In this document: piece after piece, positions 1-64,000 of the stretch
How the letters are laid out: every line of letters starts with the position of its first letter
Numbering within the stretch: the first letter of the stretch is position 1
Origin: a virus
Strand: one strand, 5' to 3'
Virus record (IMG/VR): IMGVR_UViG_3300020474_000008
Span: 1 to 64,000 of that record
DNA: 64,000 bases
The notes under the pieces: model-generated
The model's input: only the letters and a program-made list of their open reading frames with translations
The model's database searches: none
Told to the model about the DNA's origin: nothing
Translations under genes and position numbers: made by a program

Positions 1-341
1 ACCAGTTGGAAAGGACCACCATTGTAAAGCCATTCATCCAAAGATGCTGCTTCCCAGATGGGGTAGAAGTGTAGACCAATTGCATTTGAACTAGGAACAA
101 CTGCACCAGAAATGATGTTGTTACCATACATGAGTGAACCAGCAACGGGTTCACGGATACCATCGATGTCCACAGGGGGAGCAGCGACGAATGCTACGAC
201 GAAACAGATGGTTGCTGCCAACAGAGTTGGAATCATCAGCACGCCAAACCAACCGACATACAGACGGTTGTTTGTAGATGTGACCCATTCGCAGAAGTTA
301 TCCCACGAAGAGGTTTGTTGCCTTGAAAGAGTTGAAGCCAT
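1..341 (-). CDS. psbA: Photosystem II D1 protein, N-terminal part (runs off window)
   Basis: The reading frame from the ATG at 341 to the window edge gives about 113 residues of D1: a soluble N-terminus ([20 protein letters not shown]), the first membrane segment ([18 protein letters not shown]), then the lumenal [12 protein letters not shown] stretch and the [22 protein letters not shown] segment. D1 is the rapidly photodamaged reaction-centre subunit. Cyanophages carry psbA to keep photosystem II working during infection. The gene is incomplete because the window ends, not because it is broken. It has a leader of about 150 nt with a combined host/late promoter at 496-529 and two stem-loops. 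No intron is seen in the visible part. Confidence 0.98.
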
Positions 342-392
342 TGTTTTGAAAAAGGGTTATGTATAAGTGCGGGGAACACTAGGTAAATTATT

Positions 393-415
393 CCAACCCT
401 ACCCTCCAGGGTTGG
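393..415 (-). other. Stem-loop in psbA leader
   Basis: An 8-bp perfect inverted repeat, CCAACCCT at 393-400 and AGGGTTGG at 408-415, with a 7-nt loop, 52 bp upstream of the psbA ATG. There is no U-tract on the minus strand, so it looks like a leader structure rather than a terminator. Confidence 0.55.
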
Positions 416-469
416 TATGAAAGACGTTTTTATACTCCCTAAGAGGTCTTGGTTTAAGGGGAGTTGGGG

Positions 470-487
470 GGTGAGGATTTCCTCACC
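470..487 (-). other. 5'-proximal stem-loop of psbA transcript
   Basis: A 7-bp inverted repeat (GGTGAGG at 470-476, CCTCACC at 481-487) with a 4-nt loop. It begins only a few bases downstream of the predicted psbA start site, so the mRNA would carry a hairpin at its 5' end. Such structures are known to stabilise transcripts. That role is inference. Confidence 0.5.
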
Positions 488-495
488 TGTCCATG

Positions 496-529
496 TATTT
501 ATATTAAGGGAAAACCTCACCATTGTCAA
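496..529 (-). promoter_or_regulatory. Composite sigma70-type plus T4-late promoter of psbA
   Basis: Read on the minus strand: TTGACA (529-524), a 17-bp spacer, TAATAT (506-501), whose last three bases open a perfect T4-type late octamer TATAAATA (503-496). The host-type -35/-10 and the phage late box are thus fused. An element of the same design lies at 13702-13735. Confidence 0.75.
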
Positions 530-586
530 CCCTTGACACCAGTTCAAAAACTGTCTAGGATGGGCTTGTCCAGGATGATAAGGATA

Positions 587-745
587 TTAATAACGAAACG
601 TCTCTACGTAATCCAATACTCTATTGAGATACTGGTCAGCAAGATACTTGTATTCAGAAGGAGCATTCTCCTCTTTTAGTTGATCTTTAATTTTATAAAG
701 TTTAGATTGGATTTCATATCTGGTAATCTGTCCCCTCGGCATCAT
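587..745 (-). CDS. Small conserved-type phage protein, 51-52 aa
   Basis: A short charged protein (MPRGQITRYEIQSKLYKIKD...YVETFRY) with no signal peptide or membrane segment. The sequence looks helical (KLYKIKDQLKEE). Its start (ATG at 745 or 742) lies inside the end of the upstream gene and is preceded by GAGGAG, a good ribosome site, which supports translation. It is the last gene before the psbA promoter. Function unknown. Confidence 0.65.
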   Translation of the reverse strand: MMPRGQITRYEIQSKLYKIKDQLKEENAPSEYKYLADQYLNRVLDYVETFRY

Positions 746-998
746 CAATCTCCTCAGTTAATTTTTTAATTTTACCTGCTCTTTTTTCCCAGGTATCTTT
801 GTTATCATATATATGACCTGTTTTTCTCTTTGGATTGATACAATCAAAAAAATCTTTCTTTGAACACACAAGATTGTGAAGGGTCTCTTCATCACCTTCT
901 CTACCTGTGTACCAGTAATGCTGCCCATTCATCCATATTGCCCCACACCTGGGACATTCAACCCTTGAAAAGGTTAAATCAGATACTTCTTTTGCCAC
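714..998 (-). CDS. Small zinc-finger-like protein
   Basis: A 94-aa protein with CPRCGAIW near residue 15 and a later single Cys (NLVCSKKDFF). It looks like half of a zinc ribbon, or a ribbon with atypical spacing, followed by a charged tail. The start is a GTG at 998; no in-frame ATG precedes it before a stop. A CTAAATA late motif lies 27 bp upstream at 1026-1032, the same spacing as at other late genes here. Function unknown. Confidence 0.75.
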   Translation of the reverse strand: MAKEVSDLTFSRVECPRCGAIWMNGQHYWYTGREGDEETLHNLVCSKKDFFDCINPKRKTGHIYDNKDTWEKRAGKIKKLTEEIDDAEGTDYQI

Positions 999-1025
999 TG
1001 AATCATTAGTAGTAGTTGGGTGTAT

Positions 1026-1032
1026 TATTTAG
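1026..1032 (-). promoter_or_regulatory. Late promoter motif CTAAATA
   Basis: CTAAATA on the minus strand, 27 bp upstream of the GTG at 998. It is divergent from the plus-strand late promoter at 1057-1064, so the two late units fire back to back. Confidence 0.5.
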
Positions 1033-1056
1033 TTCATGATGCTACAAACATAATTT

Positions 1057-1064
1057 TATAAATA
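1057..1064 (+). promoter_or_regulatory. T4-type late promoter TATAAATA
   Basis: A perfect TATAAATA octamer on the plus strand, 26 bp before the ATG at 1091. It is the only plus-strand promoter I can recognise in the window and serves the only plus-strand operon. Confidence 0.75.
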
Positions 1065-1090
1065 CACGCACGGTCCCTCCTCAAAAAAAA

Positions 1091-1588
1091 ATGAAAAGGT
1101 TCATTCCTTTAATTATGCTTTTGATGGCAGCTCCTACGGCAGCAAATGCTGGTGGTCTGGTTCATAAAATGTCTTCTAGTGTTCAACTTACAGTTGATGC
1201 TGCTAGATCAACCGCAACAAGATTGGGAAGTCAATACTCTGTATCAGGTTCCAATGTCAACACGACAGATGGAACAACAGCAAATACTATTTCTACTGGT
1301 GCAATCACTAGTGGAATCATGGCGCCTGGTACAATCTCTGCTACACAAGCAACAGCAGGAGAAGCATTCTCTTTCTCTACTTCATACATTCAAGGCGATG
1401 CTGTAAGCACTAGTGCTCCTACTGTGGGGACTGTTGGTAACTTTTCCAGTCAGACTTCTTACACAGCAGGAACTGCCTCTACACTGGCAGGTACTATTGC
1501 CACTGATGGTGGTATTGCCATCACAGCTGGTGGAGCTGGCACTACTGCTGTGGGTCAATTTGTTAGCGAAATCACTGTGATTGATTAA
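1091..1588 (+). CDS. Exported protein, first of plus-strand late operon
   Basis: A 165-aa protein with a clear signal peptide (MKRFIPLIMLLMAAPTAANA, cleavage after ANA). The mature part is rich in Gly, Ala, Ser and Thr and almost free of charge, as in beta-rich surface or fibre proteins. It holds YSVSGSNV (about residues 50-57) and AFSFSTSYIQGD (about 93-104). Related motifs YSVSGTNV and AFQFTQSYMGPG occur in the next gene, so the two appear to be distant paralogues. It overlaps the next gene by 8 bp. Late expression suggests a virion-associated or envelope-directed role. Function unknown. Confidence 0.8.
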   Translation: MKRFIPLIMLLMAAPTAANAGGLVHKMSSSVQLTVDAARSTATRLGSQYSVSGSNVNTTDGTTANTISTGAITSGIMAPGTISATQATAGEAFSFSTSYIQGDAVSTSAPTVGTVGNFSSQTSYTAGTASTLAGTIATDGGIAITAGGAGTTAVGQFVSEITVID

Positions 1589-2057
1589 TATGAGGTTACA
1601 AGAAGCAATCAGTCTTGGGTTGTTTCTTGGTGTTGTTCATGGTTTGGGACAAGCTGCATACTCAGTGCCAGTAGTCCCAAACTTTACTCAGGGCTCCATG
1701 ACTAGCCACACTGAAACGACCTCCAAGCAAACTGAGACAATTAATTCAATAGACTATGCAACAGGATGGCAATATTCAGTATCAGGAACAAATGTTTCCG
1801 CAGATGGAAATTCACTTCTTCCACCAAGTGTAACAAACAGTGTGAATGTGAACCCACTAGGTGGGATAGAGGGGCAGGTTCAAAGTTCAACAGTTGGTTT
1901 GGACTTCAGGAACTCCAACTTCACAGTGACAGACCCAACAAAGGCTTTTCAATTCACTCAGAGTTACATGGGTCCAGGGGTGACAAATCAAACTGTAATC
2001 CAAAGAACAACAGAAGTAACAAGCGTAACAGATACTACAAGTATCTTTACGCAATAG
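1581..2057 (+). CDS. Exported protein, paralogue of upstream gene
   Basis: A 158-aa protein with a signal-like N-terminus (LGLFLGVVHGLGQAAYS), followed by a Thr/Ser/Asn-rich, low-charge body. YSVSGTNV and AFQFTQSYMGPG match motifs in the preceding protein in the same order. The start overlaps the end of the upstream gene by 8 bp, so translation is probably coupled. Both would be made late and exported. Family function is not known to me. Confidence 0.75.
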   Translation: MINMRLQEAISLGLFLGVVHGLGQAAYSVPVVPNFTQGSMTSHTETTSKQTETINSIDYATGWQYSVSGTNVSADGNSLLPPSVTNSVNVNPLGGIEGQVQSSTVGLDFRNSNFTVTDPTKAFQFTQSYMGPGVTNQTVIQRTTEVTSVTDTTSIFTQ

Positions 2058-3037
2058 CAGCACTTACATTTGCTTCACCAGTTCATGCTGCTGATGTTGG
2101 TGGTGTGTCTGCCACAGCATCGCCAATCGCAAACAGTTCAGGCTCTGTGACCAACCAAGCCATCCAGGTTTTACAAGGTCCATACATTACCAATACTTAT
2201 GGAGGAGGTATCAGTTGTCAGGGACCTACTGCTAACTTCACTCCTTACATCACTCATGCAAGAAATGATAAGGATCCATTTGAGACCATGTATATGGAAC
2301 CTCAATATGATAATAGAGACTTTGAAGGGAGAATGGTAGAGGTTACCAAGAATGTCAAGAACTGGCCTTGGGAGACTTGGTATGATGATAGAACATATAC
2401 CAATGCAGAAGGTGAGACTGTAAGAGCATACGAAGATGGTCAGGATATGACTATCACTATCATGGAAATGCAAGGGGATGGTGTTCCTGATGATCCAGGT
2501 AGACAACTCTGGCAGAAACCAGTAAGAACTGGTAACACAAGAAATTTCAGCACCAGTATTGGTCTCTCTGCAACACTGTCTCTACCACTTGATGGTGGAC
2601 TACAAGAACGTTGTAAGCAGGCAGCAGATACTCAGATTGCATTGCAGGGTCAAATGCTTGCTAACAAGAGGTTAGACTTTGAACTTGCGAGACTTAAAAA
2701 TTGTGGTGAATTATTGCAGAAAGGAATTCGTTTTCATCCCAGAAGTCCATATGCAAAAGTGTGTGCTGATGTGGTTGTGAATAATGTGACTGTGATTCCA
2801 CAACACATTCACTCCATACCCTCTACTTCTTCAATGGGCGAACAGAGCGCAGTGCCTTCACAGCCTGATTCCTCTGCCTCTGCTCAGCAACCCTCTCAGA
2901 AGAGGACTGTGGCGGGATCTTCTTACCCCGTAAGGCAGCAACCTTCTTCATTACCTTCTTCACAGTCGGTTTCACCACTTTTAACAGAAGATCAGCAAGA
3001 GGTTTTGCAAGCAGTGCCGAGGACGTTGCCACAATAG
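2018..3037 (+). CDS. Exported protein with unresolved start, third of plus-strand operon
   Basis: The frame is open from 1766, but the part before about 2018 overlaps the previous gene and looks non-coding. A signal peptide is plain at about 2021-2080 (basic KRNRYYK, hydrophobic YAIAALTFA, cleavage after VHA). The mature part starts ADVGGVSATASPIANSSGS and contains ITNTYGGGISCQGPTANF. A conserved-looking block, LANKRLDFELARLKNCGELL, is followed by a Ser/Pro/Gln-rich tail. No ATG, GTG or TTG is found in frame near the signal peptide. Possible explanations are a rare start codon, a -1 frameshift from the previous gene, or a lost start. The 3' end overlaps the opposing gene by 215 bp. Confidence 0.7.
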   Translation, partial: NKRNRYYKYLYAIAALTFASPVHAADVGGVSATASPIANSSGSVTNQAIQVLQGPYITNTYGGGISCQGPTANFTPYITHARNDKDPFETMYMEPQYDNRDFEGRMVEVTKNVKNWPWETWYDDRTYTNAEGETVRAYEDGQDMTITIMEMQGDGVPDDPGRQLWQKPVRTGNTRNFSTSIGLSATLSLPLDGGLQERCKQAADTQIALQGQMLANKRLDFELARLKNCGELLQKGIRFHPRSPYAKVCADVVVNNVTVIPQHIHSIPSTSSMGEQSAVPSQPDSSASAQQPSQKRTVAGSSYPVRQQPSSLPSSQSVSPLLTEDQQEVLQAVPRTLPQ

Positions 3038-3620
3038 CAATAGATGCAGTGGTAGTAACCATACCTGCTGATGGTATATTCTGAACTATCTGATCAGGTA
3101 TTGATAACTTCTCCATTACAGGTAGACATTCCTTACCTACCATCTCATAATTAACAATCTTCTGATTACCCTCTAGGATCTTTCCTATGGGGTTTTTTAA
3201 TTGCTGTTCTCTCGTAGGACAGGAAGGCATAGGTGCCTCTGTCTTGGGGATTGCAGGGGTTGATGGTGCCTTGGGTGGCTCAGGTTTTTCTGGTGGTCTT
3301 ACAGGGGGTGGTGGAGGTGCCTCCTGTTGTATATTTAATTTGTTGGTGTCATATTGAAGAGGATTATAACTTGGTGTGCCAGCATCACATAGAGTGACTG
3401 TGCCCTTATCATCTTGATTTTTTAAGTTTGTATTCTGACTACTATCTTTATGCGCAGTTACACAACCAGGGATGTTTACAATTGGTGTCCCTAGTTGTTG
3501 TGTTACAGGTGGGTAGACTGGCAATGCCATAGGTGGATCTGTTGTCAACCACCTAGGCATTTCAGGTATTCTGATATCACCAATCCTTAGATTGTTTATC
3601 CTAATTTCAGGAATTGGCAT
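2823..3620 (-). CDS. Proline-rich membrane-associated protein
   Basis: About 265 aa starting at the ATG at 3620, which shares its A with the TAA of the upstream gene. The N-terminal half is rich in Pro and Ile (PEIRINNLRIGDIRIPEMPRW), with a polyproline run (EAPPPPPVRPPEKPEPPKAP) near the middle. A hydrophobic segment near residues 190-210 (TTTASIAIVATSSALLAKPL) precedes a very basic C-terminus. The layout suggests a membrane protein with an extended linker. Its last 215 bp are antisense to the end of the plus-strand operon. Function unknown. Confidence 0.75.
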   Translation of the reverse strand: MPIPEIRINNLRIGDIRIPEMPRWLTTDPPMALPVYPPVTQQLGTPIVNIPGCVTAHKDSSQNTNLKNQDDKGTVTLCDAGTPSYNPLQYDTNKLNIQQEAPPPPPVRPPEKPEPPKAPSTPAIPKTEAPMPSCPTREQQLKNPIGKILEGNQKIVNYEMVGKECLPVMEKLSIPDQIVQNIPSAGMVTTTASIAIVATSSALLAKPLADLLLKVVKPTVKKVMKKVAALRGKKIPPQSSSERVAEQRQRNQAVKALRSVRPLKK

Positions 3621-4198
3621 TAACAATCACTGATCATAGAGTTCACAGTTGACCCTGCTGCCTCTCCAAGGTTCTGTCCTAGGAGTAATGCCCAACCACC
3701 TGCTAACCATCCAACATAAGGAATACTTGCAACTGCTGGCACTGCTAAACCAGCAGCAAGACTAGTCCCTGCCATTGCACCTTGTGATCGTGCGCCAGCG
3801 TCCGCCACTAAACACTCCGCGTCTTTTGCACTTAACTTTCCCTCGTTATCTGTTGCAACACCTCCAATATTTCTAGTTCCTTCTCTTGTATATTGATCAG
3901 TCCTGTACTCAGAACGAATCTCTGATCCACCACCAAAGATTCCTCTCTTCTCTTTTTCAAGATCAAGACTTCTACTTGAACTTAAAACTTTGGGGTCATC
4001 AGAACGATATTCAATCTCATATCCATCCTTACCTGCTTTGATTCTGTAAGAAGAATATGGACCTTTTGGGATATTAATAGTAGGCACTGGTGCTACTTTC
4101 TCTACTGGTTTCCTGAGAACATATCCCAATAAACCAATGTGTGCTACACCAACAATACCAAGCACACCTATTAAACTATACTTTACTACTTTGTTCAT
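3620..4198 (-). CDS. Membrane protein with glycine-rich C-terminal segment
   Basis: A 192-aa protein. An N-terminal membrane segment (YSLIGVLGIVGVAHIGLLGYV) is followed by a charged middle with tyrosine-rich repeats. The C-terminal hydrophobic Gly/Ala region (AMAGTSLAAGLAVPAVASIP, then GWLAGGWALLLGQNL) could insert in a membrane. Translation is coupled by a 4-bp ATGA overlap to the upstream gene. The three genes 2823-4464 form one set of membrane-linked unknowns. Confidence 0.75.
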   Translation of the reverse strand: MNKVVKYSLIGVLGIVGVAHIGLLGYVLRKPVEKVAPVPTINIPKGPYSSYRIKAGKDGYEIEYRSDDPKVLSSSRSLDLEKEKRGIFGGGSEIRSEYRTDQYTREGTRNIGGVATDNEGKLSAKDAECLVADAGARSQGAMAGTSLAAGLAVPAVASIPYVGWLAGGWALLLGQNLGEAAGSTVNSMISDC

Positions 4199-4464
4199 CT
4201 ACCTAAGGGGATTGCTGGACCTGTTACTCCTACTGCTCCACCTAGTCCACTTACACCCCCAGTAGACGAAGGAAATTCAGGCATTGCTGAATCAACAATA
4301 CCTGGAAGAGCTTTGCTAACTCCCTCTGTGGCAGATTTGATAATCTCTGTCTTAATTCCTTCTGTTATTGATTCTCTCATCACATAAACATAACCAGTTG
4401 CTCCTACAATTGTAAGAGATACTAGACCTGAAAAAATTGAAATCACATTCACAATTTTCTGCAT
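4195..4464 (-). CDS. Small membrane protein
   Basis: An 89-aa protein with one N-terminal membrane helix (IFSGLVSLTIVGATGYVYVM), an amphipathic middle (TEGIKTEIIKSATEGVSKAL) and a glycine-rich tail (SSTGGVSGLGGAVGVTGPAI). Overlaps the next gene by ATGA. Function unknown. Confidence 0.7.
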   Translation of the reverse strand: MQKIVNVISIFSGLVSLTIVGATGYVYVMRESITEGIKTEIIKSATEGVSKALPGIVDSAMPEFPSSTGGVSGLGGAVGVTGPAIPLGR

Positions 4465-4498
4465 GTCTCTACCGCTACGTCACTTGTATATAGCAGTA

Positions 4499-4654
4499 TT
4501 ATATTTTCTTTTGTTTTTCTTTTGTTTTATTGTAAATGATTACTTCTGTCCCATCATGAGTGAAGACAAGTTCATCATCTACATCCCAACAAAGCTCTTC
4601 ATAAAGAGCATTGAGTTTCTCCATGTCTTCAAAAAGAGCATTTGGGTTAGGCAT
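4499..4654 (-). CDS. Small acidic protein, 51 aa
   Basis: The ORF starts at the ATG at 4654 ([20 protein letters not shown]) and overlaps the ferredoxin TAA by one base. It ends with a lysine-rich tail (NKTKEKQKKI). No membrane segment. The start/stop overlap typical of this genome supports it as a real gene. Function unknown; it could be a partner of the upstream ferredoxin, but nothing shows that directly. Confidence 0.6.
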   Translation of the reverse strand: MPNPNALFEDMEKLNALYEELCWDVDDELVFTHDGTEVIIYNKTKEKQKKI

Positions 4655-4947
4655 TAGTAGAGTTCCTCTTCTTTTTCTGTCTCAACCACACAATCAGATG
4701 TTGGGTAAGAAACACAAAGGAGAGCAAATCCAACTTCAATTTGATCATCATCCAAGAAAGATTGATCAGACTGATCAATGGTGCCACTCACAATCTTACC
4801 AGCACAAGATGAACAGGCACCAGCACGACAGGAATAAGGCATATCAATACCCTGTTCCTCAGCAGCATCAAGGATATAAGAGTCATCAGGACACTCAATG
4901 GTGTGTTCACCATCAGGTGTTTTAAGTGTAATTGAAAAAGTTGACAT
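4654..4947 (-). CDS. petF: [2Fe-2S] plant-type ferredoxin
   Basis: A 97-aa soluble ferredoxin beginning [19 protein letters not shown] at 4947. The cluster ligands are visible as [16 protein letters not shown] plus the distal Cys in ALLCVSY, the standard C-x4-C-x2-C...C pattern of photosynthetic ferredoxins. It accepts electrons from photosystem I and passes them to reductases such as FNR or bilin reductases. The start codon shares a base with the TAA of petE, so the donor and acceptor sides of photosystem I are encoded in one translationally coupled pair. A longer in-frame reading into petE is rejected. Confidence 0.95.
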
Positions 4948-5270
4948 TAGTTTACGTGTACAGTACCAATCATTCCTGCGCCCTTGTGAGGAGCGCACCA
5001 ATATGTATAGTCACCAGGATCAGTGAATGTAATATCAAATTCTTCACCAGGTAACATTGCTAATGATTCATGTCCAAGGTCAGGACGACCTTCAACAATC
5101 ACATTGTGAGGTGGTAACATACCATTTACAAAATGGACAGTCTCACCTGCATCAATTGTAACCTCTGATGGATCAAAAATCAAGTTTCCACCTGAACCCA
5201 TGGAGACATCTACTGCCCAAGCAGGTGCAGCAAGGAAAAGTGTAGCAAACAATGCAAAAAAGTATCTCAT
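4947..5270 (-). CDS. petE: Plastocyanin
   Basis: A 107-aa type-1 copper protein with a signal peptide ([16 protein letters not shown]) directing it to the thylakoid lumen. Copper ligands are the His of LPPHNV and the Cys, His and Met of [11 protein letters not shown]. The [21 protein letters not shown] block is the usual cupredoxin N-terminal sheet. It carries electrons from cytochrome b6f to photosystem I. Directly upstream of petF in a late-looking cluster of small genes. Confidence 0.95.
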
Positions 5271-5271
5271 A

Positions 5272-5475
5272 TCAGTCCTCCAAGTATTTTTTAATGACTT
5301 CTAAACGTTCTTCTTCTTTTGCAATAAGATCAATTTGTTCTTGGATAGCACCCAACACATCTGGATGCTCCCCAATGCCAACTGGATTGGCAAGATAAAC
5401 TTCAATGTTCATCTTTGCTTTCTTGATGTTCCCAATAGCAAGTGCTTTGAGAGCATCTAACATTTCTCTTCTCAT
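5272..5475 (-). CDS. Small helical protein
   Basis: A 67-aa charged protein, probably two or three helices (IQEQIDLIAKEEERLEVIKK is coiled-coil-like). No signal or membrane segment. Starts in a 4-bp ATGA overlap with the upstream gene and ends 1 bp before petE. Function unknown. Confidence 0.7.
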   Translation of the reverse strand: MRREMLDALKALAIGNIKKAKMNIEVYLANPVGIGEHPDVLGAIQEQIDLIAKEEERLEVIKKYLED

Positions 5476-5612
5476 AAGATAAGTGCTCCAATAATTATTC
5501 CTTTACCAAATGCAATCCATGACATTTGATATCCATTCAATCCTAACTTATTTTTAATTGGTTTGTAGACCTTCCTTCTATGCCATTTGAAGGCAGATTT
5601 AATTTGTCTCAT
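5472..5612 (-). CDS. Small basic membrane-tail protein, 46 aa
   Basis: MRQIKSAFKWHRRKVYKPI... with a basic N-terminal half and a short hydrophobic C-terminus (WIAFGKGIIIGALIL), consistent with a tail-anchored micro-protein. ATGA overlaps at both ends link it tightly to its neighbours, which is the main evidence for coding. Function unknown. Confidence 0.6.
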   Translation of the reverse strand: MRQIKSAFKWHRRKVYKPIKNKLGLNGYQMSWIAFGKGIIIGALIL

Positions 5613-5809
5613 TTTGTTAATTTAATAAAGATCATAAGGGCAGCAAGAAGAAGAACAACAAAAGAAACATTACTCCAAGTGAGCACAGAAGAGTCTCCAA
5701 CTTTGACTGGACCTAACTCCAAGTCTGCTGGTTGAGTAATGGTTTGTTCAATCTGCAAACCCTCAATATTTGTACCCTCTGGTGCATTGATTGTAATGTT
5801 TTTTGTCAT
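5609..5809 (-). CDS. Small tail-anchored membrane protein
   Basis: A 66-aa protein with a soluble N-terminal part (INAPEGTNIEGLQIEQTITQ) and a single C-terminal membrane helix (VSFVVLLLAALMIFIKL). ATGA overlap with the nuclease gene upstream. Function unknown. Confidence 0.65.
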   Translation of the reverse strand: MTKNITINAPEGTNIEGLQIEQTITQPADLELGPVKVGDSSVLTWSNVSFVVLLLAALMIFIKLTK

Positions 5810-6279
5810 TCAACTAACGTACCAAGGGCACGACGAATTTCACGTAGTTGTTCAAAGTCTTTCTGCTTAGTGCCACCATCATATGCCCAGGCATATCCTT
5901 CTTCAATCATTTCTTCGTTGAGTGACACCAGTGAGTCCCCAATGTATAACCAGCCAAGAAGACGCCCATATTTGCCAACCCCGCCAACAAGTTCAGTCCT
6001 AATAATAAGGTCATCATCACCAGCCACCGCACCTTCCAGTTTTTCTTTGAGCCAGTTGGTTGCGTCGTATCCAAGTGCTTTCTCCTCTAAGTCTCTGGTA
6101 CGTTTTTCAGGTGTATCTACACCTGCAACTCTTACTCTTTCTTTCTTAGATAAGTCAAAACCCAAGTCAATTGTTACATCAATAGTATCACCATCAACTA
6201 CCCTGTTGATCTCTACTACTCTGAAGTTGTAACAACTCTTCCTGCTGGGTGGCACCATTGCTCCCATTTTCCCTCTCAT
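5806..6279 (-). CDS. Staphylococcal-nuclease-like (TNase) protein
   Basis: A protein of up to 157 aa with an SNase fold signature: INRVVDGDTIDVTIDLGF, then ERVRVAGVDTPE. These carry the acidic metal and catalytic residues and one Arg; a downstream KYGRLLGWLYIGDSLVSLNE matches the second half. Enzymes of this family cleave nucleic acids using calcium. The start is uncertain: ATGs at 6279, 6267 and 6258 all lie inside the upstream gene, giving a same-strand overlap of 65-86 bp. No export signal, so it would act in the cytoplasm. Confidence 0.8.
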   Translation of the reverse strand: MRGKMGAMVPPSRKSCYNFRVVEINRVVDGDTIDVTIDLGFDLSKKERVRVAGVDTPEKRTRDLEEKALGYDATNWLKEKLEGAVAGDDDLIIRTELVGGVGKYGRLLGWLYIGDSLVSLNEEMIEEGYAWAYDGGTKQKDFEQLREIRRALGTLVE

Positions 6280-6397
6280 CTATGCCTAATATATAGACAA
6301 CTATGTATAGCACCGCACATAAAAGTATTGCTATCATAATAATTACACTCCATACTGGATCATTTGGATCTTGAAGTGGTCTCAGTAGTAAATTCAT
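6194..6397 (-). CDS. Small membrane protein
   Basis: A 67-aa protein with a single membrane helix (VWSVIIMIAILLCAVLYIVVYIL) and a soluble polar tail. The tail-coding part overlaps the start of the nuclease gene in another frame. Start in an ATGA overlap with the upstream gene. Confidence 0.6.
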   Translation of the reverse strand: MNLLLRPLQDPNDPVWSVIIMIAILLCAVLYIVVYILGIDERENGSNGATQQEELLQLQSSRDQQGS

Positions 6398-6564
6398 TTA
6401 TCTTTCAATATATTTTCTATTACTCTTCTTGTATCTTCTGACTTCTTCTTCTCTCTTTCACAATGCTTATAACCTTTCTTTCCATGAAAGATTAAATGAC
6501 CCTGATATATCATGGTCAGACCAAAAACAAATAGTAATATGGTCCCAAAAAGTTCCAGACTCAT
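6394..6564 (-). CDS. Small membrane protein, 56 aa
   Basis: MSLELFGTILLFVFGLTMIY forms one membrane helix, followed by a basic Lys/Arg/Glu cytoplasmic tail (KHCEREKKKSEDTRR). ATGA overlaps with both neighbours support it. Unknown function; one of a run of micro-membrane proteins. Confidence 0.65.
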   Translation of the reverse strand: MSLELFGTILLFVFGLTMIYQGHLIFHGKKGYKHCEREKKKSEDTRRVIENILKDK

Positions 6565-6803
6565 GGGTTCCTAGGGTTCATCCCTAATGATTTGAGATAT
6601 TCAATCCACCAGTCAGCATCCTTCATGTACCTCCAATTAGGTACATTCTCTCCACGTTCTACCACATAGTATTGGTAGAGAGCATCATCTATAATCTGTG
6701 CGATCTCCATATTCTTCTTCCTCCTCATCAACGTCTGCATATGCATCTGCCAAGTAGGGTCCATGGGGTTTTCTGGATTCTGCTTTGACGTATCTTCGTT
6801 CAT
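6561..6803 (-). CDS. Small soluble protein
   Basis: Up to 80 aa. The C-terminal half looks well structured (IAQIIDDALYQYYVVERGEN, then DADWWIEYLKSLGMNPRNP). The N-terminal part overlaps the previous gene by 119 bp in another frame. A shorter product starting at the Met at about 6710 would nearly remove the overlap, so the true start is unsettled. Function unknown. Confidence 0.6.
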   Translation of the reverse strand: MNEDTSKQNPENPMDPTWQMHMQTLMRRKKNMEIAQIIDDALYQYYVVERGENVPNWRYMKDADWWIEYLKSLGMNPRNP

Positions 6804-6894
6804 TGTTTGCTGCTGTAATCCACAAACTCAATTTCATTACAATCCATATGATGCCAAGGGGAAGAAAACATAATACTAATACAAGAGGTTTCAT
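6685..6894 (-). CDS. Small membrane protein with acidic tail
   Basis: A 69-aa protein: N-terminal membrane helix (LVLVLCFLPLGIIWIVMKL), basic stretch, then an acidic tail (ADVDEEEEEYGDRTDYR). Starts in an ATGA overlap with the upstream gene at 6891-6894. Function unknown. Confidence 0.6.
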   Translation of the reverse strand: MKPLVLVLCFLPLGIIWIVMKLSLWITAANNERRYVKAESRKPHGPYLADAYADVDEEEEEYGDRTDYR

Positions 6895-7049
6895 TCGTGT
6901 GCCTTTCCAAATGGCTCCCAGTGTTCCCAGCCATATTTATGAACTGCCCACATACCAAGTATGGGTACAAACACAAGGAGTATACAAAGTGTGCCTAGTG
7001 ATACTGGATTGTTGAGAACATGTGCTGCAAAATGTGCTAGGTTATGCAT
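6891..7049 (-). CDS. Small membrane protein, 52 aa
   Basis: MHNLAHFAAHVLNNPVSLGT followed by a membrane helix (LCILLVFVPILGMWAVHKY) and a short tail. It begins inside the stop region of the upstream gene and ends in an ATGA overlap with the next. Supported by this coupling and its clear membrane topology. Function unknown. Confidence 0.65.
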   Translation of the reverse strand: MHNLAHFAAHVLNNPVSLGTLCILLVFVPILGMWAVHKYGWEHWEPFGKAHE

Positions 7050-7215
7050 CTTCTTCCTCGTGATGATCGTAGGTTAATCTGCAATCCCAAAAGTAATCCT
7101 CTTCCCATTCAGGTTCATAAAGAGGACAAGGTTCCTCAAACAAATGAGCCATTCTAAGTTGTTTGATTCTTTCTCTAAGAGATTTGTGAAACTCTCTCTT
7201 TTCTTCTGGGTTCAT
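7042..7215 (-). CDS. Small soluble protein, 57 aa
   Basis: Starts at the ATG at 7215 (MNPEEKREFHKSLRERIKQL), a 4-bp ATGA overlap with the zwf stop. The frame stays open to an upstream ATG at 7230. The product is charged, with a basic helix and an acidic aromatic C-terminus (YEPEWEEDYFWDCRLTYDHH). Position right after zwf hints at a metabolic or regulatory link, but none can be shown. Confidence 0.6.
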   Translation of the reverse strand: MNPEEKREFHKSLRERIKQLRMAHLFEEPCPLYEPEWEEDYFWDCRLTYDHHEEEDA

Positions 7216-8576
7216 TCTGGGAAATCCCATTTGGTGATGGTGTTTACTTTGTGTTCTGGACCCCAACCTTCCAAATAGATGTATGGTGTGGTTCTTATGG
7301 GACAATGTTCACCAACACATAACAAATCATCAACAATCCTCCAAGATTCTAACACTTCTTCAGCATGAACGAAGTGTGATTGGTCACCATTCATGGCATC
7401 ATAGAAAAGTTTTTCATATCCATCCACAGCACCTTTTGGATAAGGATGAGTCAGGGTTGCTGTCTCTACCTTATCATTCAACCCAGGAGATTTGATATCA
7501 ATACGAATATCAAGATGAGGGTTAGGTTGCAGACGCATAACAATACGGTCATTGAATTCATGTCCTGGAAATAGATTGAGTGGTGGTTCTTTGAGTTTGA
7601 TGACTACCTCTGTACAAGAGTAAGGCATCTTCTTACCAGTCATGAAGTTAAAAGGAACCCCCTTCCAACGCCAGTTATTGACGTGAAGAGAACCAGCAAC
7701 GTAGGTAGGAGTGTTACTGAAAGGATCAACGCCCTCTTCATTACGATAACCATCGTATTGTCCACAAATCAGGTCCTCCCCTAAACTAGTTGCTGCTAAT
7801 ACTTTAACTTTTTCTCTTCTAATTTCTGTTGCATCATTCCTGCAAGGTGCTTCCATAGCAATCAATGACAAAATTTGGAGCATATGATTCTGTAACATAT
7901 CTCTCACAGCACCAGCAGTGTCATAGTATTGTGACCTTCCCTCACAACCAATGGTTTCAGTGGCAAAGATTTGGACTTCCTCTATATAATTCCTATTCCA
8001 AAGGGGCTCCAAAAGAGTGTTACTAAACCTAGTAGTAAGTATATTATTAACAGTATCTTTGCCAAGATAATGATCAATGCGATATACTTGTTTCTCGCGT
8101 AGACATCCGCTAACCACTGACTGTAAATGATTAGCAGATTGAAGATCCACCCCAAAAGGTTTCTCAATAACGACTCTTGTTTTTTCTGGGTCATTTAGTA
8201 ATCCTGCTGCTTTAAGGTTTACTATGGCATCAGCATATCTGTCTGGTGGTACAGACAAAAAGAATGTCATGTCATCTGTGACAGGTATTGATCTAAGGGT
8301 ATCAACATCACTTAAATCACATTGATGATAGTCCATCTTTAATGACAGACCAGCCTCATAATATGCATCAAGACTTTCCAACCAGGATTGTCTTGTATGT
8401 TCTCTTCTTGCTGCTCCAATAATCTTATAATTTTCAGGAAGCAAATTCTTTTGATACAGTTTATTCAGTGCAGGAATTAGTTTCCTTCTGCACAGGTCAC
8501 CAGTTGCCCCAAAGATGACAAGGGTTTTAGTGGGCTGTTCCATTTCCATCATACTTATCCGACTCGTAGTAGACAT
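7212..8576 (-). CDS. zwf: Glucose-6-phosphate 1-dehydrogenase
   Basis: About 454 aa. The Rossmann motif GATGDLCRRKLIPALNKLYQ opens the enzyme, and the catalytic signature RIDHYLGKD is present, with KPFGVD before it. Catalyses NADP-dependent oxidation of glucose-6-phosphate to 6-phosphogluconolactone, the first step of the oxidative pentose phosphate pathway, giving NADPH. With gnd upstream it can supply NADPH and ribulose-5-phosphate for dNTP synthesis. The start is uncertain: ATG at 8576 follows AAGGTGA, while ATGs at 8552, 8549 and 8543 are also possible. It overlaps a 42-aa gene by about 50 bp. Confidence 0.95.
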   Translation of the reverse strand: MSTTSRISMMEMEQPTKTLVIFGATGDLCRRKLIPALNKLYQKNLLPENYKIIGAARREHTRQSWLESLDAYYEAGLSLKMDYHQCDLSDVDTLRSIPVTDDMTFFLSVPPDRYADAIVNLKAAGLLNDPEKTRVVIEKPFGVDLQSANHLQSVVSGCLREKQVYRIDHYLGKDTVNNILTTRFSNTLLEPLWNRNYIEEVQIFATETIGCEGRSQYYDTAGAVRDMLQNHMLQILSLIAMEAPCRNDATEIRREKVKVLAATSLGEDLICGQYDGYRNEEGVDPFSNTPTYVAGSLHVNNWRWKGVPFNFMTGKKMPYSCTEVVIKLKEPPLNLFPGHEFNDRIVMRLQPNPHLDIRIDIKSPGLNDKVETATLTHPYPKGAVDGYEKLFYDAMNGDQSHFVHAEEVLESWRIVDDLLCVGEHCPIRTTPYIYLEGWGPEHKVNTITKWDFPE

Positions 8577-8655
8577 TCTCACCTTTTCGTATCCCGAAAT
8601 ATATCGTGGATAATACAAAGGGTATTGCCAGGATTGCAAGGGCATCAGCGAACAT
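8527..8655 (-). CDS. Small membrane protein between gnd and zwf, 42 aa
   Basis: MFADALAILAIPFVLSTIYF forms one membrane helix; the tail is polar (GIRKGENVYYESDKYDGNGT). It starts inside the end of gnd and reads through the zwf start region in another frame. Position and topology suggest a real micro-protein, though the double overlap lowers certainty. Confidence 0.5.
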   Translation of the reverse strand: MFADALAILAIPFVLSTIYFGIRKGENVYYESDKYDGNGTAH

Positions 8656-9685
8656 TATGCCCCCCAAACATATACCTCATTCCATTTAGGATCTTGTTAG
8701 CAAAGTTCCCAAGTCCTCTTGAATTGAACCTCTCAAATAAGGCGGTAGTAATGACAGGAGCAGGAACCCCAAGATCAACAGCAGCATTGACAGTCCAACG
8801 ACCTTCACCACTATCGCTAACTCCCCCACCGTACTTGCTAAGCTCAGGATCGCTCCGTAATACATCAGCAGTGAGATCAAGTAACCAGCTACCAACAACA
8901 CTGCCACGACGCCACAACTCAGCAACCTCAGCGACATCAATGTCATACTGATAATTTTGGGGGTCGGACATGGGAGCCACTTCGGCATCACCCTCAACCA
9001 CATAAGCTCTTCCTGCATCTGCTGCTTGAAGTATGTTAAAGCCCTCTGCGTATGCTTGCATGATACCATATTCAATACCATTGTGTACCATCTTTACAAA
9101 GTGTCCTGCACCTGCTGGTCCACAATGTAACCAACCATACTCAGCACTGGTAGCACGACTCATAGGATCGGTGCGGGTGGCACCTGATATACCTGGGGAG
9201 AGTGCTCTGAAAATGGGGGCACATACAGATACTGCTGTATTTGTACCACCAACCATAAGACAATATCCACGGTCAAGACCATAAACACCACCACTAGTGC
9301 CACAGTCAATGTATTGGATGCCAAGCTTTTCCAACCTTTCTGCTCTCCTGCGAGAATCCTTAAAGTTGCTATTGCCATGATCAATAATAATATCACCCTC
9401 AGTACAATGCTGTAAAAGCTCATTGATAGTGTCCTCAACGTTTTCTGCTGGCACAACCATCATAAAGATGCCAGTTCCAGGGTGATCATATGTCCCAGTT
9501 CCAGTCTTTACTGCTTGAACTAGTTCCTTAATACCAACTGTAACACCATCCACATATCCATTCTCATATGCTTCCTGTGCTTTGTCATAATTTCTTCTGT
9601 AACCCCAGACTTGAATCTCTTGGGACATCATCCTTCGTGACATGCCTTCGCCCATACGACCAAGACCAATCAACCCTACCTTCAT
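8645..9685 (-). CDS. gnd: 6-phosphogluconate dehydrogenase (decarboxylating)
   Basis: A 346-aa enzyme with an N-terminal NAD(P)-binding motif (VGLIGLGRMGEGMSRRMM), the substrate loop IQYIDCGTSGGVYGLDRG and the active-site helix GPAGAGHFVKMVHNGIEYG containing the catalytic Lys. It is the short form of the family, near the length of single-domain bacterial enzymes. Oxidises 6-phosphogluconate to ribulose-5-phosphate with NAD(P)H and CO2. It precedes zwf in the same transcript. The 6-phosphogluconolactonase step is not encoded here and would be host-supplied or spontaneous. Confidence 0.93.
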   Translation of the reverse strand: MKVGLIGLGRMGEGMSRRMMSQEIQVWGYRRNYDKAQEAYENGYVDGVTVGIKELVQAVKTGTGTYDHPGTGIFMMVVPAENVEDTINELLQHCTEGDIIIDHGNSNFKDSRRRAERLEKLGIQYIDCGTSGGVYGLDRGYCLMVGGTNTAVSVCAPIFRALSPGISGATRTDPMSRATSAEYGWLHCGPAGAGHFVKMVHNGIEYGIMQAYAEGFNILQAADAGRAYVVEGDAEVAPMSDPQNYQYDIDVAEVAELWRRGSVVGSWLLDLTADVLRSDPELSKYGGGVSDSGEGRWTVNAAVDLGVPAPVITTALFERFNSRGLGNFANKILNGMRYMFGGHNVR

Positions 9686-9921
9686 CTAATCCTCTCAACA
9701 ATTTTTTCAACTATGTCTATGTCTATCCCCATAAATGGTGGTACAATACCTAACAGTCTTAACAGACCATCAAGGAACAAAGCAAGAACTATTGTTCCTA
9801 AGATCATACTTATGATAGACGCTGTGTGATTATGCTGTCTAATTGCAGCTGCTATCATCTCTTCCACCTCTTCCCTTGATATAGGGTGAGGTGGTTTTAT
9901 TTCTTCAAATCTGTGAGACAT
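9682..9921 (-). CDS. Small membrane protein
   Basis: A 79-aa protein with a soluble N-terminus (HPISREEVEEMIAAAIRQHN) and a hydrophobic hairpin (SIISMILGTIVLALFLDGLL, then LLGIVPPFMGI). ATGA overlap with gnd. Function unknown. Confidence 0.7.
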   Translation of the reverse strand: MSHRFEEIKPPHPISREEVEEMIAAAIRQHNHTASIISMILGTIVLALFLDGLLRLLGIVPPFMGIDIDIVEKIVERIR

Positions 9922-10394
9922 TATCGGAAAAAGAGTTTGACACCTGCTGCAATTCTACCATCACCTAAGTCATATGTAGGTGCGATATACTCAGTGAAAA
10001 ACTTAATGTCTTGACCTCCTAACTCAATACCAGCACTGGTGAGTACGCCTTTTTCTACCTTATCAGTATCCCAATATGTATTAGCAGAGATGCCCAAATA
10101 TGCTGTGGTAGAGGGTGTAACTGGTGCTAGAAATTTCACACCAGCATGGTTAAGTCCTGGGTGGTCACTACTCATTTTTGGTGATGATTGATGCTCAAAA
10201 AATAGTCTGACATTCTCATGGATGTCTGTTTGAATACCATAATAACCAATGGGTTCTTTCAACCTAATAAATTCCTGTTCATATGGTGAATAATTCATAC
10301 CAACATATGTTTCTATGTTGGTAGGAGTTAACCACCCTGTACCTATTGTTGTCAGCAAACCAATTGCTGACCAAAGACCAAATCCTTCAATCAT
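9921..10394 (-). CDS. Possible small beta-barrel or exported protein
   Basis: A 157-aa protein with a weakly hydrophobic N-terminus (GLWSAIGLLTTIGTGWLTP), then alternating polar/hydrophobic strands rich in Gly, Tyr and Thr (TTAYLGISANTYW, AGIELGGQDIKFFTEYIAP). It ends VKLFFR, close to an aromatic terminus, as in outer-membrane barrels. A barrel fold is inference. It overlaps the upstream gene by 4 bp. Confidence 0.65.
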   Translation of the reverse strand: MIEGFGLWSAIGLLTTIGTGWLTPTNIETYVGMNYSPYEQEFIRLKEPIGYYGIQTDIHENVRLFFEHQSSPKMSSDHPGLNHAGVKFLAPVTPSTTAYLGISANTYWDTDKVEKGVLTSAGIELGGQDIKFFTEYIAPTYDLGDGRIAAGVKLFFR

Positions 10395-10702
10395 TTTTTG
10401 TCTATTGTAGAGACGACTGGTAGCTCTTCTTTCTTCTTAGCAATAGTAGGAGCAGATGAACCTGAGTTATTACCATTTCCATCTTTACTTTGCTTAGCAG
10501 GACTGACCCCAAAGGTAGCTAAAGTACCGGTAAAAATCGAAGCGATGAAAGTTGGATCAATTTTCTGTTGTGGTAACCAGGGAATTGTAATATAGTTCAA
10601 CGTAAGAATGCCACCTGACCAGACTAGTATAACAAGTCTGACCAAAGTGGCAACTCCTTCTTCATGCCATTGATATTCATCTTGATCTGAAGACTTTTTC
10701 AT
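10391..10702 (-). CDS. Small membrane protein with two hydrophobic segments (holin-like layout)
   Basis: About 103 aa from the ATG at 10702; an upstream ATG at 10717 is also possible. Two hydrophobic stretches (LVRLVILVWSGGILTLNYI and DPTFIASIFTGTLATFGV) are followed by a basic, Lys-rich cytoplasmic tail, a layout seen in phage holins and other small membrane proteins. The start at 10702 is favoured because an AATAAATA late-type motif then lies 24 bp upstream (10727-10734). Assignment as holin is speculative. Confidence 0.65.
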   Translation of the reverse strand: MKKSSDQDEYQWHEEGVATLVRLVILVWSGGILTLNYITIPWLPQQKIDPTFIASIFTGTLATFGVSPAKQSKDGNGNNSGSSAPTIAKKKEELPVVSTIDKK

Positions 10703-10726
10703 AGATCTCTTGAACATGGCTGATAT

Positions 10727-10734
10727 TATTTATT
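10727..10734 (-). promoter_or_regulatory. Possible late promoter AATAAATA
   Basis: AATAAATA on the minus strand. It sits 24 bp upstream of the ATG at 10702, the standard spacing here, but only 9 bp from the ATG at 10717. Confidence 0.35.
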
Positions 10735-10746
10735 TTTAAGGTAACT

Positions 10747-10866
10747 CTAACCCCTCTCTAAGACAGGTGTCATCAAGCCTTTGTCAGGACCACCACCATC
10801 ATCATCATCTTGAAATTGTGAGAAGAGAACAAAGGCAAATACTAATGTAGCAGCAGTCATTAACAT
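10747..10866 (-). CDS. Small membrane protein, 39 aa
   Basis: MLMTAATLVFAFVLFSQFQD has a short membrane helix, then an Asp/Gly tract (DDDDGGGPDKGLMTPV). The start overlaps the stop of the short hli gene (TGATG). Similar Asp/Gly-rich micro-proteins occur in picocyanobacteria from memory, so this may be host-derived. Function unknown. Confidence 0.6.
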   Translation of the reverse strand: MLMTAATLVFAFVLFSQFQDDDDGGGPDKGLMTPVLERG

Positions 10867-10976
10867 CAGAAGATACCAGGAATGATTTGTCCTGTCACTG
10901 CATAGGATCCCATTGCTGCAACAACGCCAATCATTGCTGCCCATCCATTGATTCTTTCTGCTTTTTCATTAAACAT
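10866..10976 (-). CDS. hli: High-light-inducible protein, minimal 36-aa form
   Basis: MFNEKAERINGWAAMIGVVA plus AMGSYAVTGQIIPGIF is a complete one-helix Hli. The chlorophyll-binding motif AERINGWAAMIG matches the family core (A-E-x-x-N-G-R/W-x-A-M). Hlips dissipate excess excitation and protect photosystem II in high light. AAGGAG lies about 8 nt upstream of the ATG. It shares a transcription unit with the larger hli gene at 11234. Confidence 0.88.
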   Translation of the reverse strand: MFNEKAERINGWAAMIGVVAAMGSYAVTGQIIPGIF

Positions 10977-11015
10977 TGTTCTTTCTCCTTGTTAAAGTTA
11001 ATTTGTGGCCAAGTA

Positions 11016-11234
11016 TCACGTATGATCTCTGCCAATTTGTAGGGTGTAATTGTTGAGATCACTGGGTGTATTCTCGTAGATGGAGGAATCTCCATAGGTT
11101 TTGTGGTCTTTGTATCCAACCATCCTTCCCTTTGTGTTTTGAAGAGCAGGCATGAATACAATGAAAAAGAAAACTCCTGGTGCTCCTACAAAAAGGAGCA
11201 GCACAATCACATAGTAAGTAAGAAGTTCAATCAT
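11016..11234 (-). CDS. Small membrane protein downstream of hli
   Basis: A 72-aa protein with an N-terminal membrane helix (YYVIVLLLFVGAPGVFFFIVF) and a soluble tail (GYKDHKTYGDSSIYENTPSD). Overlaps the hli stop by 1 bp and lies between two hli genes, so it is plausibly thylakoid-associated. That is context only. Confidence 0.7.
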   Translation of the reverse strand: MIELLTYYVIVLLLFVGAPGVFFFIVFMPALQNTKGRMVGYKDHKTYGDSSIYENTPSDLNNYTLQIGRDHT

Positions 11235-11452
11235 CAGAATCCAAAGGCACCAAAGAAAAATACACTACCACTAAAAGTATAGCTGACAAGAGCAGCAACA
11301 AATCCAAGCATAGCAGTGCGTCCATTCAACTTCTCTGCCCTCTCAGCATAGGTTTCGTATCCATAACGCTCAGCATCAGTCTTTGAAACATACATCTGAG
11401 GTTCTTTGGCGAACATGTTCTGTTGGCCAAGCTCATTAGTTGTAACAGTCAT
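11234..11452 (-). CDS. hli: High-light-inducible protein
   Basis: A 72-aa protein with a soluble N-terminal extension and the Hli helix AERAEKLNGRTAMLGFVAAL near residues 36-55, including the E-x-x-N-G-R chlorophyll-binding signature. It ends GSVFFFGAFGF. Protects photosynthetic complexes during infection. It is read from the consensus sigma70-type promoter at 11479-11507, consistent with early expression by host polymerase. A second Met (residue 13) is an alternative start. Confidence 0.93.
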   Translation of the reverse strand: MTVTTNELGQQNMFAKEPQMYVSKTDAERYGYETYAERAEKLNGRTAMLGFVAALVSYTFSGSVFFFGAFGF

Positions 11453-11478
11453 TTTACAATGTGTTATAAATCTTTACA

Positions 11479-11507
11479 TATTATATATAAAAAAAATGAG
11501 GCTGTCA
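11479..11507 (-). promoter_or_regulatory. Consensus sigma70-type promoter of hli operon
   Basis: Minus strand TTGACA (11507-11502), exactly 17 bp, TATAAT (11484-11479); both hexamers are perfect. The start site would be near 11472, about 20 nt before the hli ATG. The -35 hexamer spans the loop of the preceding terminator. Confidence 0.85.
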
Positions 11508-11514
11508 AGCCTCA
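11487..11514 (-). terminator. Intrinsic terminator overlapping the hli promoter
   Basis: Stem of 8 bp (ATGAGGCT and AGCCTCAT), 4-nt loop, followed by eight U residues on the minus strand. It ends the pstS-side transcript and begins within the last codons of the 64-aa gene at 11505. Confidence 0.85.
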
Positions 11515-11699
11515 TCAGTCTGAGATTGTATCCTTCCTAACTCTTTGAGAACAAGCATGTGTTCATTCTCTAATGCTTCTATCCTGTATTGAAGCTTCTC
11601 AACCAGAGTATAGATGTCTTGCACCTCTGAAATGTTCTGTTGACCCCTGTCAGAGTCATCATAGAACCATTCCAACATCTTCTTAACTTTCTTCTTCAT
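11505..11699 (-). CDS. Small coiled-coil protein
   Basis: A 64-aa protein with a basic start (MKKKVKKMLEWFYDD) and a heptad-like C-terminal half (LVEKLQYRIEALENEHMLVL). Overlaps the end of pstS by 17 bp, and its stop lies within the terminator stem. Function unknown. Confidence 0.65.
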   Translation of the reverse strand: MKKKVKKMLEWFYDDSDRGQQNISEVQDIYTLVEKLQYRIEALENEHMLVLKELGRIQSQTDEA

Positions 11700-12669
11700 T
11701 GATTGTTTCTACTGCTTTGAGGGACTTTTGACGTAGGTCTTCTGGTAAAGGAACAAAACCTAGAGAATCAGACTTTGCCTGAGACTCTTCACTCAACATA
11801 TAACGTAGAGTTTCCTTCACACCAGGTTTGGATTCAGGATAAGCAAGGATCCAAGTTAATGAAACAATAGGATAGGAGTTAGCACCTTCTGGATTGGGAT
11901 CTGCTCCTCTCAGTTTATCATCAAGGACAATCTTGGAAAGACCAGAAGCAGAAGTCTCTGCATTTGCTATAACAAAGTTACCTGCTTTGTTTTGTAAAGT
12001 GACTTGTCTTAGATCACCATTCTTTACATATCCATAATTTACATATCCAATGGCACCAAACTGACCTTGTACCTGTGCTGCTACACCAGAGTTTCCTTTT
12101 GCACCAACACCAACAGGCCAACTAACTGCCTTACCTGTACCCACATTCTTCTTCCATTCAGGGGAGAATGCAGACAATGAATTAGTAAATCCTTTGGTAG
12201 TACCTGAACCATCTGAACGATAGACCACAAGGATATTACGATCAGGACAACCAAACTCTTTCCAGTTGGTAATCTTGCCAAGATAGACATCAGCAAGTTG
12301 TGTCTGAGTCATCTTTACTTCTTCACACTCTGGGTTGAAGTATGCTGGGACAATAGCACCACCAGTCATGGGGATTTGAACCATACCAGAGGGAGGAAGG
12401 TCTTTATCTTTTACAGCACCATCTGAGGCACCAAAGTCAATAGTATTAGCCTTGAACTGACGTACACCAGCACCACTACCAACTGCTTGATAGTTGATTT
12501 GGTTTCCAGTTTCCCTGGAAAATGCCATTAACCAAGAGTTATAAAGTGAAGAAGGAAAGGTAGCACCTGCTCCATTTAGTTTAAACGTTTCTGCTTTCTC
12601 TGTGGAAGAACCACAGGCAACCATGAGAGGGGTGGCAGCAATAACTGCTGCGAGTGCTTTGAGTTTCAT
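11683..12669 (-). CDS. pstS: Phosphate ABC transporter substrate-binding protein
   Basis: A 328-aa lipoprotein. A signal peptide ends with the lipobox LMVACGSS. The mature part has phosphate-binding loops typical of PstS: LNGAGATFPSSLYNSW, QAVGSGAGVRQF, DFGASDG and VVYRSDGSGTTKGFT. It would sit in the periplasm and deliver phosphate to the host PstCAB permease; no permease genes are seen here. Phage pstS genes are known from marine cyanophages, where they are linked to host phosphate stress. It lies 10 bp after a small exported barrel-like gene and is probably co-transcribed with it. Confidence 0.95.
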   Translation of the reverse strand: MKLKALAAVIAATPLMVACGSSTEKAETFKLNGAGATFPSSLYNSWLMAFSRETGNQINYQAVGSGAGVRQFKANTIDFGASDGAVKDKDLPPSGMVQIPMTGGAIVPAYFNPECEEVKMTQTQLADVYLGKITNWKEFGCPDRNILVVYRSDGSGTTKGFTNSLSAFSPEWKKNVGTGKAVSWPVGVGAKGNSGVAAQVQGQFGAIGYVNYGYVKNGDLRQVTLQNKAGNFVIANAETSASGLSKIVLDDKLRGADPNPEGANSYPIVSLTWILAYPESKPGVKETLRYMLSEESQAKSDSLGFVPLPEDLRQKSLKAVETINEEES

Positions 12670-12679
12670 TTATTTCCTA

Positions 12680-13048
12680 TCAGAACTTGTACTTGGTGCC
12701 GACTTCAAACTTCCAATCGCGGGCTTCATCCTCACCCCACTTGTGTTCAAACTTTGCCTTTGCAGAAAGTTTTTCAGTAATGGGGATTGATGCACCAACT
12801 TCAGCAACAGTGAAGGTATCTCCATCAAAGACTTCTACACCATCAGCAGCGGAGAGACCACCACCAACTTCAACGTATGGTTTGATACCACTTTCAAGTT
12901 TCCACCCATAACCCAGGCGTCCTTGATGAACTGTTTTAGCATACCCTTCCTCGTCACCCTTGAATTCAGATTTGGTGGATACGTATGGACCTGCCATTGC
13001 TGGGGCGGTAACCGCCAAACCAAGCAGGGCAACTGCGAATGCTTTCAT
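12680..13048 (-). CDS. Small exported beta-barrel-like protein adjacent to pstS
   Basis: A 122-aa protein with a signal peptide (FAVALLGLAVTAPAMAG) and a mature start GPYVSTKSEF shared with the next gene upstream (GPYVNVETNA). The sequence alternates short amphipathic strands and ends KYKF; a terminal Phe is typical of outer-membrane barrels. Length would allow about eight strands without the signal. It is probably a paralogue of 13219-13590. Co-transcription with pstS suggests a role in phosphate passage or envelope change, which is inference. Confidence 0.8.
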   Translation of the reverse strand: MKAFAVALLGLAVTAPAMAGPYVSTKSEFKGDEEGYAKTVHQGRLGYGWKLESGIKPYVEVGGGLSAADGVEVFDGDTFTVAEVGASIPITEKLSAKAKFEHKWGEDEARDWKFEVGTKYKF

Positions 13049-13167
13049 TTGTTTGTACCTTTGTGTTTTGTACTTGAATATCTTAACTTAACCTGAAGTC
13101 TATGTCCACTAAGAAGTAATTAAGAAAGACCTCCTAATATATTGGCAAGGTTAATCCAAATTTAACC

Positions 13168-13197
13168 ATAAAAAAACCTCCCCATAAAGAGGAGGTT
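13168..13197 (-). terminator. Intrinsic terminator
   Basis: AACCTCC and GGAGGTT arms around an 8-nt loop, followed by a run of T on the minus strand. It lies 21 bp past the stop of the barrel-like gene at 13219. Confidence 0.8.
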
Positions 13198-13218
13198 AGG
13201 ATATTAAGATATCAGATA

Positions 13219-13590
13219 TCAGAAGCTGTACTTGACTCCAAGCTTACCACCCAGACCAAAGTCATCATCGTCATCAGCAGTCAGGAATGAAACCTCACCA
13301 TAGACTCCAAGGGCATCAGAGACAGGCAGGCCAAGACCAACTTTACCAGAGAACTGGGTATCAGTGTCTTCACCATCAACAGCGACGATGGCAGGACCAG
13401 CCTGGATATAGTAGCCAGCACCACCTTCACCCAGGGCACCTTCGTAGCCTACGTGGATGTCAGTAGTTGCACCAGAGTAATCATCGCCAACCCAACCAGC
13501 ATTGGTTTCTACATTAACGTAGGGACCTGCAAGGGCAGCGCCAGCGGACATGGACAGAGCAGCGGTGGCTGCGAATACAGATTTAAACAT
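13219..13590 (-). CDS. Small exported beta-barrel-like protein
   Basis: A 123-aa protein with a signal peptide (AATAALSMSAGAALAG), then GPYVNVETNAGWVGDDYSG and a series of short Gly/Tyr-rich strands. An acidic loop (TADDDDDF) precedes the C-terminal strand ending KYSF, again with terminal Phe. Resembles an outer-membrane barrel of OmpA-like size. It has its own composite host/late promoter and terminator, so it is a single-gene unit that should be well expressed both early and late. Cell-surface function is inferred. Confidence 0.8.
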   Translation of the reverse strand: MFKSVFAATAALSMSAGAALAGPYVNVETNAGWVGDDYSGATTDIHVGYEGALGEGGAGYYIQAGPAIVAVDGEDTDTQFSGKVGLGLPVSDALGVYGEVSFLTADDDDDFGLGGKLGVKYSF

Positions 13591-13701
13591 TTTTGTTACC
13601 TATTGTGTCTCGTAGAGTTTAACCTACGGATGAAAAGGACCTCGACGTGGTCCTGTTTGTTTCCTTTTGTTACTTTAATTACTGAAAGACAAAAGGTTAA
13701 G

Positions 13702-13735
13702 TATTTATACTAGCAGACAAGTTCAATTCTGTCAA
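13702..13735 (-). promoter_or_regulatory. Composite sigma70-type plus T4-late promoter
   Basis: Minus strand TTGACA (13735-13730), 17 bp, TAGTAT (13712-13707) fused into TATAAATA (13709-13702). Same architecture as at psbA. The leader to the ATG at 13590 is about 110 nt and contains a GGACC/GGTCC hairpin. Confidence 0.75.
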
Positions 13736-14536
13736 CTAGGTTGGGTTTTCACCCTGCTGTGATGGAGCAACTCTGCCAAGATAGGGATCATAGTCCATCA
13801 CATCATTTATGGACTGCTGTGCCCCTGCTTGGGACCACCAGTTCATTTGTGCATCATAGTTCCCTTTGTGGAATGCGTCAATGTGCTCAGGGTGGATAGA
13901 GGACCCCAGTTCAAGGCGGTAAAGAAGAAGAGGAACAGCATAGGTGTTGCCTGAGTTGTATATGAGATCATCTGCTACTGGTCTTGGTCTGACTCCATTA
14001 TCTAGTTTAAACTTATCTCCTCTACAATGTAAATTGATAAGTTTCTTAGCATGGTGTCTTGTAATCAGATAGCAGGCAGTAGAAAACTCATTCACAAATC
14101 TCTTGTGGATCCTTGTGAAGATATCTCCTGTGCAGATGATAGCAATCTGACAACAGTCCCAATCATAGGGCATCTTAGCCACAATGTCTTTCCATGTAAA
14201 GTTCCAATACTTTACAGTATCAAGACAGCAATCATCCTCCATCATGATTGCATAAGGAGCATCAGTTTCCTCATAGAACTTCTTAATCGCTTTAAGATGA
14301 GAGGTAGTACAACCTACCTCACCAGATGACATCATATCAGGGTATCTTCCTTTTAGGATGTGACCCAAATCATCATCTCTACCATCAAAAGCAGAGACTC
14401 TTTGATAGTCATTCACCTCCCAATACTTAAATTGATCCTCCATGTACTGCCATCTCTCTGGTTGCCCATCAAGATTGACGCAATAGATTGGACCCATCCC
14501 TTGGAGTTTATATGCTGCTTTATTTCTATCCATCAA
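13736..14536 (-). CDS. Glycosyltransferase family 25-like (LPS/LOS glycosyltransferase)
   Basis: A 266-aa protein opening IYCVNLDGQPERWQYMEDQF, the N-x-x-R-x-x-R-type start of GT25 enzymes. SGEVGCTTSHLKAIKKFYEE is the family's central helix (E-x-G-C-x-x-S-H), and YAIMMEDDCCLD carries the acidic nucleotide-sugar/metal site. GT25 enzymes transfer sugars to LOS or collagen-like acceptors. It is the last gene of the sugar operon, just before the terminal promoter region. Confidence 0.88.
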   Translation of the reverse strand: MMDRNKAAYKLQGMGPIYCVNLDGQPERWQYMEDQFKYWEVNDYQRVSAFDGRDDDLGHILKGRYPDMMSSGEVGCTTSHLKAIKKFYEETDAPYAIMMEDDCCLDTVKYWNFTWKDIVAKMPYDWDCCQIAIICTGDIFTRIHKRFVNEFSTACYLITRHHAKKLINLHCRGDKFKLDNGVRPRPVADDLIYNSGNTYAVPLLLYRLELGSSIHPEHIDAFHKGNYDAQMNWWSQAGAQQSINDVMDYDPYLGRVAPSQQGENPT

Positions 14537-14895
14537 TCTCCTGGAATAATACGATTACTATCTTCATCAAAGTGTTCAGTAGAAAACTCAAACACTTCTG
14601 TATCTTGTAATGCTTTCATTCTATGCTTCATACCAGTGGGAACATGAAACTTGTCACCTTCACCCAGAGTAACACAGTATGCTAACTCAAGGTCATCGTG
14701 CCATGAATAGTATACCACCAAAGTCCCCTTATGTACATAGAAGACCTCATCCTTTTTCTCATGGTAGTGCCAGGAGCACTGCTTACCTTTTGCAATAAAC
14801 AATAGTTTACCACAATACTTTTCACTATTTGCTATCCACTTTTCATATCCCCATCCCTTGGAGACAAACTTAATTGGATCTTTTGGTGAGTTCAT
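14533..14895 (-). CDS. Cupin-domain protein (sugar isomerase-like)
   Basis: A 120-aa single-domain cupin. Metal-binding motif 1 is CSWHYHEKKDEVFYV (H-x-H...E) and motif 2 is FHVPTGMKHRMKA. The N-terminus KGWGYEKWIANSEKYCGKLL resembles the type II mannose-6-phosphate isomerase cupin domain. It could act on a sugar phosphate or be regulatory. It overlaps the GT25 gene by ATGA. Confidence 0.8.
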   Translation of the reverse strand: MNSPKDPIKFVSKGWGYEKWIANSEKYCGKLLFIAKGKQCSWHYHEKKDEVFYVHKGTLVVYYSWHDDLELAYCVTLGEGDKFHVPTGMKHRMKALQDTEVFEFSTEHFDEDSNRIIPGD

Positions 14896-14914
14896 TTTTG
14901 TTGATATTTATGGG

Positions 14915-15742
14915 TCACTTCAACACTCTATTATCAATGATTCTATTAGATACTAACACATCATGATATCTCTCATAGAAGGTTCTGGTATTCTTATGCT
15001 GTGATTTGTATGCCCAGAGGGGTAAATCACCACCAACTCTTGCTCCACTAGACCAGGACATTGGCTCCATATCAATAGTATAAGCACCACAAACTTTGCC
15101 AAGTTCAAGACGTGCCCTATACATAAGGTCATGATCATCCATATCACATGGGGCAAATGAATCATCAAGATAATTTAATTTTTTCAAATCATCTAAGTTC
15201 ATCATCAGAGGTCCCCTGTTAGCAGAAGATCTTACAGCAAAGATATCCCTAGACAAACCATGATTTACTGAGGCATGATCTACATGGTTGAGAATATCAC
15301 ACCACCCTGTGACTGGCATATCAGGATTATGAAGATGAATTGAGTGGGGATTAACTTCCCAATTGTGAGAGCACATCGCAGTCACAGCAAAGACATCATA
15401 AAAATTATCAAAGGGTTTCTGCATCCTCTCATTCCAACCCTTCTCAGCAACAACCTGGTCATCCTGCACTACAATTACAAATTCTCCTTTGGATTCTTTG
15501 AATGCAGCATTGTTTGTTCTGACTTCAAATACATCTGGAAGAACTATTGCTCTTACATTAGATCTATCAGTATATTTGTCTACAATTTTATCAGAATCAT
15601 CAGTGCATCCATCAAGCATACAAAGAAGTTCATAGTCACCAGTGGTATTATTAATGATACCATCTAGAACTTTTTCCAAAAGAATCTCTCCTGTTGGAAT
15701 CTGTCTGGCACTATTGTGTATTGTAACTATGATACTGTGCAT
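14915..15742 (-). CDS. Glycosyltransferase family 2-like
   Basis: About 275 aa with a GT-A fold: SIIVTIHNSARQIPTGEILL at the N-terminus, LLCMLDGCTDDSDKIVD, and the DxD-like VIVVQDDQVVAEKGW. The start is ATG at 15742 (or 15748), overlapping the upstream gene. Transfers a sugar from a nucleotide donor; specificity cannot be read. Confidence 0.85.
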   Translation of the reverse strand: MHSIIVTIHNSARQIPTGEILLEKVLDGIINNTTGDYELLCMLDGCTDDSDKIVDKYTDRSNVRAIVLPDVFEVRTNNAAFKESKGEFVIVVQDDQVVAEKGWNERMQKPFDNFYDVFAVTAMCSHNWEVNPHSIHLHNPDMPVTGWCDILNHVDHASVNHGLSRDIFAVRSSANRGPLMMNLDDLKKLNYLDDSFAPCDMDDHDLMYRARLELGKVCGAYTIDMEPMSWSSGARVGGDLPLWAYKSQHKNTRTFYERYHDVLVSNRIIDNRVLK

Positions 15743-16479
15743 TCCCACTCCTCCTTAATTTCATTCAAATAATAATCAATCTCACGACCATATCCTGCAT
15801 CACCTCTTTGATACCAATAGATGTAATTACATTCAACAAAATTTCTATACTCTGGTCCACCCACAGTGTAACCATTTCTGATTGCAAGATTAGTTAGGAT
15901 ACTTTGATCATTGCGATGTTCTAAGAACCCAGGCAATTCTTCACCCAATGTGCTTGGATCATTGTTGATGCTGATCTCATCTTTACAACACTCTAAGTAT
16001 TCTTCAATTGCTTTGATAGATTTATCACATACTCTCCATATCTGGAAACCTGCTTCTAAATGATTTGATTCATGGTATGCTGTATCATCACATCCCATTC
16101 TAATAAAACAATCTCTCTTGGTTACAAATCTATTCTTTAATGGAGTTGTCAGTAACAATGAGATGTCTTGATCTTCTAGAATTGATTCTACATAACTAAC
16201 CAAACCCTTAGAGAACATGTCTCCACAGTCAGCATAGATTACAAAGTCATTCTCCTCAGCAGATTTAAGCACCTCAAGAATATAATATGGTTTCCACAAC
16301 CAATACCCAGCACCAGTTTTTTGGTCAAGTATTTTTTTATTTTCTTGATAGAAGTTTGTTTGTACTAAATCCTCTCTTGTGAAGGGATGATGTACAAATT
16401 CTTCCTTATGCATTTGATGTAAGAACCTCTGCTGCTTTGCAAAGGTTTCATCAGCATATGATATCAGATGCCAATTCAT
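15727..16479 (-). CDS. Putative glycosyltransferase (GAGYWLWKPY family)
   Basis: A 250-aa protein with GAGYWLWKPYYILEVLKSAE, a motif of polysaccharide-cluster proteins that look like GT-A transferases, then DFVIYADCGDMF as a possible DxD site. ELPGFLEHRNDQSILTNLAI is the probable C-terminal catalytic region. Specificity unknown. Tightly packed between the heptose kinase-like gene and a GT2. Confidence 0.65.
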   Translation of the reverse strand: MNWHLISYADETFAKQQRFLHQMHKEEFVHHPFTREDLVQTNFYQENKKILDQKTGAGYWLWKPYYILEVLKSAEENDFVIYADCGDMFSKGLVSYVESILEDQDISLLLTTPLKNRFVTKRDCFIRMGCDDTAYHESNHLEAGFQIWRVCDKSIKAIEEYLECCKDEISINNDPSTLGEELPGFLEHRNDQSILTNLAIRNGYTVGGPEYRNFVECNYIYWYQRGDAGYGREIDYYLNEIKEEWECTVS

Positions 16480-17260
16480 TTATGTCTCTTTGTGAAAGTA
16501 TGTAAGTACCTTGGTTTTGTACTGCAATAGCAGCTGCCTTATTGGCAAAAGGTATTGCTGTCTCAATTTTATTATGTATCAGATAATAATACACAAGGGC
16601 TGACAAGAATGTGTCACCAGCACCACAAACATCAAATGTATTTACTTTGACACCAGGGTATAGTTTACCCTGGTACTCAGCACCTTTTGATCCCCTTGTG
16701 ATGATCATTCTGTCTGTGGTCTCACCCACCCTGGCATGTTCATACTCATTGATCTTGATGAATGCCTTGGTAGGAGGAACCATTGGTTTCTTTGTATCCA
16801 CAAAGACTGGACCATCAAACCAATTTACAAGGTGATTAAGCATCTCTGCTGAGATGAATCCTTTGTTATAGTCAGAGATGACAAGAGCATCATACTTATT
16901 ATCTGGTAGGGTATAACCAAAGTCACCCACCTCATCTCTCTCATCAAGTCTCATAATCTGTTGATTTGATTTAAGATCAACATATCTGGTCTTGATGGGT
17001 TGCTCTTCATTGGTAATGATACTTACATTCATACCAAACGACAGAAGATTGTAGTAGACATTCCATGCCATACCACCAGTCCTCTCTTCTCTCTCCCATT
17101 TCAAGACAGGTACAGGTGCCTCAGGACTGATCCTATCAACAACACCATACACATATTTGTCTATACAGGAGTCACCTATAAGCAGAACCTTGAATTGTTT
17201 TTGTTGTTGAGTAACTTCCAATCCTTTTGAAGTATCTAACTTCTTTTGCATACTCTGCAC
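16451..17260 (-). CDS. PfkB-family sugar kinase, HldE/RfaE kinase domain-like
   Basis: Up to 269 aa. The N-terminal FKVLLIGDSCIDKYVYGVVD and PEAPVPVLKWEREERTGGMA match the heptose-7-phosphate kinase half of HldE (RfaE). CGAGDTFLSALVYYYL holds the catalytic Asp and anion hole of the ribokinase fold. Predicted to phosphorylate a heptose-7-phosphate or related sugar phosphate. The start overlaps the adenylyltransferase gene by up to 89 bp; a TTG at about 17221 is an alternative. Together with 17172-17567 it makes a split HldE. Confidence 0.85.
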   Translation of the reverse strand: MQSMQKKLDTSKGLEVTQQQKQFKVLLIGDSCIDKYVYGVVDRISPEAPVPVLKWEREERTGGMAWNVYYNLLSFGMNVSIITNEEQPIKTRYVDLKSNQQIMRLDERDEVGDFGYTLPDNKYDALVISDYNKGFISAEMLNHLVNWFDGPVFVDTKKPMVPPTKAFIKINEYEHARVGETTDRMIITRGSKGAEYQGKLYPGVKVNTFDVCGAGDTFLSALVYYYLIHNKIETAIPFANKAAAIAVQNQGTYILSQRDINELASDIIC

Positions 17261-17567
17261 CTACAACCTCTTTTCCTTTCCAATCAGAACCTACTATCAG
17301 TATATCAGGTCGTATGGAATCTATCAATGACTCCAACTCAAACCTGCTGTTAAATGTATGTACCACATCAACCCCCTTAATAGACATCATCTGAAAGACT
17401 CTATCTTCAAGAGGGTAGATTGGTCTAAGGTATCCCTTATCTTGGGCTACCTTATGATCTGAATCAAGTGCCACAATCAATGTGTCACCAAGAGAAGCAG
17501 CATACTTGATTAACTCAAAGTGCCCTCTATGGAGGACATCAAAGCAACCATTGACAAATACAATCAT
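17172..17567 (-). CDS. Sugar-phosphate nucleotidyltransferase, HldE/RfaE C-terminal domain-like
   Basis: A 131-aa cytidylyltransferase-fold enzyme: FVNGCFDVLHRGHFELIKYA contains HxGH, and RPDILIVGSDWKGKEVVGAE matches the second nucleotide-binding site. SYSTTKTIQ replaces the usual G-x-S-T-T-x-I motif. In HldE this domain turns heptose-1-phosphate into ADP-heptose. Standing as a separate gene upstream of the kinase reverses the usual domain order of the fused enzyme. Confidence 0.87.
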   Translation of the reverse strand: MIVFVNGCFDVLHRGHFELIKYAASLGDTLIVALDSDHKVAQDKGYLRPIYPLEDRVFQMMSIKGVDVVHTFNSRFELESLIDSIRPDILIVGSDWKGKEVVGAEYAKEVRYFKRIGSYSTTKTIQGSAYR

Positions 17568-18544
17568 GAGATCTTGTCATACCAATACTTCAACAAATCA
17601 CTAAGTGTAGTATCAATATCATACTCTTCCTTGAACCCAGTCATTTCAACCAGGTTAGAAGAGTCACCATGTTGATAGTGAATCTCATGTGGACGCCAGA
17701 AGGGTTCATGAATCCTCTGCACTACATCATTCAAACCTGAAATCTCAATCAGTTTGTCAGTGAAATACTGCATCTGTCTGGGTGTATCACCGCAGATATT
17801 GAAGACATGGTTAGTCACATCTTCATTCATCATGGCAAGATAGTATGCTCTGACAGTATCACGCACATCCATCACAACTCTTGTTGTGCTGAGGTTACCA
17901 ATCAAAAGTTCTTTGACTTGATAACCCTTCATCATCCTAGCAATCTGATATGCATCAGATGAGATGGAGAAGATACGTCCTCTGCGTGGTCCAGTGTGAG
18001 AGAATGCTCTGGTGATGAATCCTTTTAAGAATCCATTGTTGAATCTCTCTTGGAGATACACATCAGTTGCTGCCTTAGAGGCACCATAGGGGTTGGAAGG
18101 AACAATAGCATCATTCCAATGAATCTTACGTCCATCCTGTCCTACATTGCCATACACCTCTGATGTAGAGCAGAACATCACCTTACAGTCAGGTTGATGA
18201 TCTTGAAGGACCTGGATAAGATTGGCACTACCCATGACATTAGTCTCCATTGTGCCAATAGGATCACGGAAACTAGTGGGTGGGTGAGACTGTGCTGCTA
18301 GGTGGAACACACCATCAAACTCATTCTCCTCAAAGACCTTACGCATGGAGCGATAGTTGGTCAGGTCTCCATACAGGAAAGTGATAGAGTTGTAAGCATC
18401 ATCAGGAACAACATCACGAATGTCACTCTCCATACCATTGGTACGACGAATGAGACCAAATACTTTATGCCCTTCACGATGAAGAAGGTTTGCTAGGTGA
18501 GCACCAGCAAACCCTGAAATACCAGTAATTAAAAATCTTGCCAT
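17564..18544 (-). CDS. NAD-dependent nucleotide-sugar epimerase/dehydratase (GDP-mannose 4,6-dehydratase-like)
   Basis: A 326-aa short-chain enzyme. FLITGISGFAGAHLANLL is the dinucleotide motif, HLAAQSH and FCSTSEVYG give the catalytic Thr/Ser region, and NPYGASKAATDVYLQE holds the YxxxK pair. RAFSHTGPRRGRIFSISSDA resembles the GDP-mannose dehydratase/GDP-6-deoxymannose reductase group. Product could be a 6-deoxy sugar donor. ATGA overlap with the downstream transferase gene. Confidence 0.88.
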   Translation of the reverse strand: MARFLITGISGFAGAHLANLLHREGHKVFGLIRRTNGMESDIRDVVPDDAYNSITFLYGDLTNYRSMRKVFEENEFDGVFHLAAQSHPPTSFRDPIGTMETNVMGSANLIQVLQDHQPDCKVMFCSTSEVYGNVGQDGRKIHWNDAIVPSNPYGASKAATDVYLQERFNNGFLKGFITRAFSHTGPRRGRIFSISSDAYQIARMMKGYQVKELLIGNLSTTRVVMDVRDTVRAYYLAMMNEDVTNHVFNICGDTPRQMQYFTDKLIEISGLNDVVQRIHEPFWRPHEIHYQHGDSSNLVEMTGFKEEYDIDTTLSDLLKYWYDKIS

Positions 18545-18545
18545 A

Positions 18546-19283
18546 CTAATAAATTACATAGTTAATGTTGTCAAAGAAGAACAGTCCCCTTTCCTTATGA
18601 TAATTATACCACTTTTCTGGCATAACACAAATGCTGTCAAGGTCTGGGGCATAGTCTTTTACAGCAGAACTCATGTGACTAGCACCACTGCTTAATGTAA
18701 GTAATCCATATGATGATGCCATAAGATCACAGTATCTAAAAATACTTTCTACTTCAACACACCCATCATACTCAAGATCATATGAATTGCTAGATACTGA
18801 CTTAACAAAATCAATAGAAAGAAACCTTTTGTCTGGATATTCCTTCTTCATATCCCCAAGGATATTTTTTAATTTGTTCTCATCATAACCAATAGTTGTA
18901 GAAGTGAAGTCAACAATAAACACATCCTTATATCCATCATGAATTTCTGGTTCATAATAAATTTTAGGATGACTGTTCACTGGTTCCAATCCATGAAACA
19001 ATTCCCAATTGGAAATCATATTGCCAGTGCCTTTACCATCCATACACAGTTCTTGATATGGAATGTCTGGTAGGTCACCTGCATTCCAAGATCCTGCTTT
19101 CTTTCCCTCTACATATGGATTTTTATCCCACACCAGATCATATATTTCTGGATTTCTAAAAGGTGCATCCTCTAAAATATATGTCTTTCTGTCCTGCTGT
19201 TTATGAAACTCCTCTGGGAGAGTGGAGAACTGCAATGAATCACCAAGTCCACCATGCCATGATTTTAAATATACATCACTCAT
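18546..19283 (-). CDS. Glycosyltransferase-like protein (GT-B, heptosyltransferase-like)
   Basis: A 245-aa protein. YLKSWHGGLGDSLQFSTLPE at the N-terminus (G-G-x-G-D) and the C-terminal YGLLTLSSGASHMSSAVKDY resemble nucleotide-sugar-binding loops of family 9 (heptosyl) transferases. Overall similarity is modest, so the call is tentative. The context beside split HldE genes makes a heptosyltransferase attractive. Confidence 0.55.
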   Translation of the reverse strand: MSDVYLKSWHGGLGDSLQFSTLPEEFHKQQDRKTYILEDAPFRNPEIYDLVWDKNPYVEGKKAGSWNAGDLPDIPYQELCMDGKGTGNMISNWELFHGLEPVNSHPKIYYEPEIHDGYKDVFIVDFTSTTIGYDENKLKNILGDMKKEYPDKRFLSIDFVKSVSSNSYDLEYDGCVEVESIFRYCDLMASSYGLLTLSSGASHMSSAVKDYAPDLDSICVMPEKWYNYHKERGLFFFDNINYVIY

Positions 19284-19903
19284 TCCATCACCCAGACAAT
19301 TTGATATCCCTCATGAATAGGTTTCATACCAATGTCATCCATAAAATCTTTCACATATGTTCCCTTAGCAATCTTCCCATCATTGGTAAAAAATGCATTG
19401 TGGTCATCAATACAGACAATAGAACCCTTACCTAACTTATCAATAGCAGCACACATCTCTTTCACATGATGTAGTTGAGATGGATGAGGGTCCTCCCTAA
19501 TAATATCAAAGGAATCAAGGTACAAGAAATCAATCTGTTTTTTTGGCAAGTTCCATAGGAAATCAACAGAGTCTTGACAATGTACTGTTGTCTTATCAGA
19601 GGTTAATTCATTTGCATAGTTTACATTATCCTCACAAATATCTACTGAATGAACTTCTCCATCATAGAAGTTAATGAAATCATCAAAAATATATGTGCTG
19701 GCACCATCATCACCAAAAGCAAGATTGCCATGGTCTCTTCTCATACAACCAGTCTCTACAATCAAAAAGTTCTTATCTTCTTTCTGGTCCAGCAGTTCAA
19801 AGATAATCTCAAAAGAGGATGCTCTATCTCTTACTGGATTACTACCTGCAGGTTTCAGCAATCTTGTATAGAATTTACTACTAAATCTCTTAGAATAAGT
19901 CAT
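19280..19903 (-). CDS. Class I SAM-dependent methyltransferase-like
   Basis: A 207-aa protein. FLIVETGCMRRDHGNLAFGD is motif I, GEVHSVDICEDNVNYANELT the acidic ribose-binding strand, and KQIDFLYLDSFDIIREDPHP motif II. This resembles class 24-type methyltransferases found in glycan clusters. Likely O-methylates a sugar; the substrate is unknown. Confidence 0.75.
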   Translation of the reverse strand: MTYSKRFSSKFYTRLLKPAGSNPVRDRASSFEIIFELLDQKEDKNFLIVETGCMRRDHGNLAFGDDGASTYIFDDFINFYDGEVHSVDICEDNVNYANELTSDKTTVHCQDSVDFLWNLPKKQIDFLYLDSFDIIREDPHPSQLHHVKEMCAAIDKLGKGSIVCIDDHNAFFTNDGKIAKGTYVKDFMDDIGMKPIHEGYQIVWVME

Positions 19904-19905
19904 GA

Positions 19906-20844
19906 TTAACCTCTAATACCTTTGCTTACAGTGATCCAGTTGTCAGGGATGAGGAAAGACTCATCAACAGTATGTGACTCAATACCATAAGCAGGTTTGT
20001 AATATTGGAATGGTTTGGGTGCCACAATAGGTTGTGTGGGATTCTTAATCAGATAAGCACCCCACCAGGAGAATGTGCTTCTGGATAGAATACCACCATT
20101 ACAAAGTGACATTAGACACATATCAGTGTGTGGAACACAAGAGCGATGATACTCACCATCACCATCTCTATGGTTGTGCTCATACAACTCAACAGTCTCC
20201 CTGATTAAGAACCTATCATCAGAGAAGAAGTCCTGTTCTTGACACCATTCAACATCATCACTGGTGACAAAGACATAAGCATCATCATCAAAATGAGACA
20301 GTGCCTCTTCATAGTATTCCCAGGTAGGCATAGGGAACATATCCAAGTGCTTCTCAGTCCTGGTAGCATCACCTCTCCTTACATGTAGGAAGATCACCTT
20401 CTCAAAGTTAGACAAGAACTCCTTACAAGGTTCAAGGATTGTAGGTTTGAATGTAAGTTCTTCTAGGAGATTCTCTCTAATGTTCTCAAAGTATTTGTAT
20501 GATTGTAGATACCCATCAAGGTTTGTACCATCCTGAAAGTTGTCAAACAACTCCTTGTCAAATCCATATGACTTCTCTTGCACTGTCTGTACACCAGGAT
20601 TCATCATCTGAATGGTCTGGTCACTATAAATTGCCTGCATTGAGATGTTAGGATTGATGAATCCTACATGCTCCTGGGGGATAGTGAATGCCTCATGCAT
20701 ACCATAGTTGGACTGGTTAGGTGCATCATCAGGTGGGATGACCCAATCATAACCATGATGTTCTGCAATACCCCTAAGCGCAGCATATTGGAAGAGTTGG
20801 TTGCCCATTCTTCCATTGCTACCTAAGCGATCATATCCAATCAT
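19906..20844 (-). CDS. Family 11 glycosyltransferase (fucosyltransferase-like), copy 1
   Basis: A 312-aa GT11-type enzyme. GRMGNQLFQYAALRGIAEHH at the N-terminus, the donor-binding VIFLHVRRGDATRTEKHLDM, and the C-terminal LSRSTFSWWGAYLIKNPTQP. Family members transfer L-fucose from GDP-fucose in alpha-1,2 linkage. It is clearly related to 26372-27166 but divergent, so two separate linkages are probable. Confidence 0.9.
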   Translation of the reverse strand: MIGYDRLGSNGRMGNQLFQYAALRGIAEHHGYDWVIPPDDAPNQSNYGMHEAFTIPQEHVGFINPNISMQAIYSDQTIQMMNPGVQTVQEKSYGFDKELFDNFQDGTNLDGYLQSYKYFENIRENLLEELTFKPTILEPCKEFLSNFEKVIFLHVRRGDATRTEKHLDMFPMPTWEYYEEALSHFDDDAYVFVTSDDVEWCQEQDFFSDDRFLIRETVELYEHNHRDGDGEYHRSCVPHTDMCLMSLCNGGILSRSTFSWWGAYLIKNPTQPIVAPKPFQYYKPAYGIESHTVDESFLIPDNWITVSKGIRG

Positions 20845-21875
20845 TAATTCATTACTCCAAGCACTTTAATAATTTGTTTCTTAGAACCTATTGTGATTCT
20901 AACACAGTCTTCAAGATTAACAAAGGAGCTCCTATCTCTGATAAGAATCTTGTTTTCTTTCATCTTATCTAGGAGAGTTTTTGCATCAGGTGTTTTCACC
21001 AATACAAAATTAGCACTGCTATCAATGGCAGTATATTTGTTTGCCAAGTTGTCAATGAAGAACTTCTTGGCATCATTCATCTCATCAATCCTAGCATTCA
21101 GATAATCAAGATCATCAAGTGCTGCTACACCACACAGTTGTGCCATGGCATTGACTGTCTTACCATTTCTAATCTTTCTAAGATTAAAAAGCAGGTCAGG
21201 ATGTGCCAGCACATACCCAAGTCTCACTGCTGCCAATCCAAATGCCTTAGAGAATGTTCTAGTTACAATCAGATTCTTATGTCCAATCACTAGATGAGCA
21301 CAAGATTGTCTTGCAAACTCATAATATGCTTCATCTACCACAAATAATGTGTCTGGATTTGCTTGAAGCAACCCCTGAATGGTTGATACATCAATCAATT
21401 TACCTGTTGGATTGTTAGGATTGACAATGTATACAACATCTTTATCAATACATTTCTCCCATTCATACTCATGACTACTAAGAGGATCAACAATTTGTTC
21501 CTTTACATAGTGGTCTGTATTGATAGAAATAAATGTATCTACCTGTGTATATGAAGGGGAATAGGTCAATACCTTTGTATCCTTATCCACAAACACAGTG
21601 AAAATGTCTTTCAAACCATCATCAGATCCATTATATACCTCAATAAAGTCTGATGGGAGAGAAACATACTCTGATAGTTTCTGCTTCAACTGAGAGGCAC
21701 AGATGTCAGGATATCTTTCATAGCGATAGAAGTTCTTCATCACCTCAAACACCTTGTTTGATGGTGGAAACTCTGACTCATTCCAATCAAAACATTCCCA
21801 ATCAGAAGATAGGTTAGACCTACCTCCTACATTATAAGGACTTAAAGAATCAACACTCTTTCTATTATTAATCAT
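20844..21875 (-). CDS. PLP-dependent aminotransferase, HisC-like fold type I
   Basis: A 343-aa enzyme with YIVNPNNPTGKLI, LFVVDEAYYEFARQS and TRTFSKAFGLAAVRLGYVLA (Schiff-base Lys), all diagnostic of the histidinol-phosphate aminotransferase group. No other histidine genes are nearby, so within this cluster it more likely aminates an unusual substrate or builds a cap or linker group. That is inference. Confidence 0.88.
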   Translation of the reverse strand: MINNRKSVDSLSPYNVGGRSNLSSDWECFDWNESEFPPSNKVFEVMKNFYRYERYPDICASQLKQKLSEYVSLPSDFIEVYNGSDDGLKDIFTVFVDKDTKVLTYSPSYTQVDTFISINTDHYVKEQIVDPLSSHEYEWEKCIDKDVVYIVNPNNPTGKLIDVSTIQGLLQANPDTLFVVDEAYYEFARQSCAHLVIGHKNLIVTRTFSKAFGLAAVRLGYVLAHPDLLFNLRKIRNGKTVNAMAQLCGVAALDDLDYLNARIDEMNDAKKFFIDNLANKYTAIDSSANFVLVKTPDAKTLLDKMKENKILIRDRSSFVNLEDCVRITIGSKKQIIKVLGVMN

Positions 21876-23146
21876 CAGTCAGGCAATGAAGAGTCTACTG
21901 TAAGAAGTTTTTCAGATGAGAAGATGCCCCAGTTATCAACCAGTTCTTTTCCCTCAACTTTAAGTGTAGCATATTTCTTTGTAGGATGCATGAAAACACA
22001 CACAGCAGACATGTCAATTGCCTCTTGTGGTGACACACACTTGTGAATGAGATCATTCAACCCATTGAGATTATTAAATGTCTCATCCAATTCATCAAAA
22101 GCATAGATTTCTTTGCCCATCTTTGCAAGATCTGTAATCAATCTTGCTGATGGAGATCCAATTGTGACAGGAGAGTTTGGTTTAAATGATACACCAATAA
22201 TGCCAACTGTTGGGTATTTACTACATCTATCCAAAAGGGATTGGTATACATTTTCATTAACCTCATTCGCGAATTCAAGATGCTTTGCTTCTTTGCCCCT
22301 ATCAGAGGCAAACTTAATGAAGGCAGATGTGTCCCTAGGAAAGCAAGTGCCACCAAATGGAGTGCCATACCCAAAGAAATGTGGTGAGATTCTCTTATCA
22401 ATACCAATAGTGTCTGTGATTCTATGCACATCCACATTCTTCATACCATCACAACACTCACCAAGGAAGTTAGCAAAGGTAATCTTATTGACAATGAATG
22501 CATTCAAGGCAACTTTTGCCACCTCTGTCTCTTCCAGTGTCAGGTATTTCTTAGGTGGATTGTTCTGATGCAAGTTACCAAAAATGCCATGGGCAATGCC
22601 TGCATCCTCCCAGTTGTTGGCACCAACAAGGAAGAACTCTGGGTTCATAAAGTCTTTAATGACATTACCTAGTCTCACAAAGTCAGGAACATAAGCAAAA
22701 CCAAATCCTTCCTCAAACTTTCTTCCTGAAATCTTCTCAACAAGACTGATGAGTTTAGCAATAGTACCTGGAAGTACAGTAGATGATAGGATAATACAGT
22801 GATAATCCTTATCACTCTTCTTCAAATTGACTGCAAGGTCAGTAAGTGCAGACTCTACAAACTCTGCTGAGTATCCAGTGTCACCCAGTTGTGTATTGAC
22901 AAGGACAATTGTAGCCTCTGTCTCATTGATTGCTCTACTGTATGAATCAGTGAAGCCAAAGAAGTTTGTATGTGGAAAGATCTGAGACAACCCAGGTTCA
23001 TAGAAGGGTAACTCCTGCTTGTTAAGTTTGTCAAGAACATATTCATTTTTATCTACACCAAGCACTCTGTTGCCTGCTTTTGCAAGACAACAGGCAAGAG
23101 GCAAACCTAGTTTACCAAGACCAACAAAGCTTACATTCATTCTCAA
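21875..23146 (-). CDS. UDP-glucose/GDP-mannose dehydrogenase family enzyme
   Basis: A 423-aa enzyme. FVGLGKLGLPLACCLAKAGN binds NAD, GYGTPFGGTCFPRDTSAFIK holds the catalytic Cys, and GIIGVSFKPNSPVTIGSPSA lies in the C-terminal nucleotide-binding domain. It would oxidise C6 of a nucleotide sugar to a uronic acid using two NAD. Whether the donor is UDP-glucose, UDP-HexNAc or GDP-mannose cannot be told from sequence alone. Confidence 0.9.
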   Translation of the reverse strand: MRMNVSFVGLGKLGLPLACCLAKAGNRVLGVDKNEYVLDKLNKQELPFYEPGLSQIFPHTNFFGFTDSYSRAINETEATIVLVNTQLGDTGYSAEFVESALTDLAVNLKKSDKDYHCIILSSTVLPGTIAKLISLVEKISGRKFEEGFGFAYVPDFVRLGNVIKDFMNPEFFLVGANNWEDAGIAHGIFGNLHQNNPPKKYLTLEETEVAKVALNAFIVNKITFANFLGECCDGMKNVDVHRITDTIGIDKRISPHFFGYGTPFGGTCFPRDTSAFIKFASDRGKEAKHLEFANEVNENVYQSLLDRCSKYPTVGIIGVSFKPNSPVTIGSPSARLITDLAKMGKEIYAFDELDETFNNLNGLNDLIHKCVSPQEAIDMSAVCVFMHPTKKYATLKVEGKELVDNWGIFSSEKLLTVDSSLPD

Positions 23147-23865
23147 TACTCAATAATTGGACCAAAAACAGTAGACCCAGTGATTTGGGCTTCGCAATAT
23201 CTATCTTTATTCTTATCAATGATTTGTTTGACATAATCCATGTCAACTAAATCTGGATGCACCCACCAATCTTCAAAGGGAAGATTGTATTCTTGATTGT
23301 CATTTACATCAGGGAACACAAGAACATAACCACGCTCTTCAAAGATTTTTCTAGAACCATCTCTCACCTTGTGAAAATTTTCATAGTCATAGGGTCTGCC
23401 CTGGTTCAGTGGACTACCACTATTGTGTGGACTGTTTGGTTCACCAACATAAATGTCATGCTCAAATGTGATTGTAGCAAACTTATGGTGGTCCATAACC
23501 TGATCATTTAACTTTTGAAGCAAAGTTAAAGGACTCAACAAACCTGGTTCTAAATCAATTTGCAAGAAGTCAATTGTTTCAGGGACTTCAAGTTTTGAAA
23601 ATAGAAGTGCATAGTCATGATCCACTGCATCACCAATGATGTATGTAGTATCTTCACCCCTATGCTTCTCATATAGTGGTGCATACTTTTCTTCCCACTC
23701 AAACATCAATCCTTTCCAACCATACTCACTTTCAAGCAAATATGTATTGTTATCATTGATAGGTTCTTGGGATCCAAACTCTAAGAAGTATCCATTCTTC
23801 TTAAACTTATTAACATTCAGGACAAATTTATCCTGTCCTGCTGCTCCATTATATTTGATAGTCAT
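23143..23865 (-). CDS. FkbM-like methyltransferase
   Basis: A 240-aa protein. NGYFLEFGSQEPINDNNTYL with GWKGLMFEWEEKYAPLYEKH resembles the FkbM motif I region, and IDFLQIDLEPGLLSPLTLLQ gives the D-x-E/D motif followed by the binding loop. Such enzymes O-methylate sugars in glycan clusters. The substrate is unknown. Confidence 0.75.
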   Translation of the reverse strand: MTIKYNGAAGQDKFVLNVNKFKKNGYFLEFGSQEPINDNNTYLLESEYGWKGLMFEWEEKYAPLYEKHRGEDTTYIIGDAVDHDYALLFSKLEVPETIDFLQIDLEPGLLSPLTLLQKLNDQVMDHHKFATITFEHDIYVGEPNSPHNSGSPLNQGRPYDYENFHKVRDGSRKIFEERGYVLVFPDVNDNQEYNLPFEDWWVHPDLVDMDYVKQIIDKNKDRYCEAQITGSTVFGPIIEY

Positions 23866-25193
23866 GTTGTTTGATTAATAATGCTTCTAATCTTCTGAGT
23901 CTTCTTATCCCTAGGTATTTCAGATACCTTCATCACACTGTAATTCATGTCACCAAGCCTTGACCTCAATCCATTTACAATTTCACTATGTATGTCCTCA
24001 TCACAGTCCTCATTCTGCACATAGTTGAATGTAATGTCCTTGCTTGACTTCTGAATGATCTGGAACATTTTAACAGCAGGCATCTTCTTGTCAATCCAAC
24101 TGTAAAAGTTCACACCAGGTAGTCTGGAACCAGAAGCAGATACCAGAATATCACTGCTTCTACCATTAATCTCCTTGATCTTATCATCCTCCAACACAAA
24201 GGTGTCCTCAGTCTTGTATCTAATCAGAGGCATGTAGTGGTTAATAAATCCAGTGGCAATCAAACCATGAGTACCATCACCATTATCATAGAATTCATCA
24301 ATACCATACTCCAAGTTCTGAATGTAATCCTTTGAATCCTCTGTCTGATACATGAAGGATACCTTCTCCATCTGTCCATAATGACCACAAGGTTTGATAC
24401 CTAGGACAGCATCAACTTTATCATACCATTGATTCAACATCTTCTCAGATGTCACATGAATCTTTTCAATATCATTCAGGAACAGAACTTCTTCATCCAA
24501 GAGACAAGCAAGGATGTAAGCAGAGGATGGATAGGTACAGATTGTCTGGTAGTATCCTGAATTAATCTTATCAACATACAAGTGAACTGTATCTTTGTTG
24601 AGATGATAGGCAGACATATACAGTCTCTTCAACTCATGGTCATAGTACCACAGTGGTGAATCACTATTCTTAGGCACATACCTTCTCAACCACACACTGG
24701 GAGTGTCATACATCTCTGCTCCCTGCTGTTGGTAGGCACGCATATTAAATGCTGCCTCCCTCTTGAAGACATCATCATTGACAAAGAACTTTAACTTATC
24801 ACCACTAGAACCACTAGTTGTAATAGGATATGCCTTTTGATGTGATAGGTTTGAGGCAATAAGATTATTCCTATTCTCCATGATAATCTTCTTTGTGAGA
24901 ACTGGAAACTTCTTCAAGTCATCAACAGTCTGAAAATCATCAGGGGTCCAATTATTATCAACAAATATCTGTCTATAATAGGGAACATTGTTATAGCAAT
25001 GGTGCAGCAACACCCTCATCTCTGACAGTTGATACTCTTTCTTTCTCCACTCAGACCAAGCAACAGATTCCGTTAAAAAAGAAAGTGTATCTTCATACAC
25101 TTTCCCATACCTTTTTGAAAAGGGAACTACATTATAGTACAGTCTCTTAATTATATTAGGAGACTTCTTAACAATACTTTTGATGGTTCCCAT
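23862..25193 (-). CDS. CapK/PaaK-like adenylate-forming enzyme
   Basis: About 443 aa. KKFPVLTKKIIMENRNNLIA, the Ser/Gly loop AYPITTSGSSGDKLKFFV and CGHYGQMEKVSFMYQTEDSK match the phenylacetate-CoA ligase (coenzyme F390 synthetase) family. In polysaccharide loci the CapK branch is linked to adding acyl or amino-acid substituents. The adenylating loop is intact. The start at 25193 (MGTIKSIVKK) overlaps the upstream phosphatase gene by 26 bp. Confidence 0.82.
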   Translation of the reverse strand: MGTIKSIVKKSPNIIKRLYYNVVPFSKRYGKVYEDTLSFLTESVAWSEWRKKEYQLSEMRVLLHHCYNNVPYYRQIFVDNNWTPDDFQTVDDLKKFPVLTKKIIMENRNNLIASNLSHQKAYPITTSGSSGDKLKFFVNDDVFKREAAFNMRAYQQQGAEMYDTPSVWLRRYVPKNSDSPLWYYDHELKRLYMSAYHLNKDTVHLYVDKINSGYYQTICTYPSSAYILACLLDEEVLFLNDIEKIHVTSEKMLNQWYDKVDAVLGIKPCGHYGQMEKVSFMYQTEDSKDYIQNLEYGIDEFYDNGDGTHGLIATGFINHYMPLIRYKTEDTFVLEDDKIKEINGRSSDILVSASGSRLPGVNFYSWIDKKMPAVKMFQIIQKSSKDITFNYVQNEDCDEDIHSEIVNGLRSRLGDMNYSVMKVSEIPRDKKTQKIRSIINQTT

Positions 25194-25506
25194 TGAAAAA
25201 ATCCTCACTGTTTACTGCTTTGTCATCAATATAATAAGTTGCAGAGAACTTGACACCTGTCCTGAGAATATGGAATTTCAAACCCCATGAACGCAGTTGG
25301 TCAAAGGTTTTTTCATAGTGATTAATCTTAGAGTCACATCCTCTACCAGTTTCAATGATGATGTAGTGACCCTCTGACCACAACTTATTGACTACCTCAA
25401 TTCTATCACGATATGGGACAGCTGCAAAGTAATCCCACCTACCTTCTTCTTCAATGTATGGTGGATCACACAGTGTATGGTCTAGGTCAAAGCAGTATTT
25501 GTTCAT
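25168..25506 (-). CDS. HAD-superfamily phosphatase
   Basis: A 112-aa minimal HAD protein: KYCFDLDHTLCDPPYIEEEG carries D-x-D-x-T, IIIETGRGCDS motif II, and YYIDDKAVNSEDFF the acidic motif IV. Size matches capless sugar-phosphate phosphatases of capsule clusters. It could supply the bisphosphatase step needed between the HldE-like kinase and adenylyltransferase, though specificity is not readable. Confidence 0.85.
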   Translation of the reverse strand: MNKYCFDLDHTLCDPPYIEEEGRWDYFAAVPYRDRIEVVNKLWSEGHYIIIETGRGCDSKINHYEKTFDQLRSWGLKFHILRTGVKFSATYYIDDKAVNSEDFFNGNHQKYC

Positions 25507-26375
25507 TTAAGTTTCTCCTTTACGTAATCAAGTGCTTCATAATAATCCATCAGTTCATCATGAGATAATCCTTTTAGATATTCCCAAAGTTGGTTATTCT
25601 TTGTCATAAAAGGATTACTATAATGAGAGTTGGGTGTTCTCTTATGCTCCATATGGTATGCATAGTTATTGATTCTACCAATCTTGTAACCAAACATACT
25701 CCATCTATGGTGCCTTTCTACATCCTCTGGGGCATATGCAATAAAGTTTTCATTCTCTAAGTATCCATCCATGTAGACTTGTTTATTAAAGAACTGAACC
25801 ATACCATACTCTGCCCAACCTTCACCATTACCATGAGGAGCATATCCATAGGACTGGTCAAGCACTTCTGGTTTCCAAGTGGCAACAAACTCCTGCACAA
25901 TTGGTTGTTTGAGTAGGGCATCAAGGTCATCAACATCCTCAATGTGTGTATTCAGGACAACTTTTCTCTCTCCTCTCTCACCAAATCTATATGGATATAC
26001 CACATCTGATTCATGACTATCCAACATCTCCTTTGCTGTCACATAAGAACTGATAGGAAGAATGATATCACTATCATAGTTCACCACAATATCAGTCTCT
26101 GCATCCAGAACCATCTCATTCAGGAGTCTTGTCCTGTGAAAGTGGTCATCATGATTCTCTTCATACTGATAGATCAGATTAGATGTATCAGCAATAGATT
26201 TGATAGTGGGAAGTGCCCACAATTCAAACTTCTTCATCTCATCTGATTCTTTTACAATGACTTTACAGTCAAAGTTATTCAGAAGGAATGATGTGGAAAG
26301 GATGATGTTCCTCAATCTGTCATCAGTATCAATCCTCAGGGGGATGATAAAGGTTACATTACTAAGGTCAATCAT
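25503..26375 (-). CDS. GT-A glycosyltransferase (family 2/chondroitin-synthase-like)
   Basis: About 290 aa. NVTFIIPLRIDTDDRLRNII starts a GT2-type domain, and TDIVVNYDSDIILPISSYVT carries the DxD metal site. GWAEYGMVQFFNKQVYMDGY corresponds to the acceptor-side G-W-x-x-x-D/E region of the galactosyltransferase C-terminal domain. ATGA overlap with the GT11 gene sets the start at 26375. Confidence 0.82.
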   Translation of the reverse strand: MIDLSNVTFIIPLRIDTDDRLRNIILSTSFLLNNFDCKVIVKESDEMKKFELWALPTIKSIADTSNLIYQYEENHDDHFHRTRLLNEMVLDAETDIVVNYDSDIILPISSYVTAKEMLDSHESDVVYPYRFGERGERKVVLNTHIEDVDDLDALLKQPIVQEFVATWKPEVLDQSYGYAPHGNGEGWAEYGMVQFFNKQVYMDGYLENENFIAYAPEDVERHHRWSMFGYKIGRINNYAYHMEHKRTPNSHYSNPFMTKNNQLWEYLKGLSHDELMDYYEALDYVKEKLK

Positions 26376-27166
26376 ATCCTCTTCCATCTAGCAGGAACCA
26401 GGTCTTTTGTATCATTCTTCTCATCCAGTGGTGGACCAAACCATCTCTTAGGTGCAATCACCTGCTTACTATCAGACAACCAAGCACCCCACCAGGAGAA
26501 GGAAGAGTTAGCAATGATGTGATACTGACACATAGACATCAGACACATATCAAACAGGTTACTGTTGCCCTCTGAGATAGAAAATCTGTCAGGAGCAAAC
26601 AACTTTTGGTCAAATGCCCAGATGGGATCATCAGTAAAGATGACAACAGGCAACTCTTGTGGCAACAAACTCAATGCAGTTTCATAGTAGTCAGTGGTCT
26701 GTGGACCATGCCATGGTTGCTCTACATAATCACCTCTACGAATGTGAAGAGCAATAATCTCATCAGACATTTCATCTCTCATCTCCTTTGCTGGATTGTA
26801 GATGTTTGGCAGGAAGGTAAAGTCTTCTAAGAGTTCATCTCTAATATCAGCAAAGTATTTCTCTGTCTGGAAGTATCCAAACAAATCAACATCATCAGGG
26901 CAGGTGTTATACAGGTCTTCATTAAAGTGGAAGTACCCTTCCTGCACCATATTCTGAGCATTATTAAACCTGATGTTCTCTGCTGGCAGACTATCTAATT
27001 TGAATGCCTCAAACAACTGGTGCTCCTTATATGGATCACTGAAAGTGCTGGGTGGAATGGTGAAGTCATAACCATGCTTCTTAGCAATGGACTTCAACGT
27101 AGAGTATTGAAACATCTGGTTTCCAAGGCGACCCCAGAAACCAAGATGATTAAAACTGATTGTCAT
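26372..27166 (-). CDS. Family 11 glycosyltransferase (fucosyltransferase-like), copy 2
   Basis: A 264-aa protein beginning MTISFNHLGFWGRLGNQMFQ at 27166, 1 bp after the stop of the epimerase gene. EIIALHIRRGDYVEQPWHGP is the donor-binding motif and ANSSFSWWGAWLSDSKQVIA the C-terminal family signature. It is directly coupled to a GDP-mannose 3,5-epimerase-like gene, suggesting the donor may be GDP-L-galactose instead of GDP-L-fucose. Confidence 0.9.
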   Translation of the reverse strand: MTISFNHLGFWGRLGNQMFQYSTLKSIAKKHGYDFTIPPSTFSDPYKEHQLFEAFKLDSLPAENIRFNNAQNMVQEGYFHFNEDLYNTCPDDVDLFGYFQTEKYFADIRDELLEDFTFLPNIYNPAKEMRDEMSDEIIALHIRRGDYVEQPWHGPQTTDYYETALSLLPQELPVVIFTDDPIWAFDQKLFAPDRFSISEGNSNLFDMCLMSMCQYHIIANSSFSWWGAWLSDSKQVIAPKRWFGPPLDEKNDTKDLVPARWKRI

Positions 27167-27167
27167 A

Positions 27168-28244
27168 TCAAACAGGATGATGAAGTGGAATGTATGGTTC
27201 TGAACTTTTGATCTGTGATTTAATCCAAGTATATGTCTTTCTGATACCCTCTTCAAGTGTCTGTGAATAATCCCAACCAAGTTTTTCTCTAATGAGATCA
27301 TTGTTGGAGTTACGTCCTCTGACACCCAAAGGAGCATCCAGTTTATGCATCTTTCTTACTTCCTTGCCTGCAACCCTAGCAGCAGTTTCTACCAGTTCAT
27401 TGATGGTTACCATCTCTTCTGAACCAATATTCACTGGTCCCATGAAGTCTGAGTCCATCATGCGTCTGGTTGCTTCAATACATTCATCGATGTACAAGAA
27501 GGATCTAGTCTGTAACCCATCTCCCCACACCTCAATAGCTCCACCCTCCTCTGGGAGGTATGCAACCTTGCGACAGATTGCTGCTGGTGCTTTCTCACGC
27601 CCACCATCCCAGGTTCCTTCTGGTCCAAAAATGTTGTGATAACGAGCCACTCTAACAGGGATACCATGATTACGATTGTAAGCAAAATAAAGACGTTCTG
27701 AGAAGAGTTTCTCCCATCCATATTCTGAGTCTGGGTTTGCTGGGTACGCTGATTCTTCACGGCAGTCAGGGTTATCAGGGTCTACTTGATTATGCTCTGG
27801 GTACATACAAGCAGAACCAGAATAGAAGATCTTGGTCCTGTTGCCAACCCTTTCATTCATCTCCCTTTGTGATTCCAACACATTCAGATTAATCTGAACT
27901 GAGTTGTGCATGATGTCAGCATCATTCTCACCAGTGAAAACAAAACCAGCACCACCCATATCAGCAGCAAACTGATAGATCTCATCAAAGCCATGAATGT
28001 AACGAAGAGGGACAGAGTTATAGAAGTTACCCCTGTCACCTTTATATTCTAAACATCTTTCTACAAATCTTTTATCTCTTAGATCTCCTACAACAAATTC
28101 ATTGGCAGCAGTGGGAGTATATTCAGGAATTTTGAGATCAACACCTCTCACCCAATACCCATCATCACGCAGTCTCTTGACCATGTGACTACCAATGAAT
28201 CCACCTGCGCCAAGAACAAGCGCTTTCTTTACATATTGAGCCAT
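27168..28244 (-). CDS. GDP-mannose 3,5-epimerase-like
   Basis: A 358-aa short-chain enzyme strongly resembling plant GME. Motifs: LGAGGFIGSHMVKRLRDDGY (NAD), SGSACMYPEHNQ (catalytic Ser/Cys region), YGWEKLFSERLYFAYNR (YxxxK), RYHNIFGPEGTWDGGREKAP, WGDGLQTRSFLYIDECIEAT, PVNIGSEEMVTINELVE and GVRGRNSNNDLIREKLGW. The REKAPAA and GDGLQTRSF blocks are near-diagnostic for GME, which converts GDP-mannose to GDP-L-galactose and GDP-L-gulose. First gene of the sugar operon. Confidence 0.9.
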   Translation of the reverse strand: MAQYVKKALVLGAGGFIGSHMVKRLRDDGYWVRGVDLKIPEYTPTAANEFVVGDLRDKRFVERCLEYKGDRGNFYNSVPLRYIHGFDEIYQFAADMGGAGFVFTGENDADIMHNSVQINLNVLESQREMNERVGNRTKIFYSGSACMYPEHNQVDPDNPDCREESAYPANPDSEYGWEKLFSERLYFAYNRNHGIPVRVARYHNIFGPEGTWDGGREKAPAAICRKVAYLPEEGGAIEVWGDGLQTRSFLYIDECIEATRRMMDSDFMGPVNIGSEEMVTINELVETAARVAGKEVRKMHKLDAPLGVRGRNSNNDLIREKLGWDYSQTLEEGIRKTYTWIKSQIKSSEPYIPLHHPV

Positions 28245-28267
28245 GCTAAATCAAAAACTATACAACA

Positions 28268-28296
28268 ATTATATCAACCACCTACTTTTTTGACAA
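28268..28296 (-). promoter_or_regulatory. Sigma70-type promoter of the sugar operon
   Basis: Minus strand TTGTCA (28296-28291), 17 bp, TATAAT (28273-28268). It lies in the last codons of the upstream gene, 24 bp before the ATG at 28244. One -35 mismatch. The form is identical to the methyltransferase promoter at 43930-43958. Confidence 0.75.
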
Positions 28297-28507
28297 GAGC
28301 ATCAAAGTTGGGTTCCATCAATGATACAATCTTCCACAAAATTTCAGTCTTGTCACCAGCAGGTGCTGATGCATCAGTGGTGTGCTCATGAGTTTGGAGT
28401 GCTCTTACTTCTGCCTCCAACTTCTTCAATCTTGCTTCAACTTCTACGTCATACTTGGACATTGCTGCCCCAGTAGCAGACTTTGCTGCTGATCCTTTTG
28501 CTGCCAT
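28274..28507 (-). CDS. Small coiled-coil, late-type protein
   Basis: A 77-aa protein: Ala/Ser/Lys-rich start (MAAKGSAAKSATGAAMSKYD), a coiled coil (EARLKKLEAEVRALQTHEH) and a short helical tail. It has its own CTAAATA late promoter 25 bp upstream, placed right after a terminator. Small late proteins with this layout are often virion components; that is a guess. Confidence 0.75.
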   Translation of the reverse strand: MAAKGSAAKSATGAAMSKYDVEVEARLKKLEAEVRALQTHEHTTDASAPAGDKTEILWKIVSLMEPNFDALVKKVGG

Positions 28508-28532
28508 TTTTCCATTTTCAAAACTAACACCC

Positions 28533-28539
28533 TATTTAG
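28533..28539 (-). promoter_or_regulatory. Late promoter motif CTAAATA
   Basis: CTAAATA on the minus strand directly follows the T-tract of the terminator at 28540-28571 and sits 25 bp upstream of the ATG at 28507. Confidence 0.6.
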
Positions 28540-28571
28540 AAAAAAAGCAGGGTAGGTTTCCCCACCCTGCT
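28540..28571 (-). terminator. Intrinsic terminator
   Basis: AGCAGGGT and ACCCTGCT arms around a 10-nt loop, followed by seven T residues on the minus strand. Ends the operon at 28628-29327. Confidence 0.9.
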
Positions 28572-28627
28572 TTACAAAGGTCCATGCACGCCACTTGCTC
28601 TTTGTCTGGAAGCAAGAAACCAACGGA

Positions 28628-28879
28628 TTATTCATCCCGACCAGTGCTGTTTGAGTCCATCCGTGACTTGATAAGATCAATTCTTACCTTTAAATTCTCT
28701 TCTGATTCTCTTTGATAGATGCCATAACTAATATTCATCAGTGTCTGAACTGTCTTCCAACCATGATACCTCTTCTGAGATTTGAACCTCTTGAAGGTAT
28801 CTTCTAGTAGAAGATTTGCATCAGATACTGTCATCCAAGGATGAACAAAGGTTAGATTGATGGCATCTTCCTGGAACAT
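28628..28879 (-). CDS. Small soluble protein
   Basis: About 83 aa from the ATG at 28879, which shares a base with the TAA of the upstream gene (MFQEDAINLTFVHPWMTVSD). Helical and charged, with aromatic clusters (RYHGWKTVQTLMNISYGIYQ). An earlier in-frame Met would overlap the neighbour and is disfavoured. Function unknown. Confidence 0.7.
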   Translation of the reverse strand: MFQEDAINLTFVHPWMTVSDANLLLEDTFKRFKSQKRYHGWKTVQTLMNISYGIYQRESEENLKVRIDLIKSRMDSNSTGRDE

Positions 28880-29121
28880 TAGGAAACTCTTTTTGCTACG
28901 TCTTTGACATAACAAGGAACACCATCAGGATCTAACCATTTGGTATATTCAAAGTCTTCCATAGCAGTAAGCAACTGCATTTGGTTGTCACAAAGATACA
29001 TGTCTTTGTATTTACCAGTGTAGGAATCTACTTTTTGAATCCTGTAATCAGGCATACCATTAAGTTCAATGGTGCCTTTCTCAACATAACGATAGGGGAA
29101 TTGTTCTAGAAGAATCTTCAT
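28879..29121 (-). CDS. Small soluble protein
   Basis: An 80-aa protein (MKILLEQFPYRYVEKGTIEL...) with mixed alpha/beta composition. No recognised motif. ATGA overlap with the upstream gene. Confidence 0.7.
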   Translation of the reverse strand: MKILLEQFPYRYVEKGTIELNGMPDYRIQKVDSYTGKYKDMYLCDNQMQLLTAMEDFEYTKWLDPDGVPCYVKDVAKRVS

Positions 29122-29327
29122 GCCACAGTATTGAGATCAGAAGCAAGGTAATCAAGAAGGATATCATAGTCATCCAGGGGATCACCTGAAAAAACTACTC
29201 CACTGTTCTCATAAAACTTACGAACTTTTTTGTAAAGTTTTGGATTCTTTACATCCAAGAAGAAGTCTCCTTTGACAGCACACTGAAGAGTGTTGATGTC
29301 CTTTTTGAACTTGGAAGTGATTGTCAT
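29118..29327 (-). CDS. Small soluble protein
   Basis: A 69-aa protein (MTITSKFKKDINTLQCAVKG... PLDDYDILLDYLASDLNTVA), basic at the N-terminus and acidic at the C-terminus. First gene of a three-gene unit behind the promoter at 29350-29378. Function unknown. Confidence 0.7.
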   Translation of the reverse strand: MTITSKFKKDINTLQCAVKGDFFLDVKNPKLYKKVRKFYENSGVVFSGDPLDDYDILLDYLASDLNTVA

Positions 29328-29349
29328 TGTCCTGTTTGGATACCTTGTA

Positions 29350-29378
29350 ATTCTATAATGATTGACCTATTTGGTCAA
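29350..29378 (-). promoter_or_regulatory. Sigma70-type promoter
   Basis: Minus strand TTGACC (29378-29373), 17 bp, TAGAAT (29355-29350), one mismatch in each hexamer. It is 23 bp upstream of the ATG at 29327 and just past tRNA-Ile. Confidence 0.6.
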
Positions 29379-29402
29379 GGGGACAGTAAAGGCACTGTCC
29401 AA

Positions 29403-29474
29403 TGGGAACACTGGGAATTGAACCCAGACTAAGCCCTTATAAGGAGCTCGCTCTAACCGTTAAGCTATGCTCCC
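29403..29474 (-). tRNA. tRNA-Ile (anticodon UAU)
   Basis: 72 nt. Acceptor GGGAGCA/TGTTCCC, D arm GCTT..GAGC, anticodon stem AGCTC/GGGCT with loop CTTATAA, T arm CTGGG/CCCAG, discriminator A. Reads the AUA codon directly, which many bacterial hosts decode instead with a modified CAU anticodon. Confidence 0.93.
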
Positions 29475-29479
29475 AGGAG

Positions 29480-29650
29480 TTAGGAGGCTTCGTTGTGGTC
29501 TGTGTATATCTTTATTATCTCATCATCATAGGGGACCATTACTGCCCTATCCCCATTCTCATTTTCTATACCAATTGTCTCCCCATTCTCCACTCTTTCC
29601 ATAAGAGTTTCCCAGTTCTCCTGCCAGTATTCCACAGAGAAGTATTCCAT
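29480..29650 (-). CDS. Phd/YefM-like antitoxin-type protein, 56 aa
   Basis: MEYFSVEYWQENWETLMERV, then ENGETIGIENENGDRAVMVP, resembles the N-terminal fold of Phd/YefM antitoxins: a helix, then E-N-G-E-T-I and a strand ending in A-V-M-V-P. The C-terminal toxin-binding tail is short. No toxin gene lies next to it; neighbours are purC and tRNA-Ile. It may neutralise a host toxin or act as a small repressor. The similarity is pattern-based only. Confidence 0.65.
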   Translation of the reverse strand: MEYFSVEYWQENWETLMERVENGETIGIENENGDRAVMVPYDDEIIKIYTDHNEAS

Positions 29651-29665
29651 AGTTGATTTATATAG

Positions 29666-30355
29666 TCAAACAAATAATTGTAATTTTTCAAGGATTGTCT
29701 TATATGCTGGAACTAAATCTCCCTCATCCAATCTGAACAAATCCTTATCAAACCTATCTTGATTGTCCTTAGACCATAGTCTCATTGAGTCAGGAGATAT
29801 CTCATCAGCAAGAAGTAAATCTCCATGATTATCAATACCAAACTCAATCTTAAAATCAATCAAGTCCATACCTGTAAGATTGAATATGTTTAGAAGAAGT
29901 TCATTGATAATTGATGCCTGTTCTTGAAGGGGTTTAGGATCAATTCCCATTATTTTCACTCTATCAGGAGTAAGTAATGGGTCATGCTTTGAGTCATCTT
30001 TAAGGAAGAACTCTACAATAGCAGGAATGATTGGTTGTCCCTCTTGAATAGTTGTAGTTTTTACTATTGAACCTGCTGCTCTGTTCCTTACAATAACTTC
30101 TAATGGAAGTATTTTTACCTTCTTGCAAAGCATGTTGTTTGGACCAACCTGCCTTACATAATGATTCCTTATACCTAAATCTGCAAGTTTCTCAAAGAGA
30201 ATTGATGAGATCTGACAGCATAATGACCCCTTTCCTGCTGGATAATCCTCTTTCTCACCATTACCAGCAGTAACTTTATCATGATACTTGATGAGAACCT
30301 CCTCAGCATTCTCAGTATCATAAACTGATTTAACTTTTCCCTTTACTAAAAGCAT
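29666..30355 (-). CDS. purC: SAICAR synthase (phosphoribosylaminoimidazole-succinocarboxamide synthase)
   Basis: A 229-aa enzyme of full bacterial length. KGKVKSVYDTENAEEVLIKY is the ATP-binding start, LPLEVIVRNRAAGSIVKTTT the R-N-x-A-A-G-S signature, and DFKIEFGIDNHGDLLLADEI with SPDSMRLW holds the metal/aspartate site. Catalyses the aspartate ligation step of purine synthesis, raising purine supply for genome replication. It lies inside the tRNA array and is probably part of its transcript. Confidence 0.96.
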   Translation of the reverse strand: MLLVKGKVKSVYDTENAEEVLIKYHDKVTAGNGEKEDYPAGKGSLCCQISSILFEKLADLGIRNHYVRQVGPNNMLCKKVKILPLEVIVRNRAAGSIVKTTTIQEGQPIIPAIVEFFLKDDSKHDPLLTPDRVKIMGIDPKPLQEQASIINELLLNIFNLTGMDLIDFKIEFGIDNHGDLLLADEISPDSMRLWSKDNQDRFDKDLFRLDEGDLVPAYKTILEKLQLFV

Positions 30356-30377
30356 AATGTGTTATCCTAATGGACAA

Positions 30378-30462
30378 AGGAAGATCAGGGATTCGAACCC
30401 TGGAAGGTGTTACCCTTATTGGTTTTCAAGACCAACGCGATCAACCACTCTGCCAATCTTCC
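30378..30462 (-). tRNA. tRNA-Ser (anticodon UGA)
   Basis: 85 nt with a long variable arm, as in class II tRNAs. Acceptor GGAAGAT/ATCTTCC, anticodon stem TTGGT/ACCAA with loop CTTGAAA, T arm CAGGG/CCCTG. The base after the acceptor is T where serine tRNAs normally have G, so charging may be unusual, or the 3' boundary may differ slightly. Confidence 0.9.
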
Positions 30463-30465
30463 AAC

Positions 30466-30714
30466 TTAACGGACTTCAAAGTCCAATCTCTTGACTTTAC
30501 GTCTCCTTCTTTCTTCCTGATACAGTAGTTCTGCTCTGGAGAAGTGACTGTCAATTCTTTCTTCTACGTTGTTAGTGACCATAACAACCTTATCTAGGTC
30601 ATTAGCACCTACTTTATTGTCCACAACTCTCATTTGGTTGGGACATCCACAGAACTGAACCTTGCTAGTGCTTGTCAATTCTGCACCACATTCTTTGCAT
30701 CTGACTGTAATCAT
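30466..30714 (-). CDS. Small zinc-ribbon protein
   Basis: An 82-aa protein: CKECGAELTSTSKVQFCGC gives a C-x2-C...C-x-C metal site within the first 30 residues, followed by an Arg/Glu-rich helix (YQEERRRRKVKRLDFEVR). May bind nucleic acid. Lies between tRNA-Val and tRNA-Ser on the same strand. Confidence 0.75.
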   Translation of the reverse strand: MITVRCKECGAELTSTSKVQFCGCPNQMRVVDNKVGANDLDKVVMVTNNVEERIDSHFSRAELLYQEERRRRKVKRLDFEVR

Positions 30715-30743
30715 TAGAAAGCATTTAACCTCTTAGATGGTTA

Positions 30744-30815
30744 TGGGAGATACTGGATTCGAACCAGTGACACCCTGCGTGTAAAGCAGACATTCTACCA
30801 CTGAACTAATCTCCC
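30744..30815 (-). tRNA. tRNA-Val (anticodon UAC)
   Basis: 72 nt. Acceptor GGGAGAT/ATCTCCC, D arm GTTC..GAAT, anticodon stem TCTGC/GCAGG (the last pair is C-G at the loop, with one non-Watson-Crick pair) and loop TTTACAC, T arm ACTGG/CCAGT, discriminator A. Confidence 0.92.
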
Positions 30816-30818
30816 TGG

Positions 30819-30892
30819 CTCCCTAACCTGGACTCGAACCAGGGACATTCTGATTAACAGTCAGACGCTGCTACCAACTGAGCTATTAGGGA
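30819..30892 (-). tRNA. tRNA-Asn (anticodon GUU)
   Basis: 74 nt. Acceptor TCCCTAA/TTAGGGA, anticodon stem TCTGA/TCAGA with loop CTGTTAA, T arm CCTGG/CCAGG, discriminator G. The D stem has one C-C mismatch. Its first seven bases contain the stop codon of the upstream CDS. Confidence 0.92.
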
Positions 30893-31080
30893 TTGTTCTT
30901 TTTTGCTTTGAAGTAGAGTTTCCAATACCTCTTCTTCATCTCTTCTATGGTATCCATATCCTCTTTGAACCCCATATATTTAAGGTGCTGGTAAGTACCT
31001 TCCATCTCACTAATGAGTAGGGCAAGATTCATTTCATCAGGTTGACGTGAACCAAATTCAAAGTCTTTAAGAGATTTCAT
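30886..31080 (-). CDS. Small soluble protein ending inside tRNA-Asn
   Basis: A 64-aa helical, Glu/Lys-rich protein (NLALLISEMEGTYQHLKYMG... MKKRYWKLYFKAKKNNP). Its last two codons and stop use the acceptor strand of tRNA-Asn. Preceded by an 11-bp hairpin. Function unknown. Confidence 0.7.
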   Translation of the reverse strand: MKSLKDFEFGSRQPDEMNLALLISEMEGTYQHLKYMGFKEDMDTIEEMKKRYWKLYFKAKKNNP

Positions 31081-31086
31081 AGGGGA

Positions 31087-31123
31087 GGGATAGTGGTGGT
31101 GGTTGGTGGAGTACCACTATCCC
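31087..31123 (-). other. 11-bp stem-loop between tRNA-Thr and a CDS
   Basis: GGGATAGTGGT (31087-31097) and ACCACTATCCC (31113-31123), perfect, with a 15-nt loop. It has no U-tract, so it may serve tRNA 3'-end processing or shield the ATG at 31080. Confidence 0.65.
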
Positions 31124-31126
31124 CAG

Positions 31127-31200
31127 AGCCATTCATCAGACTTGAACTGATGACCTGCTGTTTACAAAACAGCTGCTCTATCCAACTGAGCTAGAATGGC
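31127..31200 (-). tRNA. tRNA-Thr (anticodon UGU)
   Basis: 74 nt. Acceptor GCCATTC/GAATGGC, D arm GCTC..GAGC, anticodon stem GCTGT/ACAGC with loop TTTGTAA, T arm ATCAG/CTGAT, discriminator U. Confidence 0.93.
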
Positions 31201-31248
31201 TTGGGTGGGTAGAGGGATTATACTATACCCTCAATGAAGATGGTCTCA

Positions 31249-31392
31249 CTAGTAGTAATAGTGATCCTCAATCTTTTCAGTCCTCTTGGTAAGAGTTCTG
31301 TGTTTCCACAGCGGGCACCACCCCTGACTTACTTCACCATTACAGAGTGCATGACCACATCTGTTATTCTGGCATACCCTATGGAGAATGAT
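31249..31392 (-). pseudogene. Possible decayed or non-AUG zinc-ribbon micro-gene
   Basis: This stretch between tRNA-Arg and tRNA-Thr has a frame reading RVCQNNRCGHALCNGEVSQG then WCPLWKHRTL and a charged tail ending at 31249. Cys spacing resembles a zinc ribbon, but the last expected Cys is Trp and no ATG, GTG or TTG starts it. Probably a remnant, or a gene with a rare start. Confidence 0.35.
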
Positions 31393-31403
31393 CAGTTCTC
31401 CAA

Positions 31404-31477
31404 CGACTCAAGTAGGATTCGAACCTACGACCGACTGCTTAGAAGGCAGTTGCTCTGTCCAGCTGAGCTATTGAGTC
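31404..31477 (-). tRNA. tRNA-Arg (anticodon UCU)
   Basis: 74 nt. Acceptor GACTCAA/TTGAGTC, D arm GCTC..GAGC, anticodon stem ACTGC/GCAGT with loop CTTCTAA, T arm GTAGG/CCTAC, discriminator G. First tRNA of the array. Reads AGA/AGG, codons common in AT-rich phage genes. Confidence 0.94.
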
Positions 31478-31481
31478 AGAG

Positions 31482-31588
31482 TGCTAGTTCCTATCGCCTC
31501 CAACCCTGAACTAGCAAGGGGGTTGCAGCAGTTGAGAGGGGACACATGTTTGTCTGTGCCTCTTACCTGTTTGCCTCTCAACCCCTAT
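31482..31588 (-). ncRNA. Structured leader of the tRNA operon
   Basis: No ORF is visible. The transcript would start with GTTGAGAGG pairing with CCTCTCAAC about 40 nt later, then a second perfect 9-bp hairpin (GAACTAGCA at 31508-31516, TGCTAGTTC at 31482-31490) just before tRNA-Arg. It could guide tRNA processing or be a stable small RNA. Speculative. Confidence 0.45.
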
Positions 31589-31617
31589 ATTATAGAGTGG
31601 GGTCAGTTCTCTGTCAA
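31589..31617 (-). promoter_or_regulatory. Consensus sigma70-type promoter of the tRNA array
   Basis: Minus strand TTGACA (31617-31612), 17 bp, TATAAT (31594-31589); both hexamers are perfect. It overlaps the 3' end of the CDS at 31603. Confidence 0.85.
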
Positions 31618-31824
31618 GTAGTATGCTTCACAGTATTTGCAGATGCCTGCTGTGTGCATGTTGCCTTGTGATACCCAGTCATTAGCACACTCATAGATTG
31701 CTTGTGTGCTGTACTTAGGTCTTCCTCCTTCCATAGGACCACCAAATTTAGCAAGAAGAACTTTAAGTGCTTGTTCTCTTACCTTCATTTTCTGGTCACT
31801 ATACCTCCAATCATCTATGGACAT
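31603..31824 (-). CDS. Small protein with C-terminal CxxC
   Basis: A 73-aa protein starting MSIDDWRYSDQKMKVREQAL at 31824. The C-terminus has CKYCEAYYLTEN, a single C-x2-C knuckle. Overlaps the upstream gene by 14 bp. The stop region carries the -35 box of the tRNA promoter. Function unknown. Confidence 0.7.
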   Translation of the reverse strand: MSIDDWRYSDQKMKVREQALKVLLAKFGGPMEGGRPKYSTQAIYECANDWVSQGNMHTAGICKYCEAYYLTEN

Positions 31825-32233
31825 TTTCTGATCCACCTTGGAAGTTTTCTGACCCACCAATGGGGTCAATTTGAAGTGTTGTAGGGGCATTCTTTGTTGC
31901 CATCTCATACATCACTTCATGGATATTTTCTGGTTCTTTGGACTGTTCACCATAATAGTTATGGGCGTCTTGCCTGAATGCTTCATATTCAAGTTCCATG
32001 TAGTCCTTGTTAGCATCAGAAATAACAGCAGGACCAAACCAAGGATCATCAGTTAGGACCACTGGTGCTGGAACACCAGTAAATGGAGCATCCATCTCAG
32101 AACACTCTACAATTTCCTCATCAATGGCACACTCAATCTCTTGTTCAGTAGGTGGCCAGTTTAAACTTGTGGCAGTTTTTCTAGAAAAAATACCAATTGA
32201 TTCCTTGAGTTCCATGAGAGATTTTAAGTTCAT
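31811..32233 (-). CDS. Acidic protein of unknown function
   Basis: About 140 aa from the ATG at 32233 (ATGA overlap with the lysozyme-like gene): MNLKSLMELKESIGIFSRKT, then an acidic Pro/Glu-rich body. Position after a lysozyme-like gene hints at a virion or lysis role, but there is no motif. Confidence 0.7.
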   Translation of the reverse strand: MNLKSLMELKESIGIFSRKTATSLNWPPTEQEIECAIDEEIVECSEMDAPFTGVPAPVVLTDDPWFGPAVISDANKDYMELEYEAFRQDAHNYYGEQSKEPENIHEVMYEMATKNAPTTLQIDPIGGSENFQGGSENVHR

Positions 32234-32790
32234 GAGAAGACGAATTTCTTTACGTAATCGTAAGCATAGAGTTCTCTGTTGCCTTTGACCCCCCAACCCA
32301 ACCAGCGGTATGCAGGGATCATATATTGAGAGACAGTTTGTCCACCACCCTCAAACTCAGGGAGATATCTTTGAAAGATATTCTCATTAATCATATAGCG
32401 TGTCTGACACTCAAGAGTGCTAGCGTCACATCCATATTTATCAGCAAAGTACCCAAGTCCTTTGTATCTTCCAATAGAAGTCCATTGAATCAAACCATAA
32501 CCACCACTGTAACAGTTTTTATAATTGACTCTGGCACCACCTTCACAGATGTTGGCAGTGAATCTACTCTCCTGTTGGATGTTACCCATGATTGTAGCAA
32601 GGGCATTCTTGTTACTAATCTTGGTGTGTTCCTGAATCTCCTTCAAAACATATTGTTCTTCTGGGGTGCAGTCAGGACACTTCCAAGACTCCTTATATCT
32701 TACAACAGGAATGGGTTCAGGTTCAGGTTCTTGGACCTGTTCCTCAATTGGCACAGGCATGGCGAACAGTGATAAAAATTCAGCAATCAT
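32230..32790 (-). CDS. Phage tail lysozyme-like protein
   Basis: About 186 aa starting MIAEFLSLFAMPVPIEEQVQ at 32790. An acidic Pro/Glu linker and a Cys pair (KCPDCTPEEQ) precede the enzymatic part: LATIMGNIQQESRFTANICE, then SGGYGLIQWTSIGRYKGLGY, the pattern of the phage tail lysozyme domain with a catalytic Glu in QQES. It would cleave peptidoglycan during entry or lysis. Starts within the last 11 bp of the endonuclease gene. Confidence 0.82.
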   Translation of the reverse strand: MIAEFLSLFAMPVPIEEQVQEPEPEPIPVVRYKESWKCPDCTPEEQYVLKEIQEHTKISNKNALATIMGNIQQESRFTANICEGGARVNYKNCYSGGYGLIQWTSIGRYKGLGYFADKYGCDASTLECQTRYMINENIFQRYLPEFEGGGQTVSQYMIPAYRWLGWGVKGNRELYAYDYVKKFVFS

Positions 32791-33238
32791 AGGAAAAGTA
32801 ATCTTTGCGGTAATAACGACCGAGGATATTGCTATTATAAAAGGCAGGCGTCCCATCTGTCAACTTCTCAATGAGAACATTATTTAGAAAGAGTTGTCTT
32901 GTCTCCTCATAGTTTACCCTACCAGGAGTCTCATGTAAACTCAATATAGTTCTTCTAAAGGATTCCTTCCCGTATTTTTTAACATCATCTTTAAGCTCTG
33001 GACAAGATCCATAGTAGTTGCGCCAGTTGCTTTCAGATGTAACTCTTCTCCGCTTGACAGTTTTATCTTTACATCTAGGCTTTCGTTTTTGCCAAAAATA
33101 CTTTCGCCCAATGTACTGTCGTTGGTTCTGGAGATTGGTAATGTTATACACAAAACCGTAAAAGTCCCCAACATCCCCCCCACTAAAAGGGGACTCCAGA
33201 TATCTCCAGGGATTCTGATACTCTTCAGTCTCTTCCAC
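32780..33238 (-). CDS. GIY-YIG-like endonuclease
   Basis: A 152-aa protein from a GTG at 33238. DFYGFVYNITNLQNQRQYIG gives the GIY-YIG-like pair (G-F-V-Y...Y-I-G), followed by RKYFWQKRKPRCKD and a conserved Arg, then a Glu-containing helix (NYEETRQLFLNNVLIEKLTD). This fold includes homing and restriction-type nucleases and T4 endonuclease II. It may degrade host DNA. It lies next to nrdB but shows no intron association. Confidence 0.75.
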   Translation of the reverse strand: MEETEEYQNPWRYLESPFSGGDVGDFYGFVYNITNLQNQRQYIGRKYFWQKRKPRCKDKTVKRRRVTSESNWRNYYGSCPELKDDVKKYGKESFRRTILSLHETPGRVNYEETRQLFLNNVLIEKLTDGTPAFYNSNILGRYYRKDYFSYDC

Positions 33239-33404
33239 ATAATGATTTCATCTCATTTTTATATATATCATTCTCATGGAAATGATAATCATCAATCTTT
33301 TTTGCCTTGACTTTTTGTTGAGGGGGAGTCAAAGGTTCAATAGCCTCCATCTCCCACCAAATTTCCTCAAAGCTTGAATCCTGAGAAGGTGTTTTCTTCA
33401 ACAT
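33225..33404 (-). CDS. Small acidic/basic protein downstream of nrdB
   Basis: About 59 aa from the ATG at 33404 (MLKKTPSQDSSFEEIWWEME...). The start lies inside nrdB, overlapping by about 38 bp, and the end overlaps the endonuclease gene by 14 bp. No motif. Possible because of its position, but the double overlap keeps confidence moderate. Confidence 0.55.
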   Translation of the reverse strand: MLKKTPSQDSSFEEIWWEMEAIEPLTPPQQKVKAKKIDDYHFHENDIYKNEMKSLCGRD

Positions 33405-34533
33405 CTTGCTTAATACCCCCAACAACATAACTTTCTACCTCTGTTTCCTGTGGTGCTACTTGCAATCCCTTAGAAGAGATCCAATGCTGTGTCCATGGAA
33501 GTGGATTAGCATTAGCAGCAATGTCATACATGGGTTTCAGACCCAATGATTTCATTCTGCGATTGGCAATCCATTCAACATACTTTTTAAGAAGTGCATC
33601 ATTAAGACCAATCATACTGCCATCCTGGAACAGATAGTCTGCCCATTTCTTCTCTTCATTGACTGCCTTGTCAAACATTGCATAGACATTCTCTTCTTCC
33701 TCTTTGGCAATCTCTGCCATCTCAGGATCATCACCCTGCTTCCACTTATTCAGAATGTTCTGGGTGATGGCAAGGTGTTGGTTCTCATCTCTTGCAATCA
33801 GTGAGATAATCTTTGCAGATCCCTCCATAAGTTTGAGTTCACCAAATGCAAAACTGCAAGCAAAACTAACATAGAACCTAATACCCTCAAGAATGTTAAC
33901 GTTAGCAACAGCTCTGTAAAGCTTTCTCTTAACATCTTTTTTAGTCCAGACAGAGGATGGAGAATCTTTCCAATCCTCCTCCCACATACTGCCAGTCCCA
34001 TACTCTTGGGCTGCTTGAATGAACGAGTCATATGCTTCTGTTACACTCCTTGCTCTTTCCAAGATTCTTTCATCAGTAATAATCTTATCAAAGACCTCTG
34101 ATGGGTCAGAGTAGACATTCTTGATAATATATGTATAGGAACGACTATGGATCATCTCCATAAATCCCCACACCTCCATACATGCTTCTAGTTCAGGTAG
34201 AGAGCAGTAAGGTATAAAAGCCATCCCAGGACCACGCCCTTGAATGGAGTCAAGCATAATCTGGTATTTGAGGTTAGAGGTATAGATATGCTTTTGTTCT
34301 GGACGAAGCGACTGATAATCTCCACGATCTTTCTGTAATGATACCTCCTCTGGTCTCCAAAAATATCCCAACTGTTGTGTTGTAAGCTTCTCAAAGACAG
34401 GATACTTATAAGAATCATATCTTTGTACCCCCAAAGGGGCACCAAAAAACATAGGTTGTTTCTTGGTGTCATGAGGGTTGCTGTTGAATACAGTCATACC
34501 CTTCACCTTCTTATCATCTAATGTATTATTCAT
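33367..34533 (-). CDS. nrdB: Ribonucleotide reductase, beta subunit
   Basis: A 388-aa class I small subunit. LGYFWRPEEVSLQKDRGDYQ, the metal-ligand helix YCSLPELEACMEVWGFMEMI with HSRSYTYII, and IARDENQHLAITQNILNKW supply Glu/His ligands of the di-iron site. Works with NrdA to make dNTPs for phage replication. Start at 34533, 8 bp after the nrdA stop. Confidence 0.97.
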   Translation of the reverse strand: MNNTLDDKKVKGMTVFNSNPHDTKKQPMFFGAPLGVQRYDSYKYPVFEKLTTQQLGYFWRPEEVSLQKDRGDYQSLRPEQKHIYTSNLKYQIMLDSIQGRGPGMAFIPYCSLPELEACMEVWGFMEMIHSRSYTYIIKNVYSDPSEVFDKIITDERILERARSVTEAYDSFIQAAQEYGTGSMWEEDWKDSPSSVWTKKDVKRKLYRAVANVNILEGIRFYVSFACSFAFGELKLMEGSAKIISLIARDENQHLAITQNILNKWKQGDDPEMAEIAKEEEENVYAMFDKAVNEEKKWADYLFQDGSMIGLNDALLKKYVEWIANRRMKSLGLKPMYDIAANANPLPWTQHWISSKGLQVAPQETEVESYVVGGIKQDVEENTFSGFKL

Positions 34534-34540
34534 TGAAACT

Positions 34541-36841
34541 TTAAACTGCACAGGATTCACACTCTCCCTCCTCGGCTTGTTCTAATTCTTCTAGTAGGCT
34601 CATCAATTTTGAAGACTTGTCTTCCACAATCTCATCTGACTTCATGTCATTAGTGTTTTGATAATATGATGTCTTCCAACCATACTTATATGTAGTCAAG
34701 AAATCATTTGCCATTACAGAAACTGGCACCTCATTGTTAGGATAGTTCTCTGGATTGTAACTCCAGTTACCAGAAATTGCCTGGTCAAAGAACTTTTGCA
34801 TCACAGACACTACTTTAATGTAACCACCATTGTCAGGCATATCCCACAACAGTGTGTAATTATTCTTCAAAGTAGTGTAGGAAGGAACAATCTGCTTAAG
34901 AGGTCCTTTTTTGGATTTCTTAATGGACAGATAGTCTCTTGGGGGTTCAATTCCATTTGTTGCGTTTGACACAACGGAACTGCTCTCTGAAGGCATTTGT
35001 GCGGACAGTGTTGAGTGCCTGAGACCGTAGGTGTTGATAGATGCTCTAAGAGACTCCCAATCATGTTCTAACTCCTCTGACGTGATTTCATCTACTTCCT
35101 TCTTATATGTATCAATTGGAAGAATACCATCAGCATACTTTGTTCTACCAAAGTATTCACAGTGACCTTTCTCCTGTGCAAGTTTATTAGAAGACTTCAA
35201 CAGGTAATACTGGAAGGACTCAGACAGTCCATGAACAGCATCCCATGCCTCCTGAGAACCATAGGAGTACCCAAGTTTGGCAAGGTAGTGTGCCAGTCCA
35301 ATAAATCCAATTCCAAGGGACCTACGTGCCTTTGTGGCAACCTCAGCAGCAGTGACAGGATACTCTTGATAGTCAATCAGTTCTTCTAGTCCTCTGACTG
35401 CCAGGTCACAAAGATCTTCCAGTTCAGCATCAGACTTGACCTTACCAACATTGATGGCAGAGAGAATACAGAGAGCAATCTCACCTGTATGGTCATCAAT
35501 ATGTTGTAAAGGATAGGTAGGAAGTGTAATCTCCTGACACAGGTTACTCATTTCAACCTTGTCCTTGAAGGAAGAGTGTGAGTTACAGTGGTCAATGTTC
35601 ATGATATAGACACGACCAGTCTCTGCTCTCTCTTTCAGTAGGTTGAGGATGAGTTCTTGTGCTCCAATGGTGGACTTGGGGATTGATTCATCTGACTCAT
35701 ACTTACAGTATAAATCATCAAAAGCAGGGGTCCCAAAACTCTCATACAAACCAGGAACGCTATGTGGGGAAAATAAGGTGATTTCCTTATTCTGGATAAA
35801 GCGTTCATAAAAAAGTTTGGAGAGTTGGATGGAGTAGTCAAGTTTTCTTACCCTGTTGTCTTCTGTTCCTTTGTTGTTTTTGAGGACCAGGATGTCTTGG
35901 ATTTCTTGGTGCCAGATTGGAAAGTGAACCGTAGCTGATCCACCTCTGATGCCATTTTGAGTACAACATCTGACAGTTGATTCAAATTTCTTGAGAAACG
36001 GAACAACGCCAGTGTGCTGAACTTCTCCGCCTCTGATCTTACTGTTGATGCCACGGATTCTGCCTGCGTTGATACCGATTCCCGCCCTTTGTGCAACGTA
36101 CCTGCCAATTGCCATATCAGAGCTAAAGATACTATCGAGGGTGTCATCAACATCAACAAGAACACAGCTAGCAAATTGTCGAAGTGGAGTTCGCACTCCC
36201 GCCATGATAGGTGTGGGAATGTTGAGTCTGTGTCTGCTGATTGCGTCGTAGTATCTTTTGACATATGACATCCTTGTTTCTTTTGGATAGTCTCTGAAAA
36301 TAGTCAGAGCAATCATCATGTACATAAACTGGGGTGTCTCATAGACATTCCCAGTGCTTCTATCCTGGACTAGGTATTTATCCACAACCTGACGCAATCC
36401 AGCATAGGTAAACAGGAAGTCACGCTCATGGTCAAGGAATGTGTCTGCCCTCTCAATCTCTTCCTTTGAATACTTGATAAAGATATCCTTATCATATAGA
36501 TCCTGATATGCCTTCTCAGTGATGTGATCAATGAGTTTAGGCAGAGTTCTCATCCTCCCATACATCTGCTTCCTGATAGCAAACAGGAGAAGTCTAGCAG
36601 CAACAAACTGATAGTTTGGATGGTCCAAATCAATCAAATCAGAAGCACTCTTGATAAGGATTTCTTGAATCTCTGCTGTGGTAATGCCATCATAAAACTG
36701 GATACCAGAAGTCATCTCTACTTGACTAGCAGAGACCCCTGCAAGACCCTTGGTTGCCTCTTCAACCATAAGATGCATCTTTTCAAGGTCAAGAGGTTCA
36801 ATTCTTCCATCCCTCTTTTTAACTTTAGTGCCGTTGCTCAT
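34541..36841 (-). CDS. nrdA: Ribonucleotide reductase, alpha subunit
   Basis: A 766-aa class I large subunit. The N-terminal ATP-cone (KKRDGRIEPLDLEKMHLMVE) is followed by FASCVLVDVDDTLDSIFSSD (active-site Cys), NGIRGGSATVHFPIWH, MSNLCQEITLPTYPLQHIDD (radical Cys, Glu), and LSAQMPSESSSVVSNATNGI. The C-terminal redox pair is CESC near the end. Reduces ribonucleoside diphosphates. Complete and uninterrupted; some phage nrdA genes carry introns, not seen here. Confidence 0.98.
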   Translation of the reverse strand: MSNGTKVKKRDGRIEPLDLEKMHLMVEEATKGLAGVSASQVEMTSGIQFYDGITTAEIQEILIKSASDLIDLDHPNYQFVAARLLLFAIRKQMYGRMRTLPKLIDHITEKAYQDLYDKDIFIKYSKEEIERADTFLDHERDFLFTYAGLRQVVDKYLVQDRSTGNVYETPQFMYMMIALTIFRDYPKETRMSYVKRYYDAISRHRLNIPTPIMAGVRTPLRQFASCVLVDVDDTLDSIFSSDMAIGRYVAQRAGIGINAGRIRGINSKIRGGEVQHTGVVPFLKKFESTVRCCTQNGIRGGSATVHFPIWHQEIQDILVLKNNKGTEDNRVRKLDYSIQLSKLFYERFIQNKEITLFSPHSVPGLYESFGTPAFDDLYCKYESDESIPKSTIGAQELILNLLKERAETGRVYIMNIDHCNSHSSFKDKVEMSNLCQEITLPTYPLQHIDDHTGEIALCILSAINVGKVKSDAELEDLCDLAVRGLEELIDYQEYPVTAAEVATKARRSLGIGFIGLAHYLAKLGYSYGSQEAWDAVHGLSESFQYYLLKSSNKLAQEKGHCEYFGRTKYADGILPIDTYKKEVDEITSEELEHDWESLRASINTYGLRHSTLSAQMPSESSSVVSNATNGIEPPRDYLSIKKSKKGPLKQIVPSYTTLKNNYTLLWDMPDNGGYIKVVSVMQKFFDQAISGNWSYNPENYPNNEVPVSVMANDFLTTYKYGWKTSYYQNTNDMKSDEIVEDKSSKLMSLLEELEQAEEGECESCAV

Positions 36842-37824
36842 ATCTTTTTCCAGGTGTTAAATTTAAGTTTTGCTTGTAAACCACTATATGTGTTTGATTC
36901 TACTACTTTCTGAACATTGTGTCCAGCAAGAACCATATCATTGATGTCCTTTTCTCCTATGTTACTAGGCCAGATGACAACCTTTTCACCTCTTTCAATG
37001 ACATTGCTGATTCGTTTGGTAATTTCTTTGCTCCTTGGTTCATTATCAAAGACCCAGCAGCAATCGCTAACCCCCCAGTCACTACTAGAAAGATCAGCTC
37101 CACACATAGCAACCGCATTGCGAAGGAACGTGCTGTCAAAAGGTCCTTCTGTAATGTAAACTGTTCTTCCCTTGTCGACACTATCAAGTCCATAGATTTT
37201 TGGAGCATCTTCATCCAACATAATGGTTAAGTATTTAATAGGGTTTGAAGAGAGTGCTCTTCCTTGAACCCCAATAAGTTGGTCATCCCTGACAAGAGGA
37301 ATTACAATTCTTGGTTCACCAAATTTGGTGTCCTGAAATGATCCAGGTTTAATTGTATTGGCAAATTCCTGAAAGTTTGCAGTGTAATAAAACTTCCCAT
37401 CAAAGATTGCCCTTGTGTGTAGATATGATTTTGATTGAACAACATCATATGCTGATGGCAAATCAATTATCTTCTTTTTGAACACAGGTTTCTTTGATAG
37501 TTTTTTAAAGATGTCCTCAGGTTCCTCTGCCTGAAAATTCTTTCCAGCATGTCCAGATTTAAACTTCTCAAATATATATTGCTTGTGTGACACAGGGTCA
37601 ATCTGCTTCAAAAAGTTATTGAAAGACATATTGACGCCACAATTATGGCACTTATAGTTGGTGTTATTCTTTATCCTGTAAAGATAACCACGTGCCTTGT
37701 TCTTGTTCTTCTGTGAGTCACCACATATAGGACACCTTAGATTGTAAAGATGTGGTTTTACTTTTTTAAACTTCTGGAATCTGGATGATATAAGATTAAT
37801 GTATTTGATATCAATAAAATCCAT
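36838..37824 (-). CDS. DNA primase (T4 gp61-like)
   Basis: A 328-aa protein with an N-terminal zinc ribbon (LRCPICGDSQKNK and YKCHNCGVNMSF) and a TOPRIM domain (GRTVYITEGPFDSTFLRNAV, WVFDNEPRSKEI). Makes RNA primers for lagging-strand synthesis with the gp41 helicase encoded about 10 kb upstream. ATGA overlap with nrdA places primase and nucleotide supply in one unit. Confidence 0.92.
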   Translation of the reverse strand: MDFIDIKYINLISSRFQKFKKVKPHLYNLRCPICGDSQKNKNKARGYLYRIKNNTNYKCHNCGVNMSFNNFLKQIDPVSHKQYIFEKFKSGHAGKNFQAEEPEDIFKKLSKKPVFKKKIIDLPSAYDVVQSKSYLHTRAIFDGKFYYTANFQEFANTIKPGSFQDTKFGEPRIVIPLVRDDQLIGVQGRALSSNPIKYLTIMLDEDAPKIYGLDSVDKGRTVYITEGPFDSTFLRNAVAMCGADLSSSDWGVSDCCWVFDNEPRSKEITKRISNVIERGEKVVIWPSNIGEKDINDMVLAGHNVQKVVESNTYSGLQAKLKFNTWKKI

Positions 37825-38213
37825 TAACCTTCAATAGCACCTCTCTGGATTGTAACTGGTTCTGGCAGTGGTGTCAAGATTTTGGATGCCAATCCATTAT
37901 TATTCATAAGGAAGGTCAGGGCAGCAAGACCACCCACTGCCATCCACACTCTCTTCTCTAATCCACGTAGTCTTTGCAGCACACTGTCATGATCGCTGTC
38001 CATTTTATCACGGAGTTTGTCAATCTTTGCAAAGAGTACAGTGTCAATCTCTTCCTGTTTAGTAATTCGTTCTTCATGTACAGCAAGCATTCTGCTAACT
38101 GTAGTATTTACCTCAGATAATTTTTCAATTGCAGCATCAATCCTGAGGACAATTGGTTTCAAGTCCTCAATCTTCTGTTCTAAAACTGCCAACTTAACTT
38201 GATTTTCTTCCAT
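37824..38213 (-). CDS. Coiled-coil protein with C-terminal membrane segment
   Basis: A 129-aa protein. Residues 1-85 are a long coiled coil (VLEQKIEDLKPIVLRIDAAI, EERITKQEEIDTVLFAKIDK), followed by a basic segment and a hydrophobic stretch (VWMAVGGLAALTFLMNN). Typical of small phage membrane-linked or tail-assembly factors; no specific function can be assigned. Confidence 0.75.
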   Translation of the reverse strand: MEENQVKLAVLEQKIEDLKPIVLRIDAAIEKLSEVNTTVSRMLAVHEERITKQEEIDTVLFAKIDKLRDKMDSDHDSVLQRLRGLEKRVWMAVGGLAALTFLMNNNGLASKILTPLPEPVTIQRGAIEG

Positions 38214-38406
38214 CAGTAGGACTCCAAGTCTTTCTCAGTCCCTTCTGGTAAATATATCTCTTTTTCTTTCTCACTGGGGGGTCATCACCTGCTGCGGCAC
38301 TACCAGCAATCTTACCACCACTAATATTATTGGTTGGCATACCTCCGCCAACACCCATTTCTTCTCTAAGAGACCTTACAATACCAATGATTTTATCAAT
38401 TTGCAT
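38194..38406 (-). CDS. Small basic protein
   Basis: A 70-aa protein: an N-terminal helix (MQIDKIIGIVRSLREEMGVG), a Gly/Ala linker (SGGKIAGSAAAGDDP) and a basic C-terminus (VRKKKRYIYQKGLRKTWSP). Overlaps the next gene by 20 bp. Likely a minor structural or scaffold-type protein; unproven. Confidence 0.7.
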   Translation of the reverse strand: MQIDKIIGIVRSLREEMGVGGGMPTNNISGGKIAGSAAAGDDPPVRKKKRYIYQKGLRKTWSPTDGRKSS

Positions 38407-38779
38407 TTGTAATCCTTTGAAGTTCCCTTAAACAATTATCATCAATAGGCAAATCATGAATATATGTCCTTGGTGACTCAGACAATCTATTCAAGAATAC
38501 AATAAATGTTTTAACAATATCCCAATAATCTTTTTCAATCTTATAAAACAACATTGGTGTAGTTGCTTCACCAAACAAGTTATAAAGAATGATGAAATGA
38601 TTTATTAACAAATGAGATCTTAAATCCCCATTGTTACGATACCTTTTAAGTAATCTCTTGATGTACTTAAAGTGGTTGAGGTCTTTATCAAAATCCTCTC
38701 TTGTAACAGCATGGGGATTTTCATAATGTTTAATCGCAAAGATGAGAAAATTTTTCTCATTCAACTCAGTAAATCTCAT
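38396..38779 (-). CDS. Conserved-type helical protein
   Basis: A 127-aa mostly alpha-helical protein (LRSHLLINHFIILYNLFGEA, FVIVFLNRLSESPR-like C-terminal half). No enzyme motif. Found next to virion-type genes in this arrangement. Function unknown. Confidence 0.75.
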   Translation of the reverse strand: MRFTELNEKNFLIFAIKHYENPHAVTREDFDKDLNHFKYIKRLLKRYRNNGDLRSHLLINHFIILYNLFGEATTPMLFYKIEKDYWDIVKTFIVFLNRLSESPRTYIHDLPIDDNCLRELQRITNAN

Positions 38780-38782
38780 TTA

Positions 38783-39841
38783 TCATGCAGGAGGATAAGG
38801 AGCAGTGTTGCCAGTTGTGATGCCAGACATTGCTACAAGGGTCTCAGTCTTAACTCTGTCATTGCCACTTGCATCTTGATAGGTGGTAATACCAACCCAA
38901 CCAACAGATGTCAGATGATATGAAGTATTAGCAGCATTGTCTTGGTTAGCAGCAGAAGTACCAACTACCTGGGTCTCTCTACCCATCAGAACCTCAGTGC
39001 CATATACCTCAGCAATATCACCAGGTGCAGCTGCTCTGGTAATATCAACCACAGCACCAGCAGGTGTTTCATGAGTCAAGGCAGATCCAAGGGTGAGTTG
39101 TCTCTGACCAATGAAGTTTTCATTGATTGCATTAATAGTGCCAGAATATGTACCAACACCAATGCTATCACCCACTGTAATGAGTCTTACAGAATCAATA
39201 TCAGGGTCATCACCATATGCTCTTTCAGTTACCAACAACAATGTAGTTCCAATACCAGCAGTTGCTGCATTATTAGGTGTGTGATATCTAAGAGTTGTTG
39301 TTACTGCAGCTTTGGTGAGAACAACTGTTGACAAACCAACAACTGAATGAACTGTGCCAGCTTGTGCTCTGTGTGGTGTACCAAACAGAATGGTGTCACC
39401 AGCAGTTACATTGTTACCTGAGGCATTACCTGTAATAGTAATAGTTGTGCCACCAATAGCAGTTCTTGTTGCTACTCTTGAATTAATTTTAGGGTCTAAT
39501 CCAGTGACTACGTGTCCAGTAGATTGATTATGAGCACTATCCTTTACAGCATACTTAGGTGACTCACTAACTTGGAATTGAACATCAGTGATTTCACCAC
39601 CACTCAAACCAGCAGTAGAGTCAATTCTCAATGAAATAGTGCTGGCAATTGAGGTGATAACAGCATCACCAAAGAAACCAGTAGCACCACCAAATGCTGA
39701 ACCAAATCTAATTACATCACCAACTGCGGCAGCACCTGTCTGTCCAAAGGTAGTTCCAGTACCAGTAACAGTTTTGTTACCATAGTTAAGGGAGACTGTA
39801 CCCCCTGAACTCTTATTGTCATTATTTCCCCAAAGTGCCAT
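38783..39841 (-). CDS. Putative virion structural protein, beta-rich
   Basis: A 352-aa protein rich in Gly, Thr, Val and Ser with repeated short strands (GNKTVTGTGTTFGQTGAAAV, TATRTAIGGTTITITGNASG, GTTLLLVTERAYGDDPD). It lacks a signal peptide and Cys. The repeated GT-rich pattern fits a tail or decoration protein. It has a perfect TATAAATA late promoter 33 bp upstream, in line with a structural role. Confidence 0.8.
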   Translation of the reverse strand: MALWGNNDNKSSGGTVSLNYGNKTVTGTGTTFGQTGAAAVGDVIRFGSAFGGATGFFGDAVITSIASTISLRIDSTAGLSGGEITDVQFQVSESPKYAVKDSAHNQSTGHVVTGLDPKINSRVATRTAIGGTTITITGNASGNNVTAGDTILFGTPHRAQAGTVHSVVGLSTVVLTKAAVTTTLRYHTPNNAATAGIGTTLLLVTERAYGDDPDIDSVRLITVGDSIGVGTYSGTINAINENFIGQRQLTLGSALTHETPAGAVVDITRAAAPGDIAEVYGTEVLMGRETQVVGTSAANQDNAANTSYHLTSVGWVGITTYQDASGNDRVKTETLVAMSGITTGNTAPYPPA

Positions 39842-39874
39842 GTCTTTGTTCCGTAAGAATTCTTTGCTATAAGA

Positions 39875-39882
39875 TATTTATA
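39875..39882 (-). promoter_or_regulatory. T4-type late promoter TATAAATA
   Basis: A perfect octamer on the minus strand, 33 bp before the ATG at 39841. No host-type -35 lies upstream, so it is purely late. Confidence 0.75.
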
Positions 39883-39888
39883 AAAATA

Positions 39889-40095
39889 TTAACCCTCTTC
39901 ATCTCTGGCAAGGATCGCTTTTGACACAACTTCAAGCAGTTGATCATCCATATCAGTCTTGGTCAACTTAACTGCTTTAGTAAGAATAATAAGACAAATC
40001 TCAACCATTTTCTCACCCAGTTCCTCATTTTCTGGAATTTTGGCGACAGCATCTTTAATGATTTTTGAAGCTAATGGTAGCAGGAATGCAAGCAT
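39889..40095 (-). CDS. Small amphipathic protein
   Basis: A 68-aa protein beginning MLAFLLPLASKIIKDAVAKI with a hydrophobic N-terminus, then charged helices (NEELGEKMVEICLIILTKAV). A small membrane-active protein is possible. Function unknown. Confidence 0.7.
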   Translation of the reverse strand: MLAFLLPLASKIIKDAVAKIPENEELGEKMVEICLIILTKAVKLTKTDMDDQLLEVVSKAILARDEEG

Positions 40096-40124
40096 GGTTA
40101 TCGTGCAACTGCACTATATAGCCA

Positions 40125-40442
40125 TTACTTTCTAATTTGTGTCTCTAACATGAAGTCTTTAAATTTCTTCTTGCTAGATTCATCCATCTTATTTACAAAT
40201 TCTTTTGATGCAGCAACCTGTGCATCAATTGATGGACCATCACCTTGATTGTTTGAAAGAGATACTTTTAGTACAGGATAGATTGAAGAGAATGTATTGT
40301 ATCTGTTTTGACCAGATTCAGCATCAGTCTGAAAGGCTTGTGATAAAAGATCATCATCACCCTTAAACAGTTTTTTATCAAAACCAGCATTTGGTCCTGC
40401 ATCATCTGCTGCCTGGGTGTACCCACCATTACCTATATTCAT
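40125..40442 (-). CDS. Small acidic protein of unknown function
   Basis: A 105-aa polar protein (MNIGNGGYTQAADDAGPNAG...) ending in a basic helix (NKMDESSKKKFKDFMLETQI). Lies between virion-type genes under late control. Overlaps the upstream gene by one base. Confidence 0.7.
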   Translation of the reverse strand: MNIGNGGYTQAADDAGPNAGFDKKLFKGDDDLLSQAFQTDAESGQNRYNTFSSIYPVLKVSLSNNQGDGPSIDAQVAASKEFVNKMDESSKKKFKDFMLETQIRK

Positions 40443-40819
40443 CAGTCTTTATTTGAGACATATCTTCCTAACTTTTTATCATATCTTTTTACTTCACCAG
40501 GTCTCAACTTATCCTTTGCAGCCTTTGCTTTATCCATAAACTTACCAAACTTCATTCTTTGGTCTTGCTTTTTAAAGCGTTTATCATCATCAGCAAGTTT
40601 CTTCTGATACTTAGGATCTGTTTTGAAGTAAGCAGTCTCATCCACTGTCTTCTTCTCAGGCAGTCTCTTGTGTTTGGTAGAAGCAAAGTCCTTAGCGTCT
40701 TTCTTCTTGATTGATGCTGCTGCTTTTGCAACCTCAGGTGATGGGTTGGTCATTTCACCTTTCTTGGTGGCATAGACCATACCCATGAACCTTTGTTGAG
40801 CCTTAGATACAGCAGGCAT
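40442..40819 (-). CDS. Lysine-rich protein, DUF3008-like
   Basis: A 125-aa protein whose start MPAVSKAQQRFMGMVYATKK matches the short DUF3008 phage family. The rest is very basic (KRYDKKLGRYVSNKD). Probably DNA- or virion-associated. Adjacent to another lysine-rich gene. Confidence 0.75.
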   Translation of the reverse strand: MPAVSKAQQRFMGMVYATKKGEMTNPSPEVAKAAASIKKKDAKDFASTKHKRLPEKKTVDETAYFKTDPKYQKKLADDDKRFKKQDQRMKFGKFMDKAKAAKDKLRPGEVKRYDKKLGRYVSNKD

Positions 40820-41844
40820 TACATCAATGCTCCCTTACCATACTGCTTGATGATGTCATCTCTGACTTTATCTACTGCTCTTTTTTTAGCATTAGGGTCA
40901 GACTTCTTCTTACCAGAAAGATTTGGTTTAGGAGATGGTCTGTCATATCTGGTGTTACCATCAACACCACCTCTCATCATTCTTTTGTCTTTCAGAGAAT
41001 CTTCTGTCTCTTCCTTCATCTTTGCCAGTCTTTTTGCTCTTGCTTTGGCAAGCAATCTGTCTCTTGCCTCATCAGCATCCTTCTTAGGGACTCTATAACC
41101 ATCACGATCAGTCTTCAATTTCTCATCAGGTTTGTCATAACCTTCACCAACTACCTTAGTAGGTTCTTGTTTTGCCTTCTGAACCTGCTTTTTTCTGTCT
41201 TTGGCAATCATAATATCAATCTGTGCTCTCTTTTTTTGGAGCATCAGTTCTCTATTACCCATGCCTTCTTCAATTCTACCAGGGATTCTACCCTGTTTGA
41301 TGTCCAACTCTCTGCTCTTCTCAATCATGTCTTCTTTCATATGATCAGCAGCCTTGTAGTTCTTGTCACCTGCTTTGAGCTTCTGATAGGCAGGGGTATT
41401 ACCCTTTTTATCAGCATTGGTTACTACCATACGCTTATCTTTGGGTTCTTCTTTCTTTTTTGAACCACCATAAGTTGCTTCATCAATCTCTGACATCTCC
41501 ATGATGGTGCCACCAAGTTCTTCAATGGCTTCCTTCATCCCAATGGTAGGATTGATTACAATCTTATTCTTTACTTTTTTCTCTTTAATTGTCTTCTCAT
41601 TCTCTTCACCAGCTACAACTTCTGACAGTTCTGTTCTCCAATCAGACTTTGCAATTCTATACTTATTTTCAGAGAGACCAAGTGACTTCTTGACCGAAGA
41701 CCTTTCAGTAGCACTGATTCCAGACTGACTTCCCATGAAGTCATTGAATGCCTTCATCAGGTTACCCTCTTTTCTGGCTTTATATCTAATGGCTTTGGTC
41801 ATAGACCTGACCCTGCCCTTCACAGCCTCAGGAGAATTATCCAT
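40819..41844 (-). CDS. Lysine-rich virion-type protein
   Basis: A 341-aa highly charged protein with many Lys/Glu-rich segments (MTKAIRYKARKEGNLMKAFN, KTIKEKKVKNKIVIN, DEARDRLLAKARAKRLAKMK). Probably extended or coiled. A CATAAATA late motif sits 30 bp upstream. Charge and late expression suggest a capsid-internal or scaffold role. Confidence 0.75.
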   Translation of the reverse strand: MDNSPEAVKGRVRSMTKAIRYKARKEGNLMKAFNDFMGSQSGISATERSSVKKSLGLSENKYRIAKSDWRTELSEVVAGEENEKTIKEKKVKNKIVINPTIGMKEAIEELGGTIMEMSEIDEATYGGSKKKEEPKDKRMVVTNADKKGNTPAYQKLKAGDKNYKAADHMKEDMIEKSRELDIKQGRIPGRIEEGMGNRELMLQKKRAQIDIMIAKDRKKQVQKAKQEPTKVVGEGYDKPDEKLKTDRDGYRVPKKDADEARDRLLAKARAKRLAKMKEETEDSLKDKRMMRGGVDGNTRYDRPSPKPNLSGKKKSDPNAKKRAVDKVRDDIIKQYGKGALM

Positions 41845-41854
41845 AAGTCTAGCT

Positions 41855-43111
41855 TTACTTGTTTTTCTTATGTTTATTTATGAAATTCTTGATATCTTGA
41901 GTGCCAGTCATCCTAGAAACATACTTTCTATTGGCATCTGTACCCACTTCTCTTTGATTAGCAGGGACTCCTGATGGTCCAGGATAGTTAATAATTGCCT
42001 CTGTGACATCTCTCAACCAGGACTTGAACATGATGTTGTCCTCTGTCACAGCAATCACATAGTTGGTTCCTCTTCTGATAATTCTACCAACCAAACCATG
42101 ATTAAGGTTCTCAATCAAGGTATCTTTCCTAAAAATATTGTTACTTACATAGTTTTCCCTGAGATTCTTCCAGTCAAACTTGGGTGCAATCTCCCACAGA
42201 CTCCAACCTTCCTTGACTTGCATCTTCTTGCGAAGAGTTGCCATCATCATTTTGGCAGTTTTATCATCAATTATATCAGGAACACCTGTTCTATATGTCT
42301 TAAAATCATTATCTGCTGCTGCTTTTCTCATCTTGGATGCTGACATCCCTTCAACCCCCTCAGAGTCTGGGTCTCTATCTCCAGCTGATACAACCTCAAC
42401 ACCAAGATAATCATAGATCTTGCCATTGTAGTCTCCTGAGAGTTTTGCAAACTCTTTGACTCTATCAGCACCAACCACAATCTTAACATTTGAGTATCCA
42501 TCATCATACCCCTGCTTTAATACATCAAAGATAGTCTTTGAGTTTGGATCATTGATGATATTATCTGCATGATCAGGCATAATCTGCTTCATAATATCAA
42601 CTTTTTCATCAGGATCAAGTGGATTCTTCTTCTTATCCTGTGTTCTGGATGGATATATCTTTAAACTCCCCTTTCCTGCTGCCTTCTTTGCAGCATCAAG
42701 TAACTTTGCATGACCAACAGTAGGTGGATTGAACCTACCAAATACTACTGTGAGATCTCCAAGGTCTTCTTTAGGAGTACCATCTGCTCTTGTAGGCATA
42801 GGCATTCTCCTTGCAGAGCCATCTGCAAATGTTCCAAATTCTCCCTGCTGCACAGGTTGCTGTCCTTGCTGCACTTGCTGTTGTGCAGGTTGTTCTTGCT
42901 TGGGAGTGTCATTTTTTGCCTCAGGTTCAGGTTCTTCTTGCTTCTCCTTCTTGGAGAGCATTTCAAGTTTACCTTTTTTAGTTACAGCTACTCTATTTCC
43001 ATCCTTATCAAACCAATTACCATGACCATCACCAGTCAGATTCTGGCGTCTTGCCATCTCTGCTGCTGCTGATACTTTTGCTTCTGACAGGAAATGAAAG
43101 AATGATTTCAT
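41855..43111 (-). CDS. Late protein with nucleotidyltransferase domain
   Basis: A 418-aa protein. Residues 1-105 are a basic start (MKSFFHFLSEAKVSAAAEMA) and a Gln/Pro/Glu linker. Residues 110-285 hold a cytidylyltransferase/NMN-adenylyltransferase-like fold: LTVVFGRFNPPTVGHAKLLD with HxGH-type T-V-G-H, VKIVVGADRVKEFAKL, and GMSASKMRKAAADNDFKTY in place of I-S-S-T-x-x-R. The C-terminal part (LVGRIIRRGTNYVIAVTEDN) is a separate small domain. The late promoter and virion-type neighbours make a packaged enzyme plausible. Confidence 0.82.
   Translation of the reverse strand: MKSFFHFLSEAKVSAAAEMARRQNLTGDGHGNWFDKDGNRVAVTKKGKLEMLSKKEKQEEPEPEAKNDTPKQEQPAQQQVQQGQQPVQQGEFGTFADGSARRMPMPTRADGTPKEDLGDLTVVFGRFNPPTVGHAKLLDAAKKAAGKGSLKIYPSRTQDKKKNPLDPDEKVDIMKQIMPDHADNIINDPNSKTIFDVLKQGYDDGYSNVKIVVGADRVKEFAKLSGDYNGKIYDYLGVEVVSAGDRDPDSEGVEGMSASKMRKAAADNDFKTYRTGVPDIIDDKTAKMMMATLRKKMQVKEGWSLWEIAPKFDWKNLRENYVSNNIFRKDTLIENLNHGLVGRIIRRGTNYVIAVTEDNIMFKSWLRDVTEAIINYPGPSGVPANQREVGTDANRKYVSRMTGTQDIKNFINKHKKNK
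41875..41882 (-). promoter_or_regulatory. Late promoter motif CATAAATA
   Basis: CATAAATA on the minus strand, 30 bp upstream of the ATG at 41844 and inside the last codons of the upstream gene. Confidence 0.55.
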
Positions 43112-43135
43112 TAGGTATAACTTTTCCTCACATTA

Positions 43136-43143
43136 TATTTATG
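43136..43143 (-). promoter_or_regulatory. Late promoter motif CATAAATA
   Basis: CATAAATA on the minus strand overlapping the stop codon of the methyltransferase, 24 bp upstream of the ATG at 43111. Confidence 0.6.
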
Positions 43144-43909
43144 AGTCTGCCAGACTGAATACATCAGAATCACTTGTTGCAGCAACACCAGTCTCTTCTT
43201 GAAACTTTTTCAGGTCACTCTTAGATGGTTCACAAAACCTCTTCAATGCCATTTGATGATACTCCTCAGACAAGTCAAACCCAATATAGTCATGTCCCAG
43301 CAGGGTGGCAGCAAGACCAGTGGTGCCTGACCCACTATAAGGGTCAAAGACCAGACCAGGTGCCTGTAAGACTGCTTGAATGCACCTAGCAGGCAGATAG
43401 ATGGGGTATGGAGCAGGGTGAGGGTTCTTCATGTCAGGTCCAAACTGCCAGACACTGTTCCAGTTGGCTGACCTTCTAGGCAGTCTAGGGTGCTTCCTTC
43501 CCTTACACAACCAGTAAATTCTCTCATCAGTCTGGATGAATCTGTATCCAGATATCTCTACACCACTTCCTCTACTCCAAACAATTTCTTCTCTGATGTT
43601 CCACTTTGTCTTGGCCAACCACTCCCAAGGGGCACTGGCATCACCATCATTATACCTAATCTTGTGGTTATAGAACAGTGAACCACCCTCCTTTGTCTTA
43701 TCATAGATGATATCCAGCAGTTCAATCTGCTGTTCCTGATATTCATCCTCTGGTAAGGTATCATCAAAATCTTGATACTCAATCTTCTTGAATACACCAC
43801 CACCTACACCTCTCTTATTATAGGGAGGAGAAGTGACTGTGCAGTCAATTGAGTTATCTTCAAGGTCAAGTGCCATGTTCAGGCAGTTACCAGTTCTGAG
43901 ATCAATCAT
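43139..43909 (-). CDS. DNA methyltransferase (TSPPY class)
   Basis: A 256-aa enzyme. Motif IV is DCTVTSPPYNKRGVGGGVFK and motif I is LVFDPYSGSGTTGLAATLLG, in the order IV then I of beta-class N4-cytosine/N6-adenine methyltransferases. Target-recognition part lies between. No partner restriction gene is visible. It may protect phage DNA or alter expression. A host-type promoter directly upstream makes it early, unlike its late neighbours. Confidence 0.9.
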   Translation of the reverse strand: MIDLRTGNCLNMALDLEDNSIDCTVTSPPYNKRGVGGGVFKKIEYQDFDDTLPEDEYQEQQIELLDIIYDKTKEGGSLFYNHKIRYNDGDASAPWEWLAKTKWNIREEIVWSRGSGVEISGYRFIQTDERIYWLCKGRKHPRLPRRSANWNSVWQFGPDMKNPHPAPYPIYLPARCIQAVLQAPGLVFDPYSGSGTTGLAATLLGHDYIGFDLSEEYHQMALKRFCEPSKSDLKKFQEETGVAATSDSDVFSLADS

Positions 43910-43929
43910 AGAAGTAATAATTTGGTTGT

Positions 43930-43958
43930 ATTATAACAGGTTTACTGAATTTTGACAA
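43930..43958 (-). promoter_or_regulatory. Sigma70-type promoter with extended -10
   Basis: Minus strand TTGTCA (43958-43953), 17 bp, TATAAT (43935-43930), preceded by TG to give TGTTATAAT. It lies across the stop codon of the upstream gene and 20 bp from the methyltransferase ATG at 43909. Confidence 0.75.
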
Positions 43959-45225
43959 ATGGTCCAGACAGATCTGCCTGTGAGAGATTTAGTTTTGCTG
44001 CTCTGTAATAGGATGTAGCAAGAAACTCTGGAAGATCTTTTGATTTTTTAGCATTTATGAATGCTTTAATGATCCTCAGTTGTCTTAACTTCTGTCTTAA
44101 TTTTGCTGAGAAGTCACTCTTAGAACATTTATAAAGTGCTCTTACATCAGCATGTGACATGTTATCTAATTCAATTGCTTTATCAATAAAACCTACTGCA
44201 TCTACTGCATTACCCATAACAGTCATACCACCAAAATCTTTTGGTATGGTTTTATCACTCATCACATCCTTGAGGTAGTCCTGCCAGTATTTTTTGTGAG
44301 TAGTTAAATCATTAGAAAGATTACTATCATAATCTTCTTTACTAAATTCACTTACCAACTCTTTCATAAGGGGAACAGGAATAGATCCAGCTTGTGCTTC
44401 TGCCTTCACATACTTTCCTGTATTGTTCTGAACCATATCTTTTAGTTCAGTCTTCTGATTAGCACCAGACATTCTGGTCTCCCAGAAGTATTTGGTGGTA
44501 TATTTACCAGCAGTAAAGGTAACACCCGTAGTAAGAGAGTTGGTATTGAAATCTAATTCTCCTCCTCTGTTTGTAATTTCAAAAACTGTCTTTACAATTT
44601 TATCTAAACTACCAGTAACATTAGTAAGTCCATCAGGTCCAGTATCTACATTTGCTTCCTTCAAAGTTGCTCTTGGAGCAGCAGCAGTTACCTTTTTAAG
44701 AGATATGGGAATCAATAATTTTTGTCTCAATGCTTGACTCATATAAGCATTTACTGTTCCAACAAACACATCAGGTGTATAACTACCATCATTAAATGTT
44801 TTAGCAAGATTATCCACACCTGCTTTTATCTGTCTTTCAGCAGATGTCTTCATAATATACACATCAGCAGTATTCCAACTATCTTTCTTACTACCAAAGT
44901 TTCTTTTCTGGACAGTAGTAAACTTATCCCAGATATAATTTATAATATCTGTTTGTTTACCTGATGGTATCTCAGGTGCTGCTCCATCATACCATCCATA
45001 CTTCCAAGAGGTATCTTTTGTACCCTCTCTGTGATTGATATATGCATTTAATGCTCTTGCCTGTTTGAGAAAGGTATTATACCACTTACCATCCATCTTT
45101 GGATAGATCTTTTTAAGACCATTACGCAAAGAATCATCTGCCATTGGTTCAAGACTTACACCTTTATCAATGGCAGAATAGAATGTGTAGATGGAACCAC
45201 TTTCCTGTAATGCTGTGGCACCCAT
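43942..45225 (-). CDS. Large late-region protein of unknown function
   Basis: A 427-aa soluble protein (MGATALQESGSIYTFYSAID...). Features: aromatic-rich N-terminus (WKYGWYDGAAPEIPSGKQTD), a central beta-rich section (GGELDFNTNSLTTGVTFTAG) and a basic C-terminal helical part. No catalytic motif that I recognise. It follows a late gene by 9 bp and is likely virion-associated. Confidence 0.7.
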   Translation of the reverse strand: MGATALQESGSIYTFYSAIDKGVSLEPMADDSLRNGLKKIYPKMDGKWYNTFLKQARALNAYINHREGTKDTSWKYGWYDGAAPEIPSGKQTDIINYIWDKFTTVQKRNFGSKKDSWNTADVYIMKTSAERQIKAGVDNLAKTFNDGSYTPDVFVGTVNAYMSQALRQKLLIPISLKKVTAAAPRATLKEANVDTGPDGLTNVTGSLDKIVKTVFEITNRGGELDFNTNSLTTGVTFTAGKYTTKYFWETRMSGANQKTELKDMVQNNTGKYVKAEAQAGSIPVPLMKELVSEFSKEDYDSNLSNDLTTHKKYWQDYLKDVMSDKTIPKDFGGMTVMGNAVDAVGFIDKAIELDNMSHADVRALYKCSKSDFSAKLRQKLRQLRIIKAFINAKKSKDLPEFLATSYYRAAKLNLSQADLSGPFVKIQ

Positions 45226-45234
45226 TTACTTTCC

Positions 45235-46233
45235 TCAGAGTGATGCAATAATTTTAAGGATTTCAGTCTCAGAGAACTTACCAGAGAGTTCCAACTCTTC
45301 CTTCATCTTGCTATGCTTCTTATCTTTAAGAGCCTTCTTCATTGACTCTTCCTTGTTACCATCACCATCAAAGTCAAGATAGTCAGGCTTAGAACCTTTC
45401 TTCTCAGAAACAAACTCTTCCTTCTTCATACTTGCCTTACGATATGCAAGATAGTCTCTATCTTTCTTACCCATCTTAGCTTGACCCTGAGGTTTCTTGG
45501 AACCACCAGCAGGATTAGGACCAGTGTTCTTTGCTTTGTAGGAGTAGTTAGCACCACTACCCTTAGAGTCACCAGAGATCATCTTACCAGCATCAGATCT
45601 ACTATCCTGATACTCTTTCTCAGACTGACCATGCTTGCCCTTGTACATCTCATCATACTGTGCTGCTTCATTAGCAGGTACACAGTTAGGGACTTGCTTA
45701 CCACCTTTCTTCTTCATACCAACCTGCTTGTAACCAACCCAGCAGGGATCACTTTTCTTCTCATTGAAGAGTCCAAGAAGACCCTTCTTGATTGTCTCTT
45801 TGTCCTCAGCAACCACTGTGCTGTGAACTCTTGCTACTCTCTTATCTTGGTTATGTCTAGCAGACCAGGTTTCTTCCAGTCTCTTGCTTCTTCTATACTT
45901 AGCAAACTCTTCTAATTGACCTTCATTGCTTTTCAGTTTGATTCTGCTGAAAGTCTCACCAAAGGCAGCATAAATTCTTTCTAACTTCTCTTCTCTACCA
46001 ACAATGTTGGACTCAGGGATCATATTGTAGATGATGTCCTCAGCTTCCTTAACAGTTGATGTCTTGAATACTTCTTCAAGAATCTCTTCTGCCAATTCAC
46101 GAAGGTCATTGTCTTGGAGACTAGCAGTGTTCATTTCACTGATAGGGTCTCTCTGAGAATCAAGTTCTTCCTTTGCTTCTTTGCTATGGACAGCAGTATA
46201 TGCTTCCATAAAATTACGCATTGATGAGGACAT
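45235..46233 (-). CDS. Charged virion-type protein with EF-hand-like loop
   Basis: A 332-aa protein. The N-terminal half is acidic and helical (LRELAEEILEEVFKTSTVKE). The middle has SDPCWVGYKQVGMKKKGGKQ followed by VPNCVPANEAA, a Cys pair. KPDYLDFDGDGNKEESMKKA resembles a calcium-binding D-x-D-x-D-G loop. TATAAATA lies 28 bp upstream. Probably structural. Confidence 0.75.
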   Translation of the reverse strand: MSSSMRNFMEAYTAVHSKEAKEELDSQRDPISEMNTASLQDNDLRELAEEILEEVFKTSTVKEAEDIIYNMIPESNIVGREEKLERIYAAFGETFSRIKLKSNEGQLEEFAKYRRSKRLEETWSARHNQDKRVARVHSTVVAEDKETIKKGLLGLFNEKKSDPCWVGYKQVGMKKKGGKQVPNCVPANEAAQYDEMYKGKHGQSEKEYQDSRSDAGKMISGDSKGSGANYSYKAKNTGPNPAGGSKKPQGQAKMGKKDRDYLAYRKASMKKEEFVSEKKGSKPDYLDFDGDGNKEESMKKALKDKKHSKMKEELELSGKFSETEILKIIASL

Positions 46234-46261
46234 CTCTTTACGAATACTCTATTTCTTTATG

Positions 46262-46269
46262 TATTTATA
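46262..46269 (-). promoter_or_regulatory. T4-type late promoter TATAAATA
   Basis: A perfect octamer on the minus strand, 28 bp before the ATG at 46233. Marks the switch from the replication genes to the virion-type block. Confidence 0.75.
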
Positions 46270-46274
46270 TTCTT

Positions 46275-46532
46275 CTATGCTCCTACATCATAAGGAACAT
46301 CTTTTTTCTTCTCTTCATCTGGTTTCTTGTTAAAACCAAATGGTCCAACTTCTCCCTTGTCATAGGCACGTCTCTTCTGTGCCATACTACAAACAGTTTC
46401 CATCACTCTGATTGTGTCATCAACTGTGCAGTTCTCTGGCATACTACGATGCACAATGTCAAACAAAGGAAAGAATTCCTTTGCAGCATCATTGACTTCC
46501 TCAGGTGTCAGTGGATCATACTCCTTCATCAT
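46275..46532 (-). CDS. Small acidic protein
   Basis: About 85 aa from the ATG at 46532 or 46529, preceded by AAGGAGGT, a strong ribosome site (MMKEYDPLTPEEVNDAAKEF). The tail is Lys/Asp-rich. Overlaps the upstream gene by 17 bp. Function unknown. Confidence 0.7.
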   Translation of the reverse strand: MMKEYDPLTPEEVNDAAKEFFPLFDIVHRSMPENCTVDDTIRVMETVCSMAQKRRAYDKGEVGPFGFNKKPDEEKKKDVPYDVGA

Positions 46533-46707
46533 TAACCTCCTTTTTAAGTTCTTCTTCAATCTGTTCATCAATGTCTGTGATGATACTACGAATATCTACA
46601 ATTCGTGGGGGAGTGCATTTTGGGTCATGTGTATAGATTGCCTGCTCTTGGAACAGAACATGTCTTACTGCAGCAGCAGATCTTACATCCATTTCAACTT
46701 TAATCAC
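46516..46707 (-). CDS. Small protein downstream of mazG
   Basis: A 63-aa protein (MIKVEMDVRSAAAVRHVLFQ... DIDEQIEEELKKEVNDEGV) with an acidic C-terminal helix. ATGA overlap with mazG. No recognised family. Confidence 0.7.
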   Translation of the reverse strand: MIKVEMDVRSAAAVRHVLFQEQAIYTHDPKCTPPRIVDIRSIITDIDEQIEEELKKEVNDEGV

Positions 46708-47096
46708 AAGTCACCCTCCTTACGATTTTCAGAATAATACTCATTGAATGTTCCATCTGGATATCTAGCAGAGAGTTTCTCAATGTTCATATCAAGAATC
46801 TCATTAAAGTTTGTATCCAGTGCCATGAATGCCTGAGCAAGATACCAACAGATATCACCCAGTTCACGCTTCATGTGAAAGACATTATCATCATTATAGG
46901 GTTTGCCCTGGAAGACAATCTTCTTCACAACCTCAGTGAACTCACCTGCCTCAGCAGTGAGACCAAGAGCAGCAGTCATCAACTGAGAAGTATTAGTTCC
47001 ATTTGCTTCAAGTTCAGCAAAGCGTGTTGCCATGATGGCATAGTCCAGACTAGGAGCACTAGTGGTTTGCTTTACAAAATCAATGTAGTTATTCAA
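46704..47096 (-). CDS. mazG: MazG-like nucleoside triphosphate pyrophosphohydrolase
   Basis: A 130-aa all-alpha NTP pyrophosphatase. LGLTAEAGEFTEVVKKIVFQ and MKRELGDICWYLAQAFMALD supply the paired E-x-x-E and E-x-x-D metal sites of the MazG fold. Hydrolyses (d)NTPs to monophosphates; in cyanophages it has been proposed to recycle host nucleotides or to influence the stringent response. Overlaps the gp41 stop by 4 bp. Confidence 0.88.
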   Translation of the reverse strand: MNNYIDFVKQTTSAPSLDYAIMATRFAELEANGTNTSQLMTAALGLTAEAGEFTEVVKKIVFQGKPYNDDNVFHMKRELGDICWYLAQAFMALDTNFNEILDMNIEKLSARYPDGTFNEYYSENRKEGDL

Positions 47097-48478
47097 AACT
47101 TAAATCCCTCAAATGTCTTTTTAGGTTTTTCATCATAATCATACTCTTCATCCTTACCATTGTCAAGGATGTCTTCCTGAGCAGACTGCTCACAATCATA
47201 CAGTCTCATCTTTGACCTGTCAACTCCAATACAGAATCTCTTAAACATGTTGATATCATTGTATCTGTTCTTCAATTGCTTCACCATAATTTGTCCCAAA
47301 CCCTCCAACTCCTCAGTGCTAATAAGGGCAAACATAAGATCAGCAGTAGCAGGAAGACCAAAGGATTCAGAAGTATCAGTAAGTTCAACATCAGAGCTAC
47401 CATAACCAGAACGAGTGGTTTGAGTAGCAGAGACGATTGGAACGTTTGCCTCACATGCCAACCCTCTAAGTTCCTCAGCAATTGCCTTAACAGTAGTATA
47501 TGAATTGACATTACTGCCTGCGCGATACCTGCTGGAAGCACATATATTAAGGTAATCAATGAAAATAATATCAGGCTTAAATGACTTTTTAAGTGCAAGT
47601 TCATTAAGAAGTGACCTGAAATGTCCAGCATGTGCAGAAGCAGTTGGGTACTCCTTAATAATTAGGGTGCCTTGTGTCTTTTGAGCAATGTTATTGACTT
47701 TGGTTTCAAACATTTGCTTTGGTAAGTCAGCAATCTCTGAAATATTAATGTTCAAAAGATTAGCATCAATTCTCTCTGCAATTCTTTCCTCAGCCATTTC
47801 AAGCGTGATGTATAGTACGTTCTTGCCTTGGAGTAACACACTGCTTGCGACATGACACATAAACAAAGACTTACCAACACCAGTGCCAGCAAGAGCAATA
47901 TTGAGTGTTTTATTTGGAAGGCCACCTTTTGTAATCTTGTTAAGGAATTCAAGGTCAAACTCAATCCTTTCTTCCTTCTTGTTGTATAAGTCAAACCTTT
48001 CCGCATAATCTTGAAGATAGTCGTGTCCTACATGATTATCAAAACTGACAGCAAGAGCATCAGATAGAATAGAAGGTATGGCATCAGGTTGCTTTTTATC
48101 ATCCTGTCCATCTGCAATAGAAATTGACTCCATGAGAGCCATGTAGATTGCTCTTTCTCTACACCACTTTTCTGTGGTGTCTTCAAGCCACTCTCTGTCT
48201 GCTGGTTCATCATCAAGATAACTGATTAGTTTTGAGATTTCCTGGTAAGAAGTATCATTGATATCTCGCCTCTTCTCTACCTCAATACTCAGAACCTCCT
48301 TAGAAGGAACTTCATTGTACTCAGAAACATAAGAGACTATCTCCTCAAAGACAATCTTCTGATTGTAGTCTTGGAAATAATCTGCTTTGAGAAAGGGGAT
48401 GACTTTTCTTAAATACTCTTCATTATGTAAGAGGTTCCTGAGAACCAAAAATTCAATCTTGTCCATCTGACCACTCAC
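47093..48478 (-). CDS. Replicative DNA helicase (T4 gp41-like)
   Basis: A 461-aa DnaB-type helicase. Walker A is IALAGTGVGKSLFMCHVASS, Walker B is PDIIFIDYLNICASSRYRAG, and PIVSATQTTRSGYGSSDVEL gives the sensor motif. It unwinds DNA 5' to 3' at the fork and recruits the primase. The acidic C-terminus is typical of the phage form. Overlaps the oxygenase gene by 26 bp. Confidence 0.95.
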   Translation of the reverse strand: MSGQMDKIEFLVLRNLLHNEEYLRKVIPFLKADYFQDYNQKIVFEEIVSYVSEYNEVPSKEVLSIEVEKRRDINDTSYQEISKLISYLDDEPADREWLEDTTEKWCRERAIYMALMESISIADGQDDKKQPDAIPSILSDALAVSFDNHVGHDYLQDYAERFDLYNKKEERIEFDLEFLNKITKGGLPNKTLNIALAGTGVGKSLFMCHVASSVLLQGKNVLYITLEMAEERIAERIDANLLNINISEIADLPKQMFETKVNNIAQKTQGTLIIKEYPTASAHAGHFRSLLNELALKKSFKPDIIFIDYLNICASSRYRAGSNVNSYTTVKAIAEELRGLACEANVPIVSATQTTRSGYGSSDVELTDTSESFGLPATADLMFALISTEELEGLGQIMVKQLKNRYNDINMFKRFCIGVDRSKMRLYDCEQSAQEDILDNGKDEEYDYDEKPKKTFEGFKF

Positions 48479-49028
48479 AATATGTTGACATGATATACTT
48501 CTTTCCTTCTATCACAGGTTCCCCACTATGAGGAAACATCCAATAAGGAGGAAATACAAGCACAGAACCCTTCTTAGGTTGAAGAGAACAATCAGGAAAA
48601 AATGATGTTTTACCTCCTGTAAAATCATCATTAAGATACCAAATCATAGCAAGGTATCTTCTTGATGTAAGTAATGAGCTTACATCTGCATGAAAATCAT
48701 ACCTATCATCTGTGCCTCCAACATAACATTTAATGTTTGCTTCTTCAAACTTGAAAAAGTTTTGGTCTGATACAAAATACTTACCATATTCACCAAGATA
48801 TTCTTGATATGCTCTCAGAATGTGCCAATTCTGTTCTTCAATTTTATTCTGTATCAGTTCCTTTTCATCATGAATAAGTTCTGAAATGAAAAGATTAGTC
48901 CAGTTTGGATAACCATTCCTATCCAATCTAGACTTCTGTTCACTCTCATCAAAAATTCTGATCAGATCATCACAAATTTCATCAGGGATAGCATTTTCAA
49001 TTTTAAGACAAAAATCTAATACATTCAT
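48453..49028 (-). CDS. 2-oxoglutarate/Fe(II)-dependent oxygenase (prolyl-4-hydroxylase-like)
   Basis: A 191-aa protein. YDFHADVSSLLTSRRYLAMI supplies H-x-D; LVFPPYWMFPHSGEPVIEGK supplies the distal His and the 2OG-binding basic residue; GGKTSFFP is a core strand. Such oxygenases are common in cyanophages; substrates are unknown and could be protein or DNA. Coupled by ATGA to uvsX. Confidence 0.9.
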   Translation of the reverse strand: MNVLDFCLKIENAIPDEICDDLIRIFDESEQKSRLDRNGYPNWTNLFISELIHDEKELIQNKIEEQNWHILRAYQEYLGEYGKYFVSDQNFFKFEEANIKCYVGGTDDRYDFHADVSSLLTSRRYLAMIWYLNDDFTGGKTSFFPDCSLQPKKGSVLVFPPYWMFPHSGEPVIEGKKYIMSTYCEWSDGQD

Positions 49029-50029
49029 GTACCATAAGAGAATTCTTGGTTTGCAATTTCATCTAATTTTTCCATTACTTCTGGAGTGAAGTATGACTCT
49101 GGGTCTTTATAGATTGCCTTGGCATAAACTTTCTTGCCATCTATCTCATAACGACCTGCCACATTTTTCCAGAGACCACCAATCTCTCCCAACTCAAGAA
49201 GACCATAATATCGATCAAGACCACGCTCATCATAATACAGACGTACTTCAACTGTCTTATTCTCCTTACTCAAACGCGACTTAGCAGTCTTAGCTTTGAT
49301 AATGTTTCCAACAATTTCCGTTCCATCCTTTTCCTTCTTTTTGCTGAGATAAATGATTGAACTTGCTGCATACTTGAGGCCACTGCCTCCCCCCATTTCT
49401 TTTGTAGGTACATAGGACCCAATAACATCGTAGGTGTGGTTGGTAACAATCATTGGGATTTTTGCCTGTCCCAATTTCAGGGTGAGCATTCTGAATGCTC
49501 CCTTCACAAGTTGAGATTTTGTCATGTCTCTAACTTGCTTGTCATCTAATGCATCTCTAATCTCTTTCTCTGTGGACAACATACCAAGAGAATCAAGAAC
49601 AAAGATGCAAGGTTTCCTTTCATCCTCTGCTTTTTTGAGGTAGATATCAACTGCCCTCAATGCCTTACTTCTAAACTCTTCAATAGTGACCACATTAACA
49701 ATCACAGTTCTAGAAGTATCCACACCCCTAGATTCTAGAAGGGACTTATTAACTGCTGCTTCTGTATCAAAGTATAAGCAGTACCCATCAGGATTGCTAT
49801 CAAGAAAATTTTGAACAACAGCCAGAGAAAAGAAGGTTTTGCCAGTGCTAGACTCACCAGCAATGGCAGTAATCTTATTCCCAGATACACCGCCAAATAC
49901 AGACCCTGAAACAAGTCCATTAAAAATGTACGAACCTGTGTCCACATACTCTTCAGTTTCATCAATATCTGAGGCAAGTTTTGTGTACTCATCTCCAATC
50001 TCTTTTACAATGTCAGTTAAAAAATCCAT
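49025..50029 (-). CDS. uvsX: RecA-like recombinase UvsX
   Basis: A 334-aa protein. Walker A is AIAGESSTGKTFFSLAVVQN, Walker B is PCIFVLDSLGMLSTEKEIRD, and IPMIVTNHTYDVIGSYVPTK with MGGGSGLKYAASSIIYLSKK forms the L2 DNA-binding region. Catalyses strand exchange for T4-type recombination-dependent replication with gp46/47 and gp43. Confidence 0.96.
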   Translation of the reverse strand: MDFLTDIVKEIGDEYTKLASDIDETEEYVDTGSYIFNGLVSGSVFGGVSGNKITAIAGESSTGKTFFSLAVVQNFLDSNPDGYCLYFDTEAAVNKSLLESRGVDTSRTVIVNVVTIEEFRSKALRAVDIYLKKAEDERKPCIFVLDSLGMLSTEKEIRDALDDKQVRDMTKSQLVKGAFRMLTLKLGQAKIPMIVTNHTYDVIGSYVPTKEMGGGSGLKYAASSIIYLSKKKEKDGTEIVGNIIKAKTAKSRLSKENKTVEVRLYYDERGLDRYYGLLELGEIGGLWKNVAGRYEIDGKKVYAKAIYKDPESYFTPEVMEKLDEIANQEFSYGT

Positions 50030-50199
50030 TAAATTACAAATCCAAATTCTTCACGTGCAATCTTCTTGTAAGGACCACCAGGATTAGCATCCCTGATCTC
50101 TTTGATCTTGAACATTTTCTGATACAAAGCAGCATCCCCACCAAGACGTAGGGCACTAACAATTGTAGCAAGTTCTTTGTCGTTAATAGGAAGGTCCAT
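50029..50199 (-). CDS. Small protein between gp43 and uvsX, 56 aa
   Basis: MDLPINDKELATIVSALRLG, then GDAALYQKMFKIKEIRDANP, ending GPYKKIAREEFGFVI. Soluble and helical. Its TAA shares a base with the uvsX ATG, and its start is next to the gp43 stop. Function unknown, possibly a replication accessory factor. Confidence 0.7.
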   Translation of the reverse strand: MDLPINDKELATIVSALRLGGDAALYQKMFKIKEIRDANPGGPYKKIAREEFGFVI

Positions 50200-52695
50200 T
50201 TATCCAAAAAATAGTTCTAGGTTTACAACTTTCTCAACATTCCAACCAATGGCATCAAGAATCACTTTGACAGGCTCCAAGAAGGCTTTGTCAAATTGTA
50301 GGTCATAGTCAATGTACTTGTCAACGCCAAGTTCCACTGGGAAATCTGAGATAAAAGAGATGACGTTCTCTCTAATTGGATTTGCTTTTTTCAGGTAGAG
50401 AAACTTGATCTTCTCCCCATTGTTGATGAGTGAATATTTAGTATCAAGATTCTTCTCCTTTACATAATAGTTGTAAAGGAGAGCACCCCTCACATGGATA
50501 GGTGTTCCCTTACCATAGATTGTAGCATGACTCTTGTGCTTATTCACATCACTCACAGTTCTTGGGAAGGCAATGTCCTCTGGGGGCATCTGCTTAAACT
50601 TTGCCCTAGCATCATCAATGAAGTCAATCACTTCCTCCTCTGTTCCACCCATCATCAGGTTGAGAGCATCCTTAATCATCTTTCTACAAGGCGCAGGGGT
50701 GGATGACTTAACAGCCTCAATACCCATGATTTTCAGTTTAGGATCTTCATACCTTACACCCTCACTGTCCCAAACATTAAGGATGTATCTTTTCTTTGCT
50801 GTCCAGATGCCCCTGTCTGCGATGTTCTCTCTCTTCATCTGCATCTTTTGGGCGTATGCATTTACATATGTCGACAAGTCTTGGTAACTTTTCTCAATGA
50901 ACGGTTCCAACTTGTCCTGGCAGATCTTATCAAGTATGGTAACAAGTTTAGCCTTGTCACCATTGACATTACTAAAAAATTTATCAACAAGAGGTCCGAA
51001 ATTAATATAGATTGAGTCAGTGTCAGATGCGATAACATAATCTACATCTTTTGTTTGCAACAGATTATTTAGGTATCCATTCATGCGGTTTTCAATCCAC
51101 CTGATAGATGTCTGTCCAGACAAGGTGATTGCCTCAGCATTTGCTAGTTTGTAATACCTGAAATACTGATTACCAATAGCACCATAGGCAGAGTTGAGAG
51201 AGATCTTCTTTGCCATCTGGATGTTATTACACCTAGCAATCTCCTTCTCTAATGTCTTACTAGGGTTCTTTTCATACTCCTGCTTTGCTACAAGCATTCT
51301 CTTCTTGAAGACAACCCTCTCTGCGTACATCTTCTCCATCAGTTCAGGGAGGAATCCCTTCACATCCTTCCTATACATTGCACCATTGGCACAAACTGCA
51401 TAGTCCTTATACAACTCAAAACTTATTTCCTCCTTAAGTATTCTATCAACTGTAGCTGAGGGATGCTTTTGTTCAACCAGTGTTTCTGGCGAGATATTGT
51501 ACTGCATAATAAGATGAGGATAGAGACTGTTAAGGTCAAAACTAACAACCCAATCGTACTTTCCTGGTTTTGGTTCTTTGACATATGCACCAGCAAACTT
51601 GTCTGATTTGTCTGATCTGTCCTTAGGAGGGATAACAATATTCCTCCTCTTTAAATAGTTATAAATTATCGTATCCCACATACGAACCTGATACATCACA
51701 TCAACATAGTTGACCTTTGCTGTGTATGCCATGGTCATAGCAAGTTCAATCAGTTTCATCTTGTCTTCCAAGCGGTCAACAAGTTCCACGTCAATGATGT
51801 TGTAATCTACAAACTTCTTCCAGTTGCCCTTATAAAAATCTTTGAAGGTATCAAACTCACTATGATCAAGTTTCTTCTGACCCAACTCTACCTGGGCTAT
51901 GTAGTCCAGTCTGTAAGACTCCTGAGCTTTGTAAGTGAACTTCTTATAAAGTTCAAGATAGTCCAGTGTCGTAAGTCCAGCAATATCATAAACATTGAAT
52001 TTTCTGCCAGAAATGTAAGCTTCATCCTTAGAAACTAGTCCCCAAGGTGACAGAAGTTTCATCTTCTTCTCACCCATAATCCTACTGATTCTTCCACACA
52101 GGTATGGGATATCATACAACCTCACATTCCACCCTGTAATGACATCAGGGGTGTTGTTTGACCACCAGTATAGGAATGCATTAAGCATTGCTACTTCATC
52201 TTGATGGTGGTGATAGGTTACATTCTTCTGTGAGGGAGTATATGGTTTTCTACCCCATGTAATAATCTTCTTTGTAGCATTGTCCTGAATAGAGATAGTC
52301 AGCATCTCCTCAGAGCAAGATTCAGGATCAGGGAATCCTTCTTCTGCCTGAACCTCAATGTCCATTGTTACCAGAGAGATCTTTGAGATATCAAACTTAA
52401 TCTCTTCCTCTGGATACTTATCTGAAATATATTGATATACATACCTTTCATTACCATAGATGGGAAAACCATCCACACCATCATACTTCTTATAAAACTC
52501 TCTACAATCCCTAATGGTGCCTGGTTGAATAGGTTCTACATTCTCACCATCAAGTGTCTTCCACTTAGATTCTTTCTTTGACTTTACATACAGAGTTGGT
52601 TGGAATTCTTCCTTATAAATCTTCTTCTCACCATTCTCATAACCACGAACCAGAAAGTTGTTGCCAACCATCTGGATATTTGTGTAGAAATTCAT
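50200..52695 (-). CDS. Family B DNA polymerase (T4 gp43-like)
   Basis: An 831-aa replicative polymerase, a little shorter than T4 gp43. Exonuclease motif I is SLVTMDIEVQAEEGFPDPES. Polymerase motif A is VVSFDLNSLYPHLIMQYN, motif B is AKKISLNSAYGAIGNQYFRY, and motif C is VIASDTDSIYINFGPLVD. The C-terminus ends near KVVNLELFFG and may carry the clamp-binding tail. Full length and uninterrupted. Confidence 0.98.
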   Translation of the reverse strand: MNFYTNIQMVGNNFLVRGYENGEKKIYKEEFQPTLYVKSKKESKWKTLDGENVEPIQPGTIRDCREFYKKYDGVDGFPIYGNERYVYQYISDKYPEEEIKFDISKISLVTMDIEVQAEEGFPDPESCSEEMLTISIQDNATKKIITWGRKPYTPSQKNVTYHHHQDEVAMLNAFLYWWSNNTPDVITGWNVRLYDIPYLCGRISRIMGEKKMKLLSPWGLVSKDEAYISGRKFNVYDIAGLTTLDYLELYKKFTYKAQESYRLDYIAQVELGQKKLDHSEFDTFKDFYKGNWKKFVDYNIIDVELVDRLEDKMKLIELAMTMAYTAKVNYVDVMYQVRMWDTIIYNYLKRRNIVIPPKDRSDKSDKFAGAYVKEPKPGKYDWVVSFDLNSLYPHLIMQYNISPETLVEQKHPSATVDRILKEEISFELYKDYAVCANGAMYRKDVKGFLPELMEKMYAERVVFKKRMLVAKQEYEKNPSKTLEKEIARCNNIQMAKKISLNSAYGAIGNQYFRYYKLANAEAITLSGQTSIRWIENRMNGYLNNLLQTKDVDYVIASDTDSIYINFGPLVDKFFSNVNGDKAKLVTILDKICQDKLEPFIEKSYQDLSTYVNAYAQKMQMKRENIADRGIWTAKKRYILNVWDSEGVRYEDPKLKIMGIEAVKSSTPAPCRKMIKDALNLMMGGTEEEVIDFIDDARAKFKQMPPEDIAFPRTVSDVNKHKSHATIYGKGTPIHVRGALLYNYYVKEKNLDTKYSLINNGEKIKFLYLKKANPIRENVISFISDFPVELGVDKYIDYDLQFDKAFLEPVKVILDAIGWNVEKVVNLELFFG

Positions 52696-52946
52696 TCCTT
52701 CACCAAGTCTTCGTACCTCTCTCTTAGTTTACTATTAGGTTCAGCAATAGTCAAGATCTTGTCTGAGTGGATCATGAAGGTGTTCTGCCTGGTCACATTG
52801 ACCAACCAGGGAGACATGGTGTCCTGCTCTCCTAGGACCATGGGTTCAGTCAGTTTGCAGTCAGGGGCACCCAGTTCACCTGATACCTCCTCAATCTGTG
52901 TAATCAACATAAACTTTTCAAGAACCAATACTTTAAGATTTTCCAT
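52692..52946 (-). CDS. Small protein before gp43
   Basis: An 84-aa protein starting MENLKVLVLEKFMLITQIEE at 52946 after AGGAG. Beta-rich N-terminus (GELGAPDCKLTEPMVLGEQ), then a helical end (NSKLRERYEDLVKE). It begins 10 bp after a strong terminator, so its transcript must start between them or read through. Function unknown. Confidence 0.75.
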   Translation of the reverse strand: MENLKVLVLEKFMLITQIEEVSGELGAPDCKLTEPMVLGEQDTMSPWLVNVTRQNTFMIHSDKILTIAEPNSKLRERYEDLVKE

Positions 52947-52956
52947 AATAACTCCT

Positions 52957-52995
52957 AAAAAAAATAGGGGACTTCTGGATTTTGCCAGAGTCCCC
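52957..52995 (-). terminator. Intrinsic terminator before the gp43 unit
   Basis: GGGGACTCTGG and CCAGAAGTCCCC arms on the minus strand, 6-nt loop, then T-A-T8. It ends the transcripts of the micro-protein genes at 53024-53360. Confidence 0.9.
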
Positions 52996-53023
52996 ACATT
53001 GCAGCGACGATATTCAGTTATAT

Positions 53024-53146
53024 TTATCCCTCCTGTACTGGTGGGTTTACCCAATGATTAATATAGGCAATTGATACAACAGGAACTAGAATGATTGCCC
53101 ATGCATATACAAATGCAATGGCAGATGATTTAAGATCTTCAATCAT
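53024..53146 (-). CDS. Micro-membrane protein, 40 aa
   Basis: MIEDLKSSAIAFVYAWAIIL, then VPVVSIAYINHWVNPPVQEG. One membrane helix with a soluble Pro-rich tail, resembling single-helix photosystem or cytochrome subunits in size. ATGA overlap with the 27-aa gene upstream supports it. Confidence 0.55.
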   Translation of the reverse strand: MIEDLKSSAIAFVYAWAIILVPVVSIAYINHWVNPPVQEG

Positions 53147-53226
53147 GATTTGGGGGTTAAAGACCATGCCCCAAATGCTGCACCTGCACAGGTGCCAAGA
53201 ATTGCTGCTAGTGCGAGAATTTCCAT
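53143..53226 (-). CDS. Micro-membrane protein, 27 aa
   Basis: MEILALAAILGTCAGAAFGA followed by WSLTPKS, a single Gly/Ala-rich membrane helix. It sits 24 bp downstream of a perfect TATAAATA late promoter and overlaps the next micro-gene by ATGA. Too short for statistical support; the promoter spacing and coupling are the evidence. Confidence 0.55.
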   Translation of the reverse strand: MEILALAAILGTCAGAAFGAWSLTPKS

Positions 53227-53250
53227 GTTATGGTGTAGTGAATGAGTAGG

Positions 53251-53258
53251 TATTTATA
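53251..53258 (-). promoter_or_regulatory. T4-type late promoter TATAAATA
   Basis: A perfect octamer, 24 bp before the ATG at 53226. A weak TTTACA lies 18 bp upstream of an overlapping CAGTAT, so dual use as at psbA is possible. Confidence 0.7.
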
Positions 53259-53276
53259 CTGGGAGTTACATGCAGT

Positions 53277-53360
53277 CTATGTAAATATACCTTGAAAGAA
53301 CCCACCCATAAAAAGAGTGATGATGGTTCCTATGGCAAAGGTAGTTGATGTAAGATTCAT
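53277..53360 (-). CDS. Micro-membrane protein, 27 aa
   Basis: MNLTSTTFAIGTIITLFMGG followed by FFQGIFT: a single hydrophobic helix. AGAAG lies upstream of the ATG, and a CTAAATA late motif is 23 bp upstream. It forms a one-gene unit. Function unknown. Confidence 0.5.
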   Translation of the reverse strand: MNLTSTTFAIGTIITLFMGGFFQGIFT

Positions 53361-53383
53361 GAACTTCTAGATATGTACAAAAA

Positions 53384-53390
53384 TATTTAG
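53384..53390 (-). promoter_or_regulatory. Late promoter motif CTAAATA
   Basis: CTAAATA on the minus strand, immediately after the hsp20 terminator and 23 bp before the ATG at 53360. Confidence 0.55.
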
Positions 53391-53418
53391 AAAAAGTGTA
53401 TCATAGTGATACACTTTT
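53391..53418 (-). terminator. hsp20 intrinsic terminator
   Basis: A 12-bp perfect stem (AAAAGTGTATCA and TGATACACTTTT) with a 3-nt loop, ending in T residues on the minus strand. It lies 21 bp past the hsp20 stop. Confidence 0.85.
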
Positions 53419-53438
53419 AGTATCATCCACTGCAAAAA

Positions 53439-53888
53439 TCAGTCAGCACTCCCTAACCAATTCTTTCTCTTGTGGTGTTTTGGTACAATCTTACCCAGTT
53501 GGACTGTCAGAAGCCCATCCTCAAAAGTAACTGATCTAACTTCCGTGTCGTCTGAGATTGTCCAACTACGATTAAAGTTGCGTTGAGCCAGACCCTGGTG
53601 CAGGAAGTTAGTTTCATCTTCTTTCTTCTTATCTTCCTTCGTGCCCTCAATAAAGAGCTTACCATATTCTGTGTAGACATTAACTTCATCCTTCTTAAAA
53701 CCAGCAAGTGCTACTTCAAGTCTGGATTCAGTATTACTCAGTTGAACAAGATTGTATGGAGGATAGTTTGACTCTGCTTGTGCTTTAAACAGTCTGTCAA
53801 AATATTCATCCATCCCAATACTATTACGATTGATCCTGTCCATTAACTGGTCCAGGTTCGCAGCGTTGTACTTCATGAGGTTACCCAT
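53439..53888 (-). CDS. hsp20: Small heat-shock protein, Hsp20/alpha-crystallin
   Basis: Up to 149 aa (starts at 53888 or 53876). Alpha-crystallin domain from about residue 45: YNLVQLSNTESRLEVALAGF, KLFIEGTKEDKKKEDETNFL, and AQRNFNRSWTISDDTEVRSV with FEDGLLTVQLGK. A holdase chaperone that stops aggregation, found in most cyanophages and thought to assist virion assembly or protect host proteins. It has its own extended -10 promoter, leader inverted repeat and terminator. Confidence 0.94.
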   Translation of the reverse strand: MGNLMKYNAANLDQLMDRINRNSIGMDEYFDRLFKAQAESNYPPYNLVQLSNTESRLEVALAGFKKDEVNVYTEYGKLFIEGTKEDKKKEDETNFLHQGLAQRNFNRSWTISDDTEVRSVTFEDGLLTVQLGKIVPKHHKRKNWLGSAD

Positions 53889-53900
53889 TGAAAAACTCCT

Positions 53901-53968
53901 TTTCTAGCAAGTTTAGTTGTGTGGACCCCTAAGGCATCCAATACTAATTATAACACTTGCTAGAAAAA
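53901..53968. repeat. 12-bp inverted repeat flanking the hsp20 promoter
   Basis: TTTTCTAGCAAG (53901-53912) and CTTGCTAGAAAA (53957-53968), perfect, 44 bp apart. One arm lies just upstream of the -10 box, the other in the leader next to AGGAG. It could be an operator or, on read-through RNA, a long hairpin that hides the ribosome site. Confidence 0.75.
53947..53955 (-). promoter_or_regulatory. Extended -10 promoter of hsp20
   Basis: TGTTATAAT on the minus strand. No good -35 is present (ACCCCA at the 17-bp position), consistent with an extended -10 type. Confidence 0.55.
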
Positions 53969-53982
53969 ATGGGGTGAGGATA

Positions 53983-54420
53983 TTACGCCTCTTCTGTTTG
54001 CTTACCTTTCTTTCCAATATTATACTTCTGCTCAAGAGACCACTCATGCTTGTCCCTATAAGGAAGGACCTTAATTTGATTGAGTGGAGCAATATCCATG
54101 ATTGAATCTTCCTTGACTACTGATATGAGACCCCAATCAGCAAGCAAGCGAGTAATACGATTCCTACGCTGAACATCGTTAACAGTAATGTTAGCGTACT
54201 TCCCATCAAGAGCAAAGAGCTCCTTAAAATGCACTATGTAATATTTACCCTGCTTATGCAGGATATGACATGATTGGTAAAGTTTCTTTTCTTTTCTAGA
54301 AGCTACACCAATTCTTGTGAGTGTTTCTCTTACTTTGAGGAAGTCATCAGGTTCATTAAGAACAATCTCAATCATCTTATCTTGTGACCAATGAACCTGA
54401 GGTTCTTGTGTTTGAGTCAT
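53983..54420 (-). CDS. regA: Translational repressor RegA
   Basis: A 145-aa protein closely resembling T4 RegA: MIEIVLNEPDDFLKVRETLT, KKLYQSCHILHKQGKYYIVH, FKELFALDGKY, and KHEWSLEQKYNIGKKGK. RegA binds translation-start regions of early mRNAs and represses them; T4 has the same gene order (45-44-62-regA-43). About 15 extra residues precede the T4-like start. Confidence 0.95.
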   Translation of the reverse strand: MTQTQEPQVHWSQDKMIEIVLNEPDDFLKVRETLTRIGVASRKEKKLYQSCHILHKQGKYYIVHFKELFALDGKYANITVNDVQRRNRITRLLADWGLISVVKEDSIMDIAPLNQIKVLPYRDKHEWSLEQKYNIGKKGKQTEEA

Positions 54421-54797
54421 CTTTTACCACCAGTGTCAAGTTTTTGTTTAATGTAGTCCAATTGTTCTTTTGATAAGATTTTCAGTGCTTGAGATGCTTT
54501 CTCATTATTATAACCATAATAAGATTTTACAAACTCTAGATCTGAGACCTTTTCTTTGCGGACCCAAGGAGAGAATCTCTTCCTCTTTCTCAATATATTT
54601 AGATAAAAATTATATTGCATATCTTTATCTAAAAAATGATACTTATTCATTTCATTGGCAAACAACACACAATCCAAGTGACCTGAAAGACACTTGTTGA
54701 TAATGAATGGTGGGTACTCTTTAACGATATGGGAGCTTTCTTTAATAAGGTTTTCCTTATTAAAGTTTATAGAGTTAAGCCAATCCTTGAGTTCCAT
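54417..54797 (-). CDS. Clamp loader small subunit (T4 gp62-like)
   Basis: A 126-aa protein starting MELKDWLNSINFNKENLIKE at 54797. PPFIINKCLSGHLDCVLFAN and LRKRKRFSPWVRKEKVSDLE are features of gp62. It forms the clamp loader with gp44. Low sequence conservation is usual for gp62; the position between gp44 and regA supports the call. Overlaps the methylase gene by 23 bp. Confidence 0.85.
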   Translation of the reverse strand: MELKDWLNSINFNKENLIKESSHIVKEYPPFIINKCLSGHLDCVLFANEMNKYHFLDKDMQYNFYLNILRKRKRFSPWVRKEKVSDLEFVKSYYGYNNEKASQALKILSKEQLDYIKQKLDTGGKR

Positions 54798-55626
54798 AAT
54801 TAAAAAGTAGTAGTTCTTTTCTTTCTTTCTGTTCACGCATGTAAGTGCCAACTGATCTCAATGTATATGTGTGATCAAACTCAGCAGTTTTCCACCCCTC
54901 ATTGAACCTATACTTTACAAGGGCATCAGAGTTGTATGATATAAGCATATTCATGCTGCAATCAGAACAGTCACGTGCAAATTTGTCATGATCAAATCCT
55001 TTATGCATTCTACCCTTCTTACCATAAAGACTGTCTTTGATGTCATATGGTGGATCAAGATAGATGAATGCTTTCCTTTCAGATGACTCATCTAGAAGTT
55101 CATCATAGGATAGATTTGTAATCTGCCATCCAGCAATAATCTTTTGGAACTCTGGCAGTCTTTCAATACCTCTGATAGAGAAGTTGTTCTCTGATGCCAT
55201 CTTAGAGAAAGATGATGACTCTGTGAGACCAGAGAAGGAACACTTGTTTACAATATAGAAGGCACATGCCTTGGCAAAGTCACCCACACTATCATCACTT
55301 AGATGACCCTTGGATGAATTGAAAAGCAATTTACACTTATCTGGTGTGTTATGAAATCTTTTAAGTGAACCTAAGAACTCTGCCATCTCAGAACCCCTCT
55401 CCTGCAATTGCTGCCAGAAAGTTACGAGTGGGGTGTACAGATCATTAACCCAGACATCAATGGATGGATACATTTTGGAAACCTGGATTGCCACTGAGGC
55501 ACCACCAAGAAAAGGTTCACGGTACTCACGGTAAGATGATAGATCAGGAATGTGTGGAACAATCTTCGTAAGAGCACGTGATTTGCCACCTGGATACCTC
55601 AGAGGTGTTTTCAAAGATTTCATCAT
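54775..55626 (-). CDS. DNA adenine methyltransferase (Dam/D12 class)
   Basis: A 283-aa enzyme. LRYPGGKSRALTKIVPHIPD is the SAM-binding start, YREPFLGGASVAIQVSKMYP motif I, and KAFIYLDPPYDIKDSLYGKK the D-P-P-Y catalytic motif IV of alpha-class N6-adenine methylases (target often GATC). Inserted between gp44 and gp62, where T4 has none. Could protect phage DNA or mark it for repair. Confidence 0.93.
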   Translation of the reverse strand: MMKSLKTPLRYPGGKSRALTKIVPHIPDLSSYREYREPFLGGASVAIQVSKMYPSIDVWVNDLYTPLVTFWQQLQERGSEMAEFLGSLKRFHNTPDKCKLLFNSSKGHLSDDSVGDFAKACAFYIVNKCSFSGLTESSSFSKMASENNFSIRGIERLPEFQKIIAGWQITNLSYDELLDESSERKAFIYLDPPYDIKDSLYGKKGRMHKGFDHDKFARDCSDCSMNMLISYNSDALVKYRFNEGWKTAEFDHTYTLRSVGTYMREQKERKELLLFNYGTQGLA

Positions 55627-55639
55627 AATAATTTAGCGT

Positions 55640-55942
55640 TTAGTGAATGTGTAACTCAAATGTTGGTTCTGAGTAATTCCAATTTTTATTTTTATCTCGC
55701 AGTGGTACAATATGATACTTATCACGTGGACCAACTGGATGCATCCACTTTTTACCATGATGTCCTTCACCTGGACCACCATGAGTGTGTCTATGGATGT
55801 GGCAATAACCCTTTTTAGTATGGCAATGATAATGCCTATGAGAAGGATAGTTCCAATGATGATGGTGGTGGTATGACTTATGTGCTAAGGCAGGACCACC
55901 TGCAAGTAACATAGCACTTGCAAATAAGAATGGTAAATTCAT
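55640..55942 (-). CDS. Exported histidine-rich protein
   Basis: A 100-aa protein with a signal peptide (FLFASAMLLAGGPALA) followed by a His-rich segment: HKSYHHHHHWNYPSHRHYHC, HTKKGYCHIHRHTHGG and EGHHGKKW. About 25 His plus two Cys in 80 mature residues point to metal binding in the periplasm. It resembles short YHYH-type proteins. It is odd among replication genes and overlaps the next upstream gene by ATGA. Confidence 0.8.
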   Translation of the reverse strand: MNLPFLFASAMLLAGGPALAHKSYHHHHHWNYPSHRHYHCHTKKGYCHIHRHTHGGPGEGHHGKKWMHPVGPRDKYHIVPLRDKNKNWNYSEPTFELHIH

Positions 55943-56100
55943 TGTTCCTCAGTGTAGGTAATTGTGTACTGATACTTAACTTCACCCTTTGAATTGACAA
56001 TTGTTTTGTGTTGGAGAATTCCATCACCTAACAACTTGCATACATTATCTAGCTGCATTCTGGTAAAAATTTTTCTTTCTTCATCTGTAATCTTACTCAT
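55939..56100 (-). CDS. Small soluble protein after gp44, 53 aa
   Basis: MSKITDEERKIFTRMQLDNV, then CKLLGDGILQHKTIVNSKGE, ending in a strand-rich tail. ATGA overlaps with both gp44 and the His-rich gene. Fold suggests a small helix-plus-hairpin protein. Function unknown. Confidence 0.65.
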   Translation of the reverse strand: MSKITDEERKIFTRMQLDNVCKLLGDGILQHKTIVNSKGEVKYQYTITYTEEQ

Positions 56101-57038
56101 AGACACTCCACCATAATTTCAGTGAGACAAGCAAGCATGTTTATTTCTTGGTCTGCGACAAAACTGCTTTGATACTGATACTTAGCAATGATGAGCACAG
56201 CAGCAGCAATAGCAGAACCTTCAAGGGATGAATAGCAAGCATCGTAAATACTGCGAAGAAGGACAGTAGGATCATTGTCCAGATTATCAACGACCCATTT
56301 ACGTACTTTCGTAAAATCTTTTTCTTTGAGGTGTTTAAAGAGATCATCAGTCTTTACATTAGAAAAGTTTGCAAGTATACCTGAGTCAATGCTGCCACCA
56401 GAGGCATACCTTTGACATTCATTCAGCACTCTACGCCAATCAGGGAAGTGCTTGTTAATTAGTTCTGCAAGAACTCTTGGGTCATATCCAATACTTTCCT
56501 GATCCAGGATTTCTTGGAGTCTTTTGAAGAACTGTCCTGCAAGGAGTTGTCGTTCTTTTCCTTTGAGGGAGAAGTCAATGACTGAGCACCTGCTGTGAAG
56601 GGGTTGGATGATTTTGTTTTTGTAGTTGCAGGTGAAGATGAACCTGCAGTTTCCAATAAACTCCTCTGTAAACGCCCTAAGGCAGAGTTGTACATCTGGG
56701 GTGGTGTTGTCAGCCTCATCAATGATGATGACTTTGTGTTTTGCTGAAGAAGATAACGATACAGTTGAAGCGAAGTTCTTGGCATTGTTACGTACAGTGT
56801 CTAGGAATCTACCCTCATCAGAACCATTGATGACATAATAATCAGCACCCAGTTCCTCACACAATGCTTTGGCAACTGTGGTCTTACCACATCCTGGTGG
56901 TCCTGAGAGGAGGAGGTTAGGAACCTCTCCTTTATCTAGGAAATCAAGGAAAGTTTTCTTGGTATTGTCAGGAAGAATACACTCTTCAATCTTCTTGGGG
57001 CGATACTTCTCAACCCAAATAAATTCACTACGACTCAT
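56097..57038 (-). CDS. Clamp loader ATPase (T4 gp44-like)
   Basis: A 313-aa AAA+ protein starting MSRSEFIWVEKYRPKKIEEC at 57038. Walker A is LLLSGPPGCGKTTVAKALCE, Walker B is HKVIIIDEADNTTPDVQLCL, and the arginine finger is in QPLHSRCSVIDF. It loads the gp45 clamp with gp62. Confidence 0.96.
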   Translation of the reverse strand: MSRSEFIWVEKYRPKKIEECILPDNTKKTFLDFLDKGEVPNLLLSGPPGCGKTTVAKALCEELGADYYVINGSDEGRFLDTVRNNAKNFASTVSLSSSAKHKVIIIDEADNTTPDVQLCLRAFTEEFIGNCRFIFTCNYKNKIIQPLHSRCSVIDFSLKGKERQLLAGQFFKRLQEILDQESIGYDPRVLAELINKHFPDWRRVLNECQRYASGGSIDSGILANFSNVKTDDLFKHLKEKDFTKVRKWVVDNLDNDPTVLLRSIYDACYSSLEGSAIAAAVLIIAKYQYQSSFVADQEINMLACLTEIMVECL

Positions 57039-57040
57039 AA

Positions 57041-57568
57041 TCAAATCCAATCAGGTTTACGGTGTGGAAGTTTAATATAATTATCACACACCCATGGTTT
57101 AGAAGCAATATAGCGCTTGTACTTTGTGTAGATGTCAATTGTTGTATCTTGCTTGAACTCATCAGGTCCAGCAAATACAAAAGGTGTTGGACCCTTGCCA
57201 CTACGACCTTGTGGATCAGAAGTAGGAAGGATCTTCTTTGCTGCTAAGAGACTAGCATGGCAAGTATGAACCTTTCCATATCTAGCAGTATATTCACCAC
57301 ACAAGGCAAGACCATGTGCTAACAACCACTGCCAGTTGTTCACATAGGAGTTTGCCCATATGGTGCAGGGATGGTTCCTGAAAGCACCTGTGGTGGTCTT
57401 GTAGGGTTGTCCATCTGCCCTAGGGATGGTTCCAAACCCATGCCCCCACTTGTCAGAACAGACAATGGAGAGCATCTGACAGGTCTCTAAGGGCATCTTG
57501 ACAATGTGCTTGTCTGGAAGAGATCTGGCAGACTCCCAAGGACTGGGAGAGGTCACAAAGATATTCAT
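57041..57568 (-). CDS. Conserved-type phage protein (MNIFVxxxxP family)
   Basis: A 175-aa protein: MNIFVTSPSPWESARSLPDK, HIVKMPLETCQMLSIVCSDK, HPCTIWANSYVNNWQWLLAH and TPFVFAGPDEFKQD. The D-K-H-I-V-K-M-x-L-E-x-x-Q-M-L block is a phage family I recall being loosely linked to pyrimidine-dimer glycosylase-type proteins, but I cannot confirm that. Stop lies 2 bp before gp44. Confidence 0.7.
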   Translation of the reverse strand: MNIFVTSPSPWESARSLPDKHIVKMPLETCQMLSIVCSDKWGHGFGTIPRADGQPYKTTTGAFRNHPCTIWANSYVNNWQWLLAHGLALCGEYTARYGKVHTCHASLLAAKKILPTSDPQGRSGKGPTPFVFAGPDEFKQDTTIDIYTKYKRYIASKPWVCDNYIKLPHRKPDWI

Positions 57569-57813
57569 AATAATTTACTACCACCAATGATAAGTAGGAA
57601 TGTAAGCATTATAACCACATCCCAGGATTTTGTCCTAATGAAATATGGAACAGAGATTAAATCTGCTATAAAATGCAGACACACACCTACTGTAACATTC
57701 ACATGTAGCACAATGAAATAGGCAGTAATGACACCAATACTGCCTACTATTCTAAGGGGTATATCAACCGAAGGTTGAGTCAGGTTCAAGTGCGATGAAG
57801 TATGTGACATCAA
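57565..57813 (-). CDS. Membrane protein between clamp and clamp loader genes
   Basis: Up to 82 aa with three hydrophobic stretches (VGSIGVITAYFIVLHVNVTV, VCLHFIADLISVPYFI, DVVIMLTFLLIIGGSKLL). The first 15 or so codons overlap the end of gp45. No ATG begins after the overlap, so either this start or a non-AUG start is used. Function unknown. Confidence 0.6.
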   Translation of the reverse strand: MMSHTSSHLNLTQPSVDIPLRIVGSIGVITAYFIVLHVNVTVGVCLHFIADLISVPYFIRTKSWDVVIMLTFLLIIGGSKLL

Positions 57814-58429
57814 TATTCTGATTGGTGAATCTAGACAGGAGTTTGGAGGAGACCACTACATCATAGGATCCAGGAACAATCTTCAAATTCTCTTCCTTGA
57901 AATTGAATGTGAACTCAGCATCAGTCTCACCAACCACGATTGAGAAATCATTGGATGTATCATTCTTTTTATCACGTGCTACAAGTTTAATTACACCTGC
58001 TTCACCAATAGCAGATACATCAGGAAGTTGATAGATAGATGCTGCTTTTTTGAGTTTTTCAAGTTGTTGACTTGTCAGTTCAAAACAAACATCCTCAGTG
58101 GGGAGAGAGATCTCTTTCTCAGGAGGAGCAACAATGACTGTAGGGTCAGCAAAGAAATACTTGGATCGCATCTTGCCTTCCCTAATCATCACATAATCAT
58201 CACTCTTAAAGTCCAGTTCAGGACTTGCATGAAGAGACAGACCATTAAGGAACTGGTTCAGGTCATAGATACCAAAGTCCTTTGGAAAGGACTCCTCAAC
58301 TGTTGCCTCTGCCAGGATGTTCTTCATCACTGAAATAGAACGCAGTTTGCTACCCTCTTTGAATAGAATGGACTGATTGATGGAAGAGAAGTTTTTAAGG
58401 AGGTTTACAGTTGTTTCAGAAAGTTTCAT
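57764..58429 (-). CDS. DNA polymerase sliding clamp (T4 gp45-like)
   Basis: A 221-aa protein. MKLSETTVNLLKNFSSINQS at 58429 aligns with the T4 gp45 start, and YDLNQFLNGLSLHASPELDF and PGSYDVVVSSKLLSRFTNQN with its core and C-terminus (FIALEPDSTFG). Forms the trimeric clamp for gp43 and the T4-type late-transcription co-activator, which matters for the many late promoters here. Upstream in-frame Met/TTG codons are disfavoured. Confidence 0.95.
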   Translation of the reverse strand: MKLSETTVNLLKNFSSINQSILFKEGSKLRSISVMKNILAEATVEESFPKDFGIYDLNQFLNGLSLHASPELDFKSDDYVMIREGKMRSKYFFADPTVIVAPPEKEISLPTEDVCFELTSQQLEKLKKAASIYQLPDVSAIGEAGVIKLVARDKKNDTSNDFSIVVGETDAEFTFNFKEENLKIVPGSYDVVVSSKLLSRFTNQNIDVTYFIALEPDSTFG

Positions 58430-58449
58430 ATGGTTGCGTAGTTTCATTA

Positions 58450-59052
58450 TCAAAATGGATAGTCAGAGACCTTGTAGTGGTCATCAAAGTGTAGTAGAAG
58501 CATAGCATAGTGAATTACTTTCAGCAAATCAACTTTACTCTTACCATCCTTGGCACCATAACGACTGCCATATTTGAGGATGTTTGACTGACAGAAAGCA
58601 GATGCTAGTCCCTTTGCTGCCATCAAATCAATAGTTTGAATATCCTTGAACCCATTAGCAGTTCCAGTGTAGTGACTGCGATAGGTGCCACCAACATAGT
58701 CAGTGATGTCTTTGATGATTACATCTTCATGATACTTCCAACGACCATTGTTATTATCAGTTGAAGGAAGATCAGGAATAGGAGTGTAATCAGGAGTGTA
58801 ATCAAAGGAGATTGTATCCTGACCACTACCACCAATAATTACTGGTTCAGCACCAAGATTAATAGAGTCAGGACTTGCATAAGGATTGCCAGTCAAACTA
58901 ATGCCATCCATTTCCCAAAAATCATTGTAGTCTTCTTGTGTGGCACTTGTAATTCCAAGAGATGTTCTCCCTGGATCATTACGATCATATTCATAATAAT
59001 ACTTTGAGTGTTCAGTCATAGTATCGTAAAGTAAACTCCAAGCGTTTGTCAT
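58450..59052 (-). CDS. DUF3310-like protein
   Basis: A 200-aa protein. The C-terminal part (LASAFCQSNILKYGSRYGAK, DGKSKVDLLKVIHYAMLLLH) matches the DUF3310 pattern of phage nucleotide-kinase-like proteins. The N-terminal half is Asp/Tyr/Asn-rich and low in complexity (YDRNDPGRTSLG, DYTPDYTPIPD). Start may be the second Met at 59019. Function unknown. Confidence 0.75.
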   Translation of the reverse strand: MTNAWSLLYDTMTEHSKYYYEYDRNDPGRTSLGITSATQEDYNDFWEMDGISLTGNPYASPDSINLGAEPVIIGGSGQDTISFDYTPDYTPIPDLPSTDNNNGRWKYHEDVIIKDITDYVGGTYRSHYTGTANGFKDIQTIDLMAAKGLASAFCQSNILKYGSRYGAKDGKSKVDLLKVIHYAMLLLHFDDHYKVSDYPF

Positions 59053-59060
59053 TAATTATA

Positions 59061-60137
59061 TCAAGCAGATTGGTCATTGTCAATCATTTGGAAGTCAGCA
59101 TCAACCTTGTCATACAGTTCCAAGAAGGATGCTTTGGTCTCTTCATCAAAGCGATTGATGCAGACACTGATTGCTTTCTCCTTGCTATTGAAGATGCTGA
59201 AAGCATTGATGATGTGAACCAGACGACGTGTGCTGATGATATCCTCAATACCACCATCATAGAAGGTCTTGCGAATGATGTCTGCCCAATCCACAAGGTG
59301 CTTACAGAAGGCACGATCCTCAATACCCAGGTCCAGAGCAATGCCTTCAAGGATCTTCTGCTCAGTGGCAGGAGAGGGATAGGACTGCTCAAAGGTCACA
59401 GGGAACCTTTCAAGGAATGCTTCATTCAAGACATTGGTGCCAATGAAACGTCCATCATCAGAACCCTTACCCTTGGTGTTGGCAGTAGCAATGATCTGGA
59501 AACCTTTCTTAGGAGTGATGTACTGACCAGTCTTTTTCAGGAACAGACCTTTACCTTCAAGAATGGATTGGAGACAGAGGATTTTGTTTGAAGCAAGGTC
59601 AATCTCATCCAGTAGCAGGACTGCTCCTCTTTGGAGTGCTTCAATGACAGGTCCATTATGCCATACAGTTTCCCCATTAACAAGACGAAAGCCACCAATA
59701 AGATCATCTTCATCAGTTTCAATGGTGATGTTTACACGAATCAGTTCTCTTTTGAGTTGGGCACACGCTTGCTCAACACAGAACGTTTTGCCATTGCCAG
59801 AGAGACCTGTAATGAACGCAGGGTAGAAAAGATTGGACTTAATAATTTTTTTAATATCTGCGAAATTACCAAACTGGACGAAGGTATCATCTTTTACTGG
59901 GATAAGGTTCTGTTCAAAAGCAGGTTGTGCAGCAGGTGCATCAAAAGACTGTTCAAGCTGCTCCTTTACAGTTAGGTTCCACTTACCACGACCAACTTTG
60001 TAGTCATCAAGTTTTTTAGTAACAGTCTGATAGGTAGTACCATTCATTGCACACCAGGCACGAATGTCAGCAGCAACTACTTCAGATCCATACAGGTTGT
60101 TGAGAGAGGAGAGGAGGTATTCAGTGGAGAGTGCCAT
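59061..60137 (-). CDS. cobS: MoxR/CobS-type AAA+ ATPase
   Basis: About 358 aa starting MALSTEYLLSSLNNLYGSEV. Walker A is AFITGLSGNGKTFCVEQACA, Walker B is GAVLLLDEIDLASNKILCLQ, and GFQIIATANTKGKGSDDGRF the sensor I region. Annotated as CobS (cobaltochelatase subunit) in cyanophages. It pairs with the VWA/HExxH protein upstream, the classic MoxR-VWA arrangement, so a chaperone-like remodelling role is as likely as cobalt insertion. Confidence 0.93.
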   Translation of the reverse strand: MALSTEYLLSSLNNLYGSEVVAADIRAWCAMNGTTYQTVTKKLDDYKVGRGKWNLTVKEQLEQSFDAPAAQPAFEQNLIPVKDDTFVQFGNFADIKKIIKSNLFYPAFITGLSGNGKTFCVEQACAQLKRELIRVNITIETDEDDLIGGFRLVNGETVWHNGPVIEALQRGAVLLLDEIDLASNKILCLQSILEGKGLFLKKTGQYITPKKGFQIIATANTKGKGSDDGRFIGTNVLNEAFLERFPVTFEQSYPSPATEQKILEGIALDLGIEDRAFCKHLVDWADIIRKTFYDGGIEDIISTRRLVHIINAFSIFNSKEKAISVCINRFDEETKASFLELYDKVDADFQMIDNDQSA

Positions 60138-60159
60138 AGTGGTTTGTTTCAACAATCAT

Positions 60160-60193
60160 ATTATAAAGGATGGAGCAGGGTCAGACCCTGCTC
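60160..60193 (-). other. Stem-loop with -10-like TATAAT
   Basis: GAGCAGGG/CCCTGCTC hairpin (60173-60193) followed on the minus strand by TATAAT (60165-60160), 23 bp before the cobS ATG. It may end the cobT transcript and start a new one, though no -35 is evident. Confidence 0.45.
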
Positions 60194-60218
60194 AGTGGAC
60201 AGTGTGTGGACTGGTTTG

Positions 60219-62291
60219 TCAGGCAACCAATTCCATGAACTTACCAAGAACTTTTTTATTTAGTGCCTTGGTTTTAAGATTCTTAACAAAAGCAGACTTG
60301 ATTTTTGCTTTGGAAGCACCTTCCTCAACTTCAAAATCAGCATCATTGTTAAGTGCAGAAGTCATCATAGCAAAGTAAGAAGTGTAACCAGTGCCTTTGA
60401 TATCATAATACTTCTGTTTCTGAATCTTTTTCATATCAGAATCAGCAATCCATTCATACCTTTTGATGAAGGATGAAAATTCTCTACCACCACAAAGACG
60501 AATACCAATGAAATTACAGTCTTTGTTCTCCTCTTTTAGATTTTCAAGAAGAACTTGTGTGAACTGATAGTATTCATGTGAGAACATATAGGTGTGACCT
60601 GTCTTCCTGTTACGGAGGTAAGAAGTGCCTGCATATACATGCTTACAACCTCTGCCACCATATGCACCCTCCCTTGCCATCATAAGGGAGTTTGCTTCAC
60701 CATCAGTCAAGATAAAGCAGTTTACCTTTTGAAGTCCATGCATTTTTTTGAATGCAGGGATAATCTTGTGAAGTGCAATGATTGACTCATTCAATGGAGT
60801 TCCAGACAGACCAAACTCTGCTGGGTAGTTGTATGCACCATAACTCCTGAAATTGTTTGCAAGTCTGAAAAGAGACAGCATCTGCTTTTCCAATTCTTTT
60901 TTCTTGACACGACTAGTCAGAAAATTCATCAACTTGAAATCACCAGAGAGAATGAACTTACCCTCTTCCCAAACATGTGGTGTTCTTTCTTCATCAGCAT
61001 CTCTGACATATGTGGTAGTGAAGGCATACACATCAAATGGGATGTTGCACTTATTACAGAACCAAATCAGATTGAAGAGTTGCTTGATTGTACTCACAAT
61101 AGAGTCAGCCATAGAACCAGACCAATCAAGGATAAAAATCAAACCATGATTCTTACCATCAGGAAGAATAGTTACCTTCTTGAAAAGGTCTTCATTGTAC
61201 TTGTAAGTATGAAGTTTGGTGCAATCAAGAACACCAGTCCTAGAAGTAGCAGCACGAGCATAGGCATCAGCAGACTTCCTACATTCAAACTCCTTCACCA
61301 GATAATTGACTTCCTTCTGTGCTGACTTTTTGAACTCAGCATACTGATGGTCTACCCACTTATAAACTTCATCTTCACTCTTTGAATAAAGATCCTCTGC
61401 CCAGTCAAACTTTTGTCTGATTTCAGAGAAGGGCACAATGATTTTATCTAGTTCAAAATCAGGAACTTCAATGTATTCATTCTCCTGCCCTGCTTCCAAG
61501 TTACCATTGAACTCTTCAACACGTTCTTCAAAGGTCTGATCAGTCTGAACTTGTGGTTCAGCATTCTCAACAATCTCTTCTTCAATCAACTCTTCATATT
61601 TGGTCTCATCAGGACCAAGGTCAGGGCGTTCTTCCTCAGAATCACCAGATGCTTCTGGTGGTGGAGTCTGCTGCTGTTGCTCCTGTTGCTCACCACCTTC
61701 TGCACCACCAGTCTGTGGTGGTTGAATCATAGGTTGTGACTCTTGCTTAGGTTTCTTACAATAAGCATACAGTGCCTTTGCTGCTGCTACTGCATCCTCA
61801 AAGGTCTCAGCATCACCAATCTGTTTGATGATATCCATCTCATCATCATAGAGAGGGATGTCAACATAATCACCAATCTTGAAGTACAGGTTGGCACGAT
61901 CTGCCAGGTTCATATCATCAACATTTTCATCCTCAATACAGAAGAAGTCATCCCTTGCCAGTTCTTTGTAACCAGCATTGAATGATTTGAATAGACCAGG
62001 ATACTTACGTTTCATAAGTTTCTCAATGCGTGCGTCCTCTGTCACATTGACAAACTGTTGGGGCACAGTTCCTTCCCAACTCCAATCATCAGGAGTGAAC
62101 AATGCGTGTCCTACTTCATGACCCACAAGCATATCATAGACACTGTTGGAAGCACGTTTCCACATTGGCAGGGTCAATACCCTAGTCTCAACATTGAACT
62201 GTGCAGTTGCAACCTGCTTATGCTCAACCACAAGGTCCTCAGTAGCAAGCAACTTTGCTAGCTGGGACTTGACTTCATAGTTGACTGGCAT
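60219..62291 (-). CDS. cobT: CobT-like VWA protein with zincin motif
   Basis: A 690-aa protein. Near residue 80: SVYDMLVGHEVGHALFTPDD carries HExxH. Residues 190-270 form a Gln/Glu/Pro-rich acidic linker. GLIFILDWSGSMADSIVSTI at about residue 395 is a MIDAS site (D-x-S-x-S) of a von Willebrand A domain, continued by VNCFILTDGEANSLM. CobT and other MoxR partners share this layout. It precedes cobS in the same direction. Confidence 0.88.
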   Translation of the reverse strand: MPVNYEVKSQLAKLLATEDLVVEHKQVATAQFNVETRVLTLPMWKRASNSVYDMLVGHEVGHALFTPDDWSWEGTVPQQFVNVTEDARIEKLMKRKYPGLFKSFNAGYKELARDDFFCIEDENVDDMNLADRANLYFKIGDYVDIPLYDDEMDIIKQIGDAETFEDAVAAAKALYAYCKKPKQESQPMIQPPQTGGAEGGEQQEQQQQTPPPEASGDSEEERPDLGPDETKYEELIEEEIVENAEPQVQTDQTFEERVEEFNGNLEAGQENEYIEVPDFELDKIIVPFSEIRQKFDWAEDLYSKSEDEVYKWVDHQYAEFKKSAQKEVNYLVKEFECRKSADAYARAATSRTGVLDCTKLHTYKYNEDLFKKVTILPDGKNHGLIFILDWSGSMADSIVSTIKQLFNLIWFCNKCNIPFDVYAFTTTYVRDADEERTPHVWEEGKFILSGDFKLMNFLTSRVKKKELEKQMLSLFRLANNFRSYGAYNYPAEFGLSGTPLNESIIALHKIIPAFKKMHGLQKVNCFILTDGEANSLMMAREGAYGGRGCKHVYAGTSYLRNRKTGHTYMFSHEYYQFTQVLLENLKEENKDCNFIGIRLCGGREFSSFIKRYEWIADSDMKKIQKQKYYDIKGTGYTSYFAMMTSALNNDADFEVEEGASKAKIKSAFVKNLKTKALNKKVLGKFMELVA

Positions 62292-62379
62292 AGTGTCTCT
62301 TGCTTATGTGAATAGTCTACATCATCCAGGAGGTTTTCAAACCCCTTGCAACCACTTCCTAAACTGTCACACGCACCAA

Positions 62380-62408
62380 CCCCCCACACTTATTTAAGGT
62401 GCAGGGGG
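62380..62408 (-). other. GC-rich stem-loop upstream of cobT
   Basis: CCCCCCACAC (62380-62389) pairs with GTGCAGGGGG (62399-62408) with two wobble pairs and a 9-nt loop. On the minus strand it is followed by mixed sequence, not a U-tract. Could be a leader structure or weak terminator. Confidence 0.5.
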
Positions 62409-62440
62409 CTTTGGTCTTGAACTCCTTTTAAGGTTTTTTG

Positions 62441-62611
62441 CTAGTTCTCAGTTAGGATGTGTCTGCAAAATCTCCTTGCTTGATGGTCTATTATACCACA
62501 TTCAGAGATGCACTGGAAGTAATCGGAAACTTGGTCGTATTTCTCATTTTGAGTGTTTTTTTGATCCCACTTCCAGGATGCTAGTTCATTATGTGATATT
62601 AGGTTGTGCAT
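62441..62611 (-). CDS. Small cysteine-containing protein, 56 aa
   Basis: MHNLISHNELASWKWDQKNT ... FQCISECGIIDHQARRFCRH, ILTEN. Cys spacing C-x3-C...C might bind metal. AGGAGGT lies 5 bp upstream of the ATG, one of the best ribosome sites in the window, and CTAAATA is 25 bp upstream. A real, late-expressed gene of unknown function. Confidence 0.75.
   Translation of the reverse strand: MHNLISHNELASWKWDQKNTQNEKYDQVSDYFQCISECGIIDHQARRFCRHILTEN
62490..62495 (-). promoter_or_regulatory. Possible extended -10 promoter for cobT
   Basis: TGGTATAAT on the minus strand inside the 62441 gene. No clear -35. Could give early transcription of the cobT/cobS pair. Confidence 0.35.
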
Positions 62612-62636
62612 GATAACCTCCTCATCTCACTATCAA

Positions 62637-62643
62637 TATTTAG
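62637..62643 (-). promoter_or_regulatory. Late promoter motif CTAAATA
   Basis: CTAAATA on the minus strand, 25 bp before the ATG at 62611 and 10 bp past the stop of the 45-aa gene. Confidence 0.55.
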
Positions 62644-62653
62644 TCATCGTATG

Positions 62654-62791
62654 CTAACTTAATGTATTTTCTGTTACATTTAACTTCTTCTTCAAGAACT
62701 TTAATGCTTCTTTACGTTGCCTAACTGCCTGTGGTTTTAGGTGAACTTTCTGGATCTTCTTGGAGTGATGCTGCCAGTTTGGAGTGTTCAT
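62654..62791 (-). CDS. Small basic protein nested after gp46, 45 aa
   Basis: MNTPNWQHHSKKIQKVHLKP, QAVRQRKEALKFLKKKLNVT. Very basic and helical, possibly nucleic-acid binding. The first half overlaps the 56-aa gene at 62721 in another frame. Moderate support from amino-acid character. Confidence 0.5.
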   Translation of the reverse strand: MNTPNWQHHSKKIQKVHLKPQAVRQRKEALKFLKKKLNVTENTLS

Positions 62792-62891
62792 TGAGATACC
62801 TGTCAGATGCAGGGTCGGTTATTAGGGTCATAGTCTTACTGAATTCTGCCCCCATGTCAACAGGGCGTCTAACAAACTTGCCGTAGGTCAT
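62721..62891 (-). CDS. Small protein after gp46, 56 aa
   Basis: MTYGKFVRRPVDMGAEFSKT, MTLITDPASDRYLNEHSKLA. Starts in an ATGA overlap with gp46, which supports translation by coupling. Function unknown. Confidence 0.6.
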   Translation of the reverse strand: MTYGKFVRRPVDMGAEFSKTMTLITDPASDRYLNEHSKLAASLQEDPESSPKTTGS

Positions 62892-64000
62892 GGTTCTATC
62901 CTGGAAAAGTTGCCTTGTTTCTCAAATTTAATCACATTATCAAACTTATCTTCAAGACCTTCCTTGTGAGAGATAACAAAGATGTTAGCATCTTTGATTA
63001 CAAATCTAATAATTTTAAGGAACTCTTCTGTACCAAACCCATCAAGAGATGAGTCAAAGACTTCATCCATGATAAGAAGATTGGTGTTTACAGAGTTCTT
63101 CATCCTAGCAATCTCTCTCCAAGTAAAGAGTAAAGCAAGATCAATTCTCATCTTCTCTCCTTCTGAGAAAGAAGAGTATGAGAAATCTTCATGAATAGGT
63201 GACTCAATAGTTTCAGTGAATTCTTCATCAAGTTTAAAGTTGATGTAAAAATCCATCATCTGCAAATACTTGTTTGCTTGTTGATTGATGACTGGAAGAT
63301 ACTTCTTGATGATCTGGGTTTTTACTCCTCCATCTTTTAGGAGGTTGTATGTGAAATCAAGATAAGTAATCTTCTCTTTCTTGTCACTTATACTCTCAAA
63401 GGTGTCTTGAAGACTGACTCTGAACTGTTCTAGTTTTTCATGTTCAGTATTTCTGTCTGCAATTTGACTGGTAATAGTTTGAATTTCTTGTTCAATTCTT
63501 TTGATTTGTTTTTGACACCCATTGATATGAGAATTGTTTTGAGTAATGCCATTAAGTAACTTTGTGAGATCTCCTGAGATTTGCTTGAATTGAGCCTCTC
63601 TTTCTTCTTCACTTTTAATTGCCACAAGGAGTTCTTGATAACCCTTTTGCAATTCTGATGCTTTATTTTGAGAGGAACTAATTCTATTTAAGCGAAAGTT
63701 CTCTTCAATGTCCTGCTCACAGGTTGGGCAAACCCTATTTTCTGAAAAGAACTTGTGCTCTTTCACAATAGCATTAATCTTTCCAGAAAGTCTGCCTTTA
63801 ATGTTACTAAACTCTACAAGTTTACTTTGTGATCCTTGAAGAGAGTTCATCTTCTCTTGAAGAACAACTACTTCTTTATTGATACCATCATTTCTATGCA
63901 TGTAATCATTCTCTTCTGTGAGGAGAGAAGCAATTCTATGCTCTTTGTAACTAATATCTTCCTTACTTTGATTCTCAATCTGTTCAATAAAGTTCTTTTG
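62888..64000 (-). CDS. Recombination endonuclease subunit (T4 gp46-like), C-terminal part
   Basis: The frame is open to the window edge (about 370 residues seen). Coiled-coil arms flank a zinc hook with RVCPTCEQDIEE (C-x-x-C). SFSEGEKMRIDLALLFTWRE is the ABC signature, and LLIMDEVFDSSLDGFGTEEF the Walker B/D-loop, followed by IFVISHKEGLEDKFDNVIKF. SbcC/Rad50-type ATPase that works with gp47 in end resection for recombination-dependent replication. The N-terminal Walker A lies outside the window. Confidence 0.96.
   Translation of the reverse strand, partial: QKNFIEQIENQSKEDISYKEHRIASLLTEENDYMHRNDGINKEVVVLQEKMNSLQGSQSKLVEFSNIKGRLSGKINAIVKEHKFFSENRVCPTCEQDIEENFRLNRISSSQNKASELQKGYQELLVAIKSEEEREAQFKQISGDLTKLLNGITQNNSHINGCQKQIKRIEQEIQTITSQIADRNTEHEKLEQFRVSLQDTFESISDKKEKITYLDFTYNLLKDGGVKTQIIKKYLPVINQQANKYLQMMDFYINFKLDEEFTETIESPIHEDFSYSSFSEGEKMRIDLALLFTWREIARMKNSVNTNLLIMDEVFDSSLDGFGTEEFLKIIRFVIKDANIFVISHKEGLEDKFDNVIKFEKQGNFSRIEP

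Follow-up and report, generated by a model that had tools for sequence, protein, structure and literature searches.

A late operon of exported proteins in cyanophages, with one gene starting inside its neighbour and a candidate role at the host envelope

Our analysis of a 64-kb window (out of a 69.6-kb virus record) establishes three predicted genes, ORF1, ORF2 and ORF3, as a late operon, and places the predicted translation start of ORF3 at an ATG (position 1766) that is part of a tryptophan codon of ORF2 (a GTG in phage P-SSP7). The predicted gene structure of this overlap is held with high confidence. The operon appears to belong to a conserved late cyanophage module with the host envelope as its target, most likely aiding lysis or egress, a reading that we favour while rating it slightly short of probable. 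DNA of the operon stretch is ~77% identical to that of the Synechococcus phages S-SM2 and Bellamy. The principal features are:

1057-1064, plus strand: exact T4-type late promoter TATAAATA, the sole exact plus-strand copy in the window
1091..1588, plus strand: ORF1 (T4-GC 237; phrog_564, E 4.5e-72), 165 aa, signal peptide, predicted to be exported and beta-rich
1590..2057, plus strand: ORF2 (T4-GC 236; phrog_650; DUF6322, PF19847, E 3.2e-35), 155 aa, predicted to be exported, paralogue of ORF1
1755..1769, plus strand: start context TAT GCA ACA GGA TGG (Tyr59-Trp63 of ORF2), yielding ATGG for ORF3
1766..3037, plus strand: ORF3 (T4-GC 235; phrog_848), 423 codons, starting in the -1 frame at an ATG within ORF2 (from stop depletion, synonymous conservation and gene-pair layout)
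1766..2057, plus strand: double-coding overlap of ORF2 and the ORF3 leader, 97 codons
2027..2089, plus strand: putative signal-peptide core of ORF3 (basic n-region, h-region, A-x-A)
2090..3034, plus strand: predicted mature part of ORF3, with a beta-rich part, a long helix, four invariant Cys and a Ser/Pro/Gln tail (from alignment and a low-confidence model)
2823..3620, minus strand: T4-GC 234 (phrog_570, E 2.3e-106), with four Cys, a Pro-rich stretch, a C-terminal hydrophobic segment and a basic tail (hydropathy)
3620..4198, minus strand: T4-GC 219 (phrog_605), with an N-terminal transmembrane (TM) segment and a glycine-rich C-terminal part
4195..4464, minus strand: T4-GC 414 (phrog_568, called 'plasmid stability'), small, with a single TM segment
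10394..10717, minus strand: T4-GC 218 (DUF6450; PF20048, E 2.3e-32), a small two-TM protein

The late operon and the start of ORF3

A start codon follows 26 nt downstream of TATAAATA, and NATAAATA is found upstream of ORF1 at -19 to -36 in 23 of 61 relatives (background, 0.6% of random 70-nt stretches); late expression of the operon from this predicted promoter is well supported. The first-pass annotation had described a plus-strand operon at 1057-3037 headed by a perfect late promoter, and this description is confirmed; its further statement that no other plus-strand operon exists in the 64 kb holds for multi-gene units, but a crude tally of the window also gives five other plus-strand ORFs (84-103 aa), each isolated. 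On the minus strand, a small phrog_484 protein with CxxC-like motifs (714-998) lies between psbA and the operon, and a PhotoRC-II cis-regulatory RNA (380-476; Rfam RF01717, 73.6 bits) lies directly upstream of psbA.

The same annotation had called the first two proteins paralogous. Their profiles match (hhalign probability 97.3%, E 2.6e-11, 99 columns), and they can therefore be regarded as paralogues, as proposed; the blocks YSxSGxNV and AFxF are kept in the same order in both, and the single-sequence BLAST match is weak (E 0.003). ORF2 scores 121.1 bits against DUF6322 (PF19847), above the curated cut-off of 30.6, and ORF1 falls below it (13.8 vs 30.6 bits). DUF6322 and DUF6450 (PF20048) are both families without an assigned function.

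Neither the window nor any of six annotated relatives has an ATG, GTG or TTG just before the ORF3 signal segment, and the same lack of a nearby start is seen across ~70 further loci, except for two with visibly broken frames. Instead, in most cyanomyoviruses the ORF3 frame runs open over 98 to 110 codons, back to an in-frame ATG. A non-AUG start near the signal core was considered and dropped, the frame being open back to the conserved ATG and not beyond.

Synonymous codon shuffling of the ORF2 overlap in 25 divergent phages, over codon ranges chosen from the observed open lengths, gave 0 observed stops in the -1 frame against 103 expected, and 215 against 186 in the +1 frame. A controlled repeat with fixed ranges in 20 divergent phages gave 3 stops against 88.9 expected in the -1 frame of the overlap, an effect far larger than the caveat that the representatives, though divergent, are not fully independent; the corresponding values were 37 against 31.6 for ORF2 ahead of the ATG and 226 against 234.5 for ORF1. 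Depletion in the overlap but in neither control indicates that the ATG is where the open frame begins, and that an open -1 frame is not typical of these genes as a whole. The three residual stops seem to come from one lineage, in which the overlap has just 55 codons.

Within ORF2, synonymous sites are best conserved over codons 59-62 (Tyr 1.00, Thr 0.94, Gly 0.98), immediately 5' of the Trp codon, whose TGG forms ATGG with the preceding A. GGA encodes the Gly in all 69 sequences and ACA the Thr in 68 of 69; over all ORF2 Gly and Thr codons these account for 54% and 48%. In other lineages the start sits at another Trp codon, and the distance to the ORF2 stop is 21 to 69 codons; in P-SSP7 the codon before Trp is CCG, so that ORF3 starts with GTG. 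The Tyr59 codon (1755-1757), eleven bases ahead of the ORF3 start, is always TAT and never TAC, perhaps a sign of weak structure or of Shine-Dalgarno-independent ribosome binding.

The layout itself is conserved: in 102 of 103 distinct gene pairs, ORF3 occupies the -1 frame and stays open across the ORF2 stop. The exception, MED4-184, has an ORF3 frame broken beside a poly-T run (locus L088, ~7963-7975), possibly through a homopolymer sequencing error; the frame is intact in its near relative MED4-117 (L095). In ACG-2014e (KJ019094; locus L004, 3760-4781), ORF3 is divided between two reading frames and seems partly duplicated, through either disruption of the copy or faulty assembly.

This layout is also what would be expected if ORF3 had no start codon of its own and were made by programmed -1 frameshifting as an ORF2-ORF3 fusion, an early idea that was dropped once the frame was found to be open to the conserved ATG and not beyond. 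We regard it as very improbable: stop depletion extends back to the ATG with none before it, synonymous sites are most strongly conserved around the ATG, no conserved slippery heptamer was seen by eye at the end of the overlap, and the charge selection described below fits a signal-peptide n-region rather than an internal linker. Independent initiation at the Trp-codon ATG also bears on existing annotations, since the annotated starts of P-SSP7 gp45, Bellamy gp256 and Syn1_179 miss the signal peptide and are corrected here; P-SSP7 gp45, annotated from 38783, likely starts at GTG 38627-38629 (locus L113), inside gp44.

Export signals and predicted structure

ORF1 and ORF2 have N-terminal signal peptides of the classical type, and their predicted export is well supported. 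The earlier description of three signal-peptide proteins is correct for these two; ORF3, however, has no signal peptide at its beginning, and its A-x-A segment is internal (around residues 92-108). The leader places ~88 codons ahead of the signal-peptide core. Of 66 sequences, 65 have Ala at position -1 of the A-x-A and 64 have A, V, T or S at position -3; the hydrophobic core is weak (Kyte-Doolittle hydropathy, KD, 1.26) and resembles the ORF1 and ORF2 signal peptides, compared with ~2.0-2.15 for the TM segments of neighbouring proteins.

Over the last 20 ORF3-frame codons before the ORF2 stop, mean net charge is 4.74 against 0.58 expected from shuffles, and acidic residues are depleted (0.63 vs 2.04); the preceding 75 leader codons show no charge selection (8.63 vs 7.97 in shuffles). 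We conclude that most of the leader is just kept open, and that signal-peptide behaviour is confined to its final ~20 codons plus the hydrophobic stretch. Export of ORF3 through an internal signal-peptide core behind a long out-of-frame leader is a supported prediction, and the leader would presumably be cleaved. In S-H38 and DSL-LC02 the leader is of ordinary signal-peptide length; the long form may therefore have arisen by extension into ORF2.

The four Cys of mature ORF3 (43, 175, 205 and 225) are invariant in alignments across myo-, podo- and siphoviruses, which suggests disulfides formed outside the cytoplasm. Structure prediction, which the first-pass annotation had proposed for all three proteins, gave poor AlphaFold models for ORF2 and ORF3 (pLDDT 61 and 55); the ORF3 model (pLDDT 55) contains, at low confidence, a beta-rich part and a long helix (mature residues 169-210). 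Foldseek searches against the PDB returned no significant match (pore-forming proteins and phage tails were among the non-significant ones). Sequence-search matches in the PDB to designed WRAP-T proteins and antibodies were set aside as doubtful repeat matches.

At its other end, ORF3 overlaps the minus-strand T4-GC 234 gene tail to tail over 215 nt (2823-3037). This overlap, which falls in the Ser/Pro/Gln-rich tail of ORF3, is kept in most relatives, though its length differs: it measures ~230 nt in both S-SM2 and S-RIM12 and ~100 nt in Syn1, and S-SM1 has none. The 5' and 3' overlaps together make ~40% of ORF3 codons double-coding.

Members and distribution of the module

Together with a 'plasmid stability' protein, T4-GCs 218, 219, 234, 235 and 237 form a mobile hypothetical cluster of cyanomyoviruses that is absent only from S-PM2 among 16 genomes and whose function is not known (PMC3037559); a functional reason for the grouping was hypothesised (Sullivan et al. 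2010; PMC3037559). The window has the orthologues arranged as in the published cluster, and the 'plasmid stability' protein is close by: GC237-236-235 on the plus strand, GC234-219-414 on the minus strand, and GC218/DUF6450 at 10.5 kb. To the work of Sullivan et al. (2010) the present analysis adds the predicted start of ORF3 within ORF2, the interpretation in terms of signal peptides, and the finding that cyanopodoviruses and cyanosiphoviruses also have the core.

Limitation of the module to cyanomyoviruses is contradicted by this wider distribution. The core (DUF6450, ORF2, ORF3 and a T4-GC234-like gene) is found in the podoviruses P-SSP7 (gp42-45), S-SBP1, SS120-1, S-RIP2 and P-SSP10, where it lies between tail-fibre/tail genes and the terminase, and the same genes are clustered in the siphoviruses MED4-117 and MED4-184. 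GC234 has relatives in siphoviruses; its podovirus matches are weak (E ~1e-5 to 1e-3, with none in SS120-1), and its membership of the module there is tentative. In cyanomyoviruses the location varies, the module lying beside psbA and auxiliary genes in several and beside hsp20 and replication genes in S-RIM12 and S-SM1.

DUF6450 is present in 17 of 17 tested phages having the ORF2/ORF3 pair; ORF2, ORF3 and DUF6450 are all absent, at the set cut-offs, from S-PM2, S-SZBM1 and S-CREM2. ORF1 has relatives in 411 phage records, and ORF3 in 462 phage records and 14 genome-collection contigs. The four contigs checked among these 14 (L103, L104, L110 and L111) also carry neighbouring phage module genes and are probably phage DNA. 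One of them (L104), a 188-kb contig of cyanomyovirus size in the assembly of the flavobacterial isolate Nonlabens xiamenensis 1Q3, holds the complete module and is probably phage contamination. ORF2 was found on no plasmid.

Candidate functions at the host envelope

No homology of ORF1-3 to a protein of known function was found, in agreement with the first-pass annotation, and the literature searched contained no study on the function of these genes. Comparison with known lysis regions offers a guide. In T7, the holin 17.5 and the spanins 18.5/18.7 (with a -1 overlap) lie between the tail fibre and the large terminase, the same interval as that occupied by the cyanopodovirus module, and both regions combine a small two-TM protein with a -1-overlapping pair of envelope-targeted products. 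However, no sequence relation to T7 and no lipoprotein was found, the module overlap is partial whereas that of T7 is a complete nesting, and the ORF2 and ORF3 products, unlike the T7 spanins, look cleaved, soluble and exported. The module resembles lambda Rz/Rz1 in its out-of-frame overlapping genes, envelope targeting and late expression, but the defining pair of a TM anchor and a lipoprotein was not found in it.

Alignments of ORF1, ORF2 and ORF3 have no Cys after the signal peptide; a lipobox is therefore absent, and with it an o-spanin. ORF3 combines a weak hydrophobic segment (KD 1.26) bearing an A-x-A with a long helix predicted at low confidence, and since the segment is weak and looks cleavable, ORF3 is not a clear i-spanin. 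ORF2 and ORF3 do overlap in different frames, as spanin genes do, and no spanin family occurs among the Pfam and PHROG matches of ORF1-3. On the evidence, the module does not appear to be a member of the spanin family; our best guess is that it may be spanin-like in logic. The DUF6450 protein (two TM regions annotated in P-SSP7 gp43; one segment of 2.01 by hydropathy in the window copy) matches DUF6450 alone in Pfam, PHROGs of no assigned function, and no holin family, and T4-GC 218 appears holin-like by size and topology only. Across the module, Pfam and PHROG gave no sequence match to holin, spanin or endolysin families.

The first-pass annotation had suggested envelope remodelling, a surface fibre or a released factor. 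Envelope remodelling is still a live reading, whereas specific evidence for a fibre or a released factor was not found; lysis or egress is a more specific candidate that synteny adds. A late envelope or lysis module is favoured because the two-TM protein and the -1-overlapping envelope pair parallel the T7 interval, and podovirus synteny with that interval, DUF6450 co-occurrence, siphovirus clustering and the late promoter all point the same way; against a lysis role, the cyanomyovirus module is not adjacent to an endolysin, and three cyanomyoviruses (S-PM2, S-SZBM1 and S-CREM2) live without it. We accordingly put forward an envelope/lysis function only tentatively, as somewhat less than probable.

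Other roles can be imagined for such proteins. Once exported, ORF1-3 might alter the surface of the infected cell, for example by blocking superinfection or masking receptors before lysis; the late promoter, the export signals and the lack of recognised cellular homologues would suit this, yet superinfection-exclusion genes are usually early and the podovirus synteny with the T7 lysis position would be left unexplained, and we consider it unlikely. Less likely again is that ORF1-3 are virion-associated (neck, tail or fibre decorations), assembled after passage through the periplasm or with uncleaved hydrophobic N-termini. Tail-fibre genes do adjoin the module in podoviruses, and the sequences appear beta-rich and fibre-like at low confidence, but Sec signals and conserved cysteines clash with cytoplasmic virion assembly, and the cluster was entered as hypothetical proteins by Sullivan et al. 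(2010; PMC3037559). GenBank 'hypothetical' labels in S-SM1 are no proof of absence from the virion, because the detected T4-GC15 is labelled hypothetical too, and the virion proteomes of S-SZBM1 and S-CREM2 are uninformative because both phages are without the module genes. That psbA and other auxiliary genes adjoin the module in several cyanomyoviruses could point to an auxiliary system for nutrients or photosynthesis, acting by binding or stabilisation in the periplasm, instead of lysis or defence; this seems improbable, given the hsp20 and replication-gene locations in S-RIM12 and S-SM1, the occurrence in podo- and siphoviruses next to tail, terminase or other genes, and the lack of a recognised cyanobacterial homologue.

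Under the favoured envelope and lysis reading, ORF1, ORF2 and ORF3 would be exported by Sec, signal peptidase would remove their leaders, and the ORF3 disulfides would form in the periplasm. They might further work with the two-TM DUF6450 protein and with the proline-rich, C-terminally hydrophobic T4-GC234 protein, a step that is weaker than the others; DUF6450 would then serve as the holin, and disrupting or bridging the outer layers, the task of spanins in other systems, would fall to the exported proteins. A more ambitious version, possible but rather doubtful, is a lysis or outer-envelope disruption system common to three cyanophage morphotypes and showing no sequence relationship to known holins and spanins, in which making ORF3 from inside ORF2 via a long, removable, out-of-frame leader would couple synthesis of the envelope partners.

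An out-of-frame overlap of ~100 codons devoted mainly to a leader makes an unusual and statistically strong case of overlapping genes. Marine carbon turnover is driven by lysis, and few lysis genes seem to be recognised in cyanophages; the authors of S-SZBM1 annotated one. Genes of the module are present in more than 400 sequenced cyanophage records, yet no function has been assigned to them. If the module is a lysis or egress system, the question of how cyanophages lyse their hosts would become directly testable with an existing genetic system.
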